NCBI RefSeq assembly: GCF_004795855.1
Contig: NZ_CP039252.1
Span: 1,612,001 to 1,676,000, forward strand
DNA: 64,000 bases
Source: Hydrogenophaga sp. PAMC20947
Lineage (GTDB): Bacteria; Pseudomonadota; Gammaproteobacteria; Burkholderiales; Burkholderiaceae_C
Reading direction: 5' to 3'
Below the pieces are notes generated by a model. The model had not been told where the DNA came from, searched no databases, and saw nothing but the letters and a program-made list of their open reading frames with translations. Shown piece by piece: positions 1 through 64,000 of the stretch (its first letter is position 1; the number at the start of each line of letters is the position of its first letter). A program made the translations under genes and the position numbers.

Positions 1-133
1 ACAGGGCATACACCCAGGCATTGCCAATCACCGACCGCCCGGCTGCCGCACGCCGATCGCCCCAGCTCGCTACCGCAAACAGCAGCGCCAGGTAAACGAC
101 CGAGATGAAGATGACCAGTGCGGGCGAGAGCAT
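1..133 (-). CDS. Sodium:solute symporter-domain protein, N-terminal fragment
   Basis: This is the first 44 codons of a minus-strand gene that runs off the window edge. The visible part starts MLSPALVIFIS and forms one hydrophobic segment followed by SWGDRRAA and a second hydrophobic start. That is the typical beginning of sodium:solute symporter (SSS) domains. In Burkholderiales this N-terminus is often fused to a sensor histidine kinase, but the rest is not visible, so transporter and SSS-sensor kinase cannot be told apart. It starts 5 bases after the stop of the small membrane protein upstream, so the two are very likely co-transcribed and functionally linked. Confidence 0.6.
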   Translation of the reverse strand, partial: MLSPALVIFISVVYLALLFAVASWGDRRAAAGRSVIGNAWVYAL

Positions 134-138
134 GGTCT

Positions 139-357
139 TCAAGGCCCGTGAGAGCTGGGTGCACCGCCATCGCGCTCCATCACCCAAGCCAGCGCGGCGA
201 TCATGATCGCCCAGAGCACAAACAGGGCCGTCGGGAACAGTGGCAAGCCCAGCACCTCCACCTCGTGGTCCCACAACGCCAGCAAAGGAAAATTGAACGC
301 CACCAGCCCCGCAAAAAACAGGGCCACCAGGCGTTGGGTCTTGAGACCTTGGGTCAT
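139..357 (-). CDS. Small two-helix membrane protein, likely symporter partner
   Basis: A 72-residue protein starting MTQGLKTQRL with two predicted transmembrane helices (about residues 10-28 and 36-58) and a short polar C-terminus. An AAGGAG ribosome site lies 7 bases before this ATG, so it is preferred over the upstream in-frame start that would give a longer protein. Small helical subunits like this commonly precede SSS-family transporters, and the SSS gene follows after 5 bases. The role as a partner subunit is inferred from position and size. I do not recognise a precise family name. Confidence 0.65.
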   Translation of the reverse strand: MTQGLKTQRLVALFFAGLVAFNFPLLALWDHEVEVLGLPLFPTALFVLWAIMIAALAWVMERDGGAPSSHGP

Positions 358-462
358 GGACGTCTCCTTGAGGCTGGCGCAGTTCGTCGCCGCGCGTCTT
401 CTCCCCATTGTGCGCCGGGCTCTGACCCTGCGCTTACGCTGGCCTCAAGGATGTTTTTGCCA

Positions 463-492
463 CAAAAAAAGGCAGGGGAACACCCTGCCTTT
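463..492 (-). terminator. Rho-independent terminator of ppsA
   Basis: On the minus strand a GGCAGGG/CCCTGCC stem (471-477 with 483-489) with a 5-base loop is followed by a run of eight T. It lies 20 bases beyond the ppsA stop. Confidence 0.85.
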
Positions 493-511
493 TGATTTGG
501 GGCAACGCCGT

Positions 512-2923
512 TTACTTCGCCGTAGACGCCAGCAACTGCCAGGTATCGACCACCGAGTCAGGGTTCAGCGAAATCGAGCTGATGCCCTCATCGCGCAGCC
601 ACTGCGCGAAATCGGGGTGATCGCTGGGGCCCTGCCCGCAGATACCCACATACTTGCCTTCTGCCTTGCAAGCGCCAATGGCCATTTTGAGCAATGCTTT
701 GACAGCAGGATCGCGTTCGTCGAAATCATGCGCCAACAACTCCAGCCCTGAATCGCGGTCCAGGCCCAGCGTCAACTGGGTCAGATCGTTCGAGCCGATG
801 GAGAACCCATCGAAGTACTGCAAGAACTCGTGTGCCAGTACCGCGTTGCTCGGGATCTCGCACATCATGATGATCTTGAGCTCATTCTCACCGCGCTTGA
901 GGCCCTTCTCTGCCAGCAACTCGGTCACCTTTTTCGCCTGACCCACCGTGCGCACGAAGGGCACCATCACTTGTACGTTGGTGAGGCCCATGTCTTCACG
1001 CACCCGCTTGATGGCTTCGCACTCCATGGCGAAGGCTTCGCGGAAGTCTTCGCTGATGTAGCGCGCGGCACCACGAAAGCCCAGCATCGGATTCTCTTCA
1101 TCCGGCTCGTAACGGCTGCCACCGACCAGCTTGCGGTATTCGTTGGACTTGAAGTCGGACAAGCGCACGATCACCGGCTTGGGCCAGAAAGCGGCCGCGA
1201 TCGTGGCCACGCCTTCGGCGACTTTATCGACGTAGAAAGCGCGAGGCGAGGCATGGCCACGCGCCACCGACTCGACTGCTTTCTTCAAGTCGGAATCGAT
1301 GGCGGGGTAATCCAGAATGGCCTTGGGGTGCACACCAATGTTGTTGTTGATGATGAACTCCAGGCGGGCCAGACCCACTCCGCCATTGGGCATCTGCGCA
1401 AAATCGAATGCGAGCTGGGGGTTGCCCACGTTCATCATGATCTTCACGTCCACCTCGGGCATCACGCCACGCTGCACTTCGGTGATCTCGGTTTCCAGCA
1501 AGCCGTCGTATATGTTGCCGGTGTCGCCTTCGGCGCAACTCACGGTCACCAGGGTGCCGTCCTTGAGGAGCTCGGTGGCATCGCCGCAGCCCACGACGGC
1601 AGGAATGCCCAGCTCGCGGGCAATGATAGCCGCGTGGCAGGTGCGCCCGCCCCGGTTGGTCACGATGGCACTGGCGCGCTTCATCACCGGCTCCCAGTTC
1701 GGGTCCGTCATGTCGGTCACCAGCACATCGCCAGGCTGCACCTGATCCATTTCGCTGATGTTGTGCACCAGCCGCACGGGTCCGGTACCCACTTTCTGGC
1801 CGATGGCACGGCCCGATGCCAGCACCGTGCCCGTGCCCTTGAGCTTGTAGCGCAGCTCGGCTTTACCAGCGGCCTGGCTCTTCACCGTTTCGGGGCGCGC
1901 CTGCAGGATGTAGAGCTCGCCGTCGGTGCCATCTTTGCCCCACTCAATGTCCATGGCTCGGCCGTAATGCGCTTCGATCACCATCGCGTACTGGGCCAGC
2001 TTTTCCACCTCGGCATCGGTCAGGCTGTAGCGGTTGCGCAGCTCCACCGGCACGTCGGTGGTTTTGACCAGCTTGCCCTTGAGGGCGCCGCCCTGGGTTT
2101 TTTCCTGCGCCGTCGTGAACTCCATCTGAATCAGCTTGGAGCCCAGATTGCGGCGAATCAATGCACGCTTGCCCGCCTTGAGCATGGGCTTGTGCACATA
2201 GAACTCATCCGGGTTCACGGCCCCCTGCACCACCGTTTCACCGAGGCCATAGCTCGATGTGATGAACACCACATCTTCAAAGCCGGATTCGGTGTCTATG
2301 GTGAACATCACACCGGCGGCCCCCAGATCGGAGCGAACCATGCGCTGCACACCGGCCGACAAAGCCACGTCGGCGTGGGCGAAGCCTTTGTGCACGCGGT
2401 AGCTGATCGCACGGTCGTTGTAAAGGCTGGCGAACACTTCCTTCATCGTGTGCAGCACTTCGTCGATGCCGTGCACGTTCAGGAAGGTCTCCTGCTGGCC
2501 GGCGAACGAAGCGTCAGGCAAATCTTCGGCTGTGGCCGAAGAGCGCACAGCGAAGGTGGCCTTTTCATTGCCCCCAACCAGGGTGGTATAGGCCTCACGA
2601 ATGGCTTTTTCCAGGTCGGCCGGAAACGGCTGCTTTTCTACCATGGCGCGAATTTCCGCACCCGCTTCTGCCAGCGCACGGACATCTTCCGTGTCCAGCG
2701 CTTCGAGGCGCGTGTTGATGCGCGCGGTCAGGCCTTCAAATGCCAAGAACTCGCGAAACGCATGCGCGGTGGTGGCAAAGCCCGTGGGCACCTTCACGCC
2801 ACTGGGCAACTGGGAGATCATTTCACCGAGACTGGCATTTTTGCCACCGACGGATTCAACGTCGGTCATCCGAAGATGCTCGAAAGGCACGACCAGATCG
2901 GTCGGGGAAAACAGGTTGGACAT
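512..2923 (-). CDS. ppsA: Phosphoenolpyruvate synthase
   Basis: Converts pyruvate, ATP and water to PEP, AMP and phosphate for gluconeogenesis in the cytoplasm. The 803-residue product matches the family length of about 790-800. It shows the N-terminal ATP-grasp region beginning [14 protein letters not shown], the phosphohistidine swivel domain with [14 protein letters not shown], and the C-terminal PEP/pyruvate-binding TIM barrel with [12 protein letters not shown] and [16 protein letters not shown]. The start [11 protein letters not shown] is chosen because the alignable domain begins shortly after it; the open frame extends 46 codons further upstream. It is divergent from ppsR, which controls its activity by phosphorylation and pyrophosphorolysis. 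Gluconeogenesis fits the neighbouring organic-acid symporters. Confidence 0.97.
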
Positions 2924-3173
2924 GGATAGACTCCGCTCAAGGTTAAAAAACCGGGGGCTCCATGCGCCAGCGCAAGACCTGTTGTGTTTTTGTGGGTCCG
3001 AAACCAGGCGACGGGGCGAAAATCGGAAGTGGCGGCCGCCAGTCAACTGGCCAGGCGCCACAAACCCTTGATTGTAGGTGGCGGCTTGCCCTGAGACCGC
3101 AGCTTGGCCAGAATCAACCTGAAAAGCGCAGTCTTCTGCGTTGAACTTCTATAAACCACGAGAATTTCCGCCC

Positions 3174-3995
3174 ATGCCCAACCGCACCGCCTTCTTTGTT
3201 TCTGACGGCACAGGCATCACTGCCGAGGCTTTTGGCAATGCCATCCTGGCCCAGTTTGAGGCCCCTGTTCGCCGGATTCGCCTGCCCTTTCTGGACAGCG
3301 TGGACAAGGCCCACCAAGCTGTGCGTCAGATCAACCACACCGCCGAGATCGAAGGCAAGCGCCCGCTGGTTTTCACCACAGTGGTGAACATGGATGTGTT
3401 GAAGGTCGTCAAGACCCATTGCAACGGCATGGTGCTCGACATGTTTGGCACCTTCGTGGAACCCCTGGAAGCCGAGCTGGGCATCAAGTCCAACCACCGG
3501 GTGGGCCGCTTCTCCGACGCGTCCAAGAGCAAGGAATACAACGACCGCATTGAAGCCATCAATTTTTCCTTGATGCACGACGATGGTCAAAGCCACAAGG
3601 ATTTGCAAGGATCGGATGTGATCTTGGTGGGCGTGAGCCGCAGCGGCAAGACACCCACTTCGCTGTACCTCGCCATGCAGCACGGGCTGAAGGCGTCCAA
3701 CTACCCGCTGATCCCGGAAGACTTTGATCGACGCAAACTCCCGCCAGCGTTGGTCCCCCATCGCAAAAAGATTTTTGGTTTGACCATTGCACCCGAGCGC
3801 CTGAGCGAGATCCGCAACGAGCGCCGCCCCAATTCGCGCTACGCAAGTCTGGAAAATTGCCGCATGGAAGTCAACGAGGCAGAAGCCATGATGCGCCGTG
3901 AAAGCATCCGCTGGCTGTCGACCACCACCAAATCAATCGAAGAAATCGCGACCACCATATTGCAAGAGATCCAGCCTGATCGACTGGCCTATTGA
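3174..3995 (+). CDS. ppsR: PEP synthase regulatory protein (kinase/pyrophosphorylase)
   Basis: A bifunctional serine/threonine kinase and pyrophosphorylase (DUF299 family) that inactivates PEP synthase by ADP-dependent phosphorylation and reactivates it by phosphate-dependent dephosphorylation. The 273-residue protein is full length, begins with [15 protein letters not shown] and carries the P-loop [11 protein letters not shown] around residue 155. The start MPNRTAFF gives the usual N-terminus; an upstream in-frame ATG at 3141 would add 11 unconserved residues. It is transcribed away from ppsA across a 250-base intergenic region, the classic arrangement of enzyme and regulator. Confidence 0.96.
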
Positions 3996-4074
3996 AATCG
4001 CCCGGTCAAACGGCCAACTGTTGCGCGCCTTTTCTTCAGCACTTCAAGCGTGGTGCGATCGCTTCCCGCTTGGG

Positions 4075-4473
4075 TCAGGCGCTCTTGTCGGCCTCAGCGG
4101 CCGGACTGTTTGCTTTGCCCTTGCGTTTGCCAGGGCCCAGGCCATGGGCTTGGCGACCCAGAACAAACGAAAAAAGCAACTTTATCCACAGCGTGACGCC
4201 CGCGATGGCAATCCAGTCCTCCGACTTGAGCGCTTGAAAACCCAGCACCGCGATCAAAACGCCCAACATCACCACGCCACCGACGAGGTTGATGACCATC
4301 TCGTAGGGGGCGTACTTTTCAGCGTTGGGCGGGGGTGCGCCCTTTTTCAACGCCACTTCGGAAAAATCACGTTTCACCAGAATCCGATAGGCCCGCCGCA
4401 GCCAGAAAAATGACACCGGAAAAAGGGCGAGCAAAAAAATCCAGTTGAAGATAAATACGCTGGGGAGCTGCAT
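4075..4473 (-). CDS. Conserved membrane protein of unknown function
   Basis: A 132-residue protein with three hydrophobic segments (about residues 7-24, 58-80 and 90-112) and a basic, small-residue C-terminal tail. A charged stretch between helices 1 and 2 reads VKRDFSEVALKKG. The start MQLPSVFIF is preferred because the upstream 24 codons are polar and lack family character, although no strong ribosome site is visible. It lies downstream of the symporter operon but is separated from it by a strong terminator, so it probably has its own promoter in 4474-4600. I cannot assign a function. Confidence 0.7.
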   Translation of the reverse strand: MQLPSVFIFNWIFLLALFPVSFFWLRRAYRILVKRDFSEVALKKGAPPPNAEKYAPYEMVINLVGGVVMLGVLIAVLGFQALKSEDWIAIAGVTLWIKLLFSFVLGRQAHGLGPGKRKGKANSPAAEADKSA

Positions 4474-4601
4474 CCTGAAGATCCTAGGGTTTGATGGAGT
4501 GCTAAACACTGTGCACAAACGCCCTGTGTGGGCGACTGTGCGCAATGCTCTGGACTCTTGAAAGCGAGGCTTTCTCTATTGTGCGCCAGAGCACATGGGT
4601 G

Positions 4602-4638
4602 AAAAACAAAGCCCCGCCAGAGAACTGACGGGGCTTTG
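4602..4638 (-). terminator. Terminator of the symporter operon
   Basis: A perfect 10-bp stem CAAAGCCCCG/CGGGGCTTTG (4607-4616 with 4629-4638) is followed on the minus strand by TTTTTC. It lies 45 bases past the symporter stop. Confidence 0.9.
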
Positions 4639-4683
4639 GTGAACATCACACCGGCCCGAAAGCCAGTGAGATGTCAATCAAGC

Positions 4684-6540
4684 TCAGTGACCTCCGGAGA
4701 CCATTCCCGCACCCTTAGGCACGCGAACCGACTCCACCAGCTCCTGGATGTGCTTGGGCACAGGTGCACCCATCTTGCTCACCAAGTAAGCCACCGCAAA
4801 GTTGACGATCGCGCCAACGGTACCAAAGGCTTCGGGCGCAATGCCGAAGAAGCCGTTGACACCACCGACCATGTCGACAAAGTCCGTACCCTTGACGAAG
4901 AACAGGCCCTTGTGTGCGAACACATAGAACAGCGTCACGAAGAGGCCCGACAACATACCGGCGATAGCGCCTTTGTCCGACACGGTCTTGCTGAAAATAC
5001 CCATCATCAACGCAGGGAAGATGGTGGAGGCAGCAATACCGAAGGCCAGTGCCACTGTACCGGCAGCGAAGCCGGGTGGGTTCAGGCCAAGGTAGCCCGC
5101 GACGAAAACCGCCACACCCATCGAGATCTTGCCAGCCATCAGCTCGTTCTTTTCGCTGATGTTGGGGTTGATAGCGCCCTTGATCAGGTCATGGGAAATA
5201 GCCGATGAAATGGCCAACAACAAACCAGCCGCGGTTGACAGCGCAGCGGCCAAGCCACCTGCAGCCACCAAGGCGATCACCCAGTTGGGCAACGTGGCGA
5301 TTTCCGGGTTGGCCAACACGATGATGTCGGCGTTCACGGTCAGCTCATTGCCCTTCCAGCCAGCCGCTTCGGCCTTGCCGATGGCAGCTTCGTTCTTGGA
5401 CTTGTCGTTGTAGTACTGGACACGACCATCGCCGTTTTTGTCTTCCCACTTCAACAGACCGGTCTTTTCCCAGCGCTTCATCCACTCAGGACGCTGCTCA
5501 TAAACCAAACTGGCTTCGGTGGCGTACAGATCGCCATTGGCTTTCACCGCGTCGGGATTCACGCGCAATTGACCCGCAGGGCCGGTGATCAACCCCACAG
5601 CGGAGTTCATGGTGCCATGCAGGTTCAGCTTGGCCATGGCGCCCACAGCAGGTGCCGTGGTGTACAGCAAAGCGATGAACACCAGCGCCCAGCCAGCGGA
5701 AGAGCGGGCATCGGCCACTTTTGGCACCGTGAAGAAGCGCACGATCACGTGGGGCAGACCGGCGGTACCGATCATCAGCGACACGGTGTAGAAGAACATG
5801 TTCAGCATGCTTCCGTTGGCCGTGGTCGTGTATTCACTGAAACCAAGCTCCGTCACCACTTGGTCAAGCTTGTTCAGCAAGGAAACATCGGTGCCAGCCA
5901 TGTTGGCGCCCAGACCCACCTGTGGCAGGAAACTGTCGGTCAGGTTCATGGAGATGAAGAACGCCGGCACGAGGTAGGCAGCGATCAACACGCAGTACTG
6001 AGCGACTTGGGTGTAGGTAATGCCTTTCATGCCGCCGAACACGGCGTACATGAACACGATGGCCATACCGATGTAAATGCCCTGGTCACTGGTCACGCCC
6101 AAGAAGCGTGCAAACGTCACGCCCACACCGGTCATCTGACCAATGATGTAGGTGAGCGACGCCACCAACAAGCACAACACGCCAACGTTACGGGCGGTCT
6201 TCGAATAGAAGCGATCGCCAATGAACTCAGGCACAGTGAACTTGCCGAATTTGCGCAGGTACGGCGCCAGCAGCATGGCCAGCAACACGTAACCGCCGGT
6301 CCAGCCCATCAGGAACACGGCGCCGCCGTAGCCCAGGTTGGCGATCAGGCCCGCCATGGAAATGAACGAAGCCGCAGACATCCAGTCAGCAGCTGTGGCC
6401 ATTCCGTTGGCGATGGGGTGCACCCCGCCGCCGGCAACGTAAAACTCGGACGTGCTGCCCGCGCGCGCCCAATAGGCAATGCCGAGATAGAGCGCAAAGC
6501 TCAATCCGACAAAGATGTAAATAGTGGTTTGAAGTTCCAT
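4684..6540 (-). CDS. Sodium:solute symporter, VC_2705-like subfamily
   Basis: A 618-residue inner-membrane cation/organic-acid symporter of the SSS family, probably importing acetate or a related short acid with sodium. It has the SSS pattern of about 13 transmembrane helices, with the motif FYVAGGGVHPIANGMATAADWMSAASF near residue 35 and GTAGLPHVIVRFFTVP near residue 260. A hydrophilic insert of roughly 100 residues (about 310-405, including WEDKNGDGRVQYYND, which resembles a calcium-binding loop) is typical of the VC_2705 type. It follows its DUF4212 small subunit by 15 bases. Exact substrate is inferred from family only. Confidence 0.9.
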   Translation of the reverse strand: MELQTTIYIFVGLSFALYLGIAYWARAGSTSEFYVAGGGVHPIANGMATAADWMSAASFISMAGLIANLGYGGAVFLMGWTGGYVLLAMLLAPYLRKFGKFTVPEFIGDRFYSKTARNVGVLCLLVASLTYIIGQMTGVGVTFARFLGVTSDQGIYIGMAIVFMYAVFGGMKGITYTQVAQYCVLIAAYLVPAFFISMNLTDSFLPQVGLGANMAGTDVSLLNKLDQVVTELGFSEYTTTANGSMLNMFFYTVSLMIGTAGLPHVIVRFFTVPKVADARSSAGWALVFIALLYTTAPAVGAMAKLNLHGTMNSAVGLITGPAGQLRVNPDAVKANGDLYATEASLVYEQRPEWMKRWEKTGLLKWEDKNGDGRVQYYNDKSKNEAAIGKAEAAGWKGNELTVNADIIVLANPEIATLPNWVIALVAAGGLAAALSTAAGLLLAISSAISHDLIKGAINPNISEKNELMAGKISMGVAVFVAGYLGLNPPGFAAGTVALAFGIAASTIFPALMMGIFSKTVSDKGAIAGMLSGLFVTLFYVFAHKGLFFVKGTDFVDMVGGVNGFFGIAPEAFGTVGAIVNFAVAYLVSKMGAPVPKHIQELVESVRVPKGAGMVSGGH

Positions 6541-6555
6541 GGTGCGTCCTTGTGA

Positions 6556-6816
6556 TCAGTCTTCTTGCATGCCGAACTTGCGGTCGATCTTGCCCATCTG
6601 GCTGGCGTACCAGAAGATGAGCGCGATGAACACGTAGATGGAGCCTTGCTGGGCGAACCAGAAGCCCAGCGGATAGCCGCCCAAATGGAAGTTATTGAGT
6701 GCCCCTGCGAACAGGATGCCAGCACCATAAGAAACCAGGAACCAGATGACCAGCACCTTGGTCAGGAGACCCAAGGTGGCCGACCAATAGGCCTTTGCAT
6801 TGTTGTCAGTTGCCAT
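6556..6816 (-). CDS. DUF4212 symporter small subunit
   Basis: An 86-residue membrane protein with two helices and the family signature YPLGFWFAQQGSIYVFIALI, ending with the conserved KIDRKFGMQED. DUF4212 proteins (probable solute:sodium symporter small subunits) are encoded directly before VC_2705-type symporters, as here. The start MATDNNAKA is chosen because the AGGAG ribosome site is 9 bases upstream of it. The ATG nine bases earlier touches that site and is unlikely to be used. Confidence 0.92.
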   Translation of the reverse strand: MATDNNAKAYWSATLGLLTKVLVIWFLVSYGAGILFAGALNNFHLGGYPLGFWFAQQGSIYVFIALIFWYASQMGKIDRKFGMQED

Positions 6817-7207
6817 GAATGTCATCTCCTCATATTGATTGCGATGTGCCCAGACGGGGGTTGGCCGTCACGTTGTGTGTGCGAAAAACCGGGCACGACG
6901 CACCCGCTCTTAGCACTCCGAAAGGGACTTTGTTCACGATTCCTTACGTCAAAGTTTCTTAGCCTTCGCTTAAGGGCGATACCGAGGGTAAGTCCTTACA
7001 AAACAAGCAAAACGCCCTGAAACTTTCGTTGTTTTCATAGAGGAAACGCCGGGTTTTCAGGGGTGGAAGAAAAGCGCAATTTCACTTAAGGAACCTTAAA
7101 TAACAGTTGCGTTTTCAACACCCGCTTTCGAGCGGTCAGATTTGGTCAGAGATCGGTAAGAACGGCTTCTGAAACTGCTCAGGTCTAAACCCATAAAAGG
7201 AGATGTC
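6817..7207. promoter_or_regulatory. Shared intergenic promoter region of two symporter operons
   Basis: This 391-base gap separates two divergent transporter operons and contains no gene I can support. It is visibly richer in A and T than its surroundings (about 6935-7110). It must hold both operon promoters, but I cannot place convincing -35/-10 pairs. The DUF485 ribosome site AAAAGGAGATGTC ends it. Confidence 0.5.
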
Positions 7208-7516
7208 ATGGAAGACGAACTGGTCCAGAAAATTCTGAAAAACCCGAAATACCACGAACTTAAAAACAAGCGCTCAAAGTTCGGATGGTGGCTCACGCTG
7301 GCGATGATGGTCGTGTACTACGGCTTCATCACCCTGGTGGCTTTTGACAAAGCCCTCCTGGCCACGCCGCTGGGCGCAGGCGTCATGACACTGGGTATTC
7401 CAGTGGGCTTCGGTGTGATCGTGTTCACCATCATCATCACAGCGATTTACGTGAGACGCGCCAACACCGAGTTCGATGAACTCTCCAACGAAATCACCAA
7501 GGCAGCGTACAAATGA
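7208..7516 (+). CDS. DUF485 membrane protein, ActP partner
   Basis: A 102-residue inner-membrane protein of the DUF485 (YjcH) family with two helices, a conserved [16 protein letters not shown] region before helix 1 and [12 protein letters not shown] after helix 2. A strong AAAAGGAG site precedes the ATG. Its stop codon overlaps the start of actP in an ATGA, so translation is probably coupled. Family members are encoded with the acetate permease; a direct subunit role is an inference. Confidence 0.94.
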
Positions 7517-9324
7517 ACCAACCCTTTATGCGCCGCGCCTTGACGCTGCTGGCGCTTTTTGCCACCTCCGCCGCAGTCTGGGCGGCCGGTGCCGACCTGG
7601 GCCAAGCTGAAAAGCAGCCCACCAACTGGACCGCCATCGCCATGTTTGGCGCGTTTGTGCTGTTCACCCTGTTCATCACAAAATGGGCGGCAGCCAAAAC
7701 CAAATCGGCATCCGACTTCTACACCGCAGGCGGCGGCATCACCGGCTTCCAAAACGGCTTGGCCATCGCGGGCGACTACATGTCGGCCGCTTCATTCCTG
7801 GGTATTTCTGCGGCCGTGATGGCCAGTGGATTTGATGGACTGATCTACTCGATCGGTTTCCTGGTGGGCTGGCCCGTCATCACCTTTCTGATGGCGGAGC
7901 GCCTGCGCAACCTGGGCAAGTTCACCTTCGCCGATGTGGCCGCATTCCGCTTTGAACAGACGCCCGTTCGCATCTTTGCGGCTTCTGGCACACTGGTCGT
8001 GGTGGCGTTCTACCTGATCGCCCAGATGGTGGGCGCTGGTCAGTTGATCAAGTTGCTGTTCGGTCTGGACTACTACATCGCCGTGATCATTGTGGGCGCG
8101 TTGATGATGGTCTATGTGTTGTTCGGCGGAATGACCGCCACGACCTGGGTGCAGATCATCAAAGCCTGTCTTTTGCTCTCTGGTGCGTCATTCATGGCCT
8201 TCATGGTGCTCTGGCACTTCGGTTTCAGTCCTGAAGCGATGTTCGCCAAAGCGGTCGAAATCAAGGCGCAATTGGGAGGCGCCGCCAGAGACACGGCGAT
8301 TGCTGCGGCCACCGCAGCCAGCGCTGTGGCAGCCGACCCCGACGCTGTTGCCAAGGCCGCCGCCGACCTGACCACCGCCAATGCCATGCCCGATGCAGCC
8401 AAGGCCGGCATTTCTATCATGGGCCCAGGCAACTTCGTGAAAGACCCCATCTCCGCCATCAGCTTCGGCATGGCACTGATGTTCGGTACCGCTGGCCTGC
8501 CGCACATCCTGATGCGCTTCTTCACGGTGCCCAGCGCCAAGGAAGCCCGCAAATCCGTGATGTGGGCCACCGGCTGGATCGGCTATTTCTACCTGCTGAC
8601 TTTCATCATCGGTTTCGGCGCCATCACCTTCGTGTTGACCAACCCCGGCTTCCTCGATGCCAAGGGCGGTCTGATGGGCGGCAACAACATGGCGGCGGTT
8701 CACCTGGCCAACGCCGTGGGCGGCAACGTGTTCCTGGGCTTTATCTCGGCAGTGGCATTCGCAACCATCCTCGCGGTGGTGGCGGGCTTGACGCTGTCGG
8801 GTGCCTCGGCCGTGTCACACGATATCTACGCTACCGTGATGAAGAAGGGCAAGGCCGATTCGGCATCCGAACTGCGCGTGTCGAAAATCACCACGATATG
8901 CCTCGGCATCGTCGCGGTGGTGCTGGGCATCGCCTTTGAGAAGCAGAACATCGCCTTCATGGTGTCCTTGGCTTTCGCCATTGCAGCTTCAGCGAACTTC
9001 CCCGTGTTGTTCATGAGCGTGCTGTGGAAAGACTGCACCACCAAAGGCGCGGTGATCGGCGGCTTCTTGGGCTTGATCTCATCCGTGGCTTTGACCATCG
9101 TGTCGCCGTCGGTCTGGGAAGCCACTTTGGGTCACCCCAAAGGTTCGGCCTGGTTCCCCTACACCTCGCCCGCCCTGTTCTCCATGACCATTGGCTTTGT
9201 GGGCATCTGGCTGTTCTCCATCTTGGACAACAGTGCCCGAGCCAAGATTGACCGTGCCGGCTTCATTGCACAGCAGGTGCGCTCGGAAACGGGCATCGGC
9301 GCATCGGGTGCATCCGGCCACTGA
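7513..9324 (+). CDS. actP: Cation/acetate symporter
   Basis: A 603-residue SSS-family permease that takes up acetate (and probably glycolate) with sodium. It begins with a signal-like hydrophobic segment ending AVWAAGADL. The SSS signature [29 protein letters not shown] follows near residue 75, and [24 protein letters not shown] near residue 325. An alanine-rich loop of about 60 residues (roughly 255-305) makes it longer than the 549-residue E. coli protein. It is coupled to the DUF485 gene by an ATGA overlap and ended by a terminator. Imported acetate would feed gluconeogenesis through ppsA. Confidence 0.94.
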
Positions 9325-9370
9325 CCCAGGTTCTTAACAAAACCGCGGCGGGCAAAGACTGACCGCCAAG

Positions 9371-9398
9371 AAAAAGGAGGGCCTCGGCCCTCCTTTTT
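9371..9398. terminator. Bidirectional terminator between actP and ahpF
   Basis: AAAAAGGAGGG, a short CCTCGG loop and CCCTCCTTTTT form a symmetric hairpin with A and T runs on both sides. It can stop actP on the plus strand and ahpF on the minus strand. Confidence 0.9.
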
Positions 9399-9417
9399 CT
9401 GTTGCGCAAACCGCATC

Positions 9418-11016
9418 TCAACCCACGGATTCCGACACCTCGCTTGCCACAGGCGTCACGACGGGCAGGCGAATCAGGTGGTCAAACGCGCTGAGGGCTG
9501 CTTTGGAGCCCTCTCCCGCAGCGATCACGATCTGCTTGTAAGGCACGGTGGTGCAATCACCCGCCGCGAACACACCGGGCACATTGGTGTGACCCTTGGC
9601 GTCGACCTCGATCTCACCAAAACGGCTCAGCGCCACATCACCCTCGAGCCATTCGGTGTTGGGCACCAGCCCGATCTGAACGAATACACCTTCCAGCTCG
9701 ACCAGCTGCTCGACGCCACTCAAACGGTCCTTGTAGCGCAAGCCGTTCACCTTGCCATGGGCACCCATGATTTCGGTGGTCTGTGCGTTCACATGGATGG
9801 CGACGTTCGGCAAGCTCTTGAGTTTGCTCACCAGAACCGCATCGGCCTTCAGTGCGTCGGCAAATTCCACCAAGGTTACCTGGGCCACGATGCCGGCCAG
9901 ATCAATCGCCGCCTCGACACCCGAGTTGCCGCCGCCGATCACCGCCACGCGTTTGCCCTTGAACAGCGGGCCGTCGCAATGGGGGCAATAGGCCACACCC
10001 TTGTTCTTGTATTCCTGCTCGCCGGGTACGTTGACATTCCTCCAGCGCGCGCCGGTTGAAAGGATCACGCTCTTGCTCTTGAGCGACCCGCCGTTCGCCA
10101 GCTGCACCTCGATGAACCCCCCCGGCTCGCTGGCCGGAATCAATTTGTCTGCCCGCTGCAGGTTCATGATGTCCACGTCGTAGTGGCGCACCTGCGCCTC
10201 CAGCGCTGCCGCGAACTTCGGGCCGTCCGTTTCCTGCACGCTGATGTAGTTTTCGATGGCCATGGTGTCGTTCACCTGCCCCCCGAAACGCTCAGCGGCC
10301 ACACCCACCCGGATACCTTTGCGAGCGGCATAGACCGCCGCAGCGGCACCGGCTGGGCCACCGCCCACGATCAGCACATCAAACGGATCTTTCTGGTTGA
10401 GCTTGGCGGCTTCACGCTCATCGGACTTCACATCCAGCTTGGCCACCATCTCTTCCAGCAGCATGCGGCCCGACCCGAACACCTCGTCGTTGCGGTACAC
10501 CAGCGGCACGGCCAGCACCTGACGGCGCTCGACCTCTTCCTGGAACAGGCCACCATCGATCACCACAGTCTGGATATTCGGGTTCAAGATGGCCATCAAG
10601 CTCGCCGCCTGCACCACGTCGGGACAGTTGTGGCAGGACAGGCTCATGTACACCTCGAAGCGGTGCTCACCGTTCAGCGCCCTGATCTGCTCAATCACCT
10701 CAGGCTCGACCTTGGGTGGGTGCCCACCCGTCCACAGCAAGGCCAGCACCAGCGATGTGAATTCGTGGCCCAGCGGAATTGCCGCGAAACGAACACCGGT
10801 GCTCTCGCCTTCGCGGGCGATCACAAACGAGGGCTTGCGGCCATCCGAGCCCGACTCGTCAACAGTCACTTTGTCCGACAAGGCGGCGATCTCGCCCAGC
10901 AATTCCCGCATCTCAGCCGCCTTGGCGCTGCCGTCGAGCGAAGCGATCAGGCAAATGGGCTGGCGGAGCATCGCCAGGTAGGTGGAAAGCTGGCCTGTGA
11001 GGGTGACGTCAAGCAT
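9418..11016 (-). CDS. ahpF: Alkyl hydroperoxide reductase subunit F
   Basis: A cytoplasmic flavoprotein that passes electrons from NADH to AhpC for peroxide reduction. The 532-residue protein has a double thioredoxin-fold N-terminal domain with the redox pair CHNC (about residue 130). It also has an FAD/NAD thioredoxin-reductase domain with [17 protein letters not shown], the catalytic YCPHCDG and the NAD site [15 protein letters not shown]. The ATG start is fixed by AAGGAG six bases upstream; a TTG five codons earlier overlaps that site. It lies 221 bases downstream of ahpC in the same direction, with a GC-rich repeat in the gap. Confidence 0.97.
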
Positions 11017-11150
11017 GGTGATCTCCTTCAAAATCGGTCAAAAATGGGCGCACTGAACCAGTGCCGCTGGTGCATGGGCCTTTTTTGGAAAGCCCATGGG
11101 TCTGCGGTACAAGTACCAACCTGTGTAAGAGCCGGAGCGAGGTGCCCCAA

Positions 11151-11237
11151 CCCAGAACGCCGCGGGTCTGGCTCTGCCAGTCCGCCAGCGTTGCCCCCTT
11201 GAGGGGGTGACGCGCCGCCGGGTGCGGCGCGGGGGGG
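11151..11237. repeat. GC-rich palindromic intergenic repeat
   Basis: Between ahpC and ahpF lies a dense set of inverted repeats: CCCCCTtgAGGGGG (about 11194-11207) and GCGCCGCCGGGTGCGGCGC just before the ahpC stop. The CCCCC-TTGA/CGA-GGGGG core resembles the repeats in the FMN oxidase (15211-15726) and hutH (44985-45058). Such elements are common between genes in Comamonadaceae. Here it could act as an attenuator or mRNA-stabilising hairpin. Confidence 0.6.
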
Positions 11238-11819
11238 TCAGATCTTGCCGACGAGGTCCAAAGAAGGCGTCAGCGTCTTTTCGCCCTCGTTCCACTTGGC
11301 AGGGCACACCTGGCCTGGGTTCTTGGCCACGTACTGAGCGGCTTTGAGCTTGCGCAGGGTTTCCTTCACGTCGCGGGCGATGGCGTTGTCGTGCACTTCC
11401 ATCGTCTTGATTTCGCCTTCGGGGTTGATGATGAAGGTGCCGCGCAGCGCCAAACCTTCTTCTTCAATGTGCACGCCAAAACCGCGGGTCAGTTGGTGGG
11501 TCGGGTCACCGATCATGGGGAACTTGGCCTTGCCCACGGCGGGCGAGGTCTCATGCCAAACCTTGTGCGAGAAGTGGGTGTCGGTGGTCACGATGTAAAC
11601 CTCGGCACCGGCCTTCTGGAACTCGGCGTAGTTGTCGGCTGCGTCTTCCACTTCGGTGGGGCAGTTGAAGGTGAAAGCGGCGGGCATGAAAATCAACACC
11701 GACCACTTGCCTTGCAAGTCTTTGTCGGTGACTTCGATGAATTTGCCTTGCTGAAACGCTTGGGCCTTGAACGGCTGGACCTTGGTGTTGATGAGCGAGA
11801 GCGCGTTGATGATCGACAT
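11238..11819 (-). CDS. ahpC: Alkyl hydroperoxide reductase subunit C (peroxiredoxin)
   Basis: A typical two-cysteine peroxiredoxin that reduces hydrogen peroxide and organic peroxides in the cytoplasm and is recycled by AhpF. The 193-residue protein has the peroxidatic cysteine in FNCPTE (Cys53) and the resolving cysteine in VCPAKW (Cys172). The residue before the peroxidatic cysteine is Asn where many homologues have Val. The start MSIINALSL has an AAGGAAG site three bases upstream. It is the first gene of an ahpC-ahpF unit. Confidence 0.97.
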   Translation of the reverse strand: MSIINALSLINTKVQPFKAQAFQQGKFIEVTDKDLQGKWSVLIFMPAAFTFNCPTEVEDAADNYAEFQKAGAEVYIVTTDTHFSHKVWHETSPAVGKAKFPMIGDPTHQLTRGFGVHIEEEGLALRGTFIINPEGEIKTMEVHDNAIARDVKETLRKLKAAQYVAKNPGQVCPAKWNEGEKTLTPSLDLVGKI

Positions 11820-11887
11820 ATTCTTCCTTGTAGAGAGCGGTTGATAAATGCGTTTGCGCTGTTTTGTGCATCGCAACAGGATTAATC

Positions 11888-11939
11888 ATAGCGCAGAACT
11901 ATCGATTACCCACATTGATAGTCCCTATGCCGTCGATAG
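11888..11939. promoter_or_regulatory. Candidate OxyR operator upstream of ahpC
   Basis: About 70-120 bases before ahpC is a perfect ATAG-N7-CTAT element (11888-11902). A second cluster follows: ATAG at 11918, CTAT at 11925 and ATAG at 11936, the last two again spaced by seven. OxyR binds ATAG-N7-CTAT elements, usually two in tandem. The spacing between the two clusters is not the canonical seven bases, so this is a candidate only. Confidence 0.5.
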
Positions 11940-11985
11940 TTTTTTACTGGTGCACCGCACAAAGCGTTGCAATCCCACCAACATC

Positions 11986-12015
11986 ATTGCGAATCGTTCG
12001 CATTTCGATTAAGAT
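11986..12015 (+). promoter_or_regulatory. Fur-box-like palindrome within the receptor promoter
   Basis: TGCGAATCGTTCGCA (11988-12002) is a near-perfect 7-1-7 inverted repeat of the Fur-box type. It overlaps a plausible promoter with TTGCGA (11987-11992), a 17-base spacer and TAAGAT (12010-12015). Iron-dependent repression of the receptor gene 70 bases downstream is the expected effect. Confidence 0.65.
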
Positions 12016-12084
12016 TATCCTCTCAGCCAGCCACGGTGCCTCGACATTGCAGCCAGCCAACAACCTCCTTGCTCAGCTGCCCCC

Positions 12085-14361
12085 ATGTCCAAACGCCTTC
12101 CTGCGGCGCCCCGCCGCGCTGCCGTCCGTCCCCGGATCGATGCCTCTCTGAATCACCCTGCCTTGCTCCCTCTGGGCGCGCTCTTATTGGCCGGATCGAT
12201 CAACGCCCATGCTCAAAGCCCCACACCAGGCGCTGCGCCAGCAACTGCTGGCACTTTGCCCACGGTGTTTGTGCGGGAAAAGGCCGAAGCACCCGAGGGC
12301 AAAGACGCCCTTCGCGCCACCGACACGCAAATCGGCAAAGGCAACCAAAAATTGCGCGACATCCCGCAATCGGTCACCGTGGTCACCGAGAAACTCATCG
12401 ATGACCGCAACCTCGACACGCTCAAGGCGGTGCTGAAGAACACCGGCGGCATCAGCTTCCTGGCGGCCGAAGGCGGCGAAGAAGACATCAAACTGCGCGG
12501 CTTCAGTCTGCAGGCCACAGGCGACGTGTTTGTCGACGGCCTGCGCGACCCCGCTTTTTATGACCGCGACACTTTCAATCTGGACCGGGTCGAACTTCTG
12601 CGGGGCTCTGCTTCCATGTTGTTTGGCCGTGGCTCCACCGGCGGCGCAGTCAACATGGTCAACAGGGTGCCGCGCCTGATTGACGAAAACCAGGTTGATC
12701 TCACACTGGGCAGCCACGCCTACAAGCGAGCGGTGGGAGACTTCAACATCAAGACAGGCGACAGCGCAGCTCTTCGCCTGGGGGCCATGGTCACCAAGGC
12801 CGACAACAACGGCGCCGGCAGCAGCATCGACAAAAGCGGCATCTCAGCGGACTACCGATGGGGCATCGGCGAACGAGACGAGTTCTCCGCCAGCGTGTAC
12901 CACCTCGACAACAACAACGGCATCAACTACGGCCTGCCTTGGATCAAACCCACCGTCGGTTCGGGTGCCAGTGCGACCACGCTGTTGCCACTCGACCCCG
13001 ATGCCGCCTACGGCATGGGCAGCGACTACAGCGATGGCTCGGCCAGCACGCTCACGTTAAGCCACATCCACCGCTTTGACAACGAGAACAGCCTCACCAC
13101 CAAAGTTCGGCGTGGCGCTTACACCCGAGACCAGCGCTCGGGCGCGGTGCGGCTGTGCACCAGTGGTCTGAGCCGCCAGACAGGCTTGCCCACCAACACC
13201 GACTGCCCGAGCTCGGTGGCGTTGGATACCTTCGGCCCCAATACCGTGCTCACCCGGGGCAATCACACGAAGGTGCAGGATCTGGACACGGTGTATGCCC
13301 AAAGCGATTTCAGCGGCAAATTCGAAGCACTGGGTCTGCGCCACGAACTGCAGGCGGGTGTCGATGCGGCGCGGGAAGAGAAGATCGTTTTCGCGGCCTC
13401 TTCCGTGTCCAAGCCAAGAACCGAAGCAGGTACACCCAACGACGGGGCGTGGATCGACGAAGGGGCACGCACCCTGACCACCAACAGCCAATACCTGTCA
13501 CAAGGCTACGGCGCTTATGTGCAGGATCTGGTGCAGATCGCACCGATGTGGAAGCTGCTGGCCGGCCTGCGATACGACAACCTCACGGGCGCCTACGACA
13601 GCTTCTCCAGCAACAACCCCGGAAGCTACAAAATGAACGTTTCGGAGTGGAGCCAGCGCGCAGGCGTGTTGCTCCAGCCCAGCGCACGCCAGTCGTACCA
13701 TTTCTCGGCCGCTACGTCGTTCAACACCTCAGGCGACGCCTACTCGCTCAGCGCAGACAACGTGGATGTGCCGCCAGAGCAGGCCATCAACCTCGAAATC
13801 GGTGCCAAGCTCGACTCGGCCGACGGCAATTTCACCACCCGCCTGGCCGTTTTCCGCTCCACCAAGCTGCACGAACGCAACACCGATCCCGATGTCAATT
13901 TGGTGACCCTGTCGGGCAAGCGCCATGTGGCCGGCTTCGAGACCGACATCACGGGCCGCATCACGCCGCAGTGGGAAGTTTACGGCTCCTATGTGTGGAT
14001 GCCCGTCGCCAATATCGACATCGGTGTACCAGGCTCAGAAGGCCAAGGCACCCGCCCCTCGCTCACACCTGAGCACTCGGGCACGGTGTGGAGCACCTAC
14101 AAGTTGACCCCTCGCTTTCGGGTAGGCGCAGGCCTGAATTTCCGCGGCAAGCAGTCGCCTAACCGCAACCCGGGCTGGGAGGCAGACGCCTACGTCACGG
14201 GCGACCTGATGGCGGAGTACACCTTTGATTTCGATCGAATCGCACTCAAAGCCAATCTCACCAACGTGACCAACAAGCTCTACGCCGACCAGCTCTACAC
14301 CGGACACTACATCCCCGGCGCGGGTCGCACGTTGCAAGTCACGGCGAGCTTGAAATTCTGA
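12085..14361 (+). CDS. TonB-dependent siderophore receptor, Fiu-like
   Basis: A 758-residue outer-membrane receptor, probably for catecholate siderophores. An N-terminal signal peptide ends near INAHAQ (about residue 44). The plug domain (about 80-190) contains [18 protein letters not shown] and [20 protein letters not shown], and the 22-strand barrel follows, ending in the usual C-terminal phenylalanine (TASLKF). It sits behind a Fur-box-like site and is followed by the PiuC-type dioxygenase, a pairing well known for Fiu/PiuA receptors. Energy would come from the TonB-ExbB-ExbD system 3 kb downstream. The precise siderophore cannot be read from sequence. Confidence 0.92.
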
Positions 14362-14383
14362 TGCTTTCGGCGTCTCGTTCCTG

Positions 14384-14434
14384 AGGGAAAAAAGGGCCCA
14401 TCTCACCACCTGGCGAGAAAGGTCCCTTTTTCCC
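14384..14434 (+). terminator. Possible terminator after the receptor gene
   Basis: GGGAAAAAAGGG and CCCTTTTTCCC can pair across a loop of about 27 bases just beyond the receptor stop. The loop is long, so it may be a weak or partial terminator that lets some transcription reach piuC. Confidence 0.45.
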
Positions 14435-14503
14435 CTATTCATTCGTTCACTCATTCACGAACTCCTGGGCACAGGGCGCTCCTTGCGCCGCCTCCGACGA
14501 TCC

Positions 14504-15196
14504 ATGCTCCTCAACCTCCCCGACATCCTGTCGCTATCCGAAGTGCAACAGGCACAACAGCTGATGCAAAGTGCGCCATGGGGCAACGGGACCGAGAGCG
14601 CGGGTCGGCAGGCGCGAGCCGTCAAGAACAACCAGCAGCTGCCCCACGACTGCGAAGCAGCCCTGGCCATTCGAACGCTGGTGTTGAACGGTCTGAACCG
14701 CTCTCCCATATTCTTCAGTGCAGCCTTGCCGCTGCGCATCTTCACACCACGGGTCAACCGCTACGGCGACGATACAAACGCTTATGGCCCACACGTCGAC
14801 AACGCCATCCGGCTCAAAGCGGGCGAAGCTGGCCAAACCGACTATGTGCGCACCGACATTTCGTGCACCGTGTTCCTGAACGAACCCGATGATTACGATG
14901 GCGGTGAGCTCAACGTGAGCGACACCTATGGCACCCAAGCCATCAAGTTGCCGGCCGGACATGCCGTTCTGTACCCCGGCACCAGCTTGCACGAGGTGAC
15001 CCCGGTCAGCCGAGGCCACCGCCTGGCCTGCTTCTTCTGGGTGCAAAGCATGGTGCGCAGCGATGAACAGCGCCGCCTTTTGTACGACCTCGATATGAAC
15101 CTGCTCGCGCTGCGCAGCCAGCATGGCGAAACGCCTGAGACCACGGCCATCACCGGCACGTATCACAACCTGTTGCGCATGTGGGCGAGTACATGA
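14504..15196 (+). CDS. piuC: PiuC-type Fe(II)/2-oxoglutarate dioxygenase
   Basis: A 230-residue PKHD-type hydroxylase of the YbiX/PiuC family, linked to iron uptake in many Proteobacteria though its substrate is not established. The iron ligands are visible in YGPHVDNA (the HxD pair, about residue 95) and TSLHEV (distal His, about residue 157). A C-terminal [12 protein letters not shown] segment holds the 2-oxoglutarate-binding arginine. The ATG at 14504 gives the usual N-terminus [10 protein letters not shown]; the frame extends seven codons upstream. It lies behind the siderophore receptor and overlaps the next gene in an ATGA. Confidence 0.93.
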
Positions 15197-16848
15197 GCCC
15201 CCACGCTCCACCGCTGCGCGGGTCGCTGCCCCCCAAGGGGGCTGATCCGGCTTGGGGCGGCCCTGCGCCGGATCGCTTGAGCCCCAACCCTGCACCACTG
15301 CGCGGGTCGCTGCCCCCCGAGGGGGCCGATCCGGCTTGGGGCGGCCCTGCGCCGGATCGCTTGAGCCCCTACCCTGCACCACTGCGCGGGTCGCTGCCCC
15401 CCGAGGGGGCTGATTCGGCTTGGGGCGGCCCTGCGCCGGATCACTTGAGCCCCTACCCTGCACCACTGCGCGGGTCGCTGCCCCCCGAGGGGGCCGATCC
15501 GGCTTGGGGCGGCCCTGCGCCGGATCGCTTGAGCCCCTACCCTGCACCACTGCGCGGGTCGCTGCCCCCCGAGGGGGCCGATCCGGCTTGGGGCGGCCCT
15601 GCGCCGGATCGCTTGAGCCCCTACCCTCCACCGCTGCGCGGGTCGCTGCCCCCTGAGGGGGCTGATCCGGTTTGGGGCGACCCTGCGCCGGATCGCTTGA
15701 GCCCCCACACGCCGCCGCTGCGCACGATGCTGCCAGACGGCGTGGTCACTCTGGCCGACCACGAGGACAGGGTCAACACCGTGTTGTCGCCACAAACGCT
15801 GGCCTACTTCAACGGTGGGGCAGCGGACGAAATCACCCTGCGAGACAACATGCGGGCCTGGCAACGCATTCCCCTGCGCCCCCGCGTGCTGCGCTCGGTA
15901 GCCGGGGGCCACACCCGCGTCTCCCTGCTCGGGCGCAGCCTGGCTCACCCTATCCTGGTCGCTCCCATGGCGTATCAGCGCCTCGCACACCCGCATGCAG
16001 AACAAGCCACAGCATTGGCCGCGGCGGTTTTGGGCGCCGGCATGGTGCTCAGCACCCAGGCCACCACCCTGCTGGAAGACGTCGCCCAACTCGTGCTGAC
16101 TGAGCCCAGCCGAGGGCCTCTGTGGTTCCAGCTTTACATGCTGCCCGACCGGGCTTTTGTACGCAAACTGATACAGCGCGTGGAGACCGCTGGCTACGAA
16201 GCCTTGGTGCTCACCGTGGATGCGCCCGTTCAAGGCGCCCGCGAGCGGGAGCGTCGCACCGGGTACCGGCGACCGCCAGAGCTTGCTGCGGTCAACCTCG
16301 CGGGTCGCGTGGCGCCCCGCCCTCGTGAGCTCCAGGCAGGGCAAAGCCGGCTGTTTGACGATCTCATGACCCATGCCCCCTCCTGGGAAGACGTGACATG
16401 GTTGCGCTCCATCACCCACCTGCCCGTCATCCTCAAAGGCATCACCCACCCGCTCGACGCCCAACAAGCCGTGGCCTGTGGCGCAGTCGGGGTGATTGTC
16501 TCCAACCATGGCGGGCGCACACTGGACACCATGCCCGCCACCGCCCACCTGCTGCCGGCGGTGCTGCAAGCCGTGGGTTCAGAGGTTCCCGTTCTGGTTG
16601 ATGGTGGCATCCGGCGTGGTACCGATGTGCTCAAGGCCATGGCCCTTGGCGCGAGCGCGGTGCTGGTTGGACGCCCCGTCCTCCACGGCCTGGCGAATGC
16701 GGGCGCGACGGGCGTTGCCCATGTGCTCCGGCTGTTGCGTGACGAGCTGGAGATCGCCATGGCGTTGTGTGGTTGCCGTTCACTGGACGAAGCGGCCACC
16801 CTCGGCATCGTGGATTCCACTTGGCCAACTCGCGCTCACACGCTTTGA
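15193..16848 (+). CDS. FMN-dependent alpha-hydroxyacid oxidase with repeat-expanded N-terminus
   Basis: The core (about residues 179-551) is an FMN TIM-barrel 2-hydroxyacid oxidase/dehydrogenase related to lactate oxidase and LldD. It has [46 protein letters not shown], the active-site segment [10 protein letters not shown] and the phosphate site [20 protein letters not shown]. Family members are about 360-390 residues; this one is 551 because residues 7-178 are six 28-residue repeats. The ATG at 15193 overlaps the piuC stop as ATGA, which supports it as the ancestral coupled start. An internal ATG at 15727 would give a normal-sized enzyme but lacks a ribosome site. The substrate is unknown. 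Confidence 0.85.
15211..15726 (+). repeat. Six tandem 84-bp GC-rich repeats inside a coding frame
   Basis: Six full copies of an 84-bp unit start at 15211, 15295, 15379, 15463, 15547 and 15631, with a 12-base partial seventh at 15715. Each carries CCCCCCGAGGGGGC and an outer GATCCGGC/GCCGGATC inverted repeat. Because 84 is a multiple of three, each adds 28 residues ([17 protein letters not shown] and [11 protein letters not shown]) to the downstream protein without breaking it. Copies differ by only a few substitutions, so expansion is recent or kept uniform. Confidence 0.97.
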
Positions 16849-16897
16849 AGGAACCGGATGTCCACACTGGATTTTTTGTGCAAACAGTCTAAGTTTA

Positions 16898-16926
16898 TTC
16901 AAATACGAATCATTTGCATTTATAAT
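16898..16926 (+). promoter_or_regulatory. Promoter with embedded Fur-box-like site for the tonB operon
   Basis: TTCAAA (16898-16903), a 17-base spacer and a perfect TATAAT (16921-16926) form a good sigma-70 promoter. The spacer is almost entirely TACGAATCATTTGCA (16904-16918), a 7-1-7 inverted repeat like the Fur site before the receptor gene. Confidence 0.75.
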
Positions 16927-16972
16927 GATCCATCACGATGTAACAGCAACCATCCCTCAGGAATACACACCC

Positions 16973-17050
16973 ATGATCCTTAGTCTGAGCGTTCTGGCGG
17001 GCAGCTTCACCTTCGTTGGCGTGGCCGCCTGGTGGGTCTTCAAGCGATGA
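16973..17050 (+). CDS. Possible 25-residue single-helix membrane peptide
   Basis: Starting 47 bases after the TATAAT box is a short frame beginning MILSLSVLAGSF and ending WWVFKR, 25 residues long. It consists of one strongly hydrophobic helix followed by a Lys-Arg tail, which would place the C-terminus in the cytoplasm. An AGGA lies 11 bases upstream. It would be the first gene on the iron-regulated tonB transcript. Very short frames can occur by chance, but position, composition and the complete helix favour a real small protein. Confidence 0.5.
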   Translation: MILSLSVLAGSFTFVGVAAWWVFKR

Positions 17051-17210
17051 GTTGGGCGTTGTGCCCTACTTTGCGACTTTTCCCCGGCATCCCAGCCTGA
17101 AACGCCTCAGCCTCGCTGCCGCAGCCCGCCACTAAACTATGATTTCTGCCCGCGCCAGCCTCAACTTGCCACCCGAAGCCGCCCTCCTGACGCCGAGCAA
17201 TCCATCGAAC

Positions 17211-17888
17211 ATGAAACGACCCGTTTTGATCGTGGCCAGCGTGGTCACCTTTCATGCGATCGCCCTGTGGGCCTTGCAAGCCGGATTCGTGCGCCGTGCG
17301 GTAGAACAGGTGGTGCCTGTGGAAGTCCTGGTCGAGTTCATTGAGCTGCCGCAGCCCCAGATAGCACCGGCGCCCGAGCCAGTGCCGGAACCGCAGCAGC
17401 CCGCCCCGACCCCGGCGGCTCAGCCCAAGCCAAGGCCCACGCCTAAACCGGTGCCCAGGCCGGCGGTCGAACCGGTTCCGATACCAACGCTCAGCCCACC
17501 AGCCACCGAAAGCGAGGCACCCTCTCTGGCTCCGGCGGTGAGCGCACCTGTGGACGCCAAGCCGGTCAAACCAGCGGCGCCCCCTGCGCCACCAGCTCCG
17601 CCCAGAGTCGTGCTGCCATCCAGCAACGCAAGCTTCCTGAACAACGCCCCACCGCCCTATCCTCCACTGTCCAACCGCCTGAGAGAACAAGGCCGCGTGG
17701 TGATCCTTGCGCTGATTGCGGTCGATGGAACTGCCGGCCAGGCCAGCATCAAGACGTCCAGCGGTTACTACCGGCTCGATCAAGCGGCCTTACAAGCCAC
17801 GCTCCGGTGGCGCTACGTGCCCGGCAAGCGCGACGGTGTTCCTGAGGCTATGTGGTTCAGCATTCCGATCGACTTCGGGCTCGACTAA
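17211..17888 (+). CDS. tonB: Energy transducer TonB
   Basis: A 225-residue periplasm-spanning protein that transmits proton-motive force to outer-membrane receptors. It has an N-terminal membrane anchor (about residues 5-24, with the family's His in FHAIALWAL). A proline-rich linker with PEPVPEPQQPAPTP- and PKPRPTPKPVP-type repeats covers roughly residues 45-145. The C-terminal TonB domain contains PPPYPPLSNRLREQGRVVI and TLRWRYVPGKRDG. The start at 17211 puts the anchor at the very N-terminus; an in-frame ATG at 17139 would add 24 residues and neither has a clear ribosome site. exbB and exbD follow, so the complex is complete here. Confidence 0.92.
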   Translation: MKRPVLIVASVVTFHAIALWALQAGFVRRAVEQVVPVEVLVEFIELPQPQIAPAPEPVPEPQQPAPTPAAQPKPRPTPKPVPRPAVEPVPIPTLSPPATESEAPSLAPAVSAPVDAKPVKPAAPPAPPAPPRVVLPSSNASFLNNAPPPYPPLSNRLREQGRVVILALIAVDGTAGQASIKTSSGYYRLDQAALQATLRWRYVPGKRDGVPEAMWFSIPIDFGLD

Positions 17889-17934
17889 AGCGCACCCCTT
17901 TTTCCATCCATTCCTTCTAGAGACCCCCAAGCCC

Positions 17935-18672
17935 ATGGAACCCCACATCGCCACCTCTGGCCTCGCCCACGTCTGGACCCAGGGCGACGCCGTCACCCGC
18001 ACCGTCGCCCTGGTCCTGCTGCTCATGTCCTTGGCCACCTGGATCATCATCCTGTGGAAATTCCTCGATCAGCGTGGCCACCGCCGGCAAGCCAAAGCGT
18101 GTGAGAGCTTCTGGCACAGCGCCGATTTCGCCGAAGGAGTGGACAAGCTCGGCAACCAGGATGGCAACCCCTTCCGGGCCCTCGCCACCGAAGGCCGCGA
18201 GGCGACCCGCCACATCCTGCACAGGGATGGCAAAAGCGGCACCCAACTGCACGATGCACTCGATGTGAGCGACTGGGTCGAGCGCTCTTTGCGCAACAGC
18301 CTGGACGATTTCACGGCGCGGGCCCAAAGCGGCCTGACCATGCTCGCATCCATCGCCTCCACAGCGCCATTTGTGGGTCTGTTCGGCACCGTCTGGGGCA
18401 TCTACCACGCGTTGCTCGGCATTGGCGCCGCAGGCCAGGTCAGCATCGACCAAGTGGCGGGGCCTATCGGCGAGGCCTTGATCATGACGGCGTTGGGCCT
18501 GCTCGTGGCCATCCCTGCCGTGCTCGGCTACAACGCCCTGGTGCGCGGCAACAAAGGCATCACACACCGGCTCAACCGCTTTGGCAACGACCTCCACGCC
18601 TACTTTGTCACCGGCGCCCGGGTGACCGTGGGCAGCGACGACGGCAAGGTGCTCCCCATGAAGCGAGGCTGA
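17935..18672 (+). CDS. exbB: Biopolymer transport protein ExbB
   Basis: The 245-residue inner-membrane proton-channel subunit of the TonB complex (MotA/TolQ/ExbB family). Helix 1 is at about residues 22-42, with the paired helices around 135-160 (ASIASTAPFVGLFGTVWGIYHALLGIG) and 175-200 (GEALIMTALGLLVAIPAVLGYNALVR). These are the diagnostic TolQ/ExbB motifs. The ATG at 17935 removes a long upstream extension that overlaps tonB in another frame. It is separated from tonB by 46 bases and from exbD by 4. Confidence 0.96.
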   Translation: MEPHIATSGLAHVWTQGDAVTRTVALVLLLMSLATWIIILWKFLDQRGHRRQAKACESFWHSADFAEGVDKLGNQDGNPFRALATEGREATRHILHRDGKSGTQLHDALDVSDWVERSLRNSLDDFTARAQSGLTMLASIASTAPFVGLFGTVWGIYHALLGIGAAGQVSIDQVAGPIGEALIMTALGLLVAIPAVLGYNALVRGNKGITHRLNRFGNDLHAYFVTGARVTVGSDDGKVLPMKRG

Positions 18673-18676
18673 CACC

Positions 18677-19090
18677 ATGGCCATCGGAACCCAGGACGAC
18701 AGCGACCAGATGCTCAGCGAGATCAACATGATCCCGTTCATCGACGTCATGCTGGTGCTGCTCATCATCTTCATCATCACTGTGCCGGTGATCAACCACG
18801 CGGTCAAAGTCGACCTGCCTCAAGCCAGCCACCAAAAGGCGATTGACAAGCCCGAAAACGTCCGGCTCACGGTCGATGCAGGCGGCGAGTACTTCTGGAA
18901 CGATGTCCCGGTGGCCGATGCCGAGCTCGAGCAATACCTGCTCAGCGCGGCCGCGCAGACGACGCAGCCCGAGCTGCACATCAGGGCCGACAAAGACGTT
19001 CGCTACGAGCGTGTGGCTCTGGCCATGGCCGCAGCGCAGCGAGCCGGCCTGAGCAGGATCGGGTTCATCACCCAACCCAAAGCCCCCTGA
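18677..19090 (+). CDS. exbD: Biopolymer transport protein ExbD
   Basis: A 137-residue ExbD/TolR protein with a single N-terminal helix and a periplasmic domain. The segment SEINMIPFIDVMLVLLIIFI contains the conserved membrane aspartate that carries protons in the ExbB-ExbD channel. It starts four bases after exbB and precedes hemP by 47 bases, consistent with one operon. Confidence 0.96.
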   Translation: MAIGTQDDSDQMLSEINMIPFIDVMLVLLIIFIITVPVINHAVKVDLPQASHQKAIDKPENVRLTVDAGGEYFWNDVPVADAELEQYLLSAAAQTTQPELHIRADKDVRYERVALAMAAAQRAGLSRIGFITQPKAP

Positions 19091-19137
19091 TCCAACCCGA
19101 TCCGGTACGACCCCATCCGACCTGCCAGGACCCGCCC

Positions 19138-19350
19138 ATGAACAGCCCACCCGACCGAGCGACGACGCCCGACACCCCATCAAACGCCAACGACAAATCC
19201 CCTGCGGGCGTCGCTGCCCCGCCCAAGGCCGCCCATCGCATTCAGAGCCATGAAGTCATGCGCGGGCAAAGCGCCGTGGCTATCGAACACAACGGCAACG
19301 TTTACCGCCTGCAAACCACCCGTCAGGGCAAGCTTATCCTGACCAAGTAG
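19138..19350 (+). CDS. hemP: Hemin uptake protein HemP family
   Basis: A 70-residue protein. The C-terminal half carries the HemP signature HEVMRGQSAVAIEHNGNVYRL followed by TRQGKLILTK at the extreme C-terminus. The N-terminal 33 residues are low-complexity and probably disordered. HemP proteins are encoded in heme-uptake loci and in Burkholderia relatives act in haem-receptor expression. Position after exbD and under a Fur-type promoter fits iron control. No dedicated haem receptor is seen in the window, so the client locus may be elsewhere. Confidence 0.9.
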   Translation: MNSPPDRATTPDTPSNANDKSPAGVAAPPKAAHRIQSHEVMRGQSAVAIEHNGNVYRLQTTRQGKLILTK

Positions 19351-19486
19351 GTACAACCCAGGCCATACACCCCCCGTTTTTTCATCGTGGGGCGACCCGA
19401 GGTGCAGACCGCACTTCGGATCCGCTTTTGGACCAGCCATCGAGTACACCTCCCCTAGCCAGTCTTTTTTTTCACGATCACTGACC

Positions 19487-19518
19487 AAAAAAAAGGGCCG
19501 CTGACAGCGGCCCTTTTT
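19487..19518. terminator. Bidirectional terminator after hemP
   Basis: GGGCCGCT (19495-19502), a GAC loop and AGCGGCCC (19506-19513) are flanked by eight A and five T. It lies between convergent hemP and the HbpS-like gene and can serve both. Confidence 0.92.
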
Positions 19519-19539
19519 CGGCTCATGGCCTGAACGGGT

Positions 19540-19947
19540 TCAGAGGCCAACAGCAGCAATGCCCGCGCGCGCAATCTGAGCGTCTTCCGACGACTTGACG
19601 CCGCTCACGCCCACAGCACCCAGGCACTGGCCATCTTTCATGATGGCAACGCCACCCTCCAGCAAGCCCGACACAGCCGGTGCACTGAGGAACGATGTGC
19701 GCCCCTGATTCACCAGATCTTCGTAGAACTTGCTGTCTTTGCGGCTCAAAGCGGCCGTATGGGCCTTGGCCGGGGCGATGTGCGCAGACAAAGCAGCAGC
19801 GCCATCCAGCCGCTGCAACCACAACAGGTGGCCGCCATCGTCCACAATCGCGATCGTCACCGCCCACTGGTTCTTCAGGGCCTCGGCCTCGGCCGCAGCC
19901 GCGATTTGTTTGACGTCAGCGAATTCGAGTACAGCCTTGTTTTTCAT
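19540..19947 (-). CDS. GlcG/HbpS family protein
   Basis: A 135-residue protein of the haem-degrading/GlcG fold (PF03928-like). It shows DVKQIAAAAEAEALKNQWAVTIAIVDDGGHLLWLQRLDGA at the start and the glycine-rich GGVAIMKDGQCLGAVGVSGVKSSEDAQIARAGI at the end. Members bind haem in Streptomyces HbpS or accompany glycolate metabolism as GlcG. Function here is unproven. The ATG at 19947 starts the alignable part; the long upstream frame is not conserved in character. It stands alone and faces the iron operon. Confidence 0.85.
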   Translation of the reverse strand: MKNKAVLEFADVKQIAAAAEAEALKNQWAVTIAIVDDGGHLLWLQRLDGAAALSAHIAPAKAHTAALSRKDSKFYEDLVNQGRTSFLSAPAVSGLLEGGVAIMKDGQCLGAVGVSGVKSSEDAQIARAGIAAVGL

Positions 19948-20202
19948 GAACTTTTTCCCATTCTCCGGATCACATGACCGGGTGCACGGCCAGCCACATC
20001 GGCCCGCCAACCCGGCAACCTTAACCCATTCATTCCCGGCATTGAAGTCACAAGTCGATTGACTTGCGTTGAAGTGCCGGGGAATTCCGTCCAGGGTTGA
20101 ATTTGCCCCCTCAGGCCGCACCTGAAGTCCATGCCTTCTACAATGGGTGCAGCTCGGCCTTCCGGCCGATCGATGAATTGCTACACGTTCAAGGAGACCC
20201 TT

Positions 20203-20892
20203 ATGAACCAACCCCTTTCTTCCGGCCGCTTCGGCTCCGCCGTCTCCAGCGCCGGCGAGCGCAACAAGGTGATGCGCAACACCTACTGGCTGCTGGCCCT
20301 GTCCATGCTGCCCACAGTGCTCGGTGCCTGGATCGGTGTCGCCACCGGCATCACCGCAGGCCTCGGCGGCGGCATGGGCCTGATCGTGTTTCTGGGCGGC
20401 GCCTTTGGCTTCATGTACGCCATCGAGAAAACGAAGAACTCTGCGGCCGGCGTCCCCGTGCTGCTGGCCTTCACCTTCTTCATGGGCCTGATGCTGTCCC
20501 GCATGCTGGCGGCCGTGCTCGGTTTCAGCAATGGTGCGAGCCTGATCATGACGGCCTTTGGCGGCACAGCCGGCGTGTTCTTCGTCATGGCCAACCTGTC
20601 AACCATCATCAAGCGAGACCTCTCCGGCATGAGCAAGTGGTTGTTCGCCGGTGCCTTGGCCATCATGTTTGGCGCCATCATCAACGTGTTCGTGGGCAGC
20701 ACCATGGGCATGGCCGTGATCGCCACCCTGGCCATCGCCGTGTTCAGCATGTACCTGCTGTACGACCTCAAGCGCATTGTCGATGGCGGCGAAACCAACT
20801 ACATCACCGCAACCCTGGGCCTGTACCTCAGCCTGTTCAACATCTTCCAGAGCCTGCTGGCCCTGCTGGGCATCTTTGGCGGCGACGACTGA
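20203..20892 (+). CDS. Bax inhibitor-1/YccA family membrane protein
   Basis: A 229-residue inner-membrane protein with seven hydrophobic segments starting near residue 27. The final segments read LAIAVFSMYLLYDLKRIVDGG and LYLSLFNIFQSLLALLG, the conserved BI-1/YccA C-terminal signature in which paired acidic residues form a pH-sensitive pore. E. coli YccA modulates the FtsH protease. AAGGAGACCCTT directly before the ATG at 20203 fixes the start. A terminator follows, so it is monocistronic. Confidence 0.94.
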   Translation: MNQPLSSGRFGSAVSSAGERNKVMRNTYWLLALSMLPTVLGAWIGVATGITAGLGGGMGLIVFLGGAFGFMYAIEKTKNSAAGVPVLLAFTFFMGLMLSRMLAAVLGFSNGASLIMTAFGGTAGVFFVMANLSTIIKRDLSGMSKWLFAGALAIMFGAIINVFVGSTMGMAVIATLAIAVFSMYLLYDLKRIVDGGETNYITATLGLYLSLFNIFQSLLALLGIFGGDD

Positions 20893-20913
20893 TCGCTCGG
20901 AACAGCGACACCC

Positions 20914-20939
20914 CAAAAGGGCCTTCGGGCCCTTTTTTT
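20914..20939 (+). terminator. Terminator of the BI-1/YccA gene
   Basis: AAAAGGGCC, a TTCG loop and GGCCCTTTTTTT lie about 20 bases past the stop codon. Confidence 0.93.
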
Positions 20940-21024
20940 CGGCTTGTCGCCAGCAACCGGCTGGAGAACGGCCTCAAGCTGATGGCCAATCTGCCGAAAC
21001 AAGGTACATACCGGACACCACTCC

Positions 21025-21375
21025 ATGCGACACACTGCCCTCACCACCTGCTTGCTCCTGGCCGCCACGGCACTGGCCGGCTGTGATGCCCTGGGCATCG
21101 AAACCGCGCCCCAGGTAGCCGCCAAAAAAGATGCCGAGGCCCACGCCATTGGCAGCGGTTGTCGGCACGCGGTGCGCAGCATCGAAGCCTGTTTCCAGAC
21201 CAACCCAAAAGCGACCAAGGCCGCCATGTTCAGTGGTTGGAAGGAAATGGATCAATACATGCGTGACAACGAAATCCTGGGAATGCCTTCCGAGACGGGG
21301 TCGACCGCGTCAGATCCACCCGCCACGCCGGCTGACGAAGCTGACGGCCACGGCCAGAAAGCGCACAAGTCCTGA
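21025..21375 (+). CDS. Small lipoprotein of unknown function
   Basis: A 116-residue protein with a lipoprotein signal peptide: MRHTALTTCLLLAATALAGC, with the lipobox LAGC placing the lipidated cysteine at residue 20. The mature part has a conserved-looking GSGCRHAVRSIEACFQ, which holds two cysteines spaced for a disulfide, and a proline/alanine-rich tail. It converges with rlmD across 35 bases. I do not recognise the family. Confidence 0.75.
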   Translation: MRHTALTTCLLLAATALAGCDALGIETAPQVAAKKDAEAHAIGSGCRHAVRSIEACFQTNPKATKAAMFSGWKEMDQYMRDNEILGMPSETGSTASDPPATPADEADGHGQKAHKS

Positions 21376-21410
21376 CGCCGCCGGCGGCACCGCCCCGGCA
21401 CCCCATTGAT

Positions 21411-22871
21411 TCAGTCCACCCGCTCGAACACCGCCATGCTCTCGACGTGAGCGGTGTGCGGAAACATGTTCACCACCCCAGCCAACGTGCAACGGTAGCC
21501 CGCCTGGTTCACCAGCAAGCCCGCATCGCGCGCCAGCGTGGCCGGATTGCAGCTGACATAGACAATGCGCTTCGGCGGTGTCCAGCCCTCGGGCTTCTCC
21601 GTGAGCTGGTGCATGTCGGCGAGCGTCTGCGCCAGCGCAAAGGCGCCTTCGCGAGGTGGGTCCACCAGCCACTTGTCAGCCGCTCCGTCGGCGACCAGCA
21701 GCATAGGCGTCATTTCGAACAGGTTGCGCGCCACAAACGTGATCGGCGCGAGGGGCCGGGCGCGCCCGGCCTGATTGTGGATCAGGTTATCGCGCGAACG
21801 GGCCACCAGCGCCTCGCTGCCTTCGATCCCCACCACCTCGCCCGCCATGGTGGCAATCGGCAAGGTGAAGTTACCGAGGCCACAAAACCAGTCGATCACA
21901 CGTTCGTGGGGCTGGGCATCGAGCAAGCGCAAAGCGCGCGAGACCAGCACCTGGTTGATGTGTGGGTTGACCTGGGTGAAATCGGTCGGCTTGAAAGGCA
22001 TGGAGATGCCAAAGGCTGGCAAAGCGTACGACAAGGTTTCTGCCTCGCTCGCTGGGGCATCGAGCAAACACACGGTGTCCGGCCCCTTGGATTGCAACCA
22101 CCACTGCACACCATGCAAGGAGGCAAACGCTCGCAGCTTGCCCACGTCGCCATCGCTCAGCGGCTCCATGTGGCGAAGCACCATCGCCGTCACGCTGTCG
22201 CCACAGGCCAGCTCGATTTGCGGCAGCGTTTCGCGCGCATCCATGTTGAAAACCATCTCACGCAGGGGCATCAGCATGGCGCTCACATGGGGGGGCAGCA
22301 CATGGCACACCTTCATGTCGGCCACATAACGGCTCTTTCGCTCGTGGAAACCGATCAGCACCTCGCCCTTCTTGTGCACATAGCGCACCGACAGACGGGC
22401 CCGGTAGCGGTATCCCCAGGCCGGACCTTCAATCGGGCGCATCATCGTTTCCGGCCTAACCTTGCCCAGGTGCCACAGGTTGTCTTCCAGCACTCGCTGT
22501 TTGACCGCCACCTGGGCGCCTTCGTGCAGGTGCTGCATCTTGCAGCCACCGCAGGCACCCGCGTGCAAGCCAAAATGGGGACAACCCGGACGAACCCGCT
22601 GAGCCGACTCTTTGTGGATGGCCGTGACCACACCCGCCTCCCAGTTGGCCTTCTTGCGGTGCACGCTGGTGCTGACGACTTCAAAAGGCAAAGCGCCCTC
22701 AATGAAGACCACTTTGCCATCAGGCCGGTGGGCGATGCCTTGGGCATCGATGTCCATGGATTCAACGGCCAGCCAGCCATCGGGCAGCGCAGGCGTTGCG
22801 TCAGCGTAGGGATTGGGGGTGTCGTTGGCCGTGGTGGCCAAGCTGTTTTCGTGGGTTTTTGAAGCGCTCAT
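21411..22871 (-). CDS. rlmD: 23S rRNA (uracil-1939-C5)-methyltransferase
   Basis: An S-adenosylmethionine-dependent enzyme (RumA) that methylates U1939 of 23S rRNA. The 486-residue protein has a TRAM-like N-terminal domain and the iron-sulfur cysteines in [19 protein letters not shown] (about residues 99-117). The SAM-binding [14 protein letters not shown] is near residue 325, followed by the DPPREGA motif and the catalytic [12 protein letters not shown]. It is the last gene of a minus-strand run starting at surE, 43 bases after the exonuclease gene. Confidence 0.95.
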
Positions 22872-22914
22872 CCCCTGATTGTCTCAGGCCTGAGGCCTTC
22901 CTTCGCCCGACCGC

Positions 22915-23700
22915 TCAGGTCCAGGCCTCAAGATACTCGCCCCAGTGGGATTCGGCAGGTGCCAGTTGCCCCAGCGTCTCTTTGACGTAGGCCACTTCCT
23001 GCTGATACTCGGCCTCGGTGAATCCGCCCCGCATCTTCTGAAACCGGCAATACACCAGGTAGGTGTTCATGACGTCGGTTTCGCAGTAGCGGCGCACCTC
23101 TTCGGTTTGCCCTGCCAGGTACTGGGCGTACACCTGCGAGCCATCCATGCCCAGTTTGCCTGGAAACCCACAGAGCTTGGCCATGGCGTCCAGGGGCGCG
23201 TTGCTTCGGGGGTTGTACATGGCCAGCAAGTCCATCAGGTCCAGGTGGCGCATGTGGTACCGGCTGATGTAGTTGTTCCACTTGAATTCGCGCTCGTCTT
23301 CACCCAGGTCCCAGTACTTGCCCGCCTCCACCCCGTGCCGCAGGCCGCGGTAATGCAAAACCGGCAAGTCAAAGCCGCTCCCGTTCCAGCTCACCAACTG
23401 AGGGGTGTGTTTTTCAATGGCATGAAAAAAGGTCTGGACCACCTTGCCTTCGCTCAAGCCATCGCGATCGACAAACGAATGGATGCGCAGACCATCGGCG
23501 TTGCGAAACACGCAGCTGATCACCAGGATGCGCTGCAGGTACAGCGGCATGAAGTCGCTCTGGCCCTTTTCCTTGCGCTCAGCAAGCCAGCCGGCATACA
23601 CCTGCTCGTCGGTGGACTCAGGCGACTCGCCGCGCAACGCCCGCAGCCCCGCCACATCCGGAATGGACTCGATGTCAAAGACCAGAACGGGCCAGACCAT
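22915..23700 (-). CDS. Predicted 3'-5' exonuclease (PolB exo2-like)
   Basis: A 261-residue protein of the DnaQ-like exonuclease superfamily, PF10108 type. Exo I is FDIESIP (Asp and Glu near residue 9), Exo II is LVSWNGSGFDLPVL, and Exo III is the late YCETDVMNTYLVY with its aspartate. These acidic residues bind the two catalytic metals. The conserved DLMDLLAMYNPRSNAPLD lies between. The biological substrate is unknown. It lies 27 bases after nlpD and 43 before rlmD, so it probably belongs to the surE operon transcript. Confidence 0.9.
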   Translation of the reverse strand: MVWPVLVFDIESIPDVAGLRALRGESPESTDEQVYAGWLAERKEKGQSDFMPLYLQRILVISCVFRNADGLRIHSFVDRDGLSEGKVVQTFFHAIEKHTPQLVSWNGSGFDLPVLHYRGLRHGVEAGKYWDLGEDEREFKWNNYISRYHMRHLDLMDLLAMYNPRSNAPLDAMAKLCGFPGKLGMDGSQVYAQYLAGQTEEVRRYCETDVMNTYLVYCRFQKMRGGFTEAEYQQEVAYVKETLGQLAPAESHWGEYLEAWT

Positions 23701-23727
23701 GGGATGGGCCAGCGGCTGCCGCAGCGA

Positions 23728-24654
23728 TCAGTTCTTGGGCAGGTAGCCCATGGGGTCGACGGGCTTGCCGTTGCGGCGCACCTCGAAGTGCAGCTTGACG
23801 CGGTCGGCATCGCTGCTGCCCATCTCGGCGATTTTTTGCCCCTGCTTCACGGCCTGGTCTTCCCTCACCAGCAAAGCCTGGTTGTGCGCGTAGGCGGTGA
23901 GGAAGGTGCTGTTGTGCTTGAGGATGATCAGGTTGCCGTAGCCCCGCAGGCCTGCGCCGGCGTACACGACCCGGCCGTCAGCGGCGGCCACCACGGGATC
24001 ACCCACGCGACCCGCGATCGCAACGCCCTTGTTTTTGGCCTCGTCGAACTGCGAGATCACGGAGCCTTGCGCTGGCCAGACAAAATTCACTTCTTCACCG
24101 GCCTGGACAGGCTCTGGCACAGGGGTGGCGGGAGCAACGGCCACAGGCGCGGGACCAGCCCCCGGCGCAGGCAAGGGCGCGGTGGCTGCGGTGCCGTTGA
24201 GCGGACGCGCCACCACACCCTGTGTCGCCACAGGCGCGGCGGTCACACCAGCGGCACCCGGCACGGGTGCCATTGCCACAGCATTGGCACCGGCGGGCGG
24301 CGCCACACGCAGCACCTGACCGACCTCAATCAAATTGGGGTTGGTGAGGTTGTTCCAGGTCTGCACATCACGCGGGCTCTGCCCACTCTCCAGCGCAATG
24401 CGGTAGAGGGTGTCGCCAGGGCGGACAGTGAAATAACCCGGCTTGCCTGCGTTCTCTGCGCCAGGCAAAGGTTTCACATCGGTCATTTTTCCGCCTGTGC
24501 GGTCTTCCACAGGAGCGGGTCCCGACACGCTGCGTGTTGAGCAACCTGCCAGCAAAACCACACCCACGAGCCCCACGCTCAAACCCACACTGCGCCAGCT
24601 CCTACGAGAGCCCAGCCCATCGGCCGAAAGAGTCGTGGCATTCATACTGTTCAT
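23728..24654 (-). CDS. nlpD: Murein hydrolase activator, NlpD-type lipoprotein
   Basis: A 308-residue outer-membrane lipoprotein with lipobox LAGC, one LysM domain (YFTVRPGDTLYRIALESGQS to GQVLRV, about residues 75-120) and a C-terminal LytM/M23 domain. An alanine/proline-rich linker separates them. The LytM domain lacks most zinc ligands (NKGVAIAG where peptidases have a His and Asp, and KLHFEVR keeps only one of the HxH pair), as in E. coli NlpD, so it should activate an amidase rather than cut peptidoglycan. GGGAG eight bases before the ATG at 24654 supports this start. Order surE-pcm-nlpD is the classic one. Confidence 0.93.
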   Translation of the reverse strand: MNSMNATTLSADGLGSRRSWRSVGLSVGLVGVVLLAGCSTRSVSGPAPVEDRTGGKMTDVKPLPGAENAGKPGYFTVRPGDTLYRIALESGQSPRDVQTWNNLTNPNLIEVGQVLRVAPPAGANAVAMAPVPGAAGVTAAPVATQGVVARPLNGTAATAPLPAPGAGPAPVAVAPATPVPEPVQAGEEVNFVWPAQGSVISQFDEAKNKGVAIAGRVGDPVVAAADGRVVYAGAGLRGYGNLIILKHNSTFLTAYAHNQALLVREDQAVKQGQKIAEMGSSDADRVKLHFEVRRNGKPVDPMGYLPKN

Positions 24655-24739
24655 CGAGAAAACTCCCACCTGTAAGGCGCCGCGTGTCTGCGACCGCGAC
24701 GATCCTGAATCACACATCCCGCAACGTGCGGGTCGCGCT

Positions 24740-25603
24740 TCACGCGATACCTGATTTTAGAGGCACGAAGTGCACCGCCTCGAGCTCCGAGCGCTCCACA
24801 CCCCTGGCGGTCTTGTCAATCACCACCAGATGCTGATGTCCACGCACCGTCACAGCGGGCGCCACCAAACGCCCACCCACCGCGAGCTGGTCAATCCAGG
24901 CCTGGGGAATGGCTTCACCACCCGCTGCCGCAATGATCGCCGCATAAGGGGCTCCCTTGGGGAAGCCTAACATCCCGTCACCAAAAATGAGGTGCAGGTT
25001 GGCCACGCGCAGCGTCCGCACATTCTCCCTTGCCTTTTCGTGCAAACCGCGCAAACGCTCGATGGAATACACCTCTTGTGACAAATGGCTCAGCACCACG
25101 GCCTGATAGCCACAGCCGGTGCCAATTTCCAGCACCCGGCCCAGCTTCTCCGTGCGCCCCTGGCACATCAGCTCCAGCATGCGCGCCACCACGTTGGGTT
25201 TTGAGATCGTCTGGCCCAGGCCGATGGGCAAACTGGTGTCTTCATAAGCCTGATTGGCCAGCGCGCTGTCCACAAAACGGTGGCGTTCCACCGTTTGCAT
25301 GGCCATGAGCACCCCGGTATGGCTGATGCCCTGGGCCTGCAACTTGCGCACCATGTCCACACGAACCGCCTGGGAGCCGGTTCCAAAGCCGCTCGCCTGG
25401 GCTGGTCTGGACTCCACAAGGCCCGTCACGGCGGGGCGAATGGGTGGGCCCAACGGCGCTGCCGGCCGCGGGGTGACCGAAGCCGACGGCCTGGCGACCA
25501 TGGACGGTGCCCCCGTCACCAGCCTGGCAGGAAATCCCGGCCGTGGCTTGCCCGCGCCCAATGGGGAAGTGCCTGGGGTTGAGGGGCCGCCCGGGCGTTT
25601 CAC
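24740..25603 (-). CDS. pcm: Protein-L-isoaspartate O-methyltransferase
   Basis: Repairs damaged proteins by methylating L-isoaspartyl residues with SAM. The methyltransferase core (about residues 80-287) has the conserved [26 protein letters not shown], the SAM motif [15 protein letters not shown] and the post-motif [22 protein letters not shown] 75-residue proline/alanine-rich extension precedes it. The likely start is GTG at 25603, whose GTGA overlaps the surE stop, giving translational coupling and a 287-residue protein. Frame alone would allow a TTG at 25651 that overlaps surE more. Confidence 0.92.
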
Positions 25604-26391
25604 GCTGAAGTCCCCGCTGCTTGAGACAACAGGGCCGCCAAAGGCGCCCAATAGGGCAAGCGTTCATGGTCTGTGAGGTCGACCTGCAGCGGTGTGATGG
25701 TCGCAAAACCCGCCGCACTGGCGTGGAAATCTGTGCCCTCGGCACCGTCTTTGGCCGCGCCCGCGCTGCCAATCCAGTACATGGTGTCACCCCGCGGGTT
25801 GGTTTGCGATATCACCTGTTCGGCCGCATGACGACGCCCCAGCCGAGCCACCTTGAACCCATGGATATCGGCGGCCGGGCGGTTGGGAATGTTCACATTC
25901 AGCAGCCAGGGCGCTGTTGGCGCACCGGTCGCCTTCAAAGAAGGCAGCAAACGCGTCACCAGCTCGGCCGCTTTTTGCCCGGCGGCGTCCAGGTGGGCCC
26001 AGCCTTTTTCCACCTGGGAGAAAGCAATGGCAGGAATTCCAAAGAGATAACCCTCCATGGCTGCACCCACCGTACCGGAGTAAATGGTGTCGTCGCCCAT
26101 GTTGGCTCCGTTGTTGATCCCCGAGACCACCAGATCGGGCCGGTAGCCCAGCAAACCGGTCAAAGCGATGTGCACGCAGTCGGCAGGCGTGCCGTTGACA
26201 TAGCGAAAGCCGTTGGGCGCTGTGTGCACATACAAGGGTGAATGCAGGCTCAAGGCATTGGACTTGGCGCTGTTGTTGTGTTCGGGCGCCACCACCTCCA
26301 CTTCGACGCCTGGCAACACCCTGAGCGCTTCGTACAAGGCAACGATACCCGGCGCCTGATAGCCGTCGTCATTGGAGATGAGTATTTTCAT
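25600..26391 (-). CDS. surE: 5'/3'-nucleotidase SurE
   Basis: A stationary-phase survival nucleotidase that dephosphorylates nucleoside monophosphates and short polyphosphates. The 263-residue protein is full length. Metal ligands are visible in [12 protein letters not shown] (Asp8-Asp9) and in the segments [15 protein letters not shown] and [26 protein letters not shown]. It is the first gene of surE-pcm-nlpD-exonuclease-rlmD and overlaps pcm by a GTGA. It is divergent from the quinone oxidoreductase across 209 bases, where its promoter should lie. Confidence 0.96.
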
Positions 26392-26600
26392 TGTTACGAT
26401 TTTAGAGCGAGGACAGCATTTCTGTGGCTTGCAAGCGCAGGGATTTGACCGGTCGCAATCGGGACAGAAAACGGGTTCTCCCGCTCACATCGCCGGTCGC
26501 ACCTGCCTATCATGAACCGTCAAGAAGGTTCTTATTCGCCCCTGCCTGGTGCACCGGGTCGATGCAGTACTTCGCCCACCCTGAATTCAAGGAGATCCCC

Positions 26601-27587
26601 GTGAAAGCCTGGCTATGTGAAAACCCCGTAGGCGTTGAGGCCCTGACCTGGAAAGAGCTGCCGACCCCCGAGCCCAAAAAAGGCGAAGTGCTGATCGAAA
26701 TTCAGGCCGCCAGCCTGAACTTTCCCGACCTGCTGATCGTGCAGAACAAATACCAGATGAAGCCGCCGCTGCCCTTTGTGCCAGGCTCGGAATACGCAGG
26801 CGTTGTGCGAGCGCTCGGCGAAGGTGTCACCCACCTGAAAATTGGCCAGAGCGTGGCCTGCCTGAGCGGCACCGGCGGCTTTGGCACCCACACCTTGGCC
26901 CCGGCCGCCCTGTGCATGCCCCTGCCCCCAGGCTTCCCGCCTGTGGACGCTGCGGCCTTCATCATGATCTACGCCACCTCTTGGCACGGCCTGATGGATC
27001 GTGGCGCCCTGAAGGCGGGTGAGACGGTCCTGATACTGGGCGCGGCCGGCGGCGTGGGCACCTCGGCCATCCAGATCGCCAAGGCGGCTGGCGCTCGGGT
27101 CATCGCGGCTGCGTCCACCGACGAAAAATGCGCCTTGTGCACGTCACTGGGCGCTGATGCCACGATCAACTACAGCGTGCACACACCTGAAAAGGGTTTG
27201 CGCGAAGAAATCAAACGCCTGACCGACGGCAAAGGGCCTGACATCGTTTACGACCCGGTCGGTGGCGCATTCGCAGAGCCGGCTTTTCGCTCCATCGCCT
27301 GGCGCGGCCGCTACCTCGTGGTGGGATTCGCCAGCGGTCCCATCCCTGCCCTGCCGCTGAACCTCACCCTGCTCAAGGGCGCCAGTATCGTGGGCGTGTT
27401 CTGGGGCGACTTCGCCCGCCGCGAACCCAAAGCCAACGCCGAGATGATGCAGCAGCTGGCCACGATGTATGGCAAGGGCCAGATCAAGCCCGTCGTCGAC
27501 CAGACCCTGCCCATGAGCGAACTGCCCAAAGCCTTCGAGATCATGGGATCGCGTTCGGTGAAGGGCAAGCTGGTCATGGTGAACTGA
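26601..27587 (+). CDS. NADPH:quinone oxidoreductase-like, zinc-independent MDR family
   Basis: A 328-residue medium-chain reductase/dehydrogenase of the quinone oxidoreductase branch. The N-terminal catalytic domain has SLNFPDLLIVQNKYQ and PFVPGSEYAGVV. The Rossmann domain has LILGAAGGVGTSAIQIAKAAGARVIAA (about residues 145-170), and DIVYDPVGG follows. The start is GTG at 26601, set by AAGGAG six bases upstream; the longer upstream frame lacks support. The substrate is unknown; quinones or acryloyl-type compounds are typical. Confidence 0.9.
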   Translation: MKAWLCENPVGVEALTWKELPTPEPKKGEVLIEIQAASLNFPDLLIVQNKYQMKPPLPFVPGSEYAGVVRALGEGVTHLKIGQSVACLSGTGGFGTHTLAPAALCMPLPPGFPPVDAAAFIMIYATSWHGLMDRGALKAGETVLILGAAGGVGTSAIQIAKAAGARVIAAASTDEKCALCTSLGADATINYSVHTPEKGLREEIKRLTDGKGPDIVYDPVGGAFAEPAFRSIAWRGRYLVVGFASGPIPALPLNLTLLKGASIVGVFWGDFARREPKANAEMMQQLATMYGKGQIKPVVDQTLPMSELPKAFEIMGSRSVKGKLVMVN

Positions 27588-27664
27588 TTGAGGCCAGGCC
27601 CGCGCCGATCGAGCGCCGGGCCAACCCATCCACCGGATAGGCACCCAGGCATCCGAACCGCCAT

Positions 27665-27704
27665 GAAAGAAGCCCGGTAGATCTCAGATCCATCGGGCTT
27701 TCCC
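27665..27704 (+). terminator. Terminator of the quinone oxidoreductase gene
   Basis: AAGCCCG (27670-27676) pairs with CGGGCTT (27694-27700), followed by TCCCTATTCTTT. The loop holds a second GATC/GATC pairing. The stretch from 27705 to 27837 shows no gene. Confidence 0.7.
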
Positions 27705-27837
27705 TATTCTTTGGGCCGGTGTTTGGCACCGTACTCAAACATCAGCACTTTGTGGCTTTGCTGGTCAGTTGTGGATCGGCAGCAACACACCGTGGGCAAC
27801 TCGAGACGCTTGCCCGCGCTTTGCCACGCAGACCATG

Positions 27838-28944
<1,107 letters not shown>

Positions 28945-29006
28945 AGGGGCTCACTTGTTCGGGTTCAGAAAAAAGTCAGTCTGATCAGGGCTCAGACCCG
29001 GCGCAC

Positions 29007-30398
29007 TCAGGACGCGGGCAAGACCTTGCCCGGATTCATCAGTCTGTCTGGATCCAGCATGTTCTTGATGGTCTTCATGGTCGCCAGTTTGCCCGGGTCC
29101 AGGGTGTCAAACATGGCGCCAATCCGCTTGGAGCCCACGCCATGCTCGGCCGAAAAAGAGCCACCCAGCGCCTGCAACGTGCCATAGAGCACAGACTCGA
29201 CCCGGGCAGCCATGTCGGGCGCCAAGGCTCCGGCCCGACTCAGAATGATGTGCAGATTGCCATCGGCCAAATGACCAAACACATAGGGCTGCAACGCAGA
29301 ATCAATCCTCGCCAGGCCGGCCAGCACCTTGTCGAGATAGTCGGCCAGGCTGGACAGCGGCACAGACACATCGTAGGACGGCGCTGCGGGGTGAACCCGG
29401 TACAGGGCGTCCGTGTCTTCCCGCAACCGCCACAAGTCTCGTTCCTGGCGCGCTGAGCTGGCGATGATGCCGGTGGCATCAGGGTAGTGCTCCAGCACCT
29501 GCCCAAACAGGGTTTCAAAAGCATCCCTCAGTGGCTGTTCGTGTGCGCCACCAAGAGACATCAGCAAAAAAATGGGCTGGTCCAGTGCCATGCCCGGCTC
29601 GCTCCAATGCTGGGCCTTTGCCGTCAACTGGATGAACCGCTGCCACATCGCCTCGGCGGCACGCAAATGCCCTGTTTCGATGGACATCGCCCACCGGATG
29701 GTCTCCAGCGCGGCCTGTACCGAAGGCAGACCCAGCAACGCGGTGGCACTGGCCTGCGGCAGCGGATCGAGCTTGAGCACCACACGTGTCACGAGGCCCA
29801 GGCTGCCTTCGGCACCGATGAACAGGTGCTTGAGATCGTAGCCGGCCGAGTTTTTGACGACCCGCGTCAAGTCGCTATAGACCGACCCGTCGGCCAGCAC
29901 GGCCTCCAGCCCAAGCACGCGGTGGCGCATGACGCCATTGCGAAACGCCATGATGCCGCCAGCGTTGGTCGAGACCATGCCAGCAATGGTGGCTGAGCCG
30001 CGTGAAGGGATGTCAATGCCTGGCTCCAGGCCTTCGGCGGCTGCGGCCCCTTGCAGCGATTCCAGCGTGACACCGCCCTGCACCACCGCGATCCGGCTCA
30101 CGGCGTCCAGGCATTCGATATGCGACATGCGGGCCAACGACACAATCACTTCGCCCACATGGGAGATCGAGCCACCGACCAGCCCGGTGCGTCCACCCTG
30201 CGGCACGATGGCCACGCCGTGCTCTCGGCACAGACGAACCACCTCGGCCACTTCCGCGGTGTTGGCGGGCAACGCCACCAAGCCTGCGCCGAGATTGTCG
30301 GGGTGCCAGCCCACGTCCATCGCCTGCACGTCGGCGCCTGATCGAACATGGGCGCAGCCAAGCGCGGTGCGCAATGCGCCAGTGAGTTTCGTCAGCAT
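29007..30398 (-). CDS. FAD-binding 2-hydroxyacid dehydrogenase (GlcD/D2HGDH-like)
   Basis: A 463-residue flavoprotein of the VAO/PCMH fold that oxidises D-2-hydroxyacids. The FAD-binding segment VPQGGRTGLVGGS (about residue 65), PGIDIPSRGSATIAGMVSTNAGG, GYDLKHLFIGAEGSLGLVT and the C-terminal GHLADGNLHI with GSFSAEHGVGSKR are all present. These match glycolate oxidase GlcD and D-2-hydroxyglutarate dehydrogenases. Its ATG overlaps the stop of the aminotransferase gene by one base (TGATG). An aminotransferase plus a 2-hydroxyacid dehydrogenase suggests interconversion of amino, oxo and hydroxy acids, but the substrate is unknown. Confidence 0.88.
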   Translation of the reverse strand: MLTKLTGALRTALGCAHVRSGADVQAMDVGWHPDNLGAGLVALPANTAEVAEVVRLCREHGVAIVPQGGRTGLVGGSISHVGEVIVSLARMSHIECLDAVSRIAVVQGGVTLESLQGAAAAEGLEPGIDIPSRGSATIAGMVSTNAGGIMAFRNGVMRHRVLGLEAVLADGSVYSDLTRVVKNSAGYDLKHLFIGAEGSLGLVTRVVLKLDPLPQASATALLGLPSVQAALETIRWAMSIETGHLRAAEAMWQRFIQLTAKAQHWSEPGMALDQPIFLLMSLGGAHEQPLRDAFETLFGQVLEHYPDATGIIASSARQERDLWRLREDTDALYRVHPAAPSYDVSVPLSSLADYLDKVLAGLARIDSALQPYVFGHLADGNLHIILSRAGALAPDMAARVESVLYGTLQALGGSFSAEHGVGSKRIGAMFDTLDPGKLATMKTIKNMLDPDRLMNPGKVLPAS

Positions 30399-31552
30399 CA
30401 GGCGGCCACCGGGTCAGCCTGGTGGATCTGCGCGAGTGCGGCAATCAACCTGTCGTTTTCAGCCGGACTGCCAATGGTGGCGCGGATAAAGCGCTCGTAG
30501 CCGGGCTCACGCCAGGCCTTGACGATGATGCCCGCCTGCCGCAGCAAGGTATCGGCCACGCCGCCGCTGTCTTTTCCCGCGTCGAAAAAAAGGAAATTGG
30601 TTTGCGAGGGTGCCACCCGCAGGCCCAGCGCACAGAGGGCCTGGGCCACACGGGCACGCTCCAGCCGCAGCCGCCCCACGGATGCATGCATCCAGGCCTC
30701 GTCGGCGAGTGCTGCCAGGGCCGCAGCCTGGGCTGCGGCGTTGACGTTGAAGGGCGTTTTGGCCGCACTGAGGACTCGCGCGATCTCGGGATGTGAACAA
30801 ACGGCATAACCCACGCGCAAGCCGGCAAGGCCATAAGCCTTGGAAAAGGTGCGCAGCACCACATGGCTCACACCGCTTGCGCGCAACACCTCGATGCCAT
30901 CGGGAGCGCCTGGGTCGGCGAACTCAAAATAGGCTTCATCCAGCACCAGCAGCGTGCCCGGCTTGACGGCCTTGATCACGCGCTGCAGCGCCGAACTGTC
31001 CAGTGCCGGGCCAACGGGATTCCACGGGGACGACAAAAAGGCCACATGGGGTGCAAGCGCCAGTTCGCGCTCCAGGCCATCAAGGTCAAAACCCAGCGCC
31101 GGCGTCATCGCCACCTTGACGACTTCTGCACCTGCGGCCAGTGGTTCGATTTCGTGCAAACCAAAGCTGGGCACAACCGTTAGCACCCGGCTGCCCGGCA
31201 CCAGGACGGCTCGGGCAATGGCTGCAATCAGCTCTTCGGAGCCATTGCCAATCACCAGTTGCCGCGCCTCGCAACCCAGCTTCTGGGCCAGCGCAGCGCG
31301 CAAGGCGGTACAGGCCGGGTCGGCATAACGCCAAGGCTCGTAGGCGGCCGAGGCGAGCGCTGTCATCACCATCGGTGAGCAGCCTTCGGGGTTCTCATTG
31401 CTGGCCAGCCGCGCTATGTCGTGCTGACCGCTGATACCCCGCGCCACCGCGACGTTCATGCCCGCGTGGTACGGCGGCAGCGCAGCGACATGGGGGTTGA
31501 AACGAAGGCCGTGCGGCTGGTTGTCGGATGCGGACGGGGTCATGGGAGCCAT
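30398..31552 (-). CDS. HisC-like PLP-dependent aminotransferase
   Basis: A 384-residue class I/II aminotransferase most like histidinol-phosphate aminotransferases. It shows LASNENPEGCSP near residue 49, SSPWNPVGP, the PLP-binding VLDEAYFEFA and the Schiff-base lysine in RTFSKAYGLAGLRVGY. It is not in a histidine biosynthesis operon but between a Rieske oxygenase reductase and an FAD hydroxyacid dehydrogenase, so a catabolic role on an aromatic or imidazole amino acid is more likely than HisC function. MTPSASDNQ three codons in is an alternative start. Confidence 0.85.
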   Translation of the reverse strand: MAPMTPSASDNQPHGLRFNPHVAALPPYHAGMNVAVARGISGQHDIARLASNENPEGCSPMVMTALASAAYEPWRYADPACTALRAALAQKLGCEARQLVIGNGSEELIAAIARAVLVPGSRVLTVVPSFGLHEIEPLAAGAEVVKVAMTPALGFDLDGLERELALAPHVAFLSSPWNPVGPALDSSALQRVIKAVKPGTLLVLDEAYFEFADPGAPDGIEVLRASGVSHVVLRTFSKAYGLAGLRVGYAVCSHPEIARVLSAAKTPFNVNAAAQAAALAALADEAWMHASVGRLRLERARVAQALCALGLRVAPSQTNFLFFDAGKDSGGVADTLLRQAGIIVKAWREPGYERFIRATIGSPAENDRLIAALAQIHQADPVAA

Positions 31553-31571
31553 TCGAATAGTGAAAAAAACA

Positions 31572-32705
31572 TCAAAGATCCAGCACCAGGTTGCCCTTGG
31601 GCCGGGCGCAGCAAATCAGCACCTGCCCGGCACCAGGGTCGTCCAGTGGTTCCTCGAAGTAGTTGACTTCACCGTCCACCAGACCGGTCTTGCAGGTGCC
31701 GCATACGCCGGCACGGCAGCTGAATTCGGGAGCGAGGCCGTGGCTTTCGGCAAACGACAGCAGCGATTCGGCACCGTCCACCCAGCTGGCGCTGCGGCCG
31801 CTTTTGCGGAAGGTGACGGTGATGGCACTCTCGGCGCCTGCCGTTGTCACGCCGGCAGGCGCACTCGGAGCCTGGGCCGCAGCAGGCTGCGGAGCCTGCT
31901 TGGCCAGCGCCGCGTCGGGCTCCAGCACCGTCGCCGGACCGAAGAACTCGTAGGCAATGCGCTCCTTGGCCACGCCCAGGCTGCGCACCAGCCGAAACAC
32001 CGCCTGCATGAAGGGTGGTGGCCCGCAAAGGTAGAACTCGTAATCATCGAGTGGCAGCAACCGCTGCAGCAGTTCCCGCGTGATCACGCCTTCGGCCTGG
32101 AAGCGTGCCGCTGCGCGGTCGGCCTCGGTTGGAAAACGGTAGATCACATGCGCATCAATGCCGCTGCGCAAACCCGCCAGCGTGCGCACCTCGTCACCGA
32201 GTGCATGCACCTCACCGTTGTCGCAAGCGTGGATAAACACCGTGCGGCGATCGCTCTGTTCGGCCAGCGCATGCAGCATAGCCACCATGGGCGTCAGGCC
32301 CACGCCGCCCGAAAGCAGTACCACGGGGCGCGCGCTGAGGCGGTCCAGGTAGAAGTCGCCACGCGGGCCATCGGCCATCAACACGTCGCCCACCTGGACA
32401 CGGTCGTGCAAGTAGCAAGAGCCCAAGCCGTCGGGCAGGCCAGGCATCGGCGCCGTCTCTCGCTTGACCGAGATGCGGTATCGCCCCGGATGGCCGGGCG
32501 CGCAGGACACACTGTACGTGCGCAACACATGCCCACGCTCATTGTCCGCCGGGAACTTGAAAACCAGGAACTGCCCTGCCTCAAAAGCGCGCCAGCCGCC
32601 AGGCTCGGCCGGCTCCAGGTGAAACGAGGTGATGGTGCTGCTTTCACGCACCTTGTCGATCACTTTCAGGGGGCGAAAGCCCCCCTTCCCTGTCGACGCA
32701 CTCAT
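31572..32705 (-). CDS. FNR-type oxygenase reductase with C-terminal 2Fe-2S ferredoxin
   Basis: A 377-residue NAD(P)H reductase that should feed electrons to the adjacent Rieske oxygenase. It has an FAD domain with LRTYSVSCAP, an NAD domain with LLSGGVGLTPMVAMLHAL and LCGPPPFMQAVFRL. After an alanine/proline linker (about 265-290) comes a plant-type 2Fe-2S ferredoxin with CRAGVCGTC and a distal cysteine in LICCARPKG. Domain order FAD-NAD-2Fe2S is that of class IB-like reductases such as GbcB and hybrid-cluster reductases. Its start overlaps the Rieske gene stop as ATGA. Confidence 0.92.
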   Translation of the reverse strand: MSASTGKGGFRPLKVIDKVRESSTITSFHLEPAEPGGWRAFEAGQFLVFKFPADNERGHVLRTYSVSCAPGHPGRYRISVKRETAPMPGLPDGLGSCYLHDRVQVGDVLMADGPRGDFYLDRLSARPVVLLSGGVGLTPMVAMLHALAEQSDRRTVFIHACDNGEVHALGDEVRTLAGLRSGIDAHVIYRFPTEADRAAARFQAEGVITRELLQRLLPLDDYEFYLCGPPPFMQAVFRLVRSLGVAKERIAYEFFGPATVLEPDAALAKQAPQPAAAQAPSAPAGVTTAGAESAITVTFRKSGRSASWVDGAESLLSFAESHGLAPEFSCRAGVCGTCKTGLVDGEVNYFEEPLDDPGAGQVLICCARPKGNLVLDL

Positions 32706-33754
32706 GCAGCTTCCGGCACGACCGGCTGATCGGCAAGTTCGCGCTCTTCCTTGATCATTTGGGCCAGGCGGCGGCGAAAGCGCAGCGGGCCAACGTCGAT
32801 TTTCAGGTCGATGTTGGGCGTGCGTTGTTCGGCAAAGCCCTGGTGAACGGCCTCCAGGATGGGGCGATCTTCCTCAAAGGCACCGCGCACCGAGGTCGCG
32901 AACTGACGCGAAATCTCTGCATCGTCTGGCGCGAAGTTGCGCATCTGGAACCAGTAGTACTTGGTCGTGTTGGCGTCGATGGGCGTCATGAAGTTGTAGC
33001 TGTCCATGATGAACACATCTTCGTGGGGCGGTTTGCCCTCGCCGCCGGTTCCGGCGGGTGTAAAAACGGCCTTGATGAGCGCATTGGATGGGTAGCGCAC
33101 CTCGTACTGCTGCTTGCGGTCGCAACGGCCCTCGAATTTAAGGAAGGGCGCGTAAAACGGCGCGGGGTCCACATCGTTCATCCAGCGCCACACTGTGACG
33201 CCATTGTCGGCCACCGTGGTTTGCAGCGGCGTGTCTTCGCAGGCCGAACCTGCAAACGAACTCTGGTGCACCCAGGACACGTGCGTTGGGTCCAGCAGGT
33301 TGTCGGTCATGTACTGGTAGTTGCATTGAACCTGCATGCCGTCACCCTGGTTCAAGCCCCAGGCCGAGTCGCCCCAATGTTCCACAGCAAAGATAGTGGC
33401 CGGATCGGCCAGCGCGGGCTCACCCATCCAAATCCACAAGAGGCCGTAGCGCGCCTCCATCGGGTACGAGCGAACCACCGCCGTGCTGGGCGGCCGATCG
33501 GTGGCGGGCGCCCGGGTGCAGGCGCCCGAACAATCGAACATCATGCCGTGGTAGCCACACTCGATCTGGTCACCATGAATGCGCCCCATGGACAGCGGCA
33601 GCTTGCGGTGCGGACATGCGTCTTCCAGCGCAGCCACCTTGCCGTCAGACTTGCGAAACAGCACGATTTTTTCGTCCAGCAGCTTGACCGCCACAGGCTT
33701 GTTGCCCACTTCGTTTTCCCAGGCCGCGACATACCAGGCGTTGCGCAAAAACAT
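32702..33754 (-). CDS. Rieske non-haem iron oxygenase, VanA/demethylase-like
   Basis: A 350-residue terminal oxygenase. The Rieske cluster ligands are CPHRKLPLSMG and CGYHGMMFD (about residues 47-70). The mononuclear iron site is in MTDNLLDPTHVSWVH (His and His near 158-163). Length and the NAWYVAAW N-terminus fit the VanA/caffeine-demethylase (NdmA) group, which remove O- or N-methyl groups and release formaldehyde. It leads a minus-strand operon: oxygenase, reductase, aminotransferase, FAD dehydrogenase, then formaldehyde dehydrogenase. It is divergent from a LysR regulator. The substrate is unknown. Confidence 0.9.
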   Translation of the reverse strand: MFLRNAWYVAAWENEVGNKPVAVKLLDEKIVLFRKSDGKVAALEDACPHRKLPLSMGRIHGDQIECGYHGMMFDCSGACTRAPATDRPPSTAVVRSYPMEARYGLLWIWMGEPALADPATIFAVEHWGDSAWGLNQGDGMQVQCNYQYMTDNLLDPTHVSWVHQSSFAGSACEDTPLQTTVADNGVTVWRWMNDVDPAPFYAPFLKFEGRCDRKQQYEVRYPSNALIKAVFTPAGTGGEGKPPHEDVFIMDSYNFMTPIDANTTKYYWFQMRNFAPDDAEISRQFATSVRGAFEEDRPILEAVHQGFAEQRTPNIDLKIDVGPLRFRRRLAQMIKEERELADQPVVPEAA

Positions 33755-33802
33755 GACGATTTCTCCTAGGGGGTTGCACGATTTTAAGTCTATACCATAG
33801 TG

Positions 33803-33830
33803 AAATTCAAGCGCTTCAACAAGTGAATTT
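33803..33830. promoter_or_regulatory. Candidate LysR operator between regulator and Rieske operon
   Basis: AAATTCA (33803-33809) and TGAATTT (33824-33830) form an inverted repeat with a 14-base centre in the 112-base gap between the divergent genes. Dyads with AT-rich arms in this position are typical LysR-type binding sites. Confidence 0.5.
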
Positions 33831-33866
33831 ACTTGCTTTCTTCTTTAGAAAATCTAAACATATACG

Positions 33867-34886
33867 ATGCCCGAAAAACTCCCTTCTTTGGTGCGCCCTT
33901 CGACAACACGGCCGCCCCAGCAATTACCCCCTTTGCGCGCCCTGCAGGCCTTCGAAGCTGTGGCACGCACCGGAAGCGTGATGTCGGCCGCACTGGAATT
34001 GGGCGTGTCGGCCGGCGCGGTCAGCCAGCAAATTCGCAAGCTCGAAGACCTGCTCGATCTGCGCCTGTTCGAACGGCGTGGCAGAGGCATGGAGCTTTCA
34101 ACCTGGGGGCGGCTGTATCACCCGGAGCTCGGCGCCGCGTTTGACCGCCTGCGCGCCGCACAGCAAAGCCTGTGGCGTCTGCGCACCGAAAGTGGCTTGA
34201 CGGTGAGCTGCCTGTCCTCGGTGGCCAGCAAATGGCTGGGCACGCGGCTGTTTGACTGGCAAGCCTCACATTCAGAATCCCGGCTGCGGTTGATCGGCGC
34301 GGAAATCGAACCCGACCTGCAGGGCGGCGGAACCGACTTTCGCATCTCCTACGGCCAACAGTCGCGCCAGCACACCCATTTCACCGAGCTCTTCACCGAC
34401 TGGGTGGTTCCAGCCTGTTCGCCAGGATTGCTCGATGCGCGCCCAATACGCACGCCCGCCGAGCTGCTGAGCCTGCCGCTGATTGGCATCGCCTGGGAAA
34501 GCGCTCACCTGCCGCCACCCACCTGGGCGGACTGGGCACGCAGCGCCGGCGAGGACGATGGGCCTGTGAACAGCAGCTTGACATTCTCTTTGTCGAGCGC
34601 AGCCATTGACGCGGCGTTGGCGGACCGAGGGTTGGTGCTGGCGCCCATGTCCATGATCACCGGCGACCTGATTGAAGGCCGGCTGGTTCTGCCCTTCGAC
34701 CACCGCCTGCAATTGCCGCAACCGTATTTCCTGGCCTGGGACCGCTCTGCCCTGAACAAGCCCTTTGGCCGTGAATTCCAGCAATGGGTTTTGACCTTGG
34801 GCCGCAGACAAACGGGCATATCTTCAGGCGAAATTCCCTTGAGCCGGCTGATGTCCGGCATGGAGAACCGCCCCATCAGCCCGTAG
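33867..34886 (+). CDS. LysR-family regulator, GcvA-like
   Basis: A 339-residue LysR-type transcriptional regulator. The winged helix is visible at about residues 25-85 (LRALQAFEAVARTGSVMSAA, then SQQIRKLEDLLDLRLFERRGRGM), and the ligand-binding domain follows. The pattern LPPLRALQAFEAVAR with a C-terminal DRGLVLAPMSMITGDL is that of the GcvA/AmpR branch. It is transcribed away from the Rieske oxygenase operon and most likely controls it. No clear ribosome site precedes the ATG, but the domain starts soon after it. Confidence 0.9.
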   Translation: MPEKLPSLVRPSTTRPPQQLPPLRALQAFEAVARTGSVMSAALELGVSAGAVSQQIRKLEDLLDLRLFERRGRGMELSTWGRLYHPELGAAFDRLRAAQQSLWRLRTESGLTVSCLSSVASKWLGTRLFDWQASHSESRLRLIGAEIEPDLQGGGTDFRISYGQQSRQHTHFTELFTDWVVPACSPGLLDARPIRTPAELLSLPLIGIAWESAHLPPPTWADWARSAGEDDGPVNSSLTFSLSSAAIDAALADRGLVLAPMSMITGDLIEGRLVLPFDHRLQLPQPYFLAWDRSALNKPFGREFQQWVLTLGRRQTGISSGEIPLSRLMSGMENRPISP

Positions 34887-34953
34887 CTTGTTCAATGGCA
34901 ACCCCTTGTCAGCGCGGGTTCTCGATGGCTGGCGAAGCCAGACAGCACAGCGC

Positions 34954-35775
34954 TCAACGTGAGCTCGACTTGCCATCCATGGTGGGTGAAAAATGGGCGA
35001 TCAGTTCGTGGTCCACCCCTGGGTAGGTCACCCGCACGAACGTCACCGGGCTGGCGCCGGTCCATGTTCGGCGTTGAACCACCAGGCATGGAGTTCCACC
35101 CGCGACTTGCAGCAATGCTGACATGTCATCGTCGGAGGCGCCGGCTCGGATTCTGTGCTCCGCCGAAGTCCAGGGCACGTGGCTGACGAGCCAAGCGCCC
35201 GGTGGCTCGTCCTCGAAGGCTTCTGCGGCAGCTTGAGGCACGGCGGTGAGATTGATCAACCGGTACTCCAGACAGAACGGCCGAGCGCCTGCAAAGTGGA
35301 GGCTGCAGAGTTCGAGCACCGGACCCGCTTTGTCCAGACCAAGCGCAGCCATGTCGGCGCGCAGGCTACGCCGCTTCTTGTGACTGATCAGTTCAAACCG
35401 GTAAGGCTGGCTCAGCGCGAGCACTTCAGCGCGAATATCGTTGATTTCGAGCACGGCCGAGCTGGAGTGCGATCGCAGGACAAAACTGCCCGCCTTGCGC
35501 CGACGCTCCACCATGCTGGCGCGCGCCAGTTGCGTCAACACCTTGTTGACGGTCATGCGCGAGCACTGGTACTCATCGGCAAGCTCATGCTCGGAGGGAA
35601 TCCTGTGCCCTGGCTGCCACTTGCCGCTGAGGATGTTCTGCTCGATATCGCTCAGGATGCGCTGGTGCAACGAAACGGTTGGCTCCGATTTGGCCTTCGT
35701 GGCCTTTGTGGCCTTGACAGGCCCCTTGGTCCGGCGGACCACTGCAGCGGGTTTGGGCTTCGTTTTATTGGGCAT
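34954..35775 (-). CDS. hutC: Histidine utilisation repressor HutC
   Basis: A GntR/HutC-family regulator that represses hut genes and is released by urocanate. The 273-residue protein has a lysine-rich N-terminus and a winged-helix domain (about residues 38-100: LHQRILSDIEQNILSGKWQP then HELADEYQCSRMTVNKVL). The UTRA effector domain has RPFCLEYRLINLTAVP and PCLVVQRRTWTG. ATG at 35775 overlaps, as TGATG, the stop of a truncated ABC-ATPase remnant, so hutC was probably once coupled to a transporter gene. The hut operon it should control lies 8 kb away. Confidence 0.9.
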   Translation of the reverse strand: MPNKTKPKPAAVVRRTKGPVKATKATKAKSEPTVSLHQRILSDIEQNILSGKWQPGHRIPSEHELADEYQCSRMTVNKVLTQLARASMVERRRKAGSFVLRSHSSSAVLEINDIRAEVLALSQPYRFELISHKKRRSLRADMAALGLDKAGPVLELCSLHFAGARPFCLEYRLINLTAVPQAAAEAFEDEPPGAWLVSHVPWTSAEHRIRAGASDDDMSALLQVAGGTPCLVVQRRTWTGASPVTFVRVTYPGVDHELIAHFSPTMDGKSSSR

Positions 35776-35938
35776 CAGAGGAGCATATCCGTACAGCGAT
35801 CCATGCAAGGCTGGCGCGGTTTGCCAAAAGCGCTTTGCGGGCGACCTTCGAGCAACAGCTTGCCTTGATCAAAAAATGCAATCATTGCCCCGACCGTTGC
35901 CGCCAAGCCGATTTCATGTGAGTCCAAGACCATGGTCG
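35775..35938 (-). pseudogene. Remnant of the 3' end of an ABC transporter ATPase gene
   Basis: An open 51-codon stretch reads MVLDSHEIGLAATVGAM, then FFDQGKLLLEGRPQSAFGKP, and stops in a TGA overlapping the hutC start. It matches the last part of the intact ATPase at 39606-40490 (VVVSHEIGFAATVGAK, FLDQGKLLLEGSPQTVFGKP). Nucleotide differences are scattered and an in-frame gap of about nine codons removes QFLDTYLD-type residues near the end. The Walker and signature motifs are absent, so it cannot be functional. It ends abruptly at the SDR stop codon. Confidence 0.85.
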
Positions 35939-35939
35939 G

Positions 35940-36686
35940 TCACCCCCGCCCGATGTAGGGCATGTCTCTTGCCATCACGGTCATGAATTGCACATTGGTA
36001 TCCAGTGGCAATGAGGCCATGTGATAAACCGACGACGCCACATGGTTTGCATCCATCACGGCCTCGACCTGGGTTGAACCGTCCGCTTGCGGCACCCCCT
36101 TTGTTTGACCTTGAGACATCTCGGTCAAAGCGTTGCCGATATCAATCTGGCCGCAGGCGATGTTGAAAGCACGTCCATCGAGAGACAGGCACCGGGTCAG
36201 GCCCGTGACTGCGTGTTTCGACATCGTGTAAGGCACCGACCCGGGACGGGGAACATGGGCCGAAATCGAGCCATTGTTGATGATCCGCCCGCCTTGCGGT
36301 GTCTGGTGTCGCATCAGGGAAAAGGCTGCCCGCGCCGCCAGGAACATGCCGGTGATATTGATGTCACAGACCTGCTGCCATTCAGCGACCGGGATTTCGT
36401 CAATCGGGGCAGAAACGTTGTTGATACCGGCGTTGTTGAACAGCGCGTCAAGTCGCCCCCATTTGTCCGAAAGCCGCGCGAATGCGGCATCGACCGCACC
36501 GGCATCGGTGACATCACAGGGCAGGATCAGCGCGTTTTCGGAACCCGCAGCTGTGGCTTCCAGCGGTTCGCTTCGGCGACCGACCAGGGCAACACGCCAA
36601 CCCTGTTCAAGGAAGTGTTTCGCGGTTGCGCGGCCGATGCCACTGCCTGCACCGGTGATCAGGATGGTCTTCTCTGTCATCTTCAT
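35940..36686 (-). CDS. Short-chain dehydrogenase/reductase
   Basis: A 248-residue classical SDR. It has the Rossmann motif TGAGSGIGRA (about residue 12), NNAG at 90, the catalytic Ser in NNGSISAHVPRPGS, and the YTMSK pair with Tyr and Lys. It probably oxidises or reduces a sugar-acid-derived alcohol, judging by the dehydratase and DenD-like neighbours. An ATG two codons in (36680) has better spacing from the AAAGG ribosome site. Its stop sits directly against the ATPase remnant, so this gene marks one end of an inserted block. Confidence 0.88.
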   Translation of the reverse strand: MKMTEKTILITGAGSGIGRATAKHFLEQGWRVALVGRRSEPLEATAAGSENALILPCDVTDAGAVDAAFARLSDKWGRLDALFNNAGINNVSAPIDEIPVAEWQQVCDINITGMFLAARAAFSLMRHQTPQGGRIINNGSISAHVPRPGSVPYTMSKHAVTGLTRCLSLDGRAFNIACGQIDIGNALTEMSQGQTKGVPQADGSTQVEAVMDANHVASSVYHMASLPLDTNVQFMTVMARDMPYIGRG

Positions 36687-36725
36687 ATGCCTTTCCAGTT
36701 TGGCGCGCCGCGAAGCCGGTCGCGA

Positions 36726-38507
36726 TCAATGGTTGTCGCGTGGCAAGCTGTACCGGGTCTTGTGATAGCTTGCGGACAGTTCCAGGCAACCGCCTTTGTC
36801 GAGCTGTCCAACGGTGCTGCGAAAAATCTCTTGCCAGGGCGTTTCATTGATCAGCACCGGGGGCGTCCAGGCATCCTTGCGCGCCTGCCAATCTGCATCG
36901 TCCACCAAGGCGTTCAGCGAACACTTGTTGAGATCCAGCCGAACCTGGTCACCGGTGCGCAGATACGCCAACCCGCCGCCGATCACCGCCTCTGGTGAGG
37001 CGTTCAGAATCGATGGGCTTTCGGATGTGCCCGACTGCCGACCGTCTCCCACCGTCGGCAAGTGGCTGATACCCTTTTTCATCACCTCTGTCGAAGGGCG
37101 CATGTTGACCACCTCGGCAGAGCCAGGGAAGCCAATATTGCCGACCCCGCGAATGAACAGCATGCAGTTTTCGTCGATGGCCAGTTCCGGGTCGTCGATG
37201 CGCGCGTAATAGTCTTCCGGCCCTTCAAAGACGATGGCGCGGGACTCCAGAACGCCTTCCTGACCTGGCGCAGACAGGAATCTTTCGCGAAATTCGGTCG
37301 AGATCACCGAGGTCTTCATCAGCGCCGAGTCAAAAAGGTTGCCCGACAGCACGAGGAATCCAGCTTTTTCGCGCAGGGGCTCTGCAACGGTTTTGATGAC
37401 GTCGGTGTCGCGGCTTTCCCAGTTCGCCAGATTTTCGCCAATGGACTTCCCGGTCACGGTCAATGCATCGGCGTGCAGGCGTCCAGCTTTCAGCAATTCA
37501 CCCATCACGGCCGGTACGCCCCCTGCGCGGTGGAAGGACTCGCCCAGGTATTTCCCGGCGGGCTGCATATTCAACAAAAGCGGCACGTCGAAACCAACCG
37601 TCTGCCAGTCCTGCAATTCCAGTTCGACGCCAACAAGGCGAGCAATGGCCTGGAGGTGCGGCGGCGCGTTGGTCGAGCCGCCAATTGCAGAGTTGGTGAT
37701 GATGGCGTTCTCGAATGCTGCTCGGGTCATGATGTCCGAGGGTTTCAAATCCAGATGCGCCATTTCAACGATGCGTTTACCGGTCTGGTAGGCCATGCTC
37801 ATCCGTTCGCGGAACGGGGCCGGAATGGCAGAGCAGCCAGGCAGGCTCATTCCCAGGGCTTCGGCAAGGGCATTCATGGTGCTGGCTGTGCCCATGGTGT
37901 TGCAATGACCCAAAGACGGGGCCGAAGCGCAGACTTGTCCGATATATTCTTCGTAGTTGATCTTGCCGGCGGCCAAATCGCGTTGGCCTTGCCACAAGAC
38001 CGTACCGGACCCTGCGAGTTCACCATTCCACCAGCCATCCAGCATGGGCCCGCCCGACAAGACGATGGACGGCAGATCGGTGGTGGCAGCGCCCATCAAC
38101 ATCGCCGGTGTCGTCTTGTCGCATCCTGTTGTCAGCACGACCGCGTCGATCGGATAGCCATGCAACACCTCAACCAAACCCAGATAGGACAGGTTGCGGT
38201 CCAGCGCAGCCGTGGGCCGGCGGGCGGTTTCCTGTATGGGATGCACCGGGAATTCCATCGGAATACCACCACCATCGCGAATGCCGGCCTTGATCCGGTC
38301 CATCAGGAACACGTGAATTTTGTTACAGGGAGACAGGTCGCTGCCCGTTTGCGCAATGCCGATGACGGGGCGGCCGCTTTGCAACTCCTCACGGGTGTAT
38401 TCCTGGTTTTGGTAGCGCTCAACATACAGCGCAGTCATGCCGGGGTTGTTGGGGTTGTCAAACCATTCCTGGCTGCGGAATTTTTTGTTGGCGCGTTTGT
38501 CGGTCAT
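36726..38507 (-). CDS. IlvD/Edd-family sugar-acid dehydratase
   Basis: A 593-residue iron-sulfur dehydratase. Cluster cysteines are in SDLSPCNKIH, LTTGCDKTTPAMLMGAA and SLGHCNTMGTASTMN. The C-terminal PTVGDGRQSGTSESPSILNASPEA is characteristic of the arabonate/xylonate/galactonate dehydratase group rather than of IlvD proper. It should remove water from an aldonic acid to give a 2-keto-3-deoxy acid. Flanking SDR and DenD-like genes support a sugar-acid degradation pathway. The exact sugar acid cannot be read from sequence. Confidence 0.9.
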   Translation of the reverse strand: MTDKRANKKFRSQEWFDNPNNPGMTALYVERYQNQEYTREELQSGRPVIGIAQTGSDLSPCNKIHVFLMDRIKAGIRDGGGIPMEFPVHPIQETARRPTAALDRNLSYLGLVEVLHGYPIDAVVLTTGCDKTTPAMLMGAATTDLPSIVLSGGPMLDGWWNGELAGSGTVLWQGQRDLAAGKINYEEYIGQVCASAPSLGHCNTMGTASTMNALAEALGMSLPGCSAIPAPFRERMSMAYQTGKRIVEMAHLDLKPSDIMTRAAFENAIITNSAIGGSTNAPPHLQAIARLVGVELELQDWQTVGFDVPLLLNMQPAGKYLGESFHRAGGVPAVMGELLKAGRLHADALTVTGKSIGENLANWESRDTDVIKTVAEPLREKAGFLVLSGNLFDSALMKTSVISTEFRERFLSAPGQEGVLESRAIVFEGPEDYYARIDDPELAIDENCMLFIRGVGNIGFPGSAEVVNMRPSTEVMKKGISHLPTVGDGRQSGTSESPSILNASPEAVIGGGLAYLRTGDQVRLDLNKCSLNALVDDADWQARKDAWTPPVLINETPWQEIFRSTVGQLDKGGCLELSASYHKTRYSLPRDNH

Positions 38508-38527
38508 GTCGTGAATTCCTTCAAAAA

Positions 38528-39493
38528 TCAGTTCGCGATATTTGCTTCTGCCATGTAATCCCGGATGTTGTCGGCGAAACTGTCATCGCGTTTCAGACCA
38601 AATGCCTCAGCCTTGGGGGTGACATATTCGTAGCGCCATCCGGCGACCATTTTCTGAATGTCTGCCTGGGGTTCCCAACGGATCAGCTTGGCCGGTTCCG
38701 GCCCGGCAACTTCGGTCATCGCCGCCACGGCCTGGCGAATCGAAAGCGTCAGACCGGGCATGGTCATGCACCGGTTCATACCCAGGTCGCCCGCCTGTAT
38801 CTCGGCGCCGATGATCAGGTTCTCGATGCACCTGCGGGGCGACAGGAAATACTGCATCGTGTCGGGCGCGACCGGACAGATGGCCTCCATGCCATTCAGC
38901 GGCTCACGGAACATCGATGAAAGATACGACGACGCGGCGCGGTTCGGGGCGCCGGGGCGCACCGAAATAGTGGGCAGACGCAGAGCACGCCCGTCAACCA
39001 TGCCTCGACGCGAATAGTCGTTGATCAGCATCTCGCCCATGGCCTTTTGCGTACCATAAGAAGACTGCGGATTGGGCAGGGTCCAGTCGGTGATCGGGTC
39101 GGGAACATCCCCACCAAACACGCTCAGCGAGGACGAAAAGACCAGCACCGGCGCGGTGGTCAACGCGCGACATCGTTCCAGCACGTTGACCGTACCAAAC
39201 AGGTTGACGCGCATGCCCGTGTCGAACTCCTCTTCGGCTTGGGCCGACACAATCGCGGCCAGCAGAAAAACCACATCCACATCCGCCCCGATCAAACCGT
39301 CAACGCTGGAGCGGTCGGCAATGTCGCAGGTACATGCCTCGACCGGGAATGGCGCATCGACCATCGCCGGTGCGTTGATATCGGCCAGCATCAGACGGTC
39401 AATTTTTTCGCCCCGCAGCGTTCCACGCAGCGCCATTTCCCGGGCCAATTTTTGCCCGACAAAACCGCCCCCACCAATCACGAGAATATTCAC
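38528..39493 (-). CDS. denD: DenD-like NAD-dependent epimerase/dehydrogenase
   Basis: A 321-residue extended SDR. It has VIGGGGFVGQKLAREM at the N-terminus, SSLSVFGG with the catalytic Ser, and YGTQKAMGE with Tyr and Lys. The SVRPGAPNRAASSYLSSMFREPL segment is typical of D-erythronate dehydrogenases (DenD), which oxidise D-erythronate at C2. The start is a GTG at 39493 (MNILVIGG), overlapping an upstream stop as GTGA, so a preceding gene once existed. The DenD name is from family resemblance and is moderately sure; other aldonate substrates are possible. Confidence 0.8.
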   Translation of the reverse strand: MNILVIGGGGFVGQKLAREMALRGTLRGEKIDRLMLADINAPAMVDAPFPVEACTCDIADRSSVDGLIGADVDVVFLLAAIVSAQAEEEFDTGMRVNLFGTVNVLERCRALTTAPVLVFSSSLSVFGGDVPDPITDWTLPNPQSSYGTQKAMGEMLINDYSRRGMVDGRALRLPTISVRPGAPNRAASSYLSSMFREPLNGMEAICPVAPDTMQYFLSPRRCIENLIIGAEIQAGDLGMNRCMTMPGLTLSIRQAVAAMTEVAGPEPAKLIRWEPQADIQKMVAGWRYEYVTPKAEAFGLKRDDSFADNIRDYMAEANIAN

Positions 39494-39546
39494 AATTTTT
39501 CTTTCACCTGCGCCACATACTGATCAACCGCGAAAAGCACACTGGG
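39490..39546 (-). pseudogene. Possible 3' fragment of a lost gene upstream of denD
   Basis: In the gap between the ATPase stop and denD a minus-strand frame reads VDQYVAQVKEKL and then stops in TGA overlapping the denD GTG. This looks like the last dozen residues of a coupled upstream gene whose body is missing. The stretch is short, so chance cannot be excluded. If real, it marks the truncated edge of an inserted sugar-acid operon. Confidence 0.4.
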
Positions 39547-39605
39547 TGGCTTTGACGGCACTCGGTGGTCGTGCGCCGAGGCAGTGGGATTGGGCTGGTT
39601 CGGGA

Positions 39606-40490
39606 TCACACGAGCATCGCGGCACCACGATCCAGGTAGGTATCGAGGAACTGGTCCAGGCGCGGATGGCGGGGCTTGCCAAATACCGTCTGTGGGCTGC
39701 CTTCGAGCAACAGCTTGCCTTGATCGAGAAACGCAATCTTTGCCCCGACCGTGGCGGCAAAGCCAATTTCATGTGAGACCACGACCATGGTCATGCCGTC
39801 GTCGGCCAGGGCCCGCATGACGTTGAGCACTTCGCCGGTGAGTTCAGGGTCCAGCGAAGAAGTGGGTTCATCGAAGAGCATGATTTTGGGCTCCAGCGCC
39901 AGCGCGCGCGCAATGGCCACCCGTTGCTGTTGGCCACCGGACAACTGCGACGGATAGTGCCCCGCCCTTTCTTCGAGGCCCACCTTCTTCAGTTGCGCCA
40001 TGGCACGCTCTTCAGCTTCGGCCCGCGGGAGTTTGCGCACCATTTTGAGGGCTTCGCTGACATTGCCCAATGCCGTCATGTGCGGCCACAGGTTGAATTG
40101 TTGAAAGCACATACCGATCTGCGAACGGGATTCTCGTATGCGGTCAGCATTCAGGCGAGCCCGTTGGCCGTTGACATCCAACGAAAAGCCCAATGGCTGG
40201 CCATTGACCAAAATGGAACCGACGGTGGTCTCTTCCAGAAAAGCCATGCAGCGCAACAGCGTGCTTTTGCCCGAGCCCGAGGGGCCGATCAGGCAGGTGA
40301 CCTGCCCGGCCTCAATGTCCAGATCGATGTTGTGTAGCACTTCCACGGCGCCGAAACTCTTGCTCACACCTTTGACCGATATCGCGTGTTTCTTCATGGT
40401 TGTTGTCTGGTTGGCGTCAAGTGCTTGCGAATGCCTGGTGCCTACGGTCATGACAGGCAGCGCAGATCGTTGGGTGAGCGTAGGGGTCAT
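39606..40490 (-). CDS. Amino-acid ABC transporter ATP-binding protein
   Basis: A 294-residue ATPase of the polar amino-acid (HisP/GlnQ) type. Walker A GPSGSGKST, Q-loop CFQQFNLWPHM, signature LSGGQQQRVAIARAL, Walker B IMLFDEPTSSLDPEL and the H-loop VSHEIGFA are intact. The start overlaps the permease stop as ATGA, giving a 31-residue N-terminal extension before the usual MKKHAISVKG. As part of a HisJ-QMP-like set between hutC and hutH, it probably imports histidine, urocanate or a related compound. Confidence 0.92.
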   Translation of the reverse strand: MTPTLTQRSALPVMTVGTRHSQALDANQTTTMKKHAISVKGVSKSFGAVEVLHNIDLDIEAGQVTCLIGPSGSGKSTLLRCMAFLEETTVGSILVNGQPLGFSLDVNGQRARLNADRIRESRSQIGMCFQQFNLWPHMTALGNVSEALKMVRKLPRAEAEERAMAQLKKVGLEERAGHYPSQLSGGQQQRVAIARALALEPKIMLFDEPTSSLDPELTGEVLNVMRALADDGMTMVVVSHEIGFAATVGAKIAFLDQGKLLLEGSPQTVFGKPRHPRLDQFLDTYLDRGAAMLV

Positions 40491-41155
40491 GCGTTTTTCA
40501 ATCCAAATCGGGAAAGGCGGGCTTCAGCCAGGCGGCCGAGATTGCCGCAGATTTCGACCAACGCCCAATAGAAACAGGCCAGCAAAAACAGGGCTTCGAC
40601 GAAGGCGTAGTTGGCAGAACCCAGTGAGCTCACCTGGAAGGTCAGTTCCGGCACAGTGATGATCGACAGCACCGCTGTTTCCTTCAGCAGCACAATCACC
40701 ATGTTGACCATCGGCGGAAGCACCAGCACCGTCATCTCCGGCACCAGAATGCGACCGACAATCTGCACACGGGTCAGCCCGAGGCACTCGGCTGCTTCAA
40801 CATGGCCACGCGGAACCGATTCAAAACCGGCTCGGAAGATCTCGCTGAAATAGGCCGCGCCATACACCGCCAGACCGAACAGGCCAGCGGGCACCGGATC
40901 CAGCGTCAAGCCGATGAAGGGACCGCCGTAGTACAGCAAAAAGAGCTGGATCAAAAACGGCGTACCGCGGATCAGGTCCACGTAGGCACGCAGCCCCTTG
41001 TCCAGTGTGGGCGGCCCATAGCGGCGCCCGATGGCCACAAAAAACCCCAGAACCACGGCAGCCAGCGTTCCGGCCAGCCAGATCAGCAGCGTCACACCAC
41101 CCGCCCGAAGCAGTTCGGGCCCCGCCGACGCAATCAGGTCAAAATCAAAAGTCAT
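40487..41155 (-). CDS. Amino-acid ABC transporter permease (first ATPase-proximal)
   Basis: A 222-residue inner-membrane permease of the HisM/GlnP family with five hydrophobic segments and the EAA loop ESVPRGHVEAAECLGLTRVQ. RGTPFLIQLFLLYYG is the conserved N-terminal family motif. It overlaps the ATPase gene downstream and the second permease upstream by ATGA each, so all three are translationally coupled. Confidence 0.93.
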   Translation of the reverse strand: MTFDFDLIASAGPELLRAGGVTLLIWLAGTLAAVVLGFFVAIGRRYGPPTLDKGLRAYVDLIRGTPFLIQLFLLYYGGPFIGLTLDPVPAGLFGLAVYGAAYFSEIFRAGFESVPRGHVEAAECLGLTRVQIVGRILVPEMTVLVLPPMVNMVIVLLKETAVLSIITVPELTFQVSSLGSANYAFVEALFLLACFYWALVEICGNLGRLAEARLSRFGLKNA

Positions 41156-41796
41156 GCTTTCACCCCCCAGCGGAATGAACCTTCCAACCGGTTGGCGCCG
41201 ACCGACACCACGGTGTTGATCACCAGATACAGCAGCGCGGCGGCAGCATACAGCGGCAGCGGCTTGAAGGTGCTGGCCGACAGGTCTTGTGCCATGCGCG
41301 TCAGTTCGACCACGCCCACCACCGACACCAGCGACGACGCTTTCAAAATCATGATCGCCTCGTTGGTCAAGGCGGGCAAAGTCATGCGCAGCGCAATCGG
41401 TGCGCGGATGCGCCAGAACTGCTGAAACGGCGTCAGGCCCAGCATGTCGGCCGCCTCAAGCAAGCCTTGTGGCACGCTGGCAAATCCACCCCGCAGGTTC
41501 TCGGCCTGGTAGGCCGCGGTACACAACGACAAACCGATGATGGCCGCCACCATACTGGGCACATTCAAGCCCAACATGGGCAAGAGGTTGTAGATCAGCA
41601 AGAGCTGAACCAACAACGGCGCACCACGGAAGAAGCTCACAAAGGTGCGCCCCGCCAGCGAAACTGCACGTTGACTGGACTGCATCGCCGCCGAAACCAC
41701 AGTTCCCAGCAGCAAACCCAGCACGATGGAGATGGAGCTGATCACGATGGTCCAGCCACAGGCTTGCACCAGCAACATGAACAATTTGAACGACAT
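41152..41796 (-). CDS. Amino-acid ABC transporter permease (second)
   Basis: A 214-residue permease paired with the preceding one, with FFRGAPLLVQLLLIYNLLP and the EAA loop ASVPQGLLEAADMLGLTPFQQFW. Two non-identical permeases form the channel in this family. It follows the binding protein gene by 92 bases and overlaps the next permease by ATGA. Confidence 0.93.
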   Translation of the reverse strand: MSFKLFMLLVQACGWTIVISSISIVLGLLLGTVVSAAMQSSQRAVSLAGRTFVSFFRGAPLLVQLLLIYNLLPMLGLNVPSMVAAIIGLSLCTAAYQAENLRGGFASVPQGLLEAADMLGLTPFQQFWRIRAPIALRMTLPALTNEAIMILKASSLVSVVGVVELTRMAQDLSASTFKPLPLYAAAALLYLVINTVVSVGANRLEGSFRWGVKA

Positions 41797-41888
41797 GGCT
41801 TAGGCCTTTGTTTTCTGATGAAGATCAACACGGTGGCCAGCCTGGCGAAGCCCAGGAGACCGGCCACCGCTCACGAAATCCGACCGCG

Positions 41889-42713
41889 TCAGAAGTTGGG
41901 CGTTGGCGCTTGGTCTGGTGTATCGAAAGATGCCCCAAACCATTTTTTCTGCAGACTGGCCAGACGACCATCGCCCTTCATCTTCATGAGTGCCGCATCG
42001 ACCTCATCAGCGAGTTTTGCTGCGTCTGCGTCCTTGCGGCTGATGTAGCCAAAGTAGCTCTTGGCGCCGAAGGGAGGCTGCACCAACTCAAAGGTATCGG
42101 AGCGTTGCTGCGCCACGTAGGCGATGTTGGGGAACGAGTTGGCGACAGCCGAAATTCGGCCTGCTGCGAGATCGGCATAGGCTTCGTTGAAGCCTGGGTA
42201 TTCACGCGTCTGGATCTTGCCAGGCAGCGTTTCACCGTACTCCTTGGCCTGGGCCAGTTGGGCCGTGGCCTTGCCCGCGCCCACAACCTTGCCCGAGACG
42301 TCGGCAGGCTTCATGACCGAGCTATCGCCTTTGCGCTTCAGAAAGCCCACCGTGGCTTCGGCAATAGGCGTTGAAAAACGGTAGCGTTCCACACGCGCCT
42401 TGGTGATGGTGGCAGGACCGGCCACGATGTCGAATTTTTTGGTTTCAAGGCCAGGAAAGACCCCTTCCCACGGCAACAGAACCCACTCCAGCTTGACACC
42501 CATCTCTTTGGCAATCTCTTTGAACACGTCAACGTTCAGACCTACATGGTCTCCCTCTTTGATGAAGTCAAACGGTGCAAAAGCGGTTTCGGTGCCGACT
42601 TTCAGCACGCCAGCCGCCTTGACGCGTGTCAGGGCATCCTGCGCATGAGCACCGGCGCAAGTCAGCACGATGGCCGCGCTGGCCAGGGTCTTGATAAAGA
42701 GTCGTTTGGTCAT
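41889..42713 (-). CDS. Periplasmic amino-acid-binding protein
   Basis: A 274-residue solute-binding protein (SBP family 3). A signal peptide MTKRLFIKTLASAAIVLTCAGAHA is cleaved before QDALT. The core shows LKVGTETAFAPFDFIKEGDHVGLNVDVFKEIAKEMGVKLEW, the family signature, and KADVSGKVVGA-like hinge sequence. It is the first gene of the transporter operon, with a HutC-like half-site about 95 bases upstream. Ligand identity (histidine, urocanate or other polar amino acid) is inferred from position next to hut genes. Confidence 0.92.
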   Translation of the reverse strand: MTKRLFIKTLASAAIVLTCAGAHAQDALTRVKAAGVLKVGTETAFAPFDFIKEGDHVGLNVDVFKEIAKEMGVKLEWVLLPWEGVFPGLETKKFDIVAGPATITKARVERYRFSTPIAEATVGFLKRKGDSSVMKPADVSGKVVGAGKATAQLAQAKEYGETLPGKIQTREYPGFNEAYADLAAGRISAVANSFPNIAYVAQQRSDTFELVQPPFGAKSYFGYISRKDADAAKLADEVDAALMKMKGDGRLASLQKKWFGASFDTPDQAPTPNF

Positions 42714-42808
42714 ATTGGGTCCAGGGAAGGTTAAAGAATCGGGTTGCCACAGTGGGAATCACCGCGTACTCACAGGCATGCAAAAACTGCGCCAGCTTTC
42801 GTTTTGCC

Positions 42809-42817
42809 TATACATAT
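42809..42817. promoter_or_regulatory. Possible HutC-type site before the transporter operon
   Basis: TATACATAT lies 95 bases before the binding protein start and shares TATACAT with the palindrome before hutH (TGTATATACA). It is only a partial match, so it is listed as a candidate. Confidence 0.35.
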
Positions 42818-43494
42818 TTAATCACCTGCCTCCTGCTTCGTCAACGAAATCGCCTGAGGGCTGTTGATTCATTTCTCCTTGCATGGGCAGCGCGTTCGGG
42901 TCGTACCCTCTCTGCACAAAACAAGTTCCGAGAGCGCGAACCCGAGTTTGCCGAAAGTGATCCCGTGTGAAGCCCTCACGTCCACCGCAATACAAATCAT
43001 GGCCCGCATCCAGGGCATGCCCTGATGCCCGACCCCGTCTTTTGCGCCCGATATCCGCCTGGCAGAGCGAGCTCAAGCACCGACCTGGGCGCGCCCCACG
43101 ACAGCGGCCTTTGTCGCCACCAGGCGCACCAAAACGGGATTGCTTCGTCGCCCGCGCGCGCGGGCATCCCGTCGCGCCACAGGTGGAGGGGCCCAACTTG
43201 GTGCATACAAGGAAAGGTGGGCATGGGTGGTGCCATGACACGGGTGCGGATCGAGGCGATGCAAGCGCACCGGCCCCCCATTGGTGCGAGATCGGTTTGC
43301 AAGAGCCTCGAGATGGGGACTCACGGCTTGCGGTCAAGCGCAGACGACTCCGAGGGCAAAGCGGCCCGCCCATGTTGCGGCCAATAGGACACCGCTGAAT
43401 CATCTGTGCCCGCTGGGCAGGCCATCGGCACACGAGATCGAACACGGCCATGACCGCCATGCCGGTTTTCGCAACGCTTGCAATCCGATTATTT
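42818..43494. other. Long intergenic region before hutH, no supported gene
   Basis: This stretch between the divergent transporter and hut operons has short frames on both strands but none with family motifs or good start signals. It holds a 16-base palindrome GCCCGCGCGCGCGGGC (43150-43165). It also holds several GCACC(A) and TGGTGC half-sites (43126, 43199, 43228, 43267, 43282) resembling NtrC elements. It should contain the promoters of both operons. Confidence 0.5.
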
Positions 43495-43504
43495 TGTATA
43501 TACA
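43495..43504. promoter_or_regulatory. HutC operator candidate upstream of hutH
   Basis: TGTATATACA is a perfect 10-base palindrome in an AT-rich island 69 bases before hutH. Known HutC sites in Pseudomonas centre on a TTGTA-TACAA dyad, so this is the best operator candidate for the repressor at 34954-35775. Confidence 0.65.
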
Positions 43505-43572
43505 TTACTACAAAATCACTTTCTAATCTGTTTCTAGCCCGTCTTCACCCTCTCTTTTCAGCAGGTCTTCTC

Positions 43573-45222
43573 ATGACACTCACCGCCTCGTCAACCCACC
43601 CGTCCGAACCCACCCACTTGACGCTCACCCCCGGCCAGGTTGAACTCGGCCTGTTGCGCCACATTCATGCCGGCGGCGTGCGCCTGTCGCTGGACCCAGC
43701 GGTGAACAGCGGTATGGTGCAATCGCTGGAAGCGGTGCAGCACATCGTCGACAACGATGAGGTGGTCTATGGCATCAACACCGGCTTCGGCAAACTGGCC
43801 AGCACCAAAATCCCTGGCCACCAACTGGCCCAGCTTCAGCGCAACCTGGTTTTGTCCCACAGCGTGGGGACCGGCGAGCCGCTGGCCGCACCCGTGGTGC
43901 GCCTTGTGCTGGCGACCAAGGCGGTCAGCCTGGCACGCGGCCATTCCGGCGTGCGCCCGGCGCTGGTGGACGCCCTGCTGAGCCTCTTCAACACTGGCAT
44001 GATGCCCCGCATCCCCTCCAAAGGCTCGGTCGGCGCCTCGGGCGACCTGGCGCCTTTGGCGCACATGGCCTGCGTATTGATTGGTGAGGGCGAAGCCACC
44101 ACGGCCGACGGCGAAGTGGTGAGCGGCGCCGAAGCGATGCGCCGCATCGGCCTGGAACCGTTTGTTCTCGGCCCCAAGGAAGGCCTGGCGCTGCTCAATG
44201 GCACGCAGGTATCGACCGCGTTGGCCTTGACCGGTTTGTTCGGCGCCGAAGATGTTTTTTCCGCCGCGCTGATGTCGGGAGCGTTGTCACTTGAAGCAAT
44301 CCAGGGATCCATCAAACCTTTTGATGCGCGTATCCACGCCGCTCGAGGCCAGCCCGGCCAGATGGCGGTCGCCGGTGCCGTTCGCGCTTTGCTGGAGGGC
44401 AGCGAAATTGTGCCCTCGCATCCCGATTGCGGCCGGGTGCAAGACCCCTATTCCATTCGTTGCATCCCGCAGGTCATGGGCGCCTGTCTTGACAACCTGA
44501 CACACGCAGCACGGGTGCTGCGCATTGAAGCCAACGCCGCATCAGACAACCCGCTGGTGTTCACCGACACCGGCGAAGTGATCTCGGGCGGCAACTTCCA
44601 CGCCGAGCCGGTGGCTTTCGCTGCCGACATCATTGCGCTGGCCATCAGCGAGATCGGCGCCATCTCCGAGCGCCGAATTGCTTTGATGCTCGACACTGGT
44701 CTGTCGGGTCTGCCGCCTTTCCTGGTGCACGACGGCGGCCTGAACTCCGGCTTCATGATCGCCCAGGTCACGGCCGCCGCACTGGCGTCGGAAAACAAGT
44801 CGCTGGCCCACCCCGGCAGCGTGGACAGTCTGCCCACCTCGGCCAATCAGGAAGACCATGTGTCGATGGCCACGTACGCTGCACGCCGCCTCGGCGACAT
44901 GGTCAACAACACAGCTGTGGTGGTTGGCATTGAGGCCATGTGCGCTGCGCAAGGCATCGAGCTGAAGCGGAATGTGGCCCCCACAGTCGGCACTGGCGTG
45001 CCCTCGCTGCCCCCCGAGGGGCCTCAGCCCGCCTTGGGGCGGCCCGGCGTCGGGCTCAAAAGCTCACCGCTGGTGGAGGCCGAGTTCGACAAGCTCCGCC
45101 AAAAAGTGGCGTTTCTGGAGAGCGACCGCTACTTGGCACCCGACATCGAAGCGGTGCGCCTGTGGGCCTTGGCCGCCGATTTGCCCGACGCCCTGCTGAG
45201 CATCCTGCCCAGCCGCGCCTGA
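43573..45222 (+). CDS. hutH: Histidine ammonia-lyase with an internal repeat insertion
   Basis: Converts histidine to urocanate and ammonia, the first step of histidine degradation. The MIO cofactor triad Ala-Ser-Gly is in [12 protein letters not shown] (residues 155-157). YGINTGFG carries the catalytic Tyr, and [17 protein letters not shown] and [18 protein letters not shown] are conserved. At 549 residues it is about 30-40 longer than usual. The excess is the segment [16 protein letters not shown] near residues 471-495, encoded by a GC-rich palindromic repeat. The insert lies near the C-terminus, well away from the MIO site. ATG at 43573 starts the normal N-terminus. Confidence 0.95.
44985..45058 (+). 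repeat. GC-rich palindromic repeat in frame within hutH
   Basis: CGCTGCCCCCCGAGGGGCCT, then GCCTTGGGGCGGCCCGGCGT, closely resembles the 84-bp unit repeated at 15211-15726 (CGCTGCCCCCCGAGGGGG, CTTGGGGCGGCCCTGCG). It adds about 25 residues to HutH without a frameshift or stop. Confidence 0.85.
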
Positions 45223-45256
45223 CCCCTCTCTGCATTCTTTCACTGGAGTATTTGCC

Positions 45257-46969
45257 ATGAACGCCACCGAAAAATTCACGCCCATCGATCCCCGATTTGA
45301 TGCCAGCCGCGAGATTCGCGCGCCACGCGGCACCGAGCTGAGCTGCAAGAGCTGGCTCACCGAAGCCGCTTACCGCATGATCCAGAACAACCTCGATGCC
45401 GAGGTGGCCGAAGACCCAAAAAACCTCGTGGTCTACGGCGGCATCGGCCGTGCCGCCCGCAACTGGGAATGCTATGACCAGATCCTGGCCTCGCTCAAGG
45501 AACTGAACGACGACGAAACCTTGCTGGTGCAATCGGGCAAACCGGTCGGCGTTTTCAAGACGCATGAAAACGCACCACGCGTGCTGATCGCCAACTCCAA
45601 CCTGGTGCCCAAGTGGGCGAACTGGGAACATTTCCATGAACTCGACCGCAAGGGCCTGTTCATGTACGGCCAGATGACGGCCGGCAGCTGGATCTACATC
45701 GGCAGCCAGGGCATCGTGCAAGGAACCTTCGAGACCTTCGTCGAGGCCGGTCGTCAACACTATGAAGGCAGCCTTGCCGGCAAGTGGATTCTGACCGCGG
45801 GCCTGGGCGGCATGGGCGGCGCCCAGCCGCTGGCCGCCACGCTGGCTGGCGCCTGTTCGCTCAACATCGAGTGCCAGCAAAGCAGCATCGACTTTCGCCT
45901 GCGCACCCGCTATGTCGACAAGCAAGCACGCGACATTGACCACGCGCTGGAACTCATCGCGCAACACACCGCAGCCAAAGAAGCCGTGTCCATCGCGCTG
46001 CTGGGCAATGCCGCCGACATCGTTCCCGAGCTGGTTCGCCGTGCCAAAGCCGGCAGCATCAAGCCCGATCTGGTGACCGACCAGACCTCGGCGCACGACC
46101 TCATCAATGGATACCTGCCCACGGGCTGGACCGTGGCGCAGTGGAAGGCCGCCCAGAAAGACCCCGAGCAACACGCGGCGCTGACCGAAGCCGCGGCCAA
46201 GTCCTGCGCCGTGCATGTGCAGGCCATGCTGGACTTCCAGTCCATGGGCATCCCGACGGTGGACTATGGCAACAACATCCGCCAGGTCGCCTTTGACCAA
46301 GGCGTGAAAAACGCCTTCGACTTCCCTGGCTTCGTGCCGGCCTATATCCGCCCCTTGTTCTGCGAGGGCAAGGGCCCGTTCCGTTGGGTCGCGCTCTCGG
46401 GTGACCCGGAAGACATCTACAAGACCGACGCCAAGCTCAAAGAGCTGTTCCCAGAAGACAAACCGCTGCACCGCTGGCTCGACATGGCGCGAGAGCGCAT
46501 CGCTTTCCAAGGGCTGCCAGCGCGCATCTGCTGGCTGGGCCTGGGCGAACGCGACAAGGCCGGCCTGGCCTTCAACGAAATGGTGAAGAGCGGTGAACTC
46601 AAAGCCCCCATCGTCATCGGCCGCGACCACCTCGACACGGGATCGGTCGCCAGCCCCAACCGCGAAACCGAAGCCATGAAAGACGGCACCGACGCCGTGT
46701 CCGACTGGCCGCTGCTCAACGCCTTGCTCAACACCGCTGGCGGCGCCACCTGGGTGAGCCTGCACCACGGCGGCGGCGTGGGCATGGGCTACTCACAGCA
46801 TTCGGGCATGGTCATCGTGGCCGACGGCACCGACGCCGCGGCCGAGCGCCTGGCCCGTGTGTTGATCAACGACTGCGGCTCGGGCGTGATGCGCCACGCC
46901 GATGCCGGCTACGAGCTGGCCGTGGCCACCGCAAAGGAGCAAGGCCTGAAGCTGCCGATGGTGAAGTAG
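45257..46969 (+). CDS. hutU: Urocanate hydratase
   Basis: Converts urocanate to imidazolonepropionate with tightly bound NAD. The 570-residue protein has [20 protein letters not shown], the signature [20 protein letters not shown], the active-site cysteine region around [35 protein letters not shown] and the final [19 protein letters not shown]. It starts 34 bases after hutH. A 570-residue antisense frame over the gene is a codon-bias shadow. Confidence 0.97.
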
Positions 46970-47072
46970 GCCCCGCTGAAATCAAGGAGCGATCACCCAT
47001 GATGGGCCTCAACGGGCAAGCCCGGCGAGTCTGTGTATCGCGCACCGATCCAGCAGATGGCGTCCTGAACCC

Positions 47073-47672
47073 ATGAAGACTGAAATCAGCATGCACCGCT
47101 TTGCGCTCGACCAACTTCCCGTGACGCCGTGGAAAAACGGCGGCGGCACCACCCGAGAAATCCTGTGCCTGCCTCCCGGGGCGAGCATGGACAACTTCGA
47201 CTGGCGCATCAGCATTGCCACGATTGAGCAGTCTGGCCCGTTCTCGGCCTTTCCCGGCATAGACCGGGTGATCATGCTGCTGGACGGAGCGGGGGTGCGC
47301 TTGCGGGCAGGCGAAATCAACCACTGCCTGGACACGTCCGGCCAACCGTTCGCGTTCTCTGGCGACCTGTCCCTGGATTGCGAGCTGCTCGGCGGCCCAT
47401 CCACCGATTTCAATGTGATGAGCCGACGCAACAGCTTGCGCGCAGAAGTGCAGGTGGTCACCGAGGCACGCCAGATACCCCCCTCAGCCCAGGGACTGTT
47501 GATGGCCACGCGCGGCGCCTGGCATCTGCAAGCGAAGGCCCACGATTTTCAATGTCCCGGTGGTCACGGCCTGTGGTGGGATGTGGCAGCCAGCTGGCAG
47601 GCCACACCGATTGAGGCCAACGCCCAGTTGATCTGGGTGGGCCTGTACGGTGTAGAAGAAGCAAAGCGTTAG
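47073..47672 (+). CDS. hutD: HutD/Ves family protein
   Basis: A 199-residue cupin-like protein. The family N-terminus [15 protein letters not shown] and [24 protein letters not shown] are diagnostic. HutD is widespread in hut operons and in Pseudomonas acts as a governor that limits urocanate-driven induction; the mechanism is not settled. It lies 103 bases after hutU and 35 before hutI. Confidence 0.92.
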
Positions 47673-47707
47673 CGACATCTTCACTTGCGCAGGAAGCTGC
47701 GCACTCA

Positions 47708-48961
47708 ATGGAAAGCACAATGGTGATGCCAATGAACACACTCTCAAGCGCCTCCAGTGCCGACGGCATCTGGCACAACCTGCACCTGGCCGATGGCAGA
47801 ACCGCGCAGGCCATGGCCATACAGCACGGCCAGATTGCCTGGATGGGCGAGATGGACGAATTGCCAGAGGCCTTCAATCAATTGCCCCGCATCGACGCGC
47901 ACGGCACCCTGGCCACACCGGGTCTGGTCGATTGCCACACCCACCTGGTCTACGGTGGCCAACGCGCCAACGAATTCGCCATGCGCCTGGCGGGCGCCAG
48001 CTACGAAGAGGTGGCCCGCGCGGGCGGCGGCATCGTATCGTCGGTCACAGCCACGCGCGCGGCCAGCGAAGACGAGCTCTATGCCCTGGCCGCGCCCCGC
48101 TTGCAACAATTGCTGGCCGACGGCGTGTGTGCCATCGAGATCAAATCGGGGTACGGCCTGAGCCTCGAGCACGAAGCCAAGCAGCTGCGCGTGGCGCGCC
48201 GCCTGGGCCGTGACCACGGCGTGACGGTGCGCACCTCGTTTTTGGGCGCCCATGCGCTCCCACCCGAGTACACGGGGCGCAGCCAGGACTACATCAACCT
48301 GGTCTGCAATGTGATGCTGCCGGCGTTGCACGCGGAAGGGCTGGTGGACGCGGTCGATGTGTTCTGCGAACACATCGCATTTTCATTGGCCGAAACCGAT
48401 CAGGTATTCAAAGCTGCCCAGGCACTGGGCTTGCCGGTGAAGCTGCACGCGGAGCAACTGTCCGATATGGGTGGTTCGGCATTGGCCGCCAGCTACGGCG
48501 CCCTGTCCTGCGACCACATCGAACACCTGTCCCAACAGGGCATCGACGCCATGCGTGCCGCAGGCACCGTGGCCGTGTTGTTGCCAGGGGCGTACTACAC
48601 ACTGCGCGACACGTTCCTGCCCCCCATCGCCGCTTTGCGCGCAGCGGGCGTTCCGATGGCTGTGTCGACCGACCACAACCCGGGCACCTCGCCAGCGCTG
48701 AGTTTGCTGCTGATGGCAAACATGGCCTGCACTTTGTTCCGTCTCACGGTTCCGGAGGCGCTGGCGGGCATCACGGTCCACGCAGCACAGGCCTTGGGCC
48801 TGCAGGAAACGCATGGCGTGCTCGCGGTTGGAAGGCCTGCGAACTTCGTGCTGTGGGATTTGAAAGAAACCGCAGAGCTGGTGTACTGGCTGGGCCAGCA
48901 ACCCGCCCGGACGGTGGTTCGACAAGGTGTGGTTGCGCTCGATACGTTGGGCTTGATGTGA
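47708..48961 (+). CDS. hutI: Imidazolonepropionase
   Basis: Hydrolyses imidazolonepropionate to N-formimino-L-glutamate. The 417-residue amidohydrolase shows the metal HxH in [32 protein letters not shown], the metal His in [12 protein letters not shown] and the metal Asp in [11 protein letters not shown] downstream ATG at 47732 is an alternative start. It follows hutD in the pathway operon. Confidence 0.96.
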
Positions 48962-49097
48962 CCGCAATGGGTGCTTTGACCCACACGCGTCTTGGTTGGG
49001 CATTCGCCTTGGCAGGTCCAGCCAAAACCCCATACCGCGGCCGCCCATGCGGCCAGCCCTGAACACCCGGCCGACCACCCGCCAGAACGACCCCAGC

Positions 49098-50477
49098 ATG
49101 ACAAACGCCCTCTTCACCCAAGACGCACTGCTCCCCACCGGTTGGGAGAAAAACGTGCTGCTGCAATGGAACAGCCAGGGTGCGCTCACCCGCGTCACCC
49201 CCAACACCGAAGCCAACGGCGCGCCCACCACCGCTGGGCCTGTCATCCCCGGCCTGCCCAACCTGCACAGCCATGCTTTCCAGCGCGCCATGGCCGGGCT
49301 CACCGAATATCGCGGCGCGGCGCAAGACAGCTTCTGGAGCTGGCGCACGCTGATGTACCAGTTCGCCGCCCGGCTCACGCCCGAGCAGGTGGAGGCCATC
49401 GCCACCTGGCTCTACATTGAGATGCTGGAAGCCGGCTACACCTCGGTGTGCGAATTCCACTACCTGCACCACGACGCCAACGGGACCCCCTATGGCAACG
49501 ATGCCGAAATGTCCATGGCCCTGCTGCGCGCGGCGAAAACCGCCGGCATCGCCATCACCCTGCTACCGGTGCTGTACCAGACCAGCGGTTTTGGCGGCAC
49601 CCCACCCAGCGCTGGCCAGGCCCGTTTCATCCGCTCCACCGAGTCGATGCTGCGCCTGCTGGAAACGCTCAAACCGCTCTGCGATGCCCAAGGCGCCGGG
49701 CTGGGTCTTGCGCCGCACTCGCTGCGCGCTGTCACGCCCCACAGCCTGCGCGATGCCCTGGCCGGGCTGAATGCCATCGCCCCCAATGCGCCCGTCCACA
49801 TCCACATCGCCGAACAGACCGTTGAGGTCGATGCCTGCCTGGCCTGGAGCGGTCAACGCCCTGTGGAATGGCTGCTGGACCACGCGCCGGTGGATGACCG
49901 CTGGTGCCTCGTCCACGCCACCCACATGAGCGACAGCGAATACCAGCGTGCCGCGGCCACGCGCGCGGTGGCAGGCATCTGCCCCAGCACCGAGGCGAAC
50001 CTGGGTGATGGCCTTTTCGATATGCCGCGCTGGCTCGCTCACGGCGGCGCCTGGGGGATTGGCTCAGACAGCCATGCCTGCGTCAATGCAGCCGAAGAGC
50101 TGCTGCTGCTCGAATACGGCCAGCGCCTGAAACTCCGCCAACGCAATGTGCTGGCCAACCCTCAGCAAGCCCATGTGGCAACAGCCACGCTGCTGCGGTC
50201 GGTGGCAGGCGGTGCCCAGGCCTCCGGCCGCAATGCGGCGGGTCTGGTCGTGGGCCAGCGTGCCGACCTCTGTGTGCTGGACGCGCAGCAACTGGCCTTG
50301 GCCGGACTGAACGCCCCCGACATGCTGTCCGCCCATGTCTTTGCCAGCCACCGCACTTCCGCACTGGATGCCGTCTGGGTCGCTGGCCAGCAGCGCACCC
50401 AACTGGGCAGGCACCCACTGCACGCCAAGGCCGCCGCCGCCTTCATCCAGACCCGCGAAGCATTCACCCAGGCCTGA
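49098..50477 (+). CDS. hutF: Formimidoylglutamate deiminase
   Basis: Deaminates N-formimino-L-glutamate to N-formyl-L-glutamate and ammonia. The 459-residue amidohydrolase has PGLPNLHSHAFQRAMAGL (metal HxH), EFHYLHHDANGTPY, VHIHIAEQTVEV and the metal Asp in WGIGSDSHACVN. The ATG at 49098 gives the family N-terminus; the frame extends 34 codons upstream without conserved sequence. Presence of hutF with a deformylase shows the five-step route that releases formate and a second ammonia. Confidence 0.95.
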   Translation: MTNALFTQDALLPTGWEKNVLLQWNSQGALTRVTPNTEANGAPTTAGPVIPGLPNLHSHAFQRAMAGLTEYRGAAQDSFWSWRTLMYQFAARLTPEQVEAIATWLYIEMLEAGYTSVCEFHYLHHDANGTPYGNDAEMSMALLRAAKTAGIAITLLPVLYQTSGFGGTPPSAGQARFIRSTESMLRLLETLKPLCDAQGAGLGLAPHSLRAVTPHSLRDALAGLNAIAPNAPVHIHIAEQTVEVDACLAWSGQRPVEWLLDHAPVDDRWCLVHATHMSDSEYQRAAATRAVAGICPSTEANLGDGLFDMPRWLAHGGAWGIGSDSHACVNAAEELLLLEYGQRLKLRQRNVLANPQQAHVATATLLRSVAGGAQASGRNAAGLVVGQRADLCVLDAQQLALAGLNAPDMLSAHVFASHRTSALDAVWVAGQQRTQLGRHPLHAKAAAAFIQTREAFTQA

Positions 50478-50478
50478 T

Positions 50479-51273
50479 ATGCAACCCCTTCACTTCCACC
50501 AGGGCAGCGAACCGCTGCTGATCTCCATGCCCCATGTGGGCACCTATGTGCCGCCGGCACTCGCAGCCCGCCTGACCGATGTGGCCCAGCAAGTGCACGA
50601 CACCGACTGGCACCTGGAACGCCTGTACGACTTCGCGAAAGACCTCGGCGCCTCGCTGCTCATCGCCACCCATTCGCGCTATGTCATCGACCTCAACCGC
50701 GACCCGTCCGGCGCGAGCCTGTACCCGGGTCAAAGCGTCACCAGCCTGTGCCCGGTGGACGACTTTGACGACCAACCCCTGTACCGCGAACCGAACGACA
50801 CCCCCCAGGAAGCCGAGATCGCGCAACGCCGCGACACCGTCTGGCAGCCCTACCATCAACAACTGCAGAAGGAGCTTGCGCGCTTGAAGGCACAACACGG
50901 CAAAGCCGTGTTGTGGGACGCGCACTCCATACGTTCCGTGGTGCCACGCTTCTTTGAAGGCAAGTTGCCCGACCTGAACCTGGGCAATGGTGGCGGTACC
51001 CGTTGCGATCCTGCGCTGGCAGATGCACTGCTGAGCATCGCGCAATCAAGTCCTGCGCACACAGCTGTGCTGAATGGCCGCTTCAAGGGGGGTTACATCA
51101 CCCGCCAATATGGTCAGCCGGCCCAGGGCGTCCACGCCATCCAGCTGGAAATGACGCAGTCCAGCTACATGCAGGAAAGCATGCCATTTAACTATCTGCC
51201 TGAGGTCGCTGCCCAGATCCAGCCAAAGCTGCGCCGCATGGTGGAGGCCGCGCTGTCGTTCGCGCAGAGTTGA
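50479..51273 (+). CDS. hutG: N-formylglutamate deformylase
   Basis: Completes histidine degradation by hydrolysing N-formylglutamate to glutamate and formate. The 264-residue protein has LISMPHVGTYVPPAL, VIDLNRDPSGASLYPGQ, LWDAHSIRSVVPRFFEGKLPDLNLG and FKGGYITRQYGQPAQGVHAIQLEM, all features of the FGase family. It starts one base after the hutF stop. Formate produced here could be oxidised by a selenocysteine formate dehydrogenase, but none is in the window. Confidence 0.95.
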   Translation: MQPLHFHQGSEPLLISMPHVGTYVPPALAARLTDVAQQVHDTDWHLERLYDFAKDLGASLLIATHSRYVIDLNRDPSGASLYPGQSVTSLCPVDDFDDQPLYREPNDTPQEAEIAQRRDTVWQPYHQQLQKELARLKAQHGKAVLWDAHSIRSVVPRFFEGKLPDLNLGNGGGTRCDPALADALLSIAQSSPAHTAVLNGRFKGGYITRQYGQPAQGVHAIQLEMTQSSYMQESMPFNYLPEVAAQIQPKLRRMVEAALSFAQS

Positions 51274-51300
51274 CCCACTTCGGTGGGCAATTGTTGATTT
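51274..51300 (+). terminator. Possible terminator of the hut operon
   Basis: CCCAC, a TTCG tetraloop and GTGGG, then CAATTGTTGATTT, start right at the hutG stop. The T-rich tail is interrupted, so strength is uncertain. Confidence 0.5.
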
Positions 51301-51377
51301 GAGTTGGACGGTCTCTGGTCGAACAGGGCGAGCCCACTATTGGAAACAGCGCTCAAGCGTGAATTGCGGTCTGTGGG

Positions 51378-51470
51378 CGGAAGGGAGTGGGAGTCGAACC
51401 CACCAAGCGCGCTGAGCGCGCCTCGCCGGATTTGAAGTCCGGGCGCCCCACCGGGGTGCGCTTCCCTTCC
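51378..51470 (-). tRNA. selC: tRNA-Sec (anticodon TCA)
   Basis: The minus strand folds into the special selenocysteine tRNA. It has acceptor GGAAGGG/CCCTTCC, a long acceptor-T axis, anticodon arm CCGGACTTCAAATCCGG with anticodon TCA, a long variable arm (GGCGCGCTCAGCGCGCT region) and T arm TGGGTTCGACTCCCA. Discriminator is G, and a full CCA is not encoded. Length of about 93 is right for bacterial tRNA-Sec. It lies just downstream of selB. Confidence 0.96.
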
Positions 51471-51540
51471 GAATTTTTCGGCCACACCAATTCATCATAG
51501 CGGAGAGGAATCCGGCTTTGAAGATGGCTGGCTGATCTAA

Positions 51541-53439
51541 TCATGGTTGCATGGCGCGTCGTTCACCGATGAGTTTTGTTGCCGCAACGCGATCCAGAAA
51601 TTCCAACACCTGTACCGTCAGATTGCGTCCTATGCCGGATCGATCCCTGTACTGGGCGGCATCAAACATGCCATCAGCGGACTGGGCAGCGAGCGTTGCG
51701 GCAAGCTCGCTCAGTGCGACGACGGTGCTTGGCAAAAAAAACCGGTTCCTGGCGATTCGCACCAGGTGCCCGAGTGCACTCACCCGCAACAAGAATTCAA
51801 GGAGCCGCGGCGACTCCATATTAAGTGTGGTCGCAAGCTCCCCCACGATGGGTGGACGCAGCCCATGCGCTTGCAGAATTGCAGAGACCCGTTCAAGCAA
51901 CAACACGTCGTCAGCGTCCAGACGTGCACGATGCCCAGGGCGGCGCATGCTTAAGCCCTCTCGCACCAAGCTGCCATCGGTCAGCAAGGACTTCAAAGCG
52001 GCACGAAAAACCGCAGAAGCATTGCGTGCGGAAAGCTGGGAGGCCAACTCGGCGTCGGTGGGCCCCAGGCTGTCCGCCTGCTCACCATGCCAGGCGTCCA
52101 CTGCTGCACAAATAGCGACGCCCAGCGATGCCCATTGCGATGCCGCCACAGCCACCCGGCCCGAAGCAGTCGCTATCACCTGGATCTCCAGACCTTGCAG
52201 CAGCGAATCCAATTCATGGGTCGTGAGATTCCACGCCTGCCCAAAGCGCGCCAGATCGACCCCCTCGGGCGTGACCGCCATCAGGGCCATCAGACTGTCC
52301 GAGGCCGAGGGAAGCTCCATCGCCGACAGTTGCGCCAGGCGGGCTGGCTTTGAGCGCCCCCGCGTCACGCCAAAGGGATCTACAACAAAGCCGCCTGCGA
52401 TCGTGCGTTGCCCCGACTGATCCCGCAAAATGAAACGATCGCCTCGCATGGCACTGATGGGCTGATCCAGTACCAGTTGCGCCATGCCCGTCGACCCCGC
52501 GAGGATGGAGCGCTCGCCCAGCGTAGCCACCCGCGCGCTCAAGGCGGTCGCGCCAATGTGCAGATGCACAGGCGCCCAGTGCGTCAAAGCACGTGACTCC
52601 GATCCCAGCACACTGAGACGCACGTCCAGACGTGCCGTCGGCGCATGGGCCATCAGCGCAACAATCCAGTCGCCGCGCTGTACCTCATGCCTTTTCAAGC
52701 CAGTGCCGACGAGGTTCAATGCACACCGCTGACCGGCGCTCGCGAACAAGGTGGTTCGATTCTGTGCATGAATGCTGCGCACGCGCACCGGCGTTCCCTG
52801 TGGCGAGATCAGCAACTGGTCGCCCAGATTGACACGCCCCGAAAATACCGCGCCCGTCACCACAAGCCCCGCCCCGCCAATCGTGAAACACCGATCGACA
52901 GCCAGCCGGAAACTCCCTTGGGTCGAACGCCCCGTCCAGGCAAGATCCGCGGCCGTCAAATGGGTGCGCAAGGCTGCCAGGCCCTCACCGCTGGGCGTCG
53001 CAATCGGAAACACGGGCGCGCCTTGCAGCGCGCTCCTGGCCAGCAATGCAGCAATTTCAACCCGGACATCGGCCAACCGCTCAGGACTCACCCGGTCGAT
53101 TTTTGTGATGGCAACCGCCCCCTGCTCAATCCCCAGCAAATCAAGAATCGCAACGTGCTCCCGGGTCTGCGGCATGGGCCCGTCGTCTGCTGCAACAACC
53201 AACAAGGCGAAATCGACTGCCGCCACGCCCGCCAACATGTTGCGCACGAACCGCTCATGCCCTGGAACGTCGACAAAACCGATCGGCCATTCAGACCCGA
53301 AATCCGCGTAGGCGAAACCCAGGTCAATCGACATGCCTCGCCGCTTCTCTTCTGCAAGCCGGTCTGTGTCGGTGCCGGTCAGCGCCTTGACCAGTGTCGT
53401 TTTGCCATGATCCACATGGCCTGCGGTGGCGACGATCAT
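51541..53439 (-). CDS. selB: Selenocysteine-specific elongation factor SelB
   Basis: A translation factor that carries Sec-tRNA to UGA codons followed by a SECIS hairpin. The 632-residue protein has the GTPase G1 AGHVDHGKTTL, G3 DVPGHERF and G4 TKID, then EF-Tu-like domains 2 and 3. Four winged-helix repeats fill the C-terminal half (about residues 370-632), and these bind the SECIS RNA. Its start overlaps the selA stop as ATGA. With selA and selC it gives most of the selenocysteine decoding machinery. Confidence 0.97.
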   Translation of the reverse strand: MIVATAGHVDHGKTTLVKALTGTDTDRLAEEKRRGMSIDLGFAYADFGSEWPIGFVDVPGHERFVRNMLAGVAAVDFALLVVAADDGPMPQTREHVAILDLLGIEQGAVAITKIDRVSPERLADVRVEIAALLARSALQGAPVFPIATPSGEGLAALRTHLTAADLAWTGRSTQGSFRLAVDRCFTIGGAGLVVTGAVFSGRVNLGDQLLISPQGTPVRVRSIHAQNRTTLFASAGQRCALNLVGTGLKRHEVQRGDWIVALMAHAPTARLDVRLSVLGSESRALTHWAPVHLHIGATALSARVATLGERSILAGSTGMAQLVLDQPISAMRGDRFILRDQSGQRTIAGGFVVDPFGVTRGRSKPARLAQLSAMELPSASDSLMALMAVTPEGVDLARFGQAWNLTTHELDSLLQGLEIQVIATASGRVAVAASQWASLGVAICAAVDAWHGEQADSLGPTDAELASQLSARNASAVFRAALKSLLTDGSLVREGLSMRRPGHRARLDADDVLLLERVSAILQAHGLRPPIVGELATTLNMESPRLLEFLLRVSALGHLVRIARNRFFLPSTVVALSELAATLAAQSADGMFDAAQYRDRSGIGRNLTVQVLEFLDRVAATKLIGERRAMQP

Positions 53440-54830
53440 CCCTGCGAAGGCGTCAACAGAGCGAGAAAACCCGCCTCATCCTCGAGGCAGCGCAGATCAA
53501 GCAAAAAGGCGCCATCTGCAATCCGCCCGATCACGGGAACTGGAAGCTTCCGAAACTCCCCTGCCATCTGATCCAGCCAGCTTCCAGATCCCTTTTTGGG
53601 CCCTGCGGGTTTGATGCGCACCGCAAAGCTGGCAAGCAAATCAACGGGCAATGAGCCGCTTCCGATCTGACTCTGCACGGGAACCACGTCCACTTGCGCC
53701 CTTGCGCCCAGGTACCTTGACAACAAGGGCAACACACGGTGCGCCAAAGCTTCAATTTCGGTTGGCGGACGCGCCAGCAAACGCAAGACGGGGATGTGCT
53801 GGATCAGCCGTTCAGGGTTCGCATACAAGCGCAAGACCGCCCCCAATGCCGCGATCGTCAATTTGTCGCAGCGCATGGCCCGTTTCATCGGATTTTTTTT
53901 GATGACGGCCACCAAACTGGCCCTCCCGACGATGATGCCCGCCTGTGGTCCGCCCAGTAATTTGTCGCCACTGAAGGTCACCAGATCCGCACCTGAGGCG
54001 ATCGTCTGCGCTGGCGTCGGTTCGTGCGGCAAACCAAAACGGGCAAGGTCCACCAAAGTACCACTGCCCAGATCGACGACAAACGGCACACCGCGTTCTT
54101 GGCACAAGGCGCCAAGTTCCCGCGGATCGGCTTCTGCTGTAAAGCCTTGAATGTTGTAGTTGCTGGCATGCGCCTTGAGCACAAGAGCCGTTTTAACGCC
54201 CATCGCGTTTTCAAAATCGTGCAAATGCGTGCGGTTGGTCGTCCCCACTTCGTGCAGTTTGCAGCCTGCGCGCGCCATGATGTCGGGCAGACGAAAGGCG
54301 CCGCCAATCTCAATCAACTCCCCGCGCGAAACGATGACCTCGCGGCGCAGGGCCAGACTGTTCAGCGTCAGCAAGACGGCCGCGGCATTGTTGTTGACCA
54401 CCGTGGCGGCCTGCGCACCCGTGAGGCGACACAGCAAGGCCTCTACATGGTCATCGCGGTCACCCCGTTTGCCGGTCCCCAAATCATATTCAAGGTTCGA
54501 GGCGCCTGAGGCAACCTGCACCATGGCCTCGATGGCCTCTGGTGGCAACGGCGCGCGACCCAGGTTGGTGTGCAGCACCGTTCCTGTCAGGTTGAACACC
54601 TTGCGCAGGGAGGGCGCAACCACAGCATCAACGCGTGCGTGAATACTGTGGGTGATGCCTTCGTCGGTGCAGCCGTCTGCCCGCTCGCGCAGGAACGCCA
54701 ACTCGTCACGTGCGGCTTGCAGCACGAGCGGCCGTCCGTGCGCCTCGATCAAGGCTGAAATGGCCGGCCATCCCAAGACCCGATCGACGGCAGGCGGGCG
54801 AAGATGCACATCGCGATCATGGTCCGCCAT
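53436..54830 (-). CDS. selA: L-seryl-tRNA(Sec) selenium transferase
   Basis: A PLP enzyme that converts Ser-tRNA-Sec to Sec-tRNA-Sec with selenophosphate. The 464-residue protein has the N-terminal helical domain, FNLTGTVLHTNLGRAPLP, NNNAAAVLLTLNSLA and the PLP lysine in TFSGDKLLGGPQAG. Family length is about 460. It follows the UGSC selenoprotein gene by 59 bases and overlaps selB by 4, so all are probably on one transcript. selD, needed for selenophosphate, is not in the window. Confidence 0.97.
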   Translation of the reverse strand: MADHDRDVHLRPPAVDRVLGWPAISALIEAHGRPLVLQAARDELAFLRERADGCTDEGITHSIHARVDAVVAPSLRKVFNLTGTVLHTNLGRAPLPPEAIEAMVQVASGASNLEYDLGTGKRGDRDDHVEALLCRLTGAQAATVVNNNAAAVLLTLNSLALRREVIVSRGELIEIGGAFRLPDIMARAGCKLHEVGTTNRTHLHDFENAMGVKTALVLKAHASNYNIQGFTAEADPRELGALCQERGVPFVVDLGSGTLVDLARFGLPHEPTPAQTIASGADLVTFSGDKLLGGPQAGIIVGRASLVAVIKKNPMKRAMRCDKLTIAALGAVLRLYANPERLIQHIPVLRLLARPPTEIEALAHRVLPLLSRYLGARAQVDVVPVQSQIGSGSLPVDLLASFAVRIKPAGPKKGSGSWLDQMAGEFRKLPVPVIGRIADGAFLLDLRCLEDEAGFLALLTPSQG

Positions 54831-54889
54831 GCCGCCCTCCTGTGGCGTAAGGGGCCCTACACCCGGACGCAGCCCCCTCTCGGAAAAGA

Positions 54890-55414
54890 TCAGGCGGCTG
54901 TGATCGCCCGGATGATCTGCTCCAGGGCCTCGTCGGCGAGCGCACGCAACTCATCATCGGTGCGATCCTGAATCGGATGGCGCACGAACACCAGGGCTGG
55001 ATCGATTCCCAACACCTTGGACTGTATGGCTGCCGCCTGCACGAATTCGGTGGACGCAATGCCTACTCCTGGAATGCCCCGACCTTCGAGATCTGCAATG
55101 TCATGCATACAGCACGACGTACAGGACCCTCAGTCAGCCAAACCTTCAATCACCACTTTGCATTCAGCGGCTATTTGCTGTTTCAGTGCGACCGGCGCCA
55201 CACGTGTGAAGGTGGGCTTGCGGTAGCGTTTCACACCCACACCACGTGCAGAAAGCTGCTCGGCAATGCGGTCCAGAAAAATATTTCCGCGAGCCTTCGA
55301 AATATCAAGAATGCCAACGATCAGCCCCTCAAGGGTGGCCGGTCGCGGTTGCAGCGCGCGCACCGCTGGCGCGCGCTCGGCTGTCGGATCGAGAAGAATG
55401 TTGGATGCATTCAT
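54890..55414 (-). CDS. UGSC-family selenoprotein (in-frame UGA = Sec95)
   Basis: Two adjacent open frames join through one in-frame TGA (55130-55132) to give a 174-residue protein. The upstream part ends KVVIEGLAD and the downstream part continues GSCTSCCMHDIADLEGRG, so the junction reads U-G-S-C-T-S-C-C. This is the hallmark of the UGSC (seleno)protein family, in which selenocysteine and a nearby cysteine form a redox pair. Protein-like sequence continues on both sides (GLIVGILDISKARGNIFLDR before; GVGIASTEFVQAAAIQ after). The ATG has AAGGAG seven bases upstream and overlaps the preceding gene by ATGA. selA, selB and tRNA-Sec follow directly. The family's biochemical role is unknown. Confidence 0.93.
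55088..55132 (-). promoter_or_regulatory. Candidate bacterial SECIS element in the UGSC gene
   Basis: The RNA just after the UGA can form an outer helix from GAGG at the UGA (55131-55128) to UCUC (about 55091-55088), and an upper stem UGC/GCA (55114-55112 with 55096-55094) with GU/AU pairs around an AUGCAUGAC loop. Position fits a bacterial SECIS, but the typical GGU loop is not evident, so the fold is tentative. Confidence 0.45.
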
Positions 55415-56847
55415 GTTGTGATCTCCTTGGAAACAGGGGTTGATCCGGTTGCACCTGATGCGGCCCAACCGGCAATAACGGCAGAAAACAGTCCTGCTGT
55501 CCCACCGGCACGGACAATGAGGAGTCCACCGGGACGAAATTTTGGTACAAGTGTGCCAGCCAGGCTGCTCGGCAAACCCTCGGAGATGCCGCCCGCACCG
55601 ACAACCATCTCGTCGCCGGGCAGCAAGAGCAAGCGTTCAAGTTCTTCCAGCAGGCGGGCCTTTGACCAGCCCGCCTCAATGAAAACACGGCTGTGTTCGG
55701 GGGACACCACCAGCAATGCGTCGCCCGCCATTGCCAGCTTGGGATGATCAACCGCCCGCAGGCACAGCGCAAAGCTTCGAGCCAGAGAATCGGGCGTACG
55801 AGATTTTTGATCGACGATGCCTTGCACACCTTCAGCGGCGAACAGCGTGACGGTTGACGCGCCAGGTGCAAATCCCCGTTCGACCGACAAGGATGTCCAG
55901 TCGCTGTCTTCTGCCTCGGCAAAGCAAAAGCTGTACTTGCCCGGCGTCCCCAGCGCAGCCCTGTCCAGCTCGCCAGGGCGGCCACCACCCACGTTGCGAA
56001 TGACCAGTTGCAGGGCACGTCCTATGGAGGCATTGGCCCGGTTTCCCTGGCCAAGCGCATTGACGCCAGAATTCATGCCAACCGCCTTGGCCACAGGTCC
56101 ATTGACAATGACCAGCGGCCCACAAAACATGGTGGTACACAACACACCATGCATGCCGAACTCATCCATCAGCGCGGCCTCGACGGCTGCCAGCACGACA
56201 GGCATGTATTCTGGCTTGCAGCCTGCCATCACGGCGTTGATGGCCACCTTCTCGACGGTGCACGGCGCAAGGTCTGGCGGCATCATGCCCAGCATTTCGT
56301 CTGGCGCGCGCGTGGTTCCGGCCAACATGCGCAGAACGCGCGCCTGGGTCGGTGGCACCACCGGCAAGCCATCGGTCCAGCCTCGATCAAAGCAGGCCTC
56401 CATCAGGTCTTCGCCGTCCCCGAGTTCAACTTGACGGGAAGAAAATTTCACGCCCCCGAAACGAATGGCGAGTTCCTCAGCGATTCCGGGGTCCAAGGTT
56501 TTGGAGCCACAGCCTGGACGAACAGCCGGCAGCTCACACCCGAGGTCTGGGACGCCAGAAATCCGCTGCCAGTCTTCGCGATGCCAACCATAGGCACGCT
56601 CGACTTCCTGCCCATCCTTCACCCGAATCAATGTAGGCACGAACTCGGTGTTGAGCCGGTAGGAACTTTCCAGCGTGTCATCAAAAAAAACGTTCGCAAC
56701 ACCGTCGGCATAGGCAGGATCGTCCTGAACATAAACCGTGAGCGGCGCATCGCTTTTTGCCAACTGGCGAACGAGCGGCTCGACCAGCATGCAGGTCGGG
56801 CAATCGCGTTTCACGATGATGATCAAACCATTGTGTAGAGGATGCAT
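55411..56847 (-). CDS. Thioredoxin-like fusion protein coupled to the UGSC selenoprotein
   Basis: A 478-residue protein. Residues about 5-85 are a thioredoxin fold with active-site VKRDCPTCMLVEPL (Cys16-x-x-Cys19) and a cis-proline region FVPTLIRVKDGQEVERAYGW. The remaining 350 residues form a conserved domain with WTDGLPVVPPTQARVLRMLAGT, EKVAINAVMAGCKPEYMPVVLAAVEA, and GNRANASIGRALQLVIRNVGG; I do not know its function. ATG at 56847 is preferred over a TTG five codons upstream. The stop overlaps the UGSC start in an ATGA, which points to a tight functional pair, perhaps reductant and selenoenzyme. Confidence 0.8.
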   Translation of the reverse strand: MHPLHNGLIIIVKRDCPTCMLVEPLVRQLAKSDAPLTVYVQDDPAYADGVANVFFDDTLESSYRLNTEFVPTLIRVKDGQEVERAYGWHREDWQRISGVPDLGCELPAVRPGCGSKTLDPGIAEELAIRFGGVKFSSRQVELGDGEDLMEACFDRGWTDGLPVVPPTQARVLRMLAGTTRAPDEMLGMMPPDLAPCTVEKVAINAVMAGCKPEYMPVVLAAVEAALMDEFGMHGVLCTTMFCGPLVIVNGPVAKAVGMNSGVNALGQGNRANASIGRALQLVIRNVGGGRPGELDRAALGTPGKYSFCFAEAEDSDWTSLSVERGFAPGASTVTLFAAEGVQGIVDQKSRTPDSLARSFALCLRAVDHPKLAMAGDALLVVSPEHSRVFIEAGWSKARLLEELERLLLLPGDEMVVGAGGISEGLPSSLAGTLVPKFRPGGLLIVRAGGTAGLFSAVIAGWAASGATGSTPVSKEITT

Positions 56848-57572
56848 GGATGCCGTTCGCAATGCGTTGCCTTTGTGAATATTCAGACCGAATCAACGGC
56901 ACCAAAACGATGTGGGCCTTGCGTTCGATCGCCTACCCGGCATCCACCGGTTTTCCAAAAGGCTTCGCGAATCGATCTCGCTAAGCACAGTGACTGCTCA
57001 GAGTCGTCGGTCGGAAAAATCTGTGCACCGGCAAAAAGCCTCAATCGGCTGATCCAAAAACGATCTGCTTCGCGCGCCTCTCCAGAAACAACGCAAAACT
57101 GCATCAGCAGTCGATGGCATTGTGCTTTCCCGGGCAGAAGCCGACTGTCGCGAAAGTTCAAGGAGTACCCGCTCCTGGTCGACTCTGACCCAGCGGCCGC
57201 CACCAGCTCAAGCCGACCCATGTCTGCTTGCAGCAGTTCCCGATGGAAACCCAGTACCTGGCAGCAACGGTGGCTCCGTACATTCCTGCGACCGCCAGTC
57301 TATGGCAGGGAGTAGCCGCATGGCCCATGCACCTTCTGCACCCGCATGTTGTCGATGCAGCTCAACTCCCATCAACCCAGACACCCATCGAGTAATCTTG
57401 AACCCGGGCTTCCACTTTTGATGGGTACGTCTACAGGGGGCAGGTCACTGCCGTGACCAACACTGCCTAGCAGGCCATGACGTCAATCCGCAAGCTAACA
57501 CGAGTCCCCCCCGACCATGGGTCATACAGCTTGATCCGATCAATTGCCTACAGATAGCCCACAAGCATCAGA
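56848..57572. other. Long intergenic region upstream of the selenoprotein operon
   Basis: No gene can be supported in these 725 bases. A minus-strand frame (56883-57221 and its upstream continuation) gives 112 residues or more without recognised motifs or a ribosome site, and plus-strand frames look random. The promoter of the selenoprotein operon should lie near 56850-56950. Decayed coding sequence is possible. Confidence 0.45.
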
Positions 57573-57610
57573 AAAAGAAAAAGCCCGCTACCTTATCGGT
57601 AACGGGCTTT
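57573..57610 (-). terminator. Terminator after tRNA-His
   Basis: On the minus strand AAAGCCCGTTACC, a GATAA loop and GGTAGCGGGCTTT pair with one internal mismatch, followed by TTCTTTTTC. It lies just downstream of the tRNA gene. Confidence 0.92.
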
Positions 57611-57622
57611 ACTTGAATATGT

Positions 57623-57699
57623 TGGGGTGGCTGATGGGGCTCGAACCCACGACAACAGGAATCACAATCCTGGACTCTACCAACTGAGCTACAGCCACC
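57623..57699 (-). tRNA. tRNA-His (anticodon GTG)
   Basis: A 77-base cloverleaf with acceptor GGTGGCT/AGCCACC, D arm AGCTCAGTTGGTAGAG, anticodon loop ATTGTGATT with GTG, and T arm GTGGGTTCGAGCCCCAT. The extra 5' G typical of tRNA-His is present and CCA is encoded. Confidence 0.97.
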
Positions 57700-57757
57700 G
57701 CAAGCTCTAAATTATAGCCTGAAGTTGGGCTTCTTTCGCAAGAAGCCCCTCAAAATG

Positions 57758-59659
57758 TCAGCGGCGGGGCTCGGGCACCAGGATCTTGACCTTGTAGCGC
57801 TCGCGCAGCACTTCATAGTAAGCCTGCCCTTCTGCAGCGACCAGCCACTGCGTGTATTGCTGGACTTCCTGGCCTTGGGGTTTGCCGGCGCCGCTGGCGC
57901 GTGGGAGGGTCTTTTCGATCTTCACGACCGCATAACCTTGCCCGTCGAGTTTCACACCCACCCAGGCTGGCAGCGTTTTCGTGTCGGCGCTCATCACAGC
58001 GCGCAGCACGGTTGCAGACAGGCCTTGTGGTTTGTCGCGCGCCACGGTGATGGTCGCGGCCATGGCCGAGGCATCTGCGCCGCCCTTGAACGCCTCCAGT
58101 TGCTTGAAGCCGGCTTCGTTCGCCAGCTCAGCGGAGCGGCGAGCGGTCAGCAGCGCGTTGACTGAATCACGCACTTCGGCCAGAGGACGGGTGCGGGCAG
58201 GCTGGTACTTCACGATACGGGCCGAAGCCAGCTGGCCAGGCGCAATTTCAATGGCTTCGGTGTTGCGCTTGTTTTGCACCGCATCGACGCCAAAAATGGC
58301 GGTGAGCATGCGTGCGTTGTTCAACGGGCCAGCTTGGGGGCCGGCCTGACGGGTCACACCCTGGAGCGTCTTGATTTCGAGCTTGAGGCGGTCTGCGGCG
58401 GGCTGCAGGCTGTCGGACTGCTCGTAGATCAGGTTGCCAAAGGACTCCGAGGCTTCGAGGAACAGCTTCTGGGCTTCCTGCTGCTTGAGGTCGGCTTCAA
58501 TTTCAGGCCGCATTTCTTCAAATGTCCTGGTCTTCGGCGCCTTGATGTCGGTGAGCTGGATGATGTGGAAGCCAAAGTCGGTTTCCACCACATCGGATAT
58601 CGCGCCCTTTTCCAACGAAAAGACCGTGTCTTCAAAGGGCTTGACCATGGCACCCCGGCCAAAGAAGTCCAGATCGCCGCCCTTGGCTGCAGAGCCGGGG
58701 TCTTGCGACTCGGCTGTGGCCACTGCCGCAAACGTCTCGGGTGCCTTGCGAACCTGCGCCAGCAAGGCCTGCGCTTTCTGGCGCACTTTTTCCTTTTCAG
58801 CTTCAGGCGCGCTTGCTGCGGCCGTCAACAGGATATGGCTGGCACGGCGCTCTTCGGGTCCCGACAAACGCGAGGCGTTCTGGTCGTAATAGGACTTCAC
58901 GTTCGCAGCGTCCAGCGTCACGTTCTTTTGCAGAGCAGCCGCGTCGAGCACCACGTATTGCACATCGGCTTGCTCGGGCGCCTGGAACTGGGCGCTGTTG
59001 TCTTTGTAAAACGCCTCTATTTCGGCTTCGGTCGGCTTGACCTGGGCCGTAAAATCGGTGGCGGCAAAACGCTGCACACGGACTTCGCGTTGCTGGAAGT
59101 AGGCGTCGAGCGCCAGGTTGGCCTGAGCGGGCAATGTGAACCCGGTGCCGACCACGCCCGCAACCACTTGGCGCTTGGACAGATCGTCGCGCAGGCGCGC
59201 TTCATACATGGCGGGCGTCATGCCCTGACGGCCCACCAACTGCGTATAGGCCTCAACGTCCAGCGTGCCGTCGGCGCGCCGCAGCGCAGCGATGTTGGGA
59301 TCTTCCTGCAGGGCACGGGCGAGATGCTGGTCGCTGGTGAGCAGGTGGAGCTTGGTCGCTGCCACGCTCAACACGCGATCACGCACCAGGCGGTCGAGTG
59401 TGGCAAAGCGCACTTCGTCGCTGTCCAGAAACTTCGAATCCAGCGTGGGATTGGCCTGCATCAGCTGCTGGGCCTCGGTGCGATGGGCCTGATCCCATTC
59501 GTCGCGGGTGATCTTCTGGCCATCGACAGAGGCCACTTTCTCACTGCCCTGGTTGCTGTCGCCCAGCCCCTGTACGCCAAACAGCACAAAGCCGGGAATG
59601 ATCAAGATCAGCAAAAAGCCCATCAGGTACTTTTTGTTATCGCGAATGGTATCGAACAT
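57758..59659 (-). CDS. ppiD: Periplasmic peptidyl-prolyl isomerase PpiD/SurA-like
   Basis: A 633-residue inner-membrane-anchored chaperone that helps outer-membrane and secreted proteins fold. A single N-terminal helix (about residues 12-32, KYLMGFLLILIIPGFVLFGV) anchors it. A SurA-like chaperone region with VDGQKITRDEWDQAHR follows. A parvulin domain near 265-360 has RASHILL, AKGGDLDFFGRGAMVKPFEDTVFSL and TDFGFHIIQLTDI. The C-terminus repeats chaperone sequence. Family length is about 620-650. It is preceded by the hupB/tRNA-Val unit and its terminator. Confidence 0.95.
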   Translation of the reverse strand: MFDTIRDNKKYLMGFLLILIIPGFVLFGVQGLGDSNQGSEKVASVDGQKITRDEWDQAHRTEAQQLMQANPTLDSKFLDSDEVRFATLDRLVRDRVLSVAATKLHLLTSDQHLARALQEDPNIAALRRADGTLDVEAYTQLVGRQGMTPAMYEARLRDDLSKRQVVAGVVGTGFTLPAQANLALDAYFQQREVRVQRFAATDFTAQVKPTEAEIEAFYKDNSAQFQAPEQADVQYVVLDAAALQKNVTLDAANVKSYYDQNASRLSGPEERRASHILLTAAASAPEAEKEKVRQKAQALLAQVRKAPETFAAVATAESQDPGSAAKGGDLDFFGRGAMVKPFEDTVFSLEKGAISDVVETDFGFHIIQLTDIKAPKTRTFEEMRPEIEADLKQQEAQKLFLEASESFGNLIYEQSDSLQPAADRLKLEIKTLQGVTRQAGPQAGPLNNARMLTAIFGVDAVQNKRNTEAIEIAPGQLASARIVKYQPARTRPLAEVRDSVNALLTARRSAELANEAGFKQLEAFKGGADASAMAATITVARDKPQGLSATVLRAVMSADTKTLPAWVGVKLDGQGYAVVKIEKTLPRASGAGKPQGQEVQQYTQWLVAAEGQAYYEVLRERYKVKILVPEPRR

Positions 59660-59715
59660 GCAATGAAGCCCTGCAACATGAACCAGGCACCCCCAAAAGA
59701 GGCGACTGGCGCGAA

Positions 59716-59747
59716 CAAGAAAAAAGGCGAACCCGGGTTCGCCTTTT
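59716..59747 (-). terminator. Terminator of the hupB/tRNA-Val unit
   Basis: A perfect 26-base palindrome AAAAGGCGAACCC/GGGTTCGCCTTTT (59722-59747) with a T run on the minus strand lies six bases beyond tRNA-Val. Confidence 0.93.
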
Positions 59748-59752
59748 AATCG

Positions 59753-59828
59753 TGGTGGGTGCTGACGGGGTCGAACCGCCGACCTACGCCGTGTAAAGGC
59801 GCCGCTCTGCCAACTGAGCTAAGCACCC
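59753..59828 (-). tRNA. tRNA-Val (anticodon TAC)
   Basis: A 76-base cloverleaf with acceptor GGGTGCT/AGCACCC, D arm AGCTCAGTTGGCAGAG, anticodon loop TTTACAC with TAC, and T arm GGCGGTTCGACCCCGTC. ACCA is encoded at the 3' end. It follows hupB by 19 bases. Confidence 0.97.
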
Positions 59829-59847
59829 CACCGAAAAACTCAGGTGC

Positions 59848-60120
59848 TCAGTTCAGAGCATCTTTCAATGCCTTGCCTGGACGGAACTTCGGCACCTTGG
59901 CGGCCTTGATTTTAATCTCTTCGCCAGTGCGGGGGTTGCGACCCTTGCGCGCTGGGCGCTTGGTCACGGCGAACGACCCAAAACCCACCAACGAAACCGT
60001 ACCGCCTTTTTTCAGCGTGGTGCGGATGGCGACGATGGTGGAGTCCAGTGCACGCGTTGCTGCTGCCTTGGAAATGTCGGCATTCTTGGCAATGTGCTCA
60101 ACGAGTTCGGTCTTATTCAC
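59848..60120 (-). CDS. hupB: DNA-binding protein HU
   Basis: The 90-residue histone-like nucleoid protein that bends and compacts DNA as a dimer. [26 protein letters not shown], the beta-arm [30 protein letters not shown] and [16 protein letters not shown] are all conserved. A GAGGGG site precedes the ATG. The tRNA-Val gene lies directly downstream and probably shares its transcript, as in many Burkholderiales. Confidence 0.97.
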
Positions 60121-60436
60121 AGATAGCCCCTCTTAAAATGATTTGAAAAATTCGTGTGTGCCAGCAAACGCCACCATGGTGCGCGCCGCGTCCAGATCTG
60201 AACGGCTGGGTCGCTCGAAATCGCAATGGCTCTGACACGCAGGCCAGACAAAGCTGGGTGATTAGACCCATGGGGCGAGCCCCCTGTCAATACGCATTCT
60301 TCAGAAGATGCGGCGCAGACAGCGCGAAACCAAATATTCTAGACGCAACAAGCCACAGCTCAGGTGCAGAGTGTGAAATTTGCACAGAGAAATTCCCCAC
60401 ACAACCACACCCCACACCCATCAACCCGAATCGAAC
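60121..60436. other. Intergenic region holding the hupB promoter
   Basis: No gene is supported here. It should hold the hupB promoter; AT-rich sequence around 60330-60350 (AAATATTCTAGACG) is a candidate -10 region, but I cannot define a full promoter. Confidence 0.4.
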
Positions 60437-61542
60437 TCAAGACGCCAGCGCCGCAGCGATGGCTTTCCCGACATCGGCGGTGCCCGCCGAGCCATTGAGA
60501 TCAGGCGTGCGTGGCGCTCCGCTTCCGGGTTGCAACACGGCTTCAATCGCGGACATCACAGCGTCGTGCGCCTGGCGGTAGCCCAGGTGATCGAGCATCA
60601 TGGCGCCGCACCAGATCTGGCCTATCGGATTGGCAATGCCGCGCCCTGCGATGTCGGGTGCCGACCCGTGCACCGGCTCAAACAACGAGGGGTGGACGCG
60701 ATCGGGGTTGAGGTTGGCGCTGGGGGCGATGCCGATGGTGCCGGTACAGGCCGGGCCCAGATCGCTCAGGATGTCCCCGAACAAATTGCTGCCCACGACC
60801 ACATCAAAAAATCGGGCCGTTGCACAAAATGGGCGGTGAGGATGTCAATGTGGAATTTGTCGACAGTGATGTCGGGGTACTGCTTGGCCATCTCGGCCAC
60901 ACGCTCGTCCCAGTAAGGCATGGTGATAGCGATGCCGTTGGACTTGGTCGCGCTGGTCAGGTGCTTTTTGGGGCGGGAGCGCGCCACCTCAAAGGCGTGG
61001 CGCAACACGCGATCGACGCCGATCCGCGACATCACCGTTTCCTGCACCACGATTTCCCGGTCGGTGCCCGCGAACATGCGCCCCCCAATGCTTGAATATT
61101 CACCTTCGGTGTTTTCGCGCACGATCACCATGTCGATCTCACCGGGTTGTCGGGGCGAACCATCGCGCCGCACCACCGGGGCGGTCACACCGGGCATGAG
61201 TTTCGCTGGGCGGATGTTCACATACTGGTCGAACTCACGGCGGAACAGCAGCAACGAGCCCCACAACGAAATGTGATCCGGGACGCTGTCGGGCCAACCC
61301 ACAGCGCCAAAGTAAATCGCATCGTGCCCGCCGATCTGCTCCTTCCAGTTGTCGGGCAGCATCTTGCCGTGCTGCTCAAAGTAGCGGCAGCTGGAGAAGT
61401 CGAAGTGATCAAAGGCCAGCGGAATGTTGAAGCGGGTGGCCGCGGCTTCCATCACACGCAGACCTTCGGGCATCACTTCCTGGCCAATGCCGTCGCCCGC
61501 GATCACGGCGATGCGATGGGTTTTGGAAGGGTTTTTGTTCAT
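60437..61542 (-). pseudogene. Tartrate dehydrogenase-like gene with a frameshift
   Basis: An isocitrate/isopropylmalate-family NAD dehydrogenase closest to tartrate dehydrogenase/decarboxylase (TtuC). The first part reads IAVIAGDGIGQEVMPEGLRV through YDRxx-like SRxSRPKKHLTSATKSNGI to the metal site region HFVQRPDF. There the frame shifts, and the remainder VVGSNLFGDILSDLGPACTGTIGIAPSANLNP, FEPVHGSAPDIAGRGIANPIG continues in the next frame. The break is at a run of six A on the plus strand (60806-60811); one more base restores D-F-F-D-V-V and a 368-residue protein. A sequencing error is as likely as a true mutation. The start overlaps the hydrolase stop as ATGA. Confidence 0.88.
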
Positions 61543-62438
61543 GACTGACTCCTGTCGGGATGTTCGAGAAAAAAGGCAAGGACTTCCTGGATCAAGGCAT
61601 CGGGCGCTTCTTCGGCCAGGTAGTGCCCGCAGGGCAAAGTCGCACCCGAGACATGCGTGGCGCATTCGCGCCACAACTCGAGCACATTAAAACAACGCGC
61701 CACGGTGCCGTGCTCACCCCAAAGCACACGCAGGGGCTGCACCAGCTTTCGGCCGGCGGCCAAATCGGCGCGATCGTGCTCAAGATCGAGACTGGCACTG
61801 GCCCGGTAGTCTTCACAAATCGACTCAGCGGTGCCGGGCAGTGCCAGACACCGCTCGTATTCCGCGAGCGCGGCAGGGTGAAACACGCCCAGGCCCGCAA
61901 ACCGGTTGCCCATGACGCTGTGCAGGTAACGCGCTGGGTCGGCCGCGATGAGTGCTTCGGGCAGCGGCGATGGCTGGATCAGGAAAAACCAGTGCCAATA
62001 AGCCCGCGCAAAGGCTTCGGTGGTCTGCTGGTACATCGCCAGGGTGGGAGCAATATCGAGCAGCATCAGGCGTGCGACTGCTTGAGGGTGATCCACCGCA
62101 AGCCGGTGTGCCACGCGCGCGCCACGGTCGTGTGCGAGCACTGAAAACCGGTGAAACCCATGCGCCTGCATCACCGCGATGGCGTCCAGCGCCATGGTTC
62201 TTTTGCTGTGCGCTTGGTGGTCGGTGGTGGCCGCAGGCCGTGCCGAATCGCCATAACCCCGCACATCCATGAGCACCACGGTGAAACGCGCCATCAGGGT
62301 CGGCAGTACACGGTGCCACATGGTCATGCTCTGCGGGTGCCCATGCAACAGCAACAAAGCGGGGCCATGACCACCCGAACGCGAGTGCAGGCGCACGCCT
62401 GCTCTCTCAACGGCTTTGACAGTCAGATAATCCAGCAT
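61539..62438 (-). CDS. Alpha/beta hydrolase, haloacetate dehalogenase-like
   Basis: A 299-residue alpha/beta hydrolase. LLLHGHPQSMTMWHRV forms the oxyanion region, VRGYGDSARP follows, and the nucleophile is the aspartate in LAHDRGARVAHRLAVDHP, the signature of fluoroacetate dehalogenases and epoxide hydrolases rather than serine esterases. LPCGHYLAEEAPD supplies the catalytic His. Substrate unknown. It is translationally coupled to the tartrate-dehydrogenase-like gene and divergent from a LysR regulator. Confidence 0.87.
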   Translation of the reverse strand: MLDYLTVKAVERAGVRLHSRSGGHGPALLLLHGHPQSMTMWHRVLPTLMARFTVVLMDVRGYGDSARPAATTDHQAHSKRTMALDAIAVMQAHGFHRFSVLAHDRGARVAHRLAVDHPQAVARLMLLDIAPTLAMYQQTTEAFARAYWHWFFLIQPSPLPEALIAADPARYLHSVMGNRFAGLGVFHPAALAEYERCLALPGTAESICEDYRASASLDLEHDRADLAAGRKLVQPLRVLWGEHGTVARCFNVLELWRECATHVSGATLPCGHYLAEEAPDALIQEVLAFFLEHPDRSQS

Positions 62439-62502
62439 GTCCTCAGCGTATCGCCATTTTGAGCAAGAATAGGAAAACGAATTATTGCCCTGAAGGAATC
62501 AA

Positions 62503-63474
62503 TTGGACCGATCCGACCTTGAACTCGTGTTGGCGGTGCGCCGCCATGGCAGCCTGGCGCAGGCCGCTCAAACGCTGTGTGTCGCACCGCCGGTGGTCAG
62601 CAAGCGCCTGGCCTCGCTGGAAGCCCGCTTGGGGCTGCGCCTGTTTCAACGAACCACCCGGCGGGTCAGCCCAACGGCCGAGGGCGAAACCTTGTGCGAT
62701 CGGGCGGTGGGGCTGCTTCAGGCCTTCGAATCGGTGGAATCGGAGCTGCGCGAGCACCACCGGGAACCCACAGGGCCCATTCGTCTGGCGGCCACCTTCG
62801 GCTTCGGCCGCCGCTGGCTGGGCCCGGTACTGGCCGCGTTTCAGGCGCACCACCCAAAAGTCACGGTACAGCTGCAGCTCACAGAGCAACTGCCCGACTT
62901 GGCGGTTGAGGGGTTTGATGCGGCCGTCTGGCTCTGGGCACTGCCCGGCGAGCGCAGCGCCGAATGGATGGCCCGGCGCCTGGCGCCCAACCAACGTGTG
63001 CTTGTGGCCAGTCCTGCCTATCTGGCCCGGCGTGGCGTTCCCGGACAAGCGGGTGCACTGGCCACCCACGATTGCCTGGTGGTGCGCGAAAACGGGACGG
63101 GACCTGGGGAGCGCTACGACCATTGGCGCCTGTGGAACGCCGACGATCAACAAACCCACCATGTACCTGTACAGGGGCCGTTGTCGAGCAATTCGGGCGA
63201 GATGGTGCGGGACTGGTGCCTGAGCGGCCAAGGCATCATGCTGCGCAGCCTGTGGGACGTCGCACCCCAGCTGGCCAGCGGAGCGCTCATTCAGGTGCTC
63301 CCGGCGTATTCCATGCCCGATGCAGACATCCACTGGCTGGCGCCCTACCGGGCCCAGGTGCCCCGCCGAATCCGGTTGCTGACAGACTTTGTGGCCCAGG
63401 CATTTAGCGAGGAGCCATGGAGGATCAGACCGCTCGGGGTGGACGCACCACCAGGCTCACGCCCAGTGCTGTGA
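62503..63474 (+). CDS. LysR-family regulator
   Basis: A 323-residue LysR regulator. Winged helix at residues 4-62 (LELVLAVRRHGSLAQAAQTL and VSKRLASLEARLGLRLFQRTTRRV) followed by the ligand-binding domain. The start is a TTG at 62503 preceded by GAAGGA five bases upstream; no ATG or GTG precedes the helix. It probably controls the divergent hydrolase/tartrate-dehydrogenase-like pair. Its 3' end overlaps the convergent permease gene by 50 bases. Confidence 0.9.
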   Translation: MDRSDLELVLAVRRHGSLAQAAQTLCVAPPVVSKRLASLEARLGLRLFQRTTRRVSPTAEGETLCDRAVGLLQAFESVESELREHHREPTGPIRLAATFGFGRRWLGPVLAAFQAHHPKVTVQLQLTEQLPDLAVEGFDAAVWLWALPGERSAEWMARRLAPNQRVLVASPAYLARRGVPGQAGALATHDCLVVRENGTGPGERYDHWRLWNADDQQTHHVPVQGPLSSNSGEMVRDWCLSGQGIMLRSLWDVAPQLASGALIQVLPAYSMPDADIHWLAPYRAQVPRRIRLLTDFVAQAFSEEPWRIRPLGVDAPPGSRPVL

Positions 63475-64000
63475 GCGCGATACCAGCGATGGTGATCGGG
63501 CCAATGGGCTCGTCAAACAGCGTCCATGCGATCAGCGCTGTGCAGGGTGGCACCAGGTACATCAGGGTGGCCACCGATGCCGCCGCACCGCGTTGGATCA
63601 ACAGGTACAGCAAAGAGCTGCCGCCCAGTGTGAGCCCCAGCACCGACCAGGCCATGGCGCCCATCAGCTCGCCATTCCAGCGCATGCTTTCGGTCTCGGC
63701 GAGGGCCAATGGCAATGTCACCAACAGCGCGGCCAGCAGTTGCACGGTGTTTGCACTGCGCACGTCACAAGGCTTTACAAAGCGCTTTTGGTACAGGGTA
63801 CCGGCGGTGATGGACAGCAAGGCCATCACGGCAAACCCCAGGTTCACCCAGTTGGCCTGATCGCCCGGGCCGCCAGCGCCAAACTTGCGGGACACCACCA
63901 GCACCAGGCCAGCAAAGCCCAGCAGCAAGCCCACCCACTGGCGCCGGGAGACGTGCCCGTCGGACCCGCCCATGGCGCTCAGCCAGATGGCGGTGAGCAC
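63425..64000 (-). CDS. EamA/DMT-family permease, partial
   Basis: The last 191 residues of a drug/metabolite transporter-family membrane protein; the beginning lies beyond the window. About six hydrophobic helices remain, with LLLGFAGLVLVVSRKFG, VMALLSITAGTLYQKRF and the C-terminal EamA repeat YLVPPCTALIAWTLFDEPIGPITIAGIALTALGVSLV. Substrate cannot be inferred. It converges on, and overlaps, the LysR gene. Confidence 0.9.
   Translation of the reverse strand: MLTAIWLSAMGGSDGHVSRRQWVGLLLGFAGLVLVVSRKFGAGGPGDQANWVNLGFAVMALLSITAGTLYQKRFVKPCDVRSANTVQLLAALLVTLPLALAETESMRWNGELMGAMAWSVLGLTLGGSSLLYLLIQRGAAASVATLMYLVPPCTALIAWTLFDEPIGPITIAGIALTALGVSLVVRPPRAV

Follow-up and report, generated by a model that had tools for sequence, protein, structure and literature searches.

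Selenocysteine (Sec) enzymes encoded beside their own decoding genes are familiar from SelABC-FDH gene clusters. The UGSC selenoprotein family was in print by 2008, and the GOS survey of that year reports 255 UGSC Sec sequences, ranks the family among the commoner selenoprotein families of aquatic metagenomes, and describes UGSC fused to a domain named Unknown_1 (PMC2398784). The family of Blastococcus and Geodermatophilus is one for which UGSC proteins with UAG-encoded Sec have been described (PMC5330540), and for a 2026 review UGSC still belongs to the families whose function is largely uncharacterised (PMC13188914). GrdE, which supplies the pyruvoyl group in glycine reductase, and PrdA are the pyruvoyl-forming partners of GrdB/PrdB. 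The electrons of glycine reductase pass from NADPH to thioredoxin reductase, thioredoxin, GrdA and GrdB (PMC3091704), its Sec presumably forms a carboxymethyl selenoether, which thiols then cleave (PMC10298544), and the motif of GrdB is written UxxCxxC (PMC13188914). A GrdB-like operon has been linked to fluoroacetate defluorination, and this fluoroacetate reductase (Far) system of Synergistota combines GrdB-related components with a non-amino-acid substrate (PMC10838667). NCBIfam holds a FarE model, and Far is not of the UGSC family.

The window analysed here is a 64,000 bp stretch of Hydrogenophaga sp. PAMC20947 (NZ_CP039252.1, positions 1,612,001 to 1,676,000), and the genes of the cassette all lie on its reverse strand. 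The locus begins with a gene we call the partner (56847..55411, ATG start, 478 aa), whose stop codon overlaps the start of the next gene in an ATGA (55414..55411). This second gene (54890..55414) encodes a 174 residue UGSC protein in which an in-frame UGA at codon 95 (55130..55132) joins two open frames and yields the motif UGSCTSCC. It is followed by selA (53436..54830; TIGR00474, 565.4 bits), selB (51541..53439; TIGR00475, 390.5 bits) and a tRNA-Sec gene, selC, with anticodon TCA (51376..51470), detected both by ARAGORN and by Rfam RF01852 at 73.5 bits. An earlier note on this DNA had proposed a UGA-spanning UGSC selenoprotein, coupled through ATGA to a thioredoxin-like fusion protein and followed by selA, selB and tRNA-Sec, and all of these assignments were borne out. 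Compared with both family models, the joined protein scores above the cut-offs (NF041046, 147.6 bits against 125; PF24696, 146.9 bits against 25), and both matches span the UGA, with the U/C-G-S-C motif present at the Sec codon (UGA95-GSC). In its motif, in-frame UGA and full-length match the protein is the same as the family of the GOS survey, which is thus already known and not new; this locus differs in that the partner is a separate gene with an N-terminal thioredoxin, standing in one cassette with selA, selB and tRNA-Sec. Single matches to UGSC and to the partner were found in this genome. Three other genomes of the same order (G092, G141 and G133) hold unusually large sets of 17, 20 and 9 UGSC matches, and each listed match contains one in-frame UGA.

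Several lines of evidence bear on whether codon 95 is read as Sec. Scanning genome contigs with a partner profile returned at least 543 relatives, of which 80 were kept. The site codon is readable at 71 of these loci, with 68 UGA, two UAG (Blastococcus and Geodermatophilus) and one Cys (Elioraea rosea); a second Cys form occurs in a genome of the same order (G089), so that the Cys homologues for which the earlier note had advised a search do exist. At 66 of the 71 loci UGSC comes immediately after the partner on the same strand; it lies approximately 4-7 kb away at three, and upstream on the other strand at two. The nine loci without a site comprise one UGSC match cut by a contig end, three that end at or just after the partner, and five with sequence downstream of the partner in which no UGSC was found. 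In the stretch after the UGA, 12 synonymous codon changes and 2 nonsynonymous ones separate the window from its nearest relative (G005), with base changes of 3/0/12 at the three codon positions, and the comparison with the more distant G077 gives 30 synonymous and 21 nonsynonymous changes. We also searched for selA in 33 genomes, namely 12 UGSC relatives (own genome left out) and 21 of the 34 locus genomes. It was found above cut-off in all 29 of the examined genomes with a UGA or UAG UGSC; among the four in which Cys forms alone were seen, it is absent from G037 and Elioraea and present in G027 and G089. In the Hydrogenophaga genome itself two genes pass the selD cut-off: a separate SelD gene and a long fusion, the latter a 770 residue frame (L165, 3158925-3159848) that by eye joins an NADH-dehydrogenase-like part to SelD.

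If the UGA were instead a true stop, the two halves would be separate or decayed genes, and public annotation can indeed split the gene in this way, as on plasmid pFER4 of Paracoccus ferrooxidans (L217, 5444-6013), where the UGA-containing UGSC gene appears as two hypothetical proteins and selB is also plasmid-borne. Against this, the UGA is conserved and flanked on both sides by coding sequence conserved across phyla, where the earlier note had regarded homologues with a stop and no downstream conservation as contrary evidence; together with the hairpin described below, the co-occurrence of selA and the Cys homologues, this refutes the stop in sequence terms and leaves it a negligible probability. 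Sec insertion at codon 95, as judged from these comparisons, is close to certain.

Downstream of the UGA a 7 bp stem with a 5 nt loop (55100..55118; nucleotides 15-21 and 27-33 after the UGA) forms the upper stem-loop of a presumed bacterial SECIS element. A 56 nt stretch folds with a z-score of -2.1; a shorter stretch (-0.9) and one relative (-0.3) are not unusual. Because the protein motif largely dictates four of the pairs, covariation was assessed only for the three pairs at wobble positions. Pair 21-27 forms in all 106 distinct Sec sites, as C-G in 83 and G-C in 22, and none of 2000 permutations was as good; pair 15-33 forms in 89 of 106 (4 of 2000 permutations as good) and pair 18-30 in 105 of 106 (85 of 2000). 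Pair 15-33 is broken at both Cys sites and 18-30 at one of them, and 21-27 is intact at both. The C-G to G-C switch tracks the UGSCTSC and UGSCTSW subfamilies and therefore may represent few events. A hairpin so largely kept over 106 Sec sites is consistent with a SECIS function and adds to the evidence for Sec.

The cassette appears to be mobile as a unit. Positions 51375-57175 of the window, some 5.8 kb comprising tRNA-Sec, selB, selA, UGSC, the partner and approximately 300 bp upstream of it, match G005 of the same genus as one contiguous block of 86.5% identity. In G005 this block lies near 4.09 Mb, and the counterpart of the window's tRNA-His/ppiD flank is at 3.07 Mb; because the contiguous block and the flank occupy different places there, we conclude that the cassette moves as one piece. 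The earlier idea of a two-gene selenoenzyme carrying its own decoding genes is thus supported, in sequence terms, by a block shared at a different chromosomal place. In two further genomes (G034, G039) the tRNA-His/ppiD flank adjoins genes located at 19-27 kb of the window, so that about 30 kb of the window differs from them. This differing segment (27587-57612), between the conserved block and tRNA-His/ppiD, holds a hut cluster, recognised by eye, as well as the sel cassette. A search for long exact repeats of the tRNA-His region found none.

Linkage of the pair to sel genes is common, not general: selA and/or selB adjoin the pair in the same direction at 10 of 80 loci (5 downstream, 5 upstream), with selA alone beside it at one (L113), and of all neighbouring families selB recurs most often beside the pair (9 of 77 loci). 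A UGA-containing UGSC gene was also seen on the IncP conjugative plasmid p2-T1 of Acidovorax sp. T1 (L221, near 4662). The likeness to SelABC-FDH clusters lies in the Sec enzyme being encoded beside its decoding genes; the client differs, being UGSC and the partner here. No formate dehydrogenase gene lies in the cassette, in agreement with what the earlier note had remarked of the neighbourhood. This genome has five PF00384 genes, and reading of the frames around each match revealed no in-frame UGA in the coding part; one of them we take to be formate-dehydrogenase-like, with Cys at the Sec position.

The partner accompanies UGSC closely. Of 147 genomes, 13 (own genome included) have homologues of it, and these are precisely the 13 that have UGSC; 37 of 40 loci from relatives contain both by BLAST. 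The two are fused in a single reading frame at 8 or more of these 40 loci, six with UGA and two with Cys. Using one natural Cys fusion (L069) as query, 856 proteins were found. The partner combines an N-terminal thioredoxin domain with a conserved domain of approximately 345 residues that has no Pfam name. Residues 1-96 (56560..56847), containing C16-P-T-C19, were compared as a 27-sequence profile of orthologues with PDB sequences: all 48 hits at E<=1 are named thioredoxin, the best pairs profile positions 14-93 with 2o85 (E 7.9e-4), and the CxxC aligns to the thioredoxin active site. Pfam scans of single sequences were weaker: at E 0.01, 5 of the 27 matched TraF and 1 matched Thioredoxin_2. 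From the profile matches, the N-terminus is a thioredoxin. The remainder matches no Pfam or NCBIfam family; the distribution and alignment of homologues delimit a domain proper at residues 133-478 (55414..56451). C16, C19, C113 and C210 are invariant in 73 of 73 aligned partner orthologues. A single-sequence AlphaFold prediction of the partner was uninformative (pLDDT 34.5). Two fusions, in Vibrio europaeus (L218, 5368-7053) and Sporomusa termitida (L224, 4320-6044), have D-M-G-T-S at the UGSC site and so neither Sec nor Cys.

The predicted structure of a natural Cys fusion (pLDDT 93.7) shows beta-alpha repeats; in the alignment behind it, 26 of the 104 rows come from loci with a separate partner gene, and their thioredoxin part was wrongly aligned with UGSC columns. 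The best structural rows for the UGSC domain were a designed protein and PurE; the missing thioredoxin row excludes nothing, the thioredoxin fold that the literature assigns to UGSC included. Foldseek gave FtsZ as its sole match in the PDB at E<=1e-3, with a TM score of 0.15-0.16, and no match in BFVD at E<=1e-3, and both outcomes were disregarded. The ranking of the UGSC domain near PurE and other alpha/beta domains would suit a lyase, an isomerase or a binding protein, in which Sec would have another role such as metal binding and the thioredoxin would merely keep it reduced; the loss of both Sec and Cys from some fusions and the occurrence of paralogues amid diverse catabolic genes point the same way. 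We consider such a protein improbable.

An indication of function for UGSC comes from profile comparison with D-proline and glycine reductases. Aligned by hhalign, 26 UGSC and 19 PrdB/GrdB-like proteins match at E 1.5e-5 (probability 79%) with Sec on Sec, and in a rerun the score was 43.2 compared with at most 23.5 in 100 column shuffles. A deeper UGSC profile of 78 rows improves this to E 1.6e-7 (probability 94%; score 53.3, where 100 shuffles reached no more than 19.3), again with Sec on Sec. Eighteen of the 19 PrdB/GrdB-like rows are PrdB-like, and the two tested fall under the PrdB cut-off; against one full GrdB-like protein alone the probability was 4% (E 0.01). The homology extends over ~100 residues and includes the UxxC site, a GIP strand and an HP/FP loop (compare PF07355, TIGR01917 and TIGR04483). 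The UxxCxxC motif of GrdB is found in UGSC as U95, C98 and C101 in 65 of 65 sequences, in rows chosen for UGA, and in these same UGA-selected rows D105 and H146 are likewise invariant. UGSC is nonetheless much shorter than GrdB and scores below the GrdB/PrdB family cut-offs, with 12.9 bits against TIGR01917 (cut-off 602.2) and no match to PF07355 at E 0.1. It also differs in distribution, being present also in aerobic lineages such as Geodermatophilus and Pseudonocardia. On the profile evidence, then, UGSC and the Sec domain of PrdB/GrdB are remotely homologous, a relationship that is new here. The partner profile has no similarity to the one GrdE-like protein with which it was compared. PF07355 has no match in this genome; matches to it, mostly PrdB-like Sec proteins with a U-P-x-C motif (L174-L201), occur in 14 of the 34 genomes with UGSC or partner loci. 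The accessible parts of the UGSC literature (PMC2398784, PMC9312934, PMC13188914, PMC5330540, PMC5029168, PMC7539508, PMC9402790) contain no mention of GrdB/PrdB homology, and no earlier statement of the partner as second gene or of trxB/trxA linkage was found in a literature from which subscription journals were mostly outside scope.

Neighbouring genes provide a further link to thioredoxin. Plasmid contexts were examined in 14 annotated stretches, drawn from 15 of 24 plasmid matches of the partner, and a TRX_reduct-family gene lies within ~2 kb of the pair in 5 of the 14. In Arthrobacter the order is trxB-trxA-partner-UGSC in one direction, in Roseovarius partner-UGSC-trxB, and in Variovorax SRS16 trxB belongs to the same run as the pair; the genes near the pair in V. 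boronicumulans and Haloterrigena fall under the TIGR01292 cut-off. Among the other contexts seen, TrxB lies downstream of the partner-UGSC fusion in G037, of the same genus as the window, and a sub-cut-off TRX_reduct gene lies near the pair at another locus (L078); most have no trxB nearby. With trxB as a neighbour elsewhere and a fused thioredoxin here, these are therefore probably two forms of the same reductant system.

No substrate-indicating neighbour was found among the genes beside the pair. A Pfam tally of 58 of 116 candidate neighbours, with TctC genes and seven loci left out, gave no family in more than two, CoA transferases, MmgE/PrpD, TauD and TPP enzymes each reaching 2 of 58. A thiolase-like gene, recognised by eye, lies downstream at 8 of 77 loci, all in proteobacterial records. 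Bug/TctC receptors near paralogues were rejected as a substrate clue, five genomes holding at least 127 each; their density within 2 kb (0.16 per kb, against 0.03-0.10 further out, from crude gene calls) is a weak signal and was not used. Paralogues among such varied catabolic genes fit many substrates and name none.

The same thioredoxin domain and trxB genes would also fit a thiol peroxidase or general redox repair enzyme, with Sec95 reducing peroxides or disulfides and the fused thioredoxin recycling it. Most Sec families in the GOS survey that carry motifs of this kind are thiol oxidoreductases or Trx-fold proteins (PMC2398784), and a work cited in PMC3091704 reports, by its title, peroxidase activity of GrdB itself. 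We regard this explanation as unlikely, if the more serious of the competing ones. Our main reading, with a probability of roughly 0.6, is that UGSC and the partner form a thioredoxin-driven, two-subunit Sec reductase resembling GrdB/PrdB that would cleave a bond in a small substrate. The Sec coding, the pairing of the two proteins, the thioredoxin domain and the PrdB/GrdB homology on which it builds are read from sequence; on these grounds a reductase with two subunits that draws its electrons from thioredoxin is likely, and GrdB-type cleavage of a C-X bond is plausible by analogy. Because UGSC has in common with glycine reductase both a homologous Sec site and the source of its electrons, we infer chemistry of the same type on another substrate. 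The function, which the earlier note had called unknown, can thus be narrowed by inference to a thioredoxin-dependent PrdB/GrdB-like reductase.

In the mechanism we envisage for this reductase, UGSC would bear the catalytic UxxCxxC site on its PrdB/GrdB-homologous Sec domain, and the nearly constant partner subunit probably holds the substrate. Since thioredoxin is fused to the partner in this lineage, electrons would pass via that domain, presumably flowing from NADPH through thioredoxin reductase to C16/C19, then to a partner cysteine (C113 or C210), and from there with the cysteines of UGSC (C98/C101) to Sec95. By analogy with GrdB/PrdB, the Sec95 selenolate would attack an activated carbon of the small substrate, the leaving group would depart, and thiols would resolve the Se adduct to a selenenylsulfide.

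A broader proposal is more tentative, and we hold it as possible rather than probable: that UGSC and its partner are a large, largely aerobic counterpart of glycine and proline reductase, a superfamily of selenoreductases fed by thioredoxin in which each copy cleaves a C-X bond of a different small acid, with an expansion to 17-20 matches within one betaproteobacterial genome and a spread on plasmids and as a cassette with selA, selB and tRNA-Sec. The compact cassette described here is a natural example of a selenoenzyme moving with its decoding genes. With its homology to PrdB/GrdB, a nearly constant partner and linkage to trxB/trxA, UGSC becomes an enzyme open to direct testing; such a reductase could bring Stickland-type selenium chemistry to aerobic bacteria and could account for the many Sec genes retained in some genomes.
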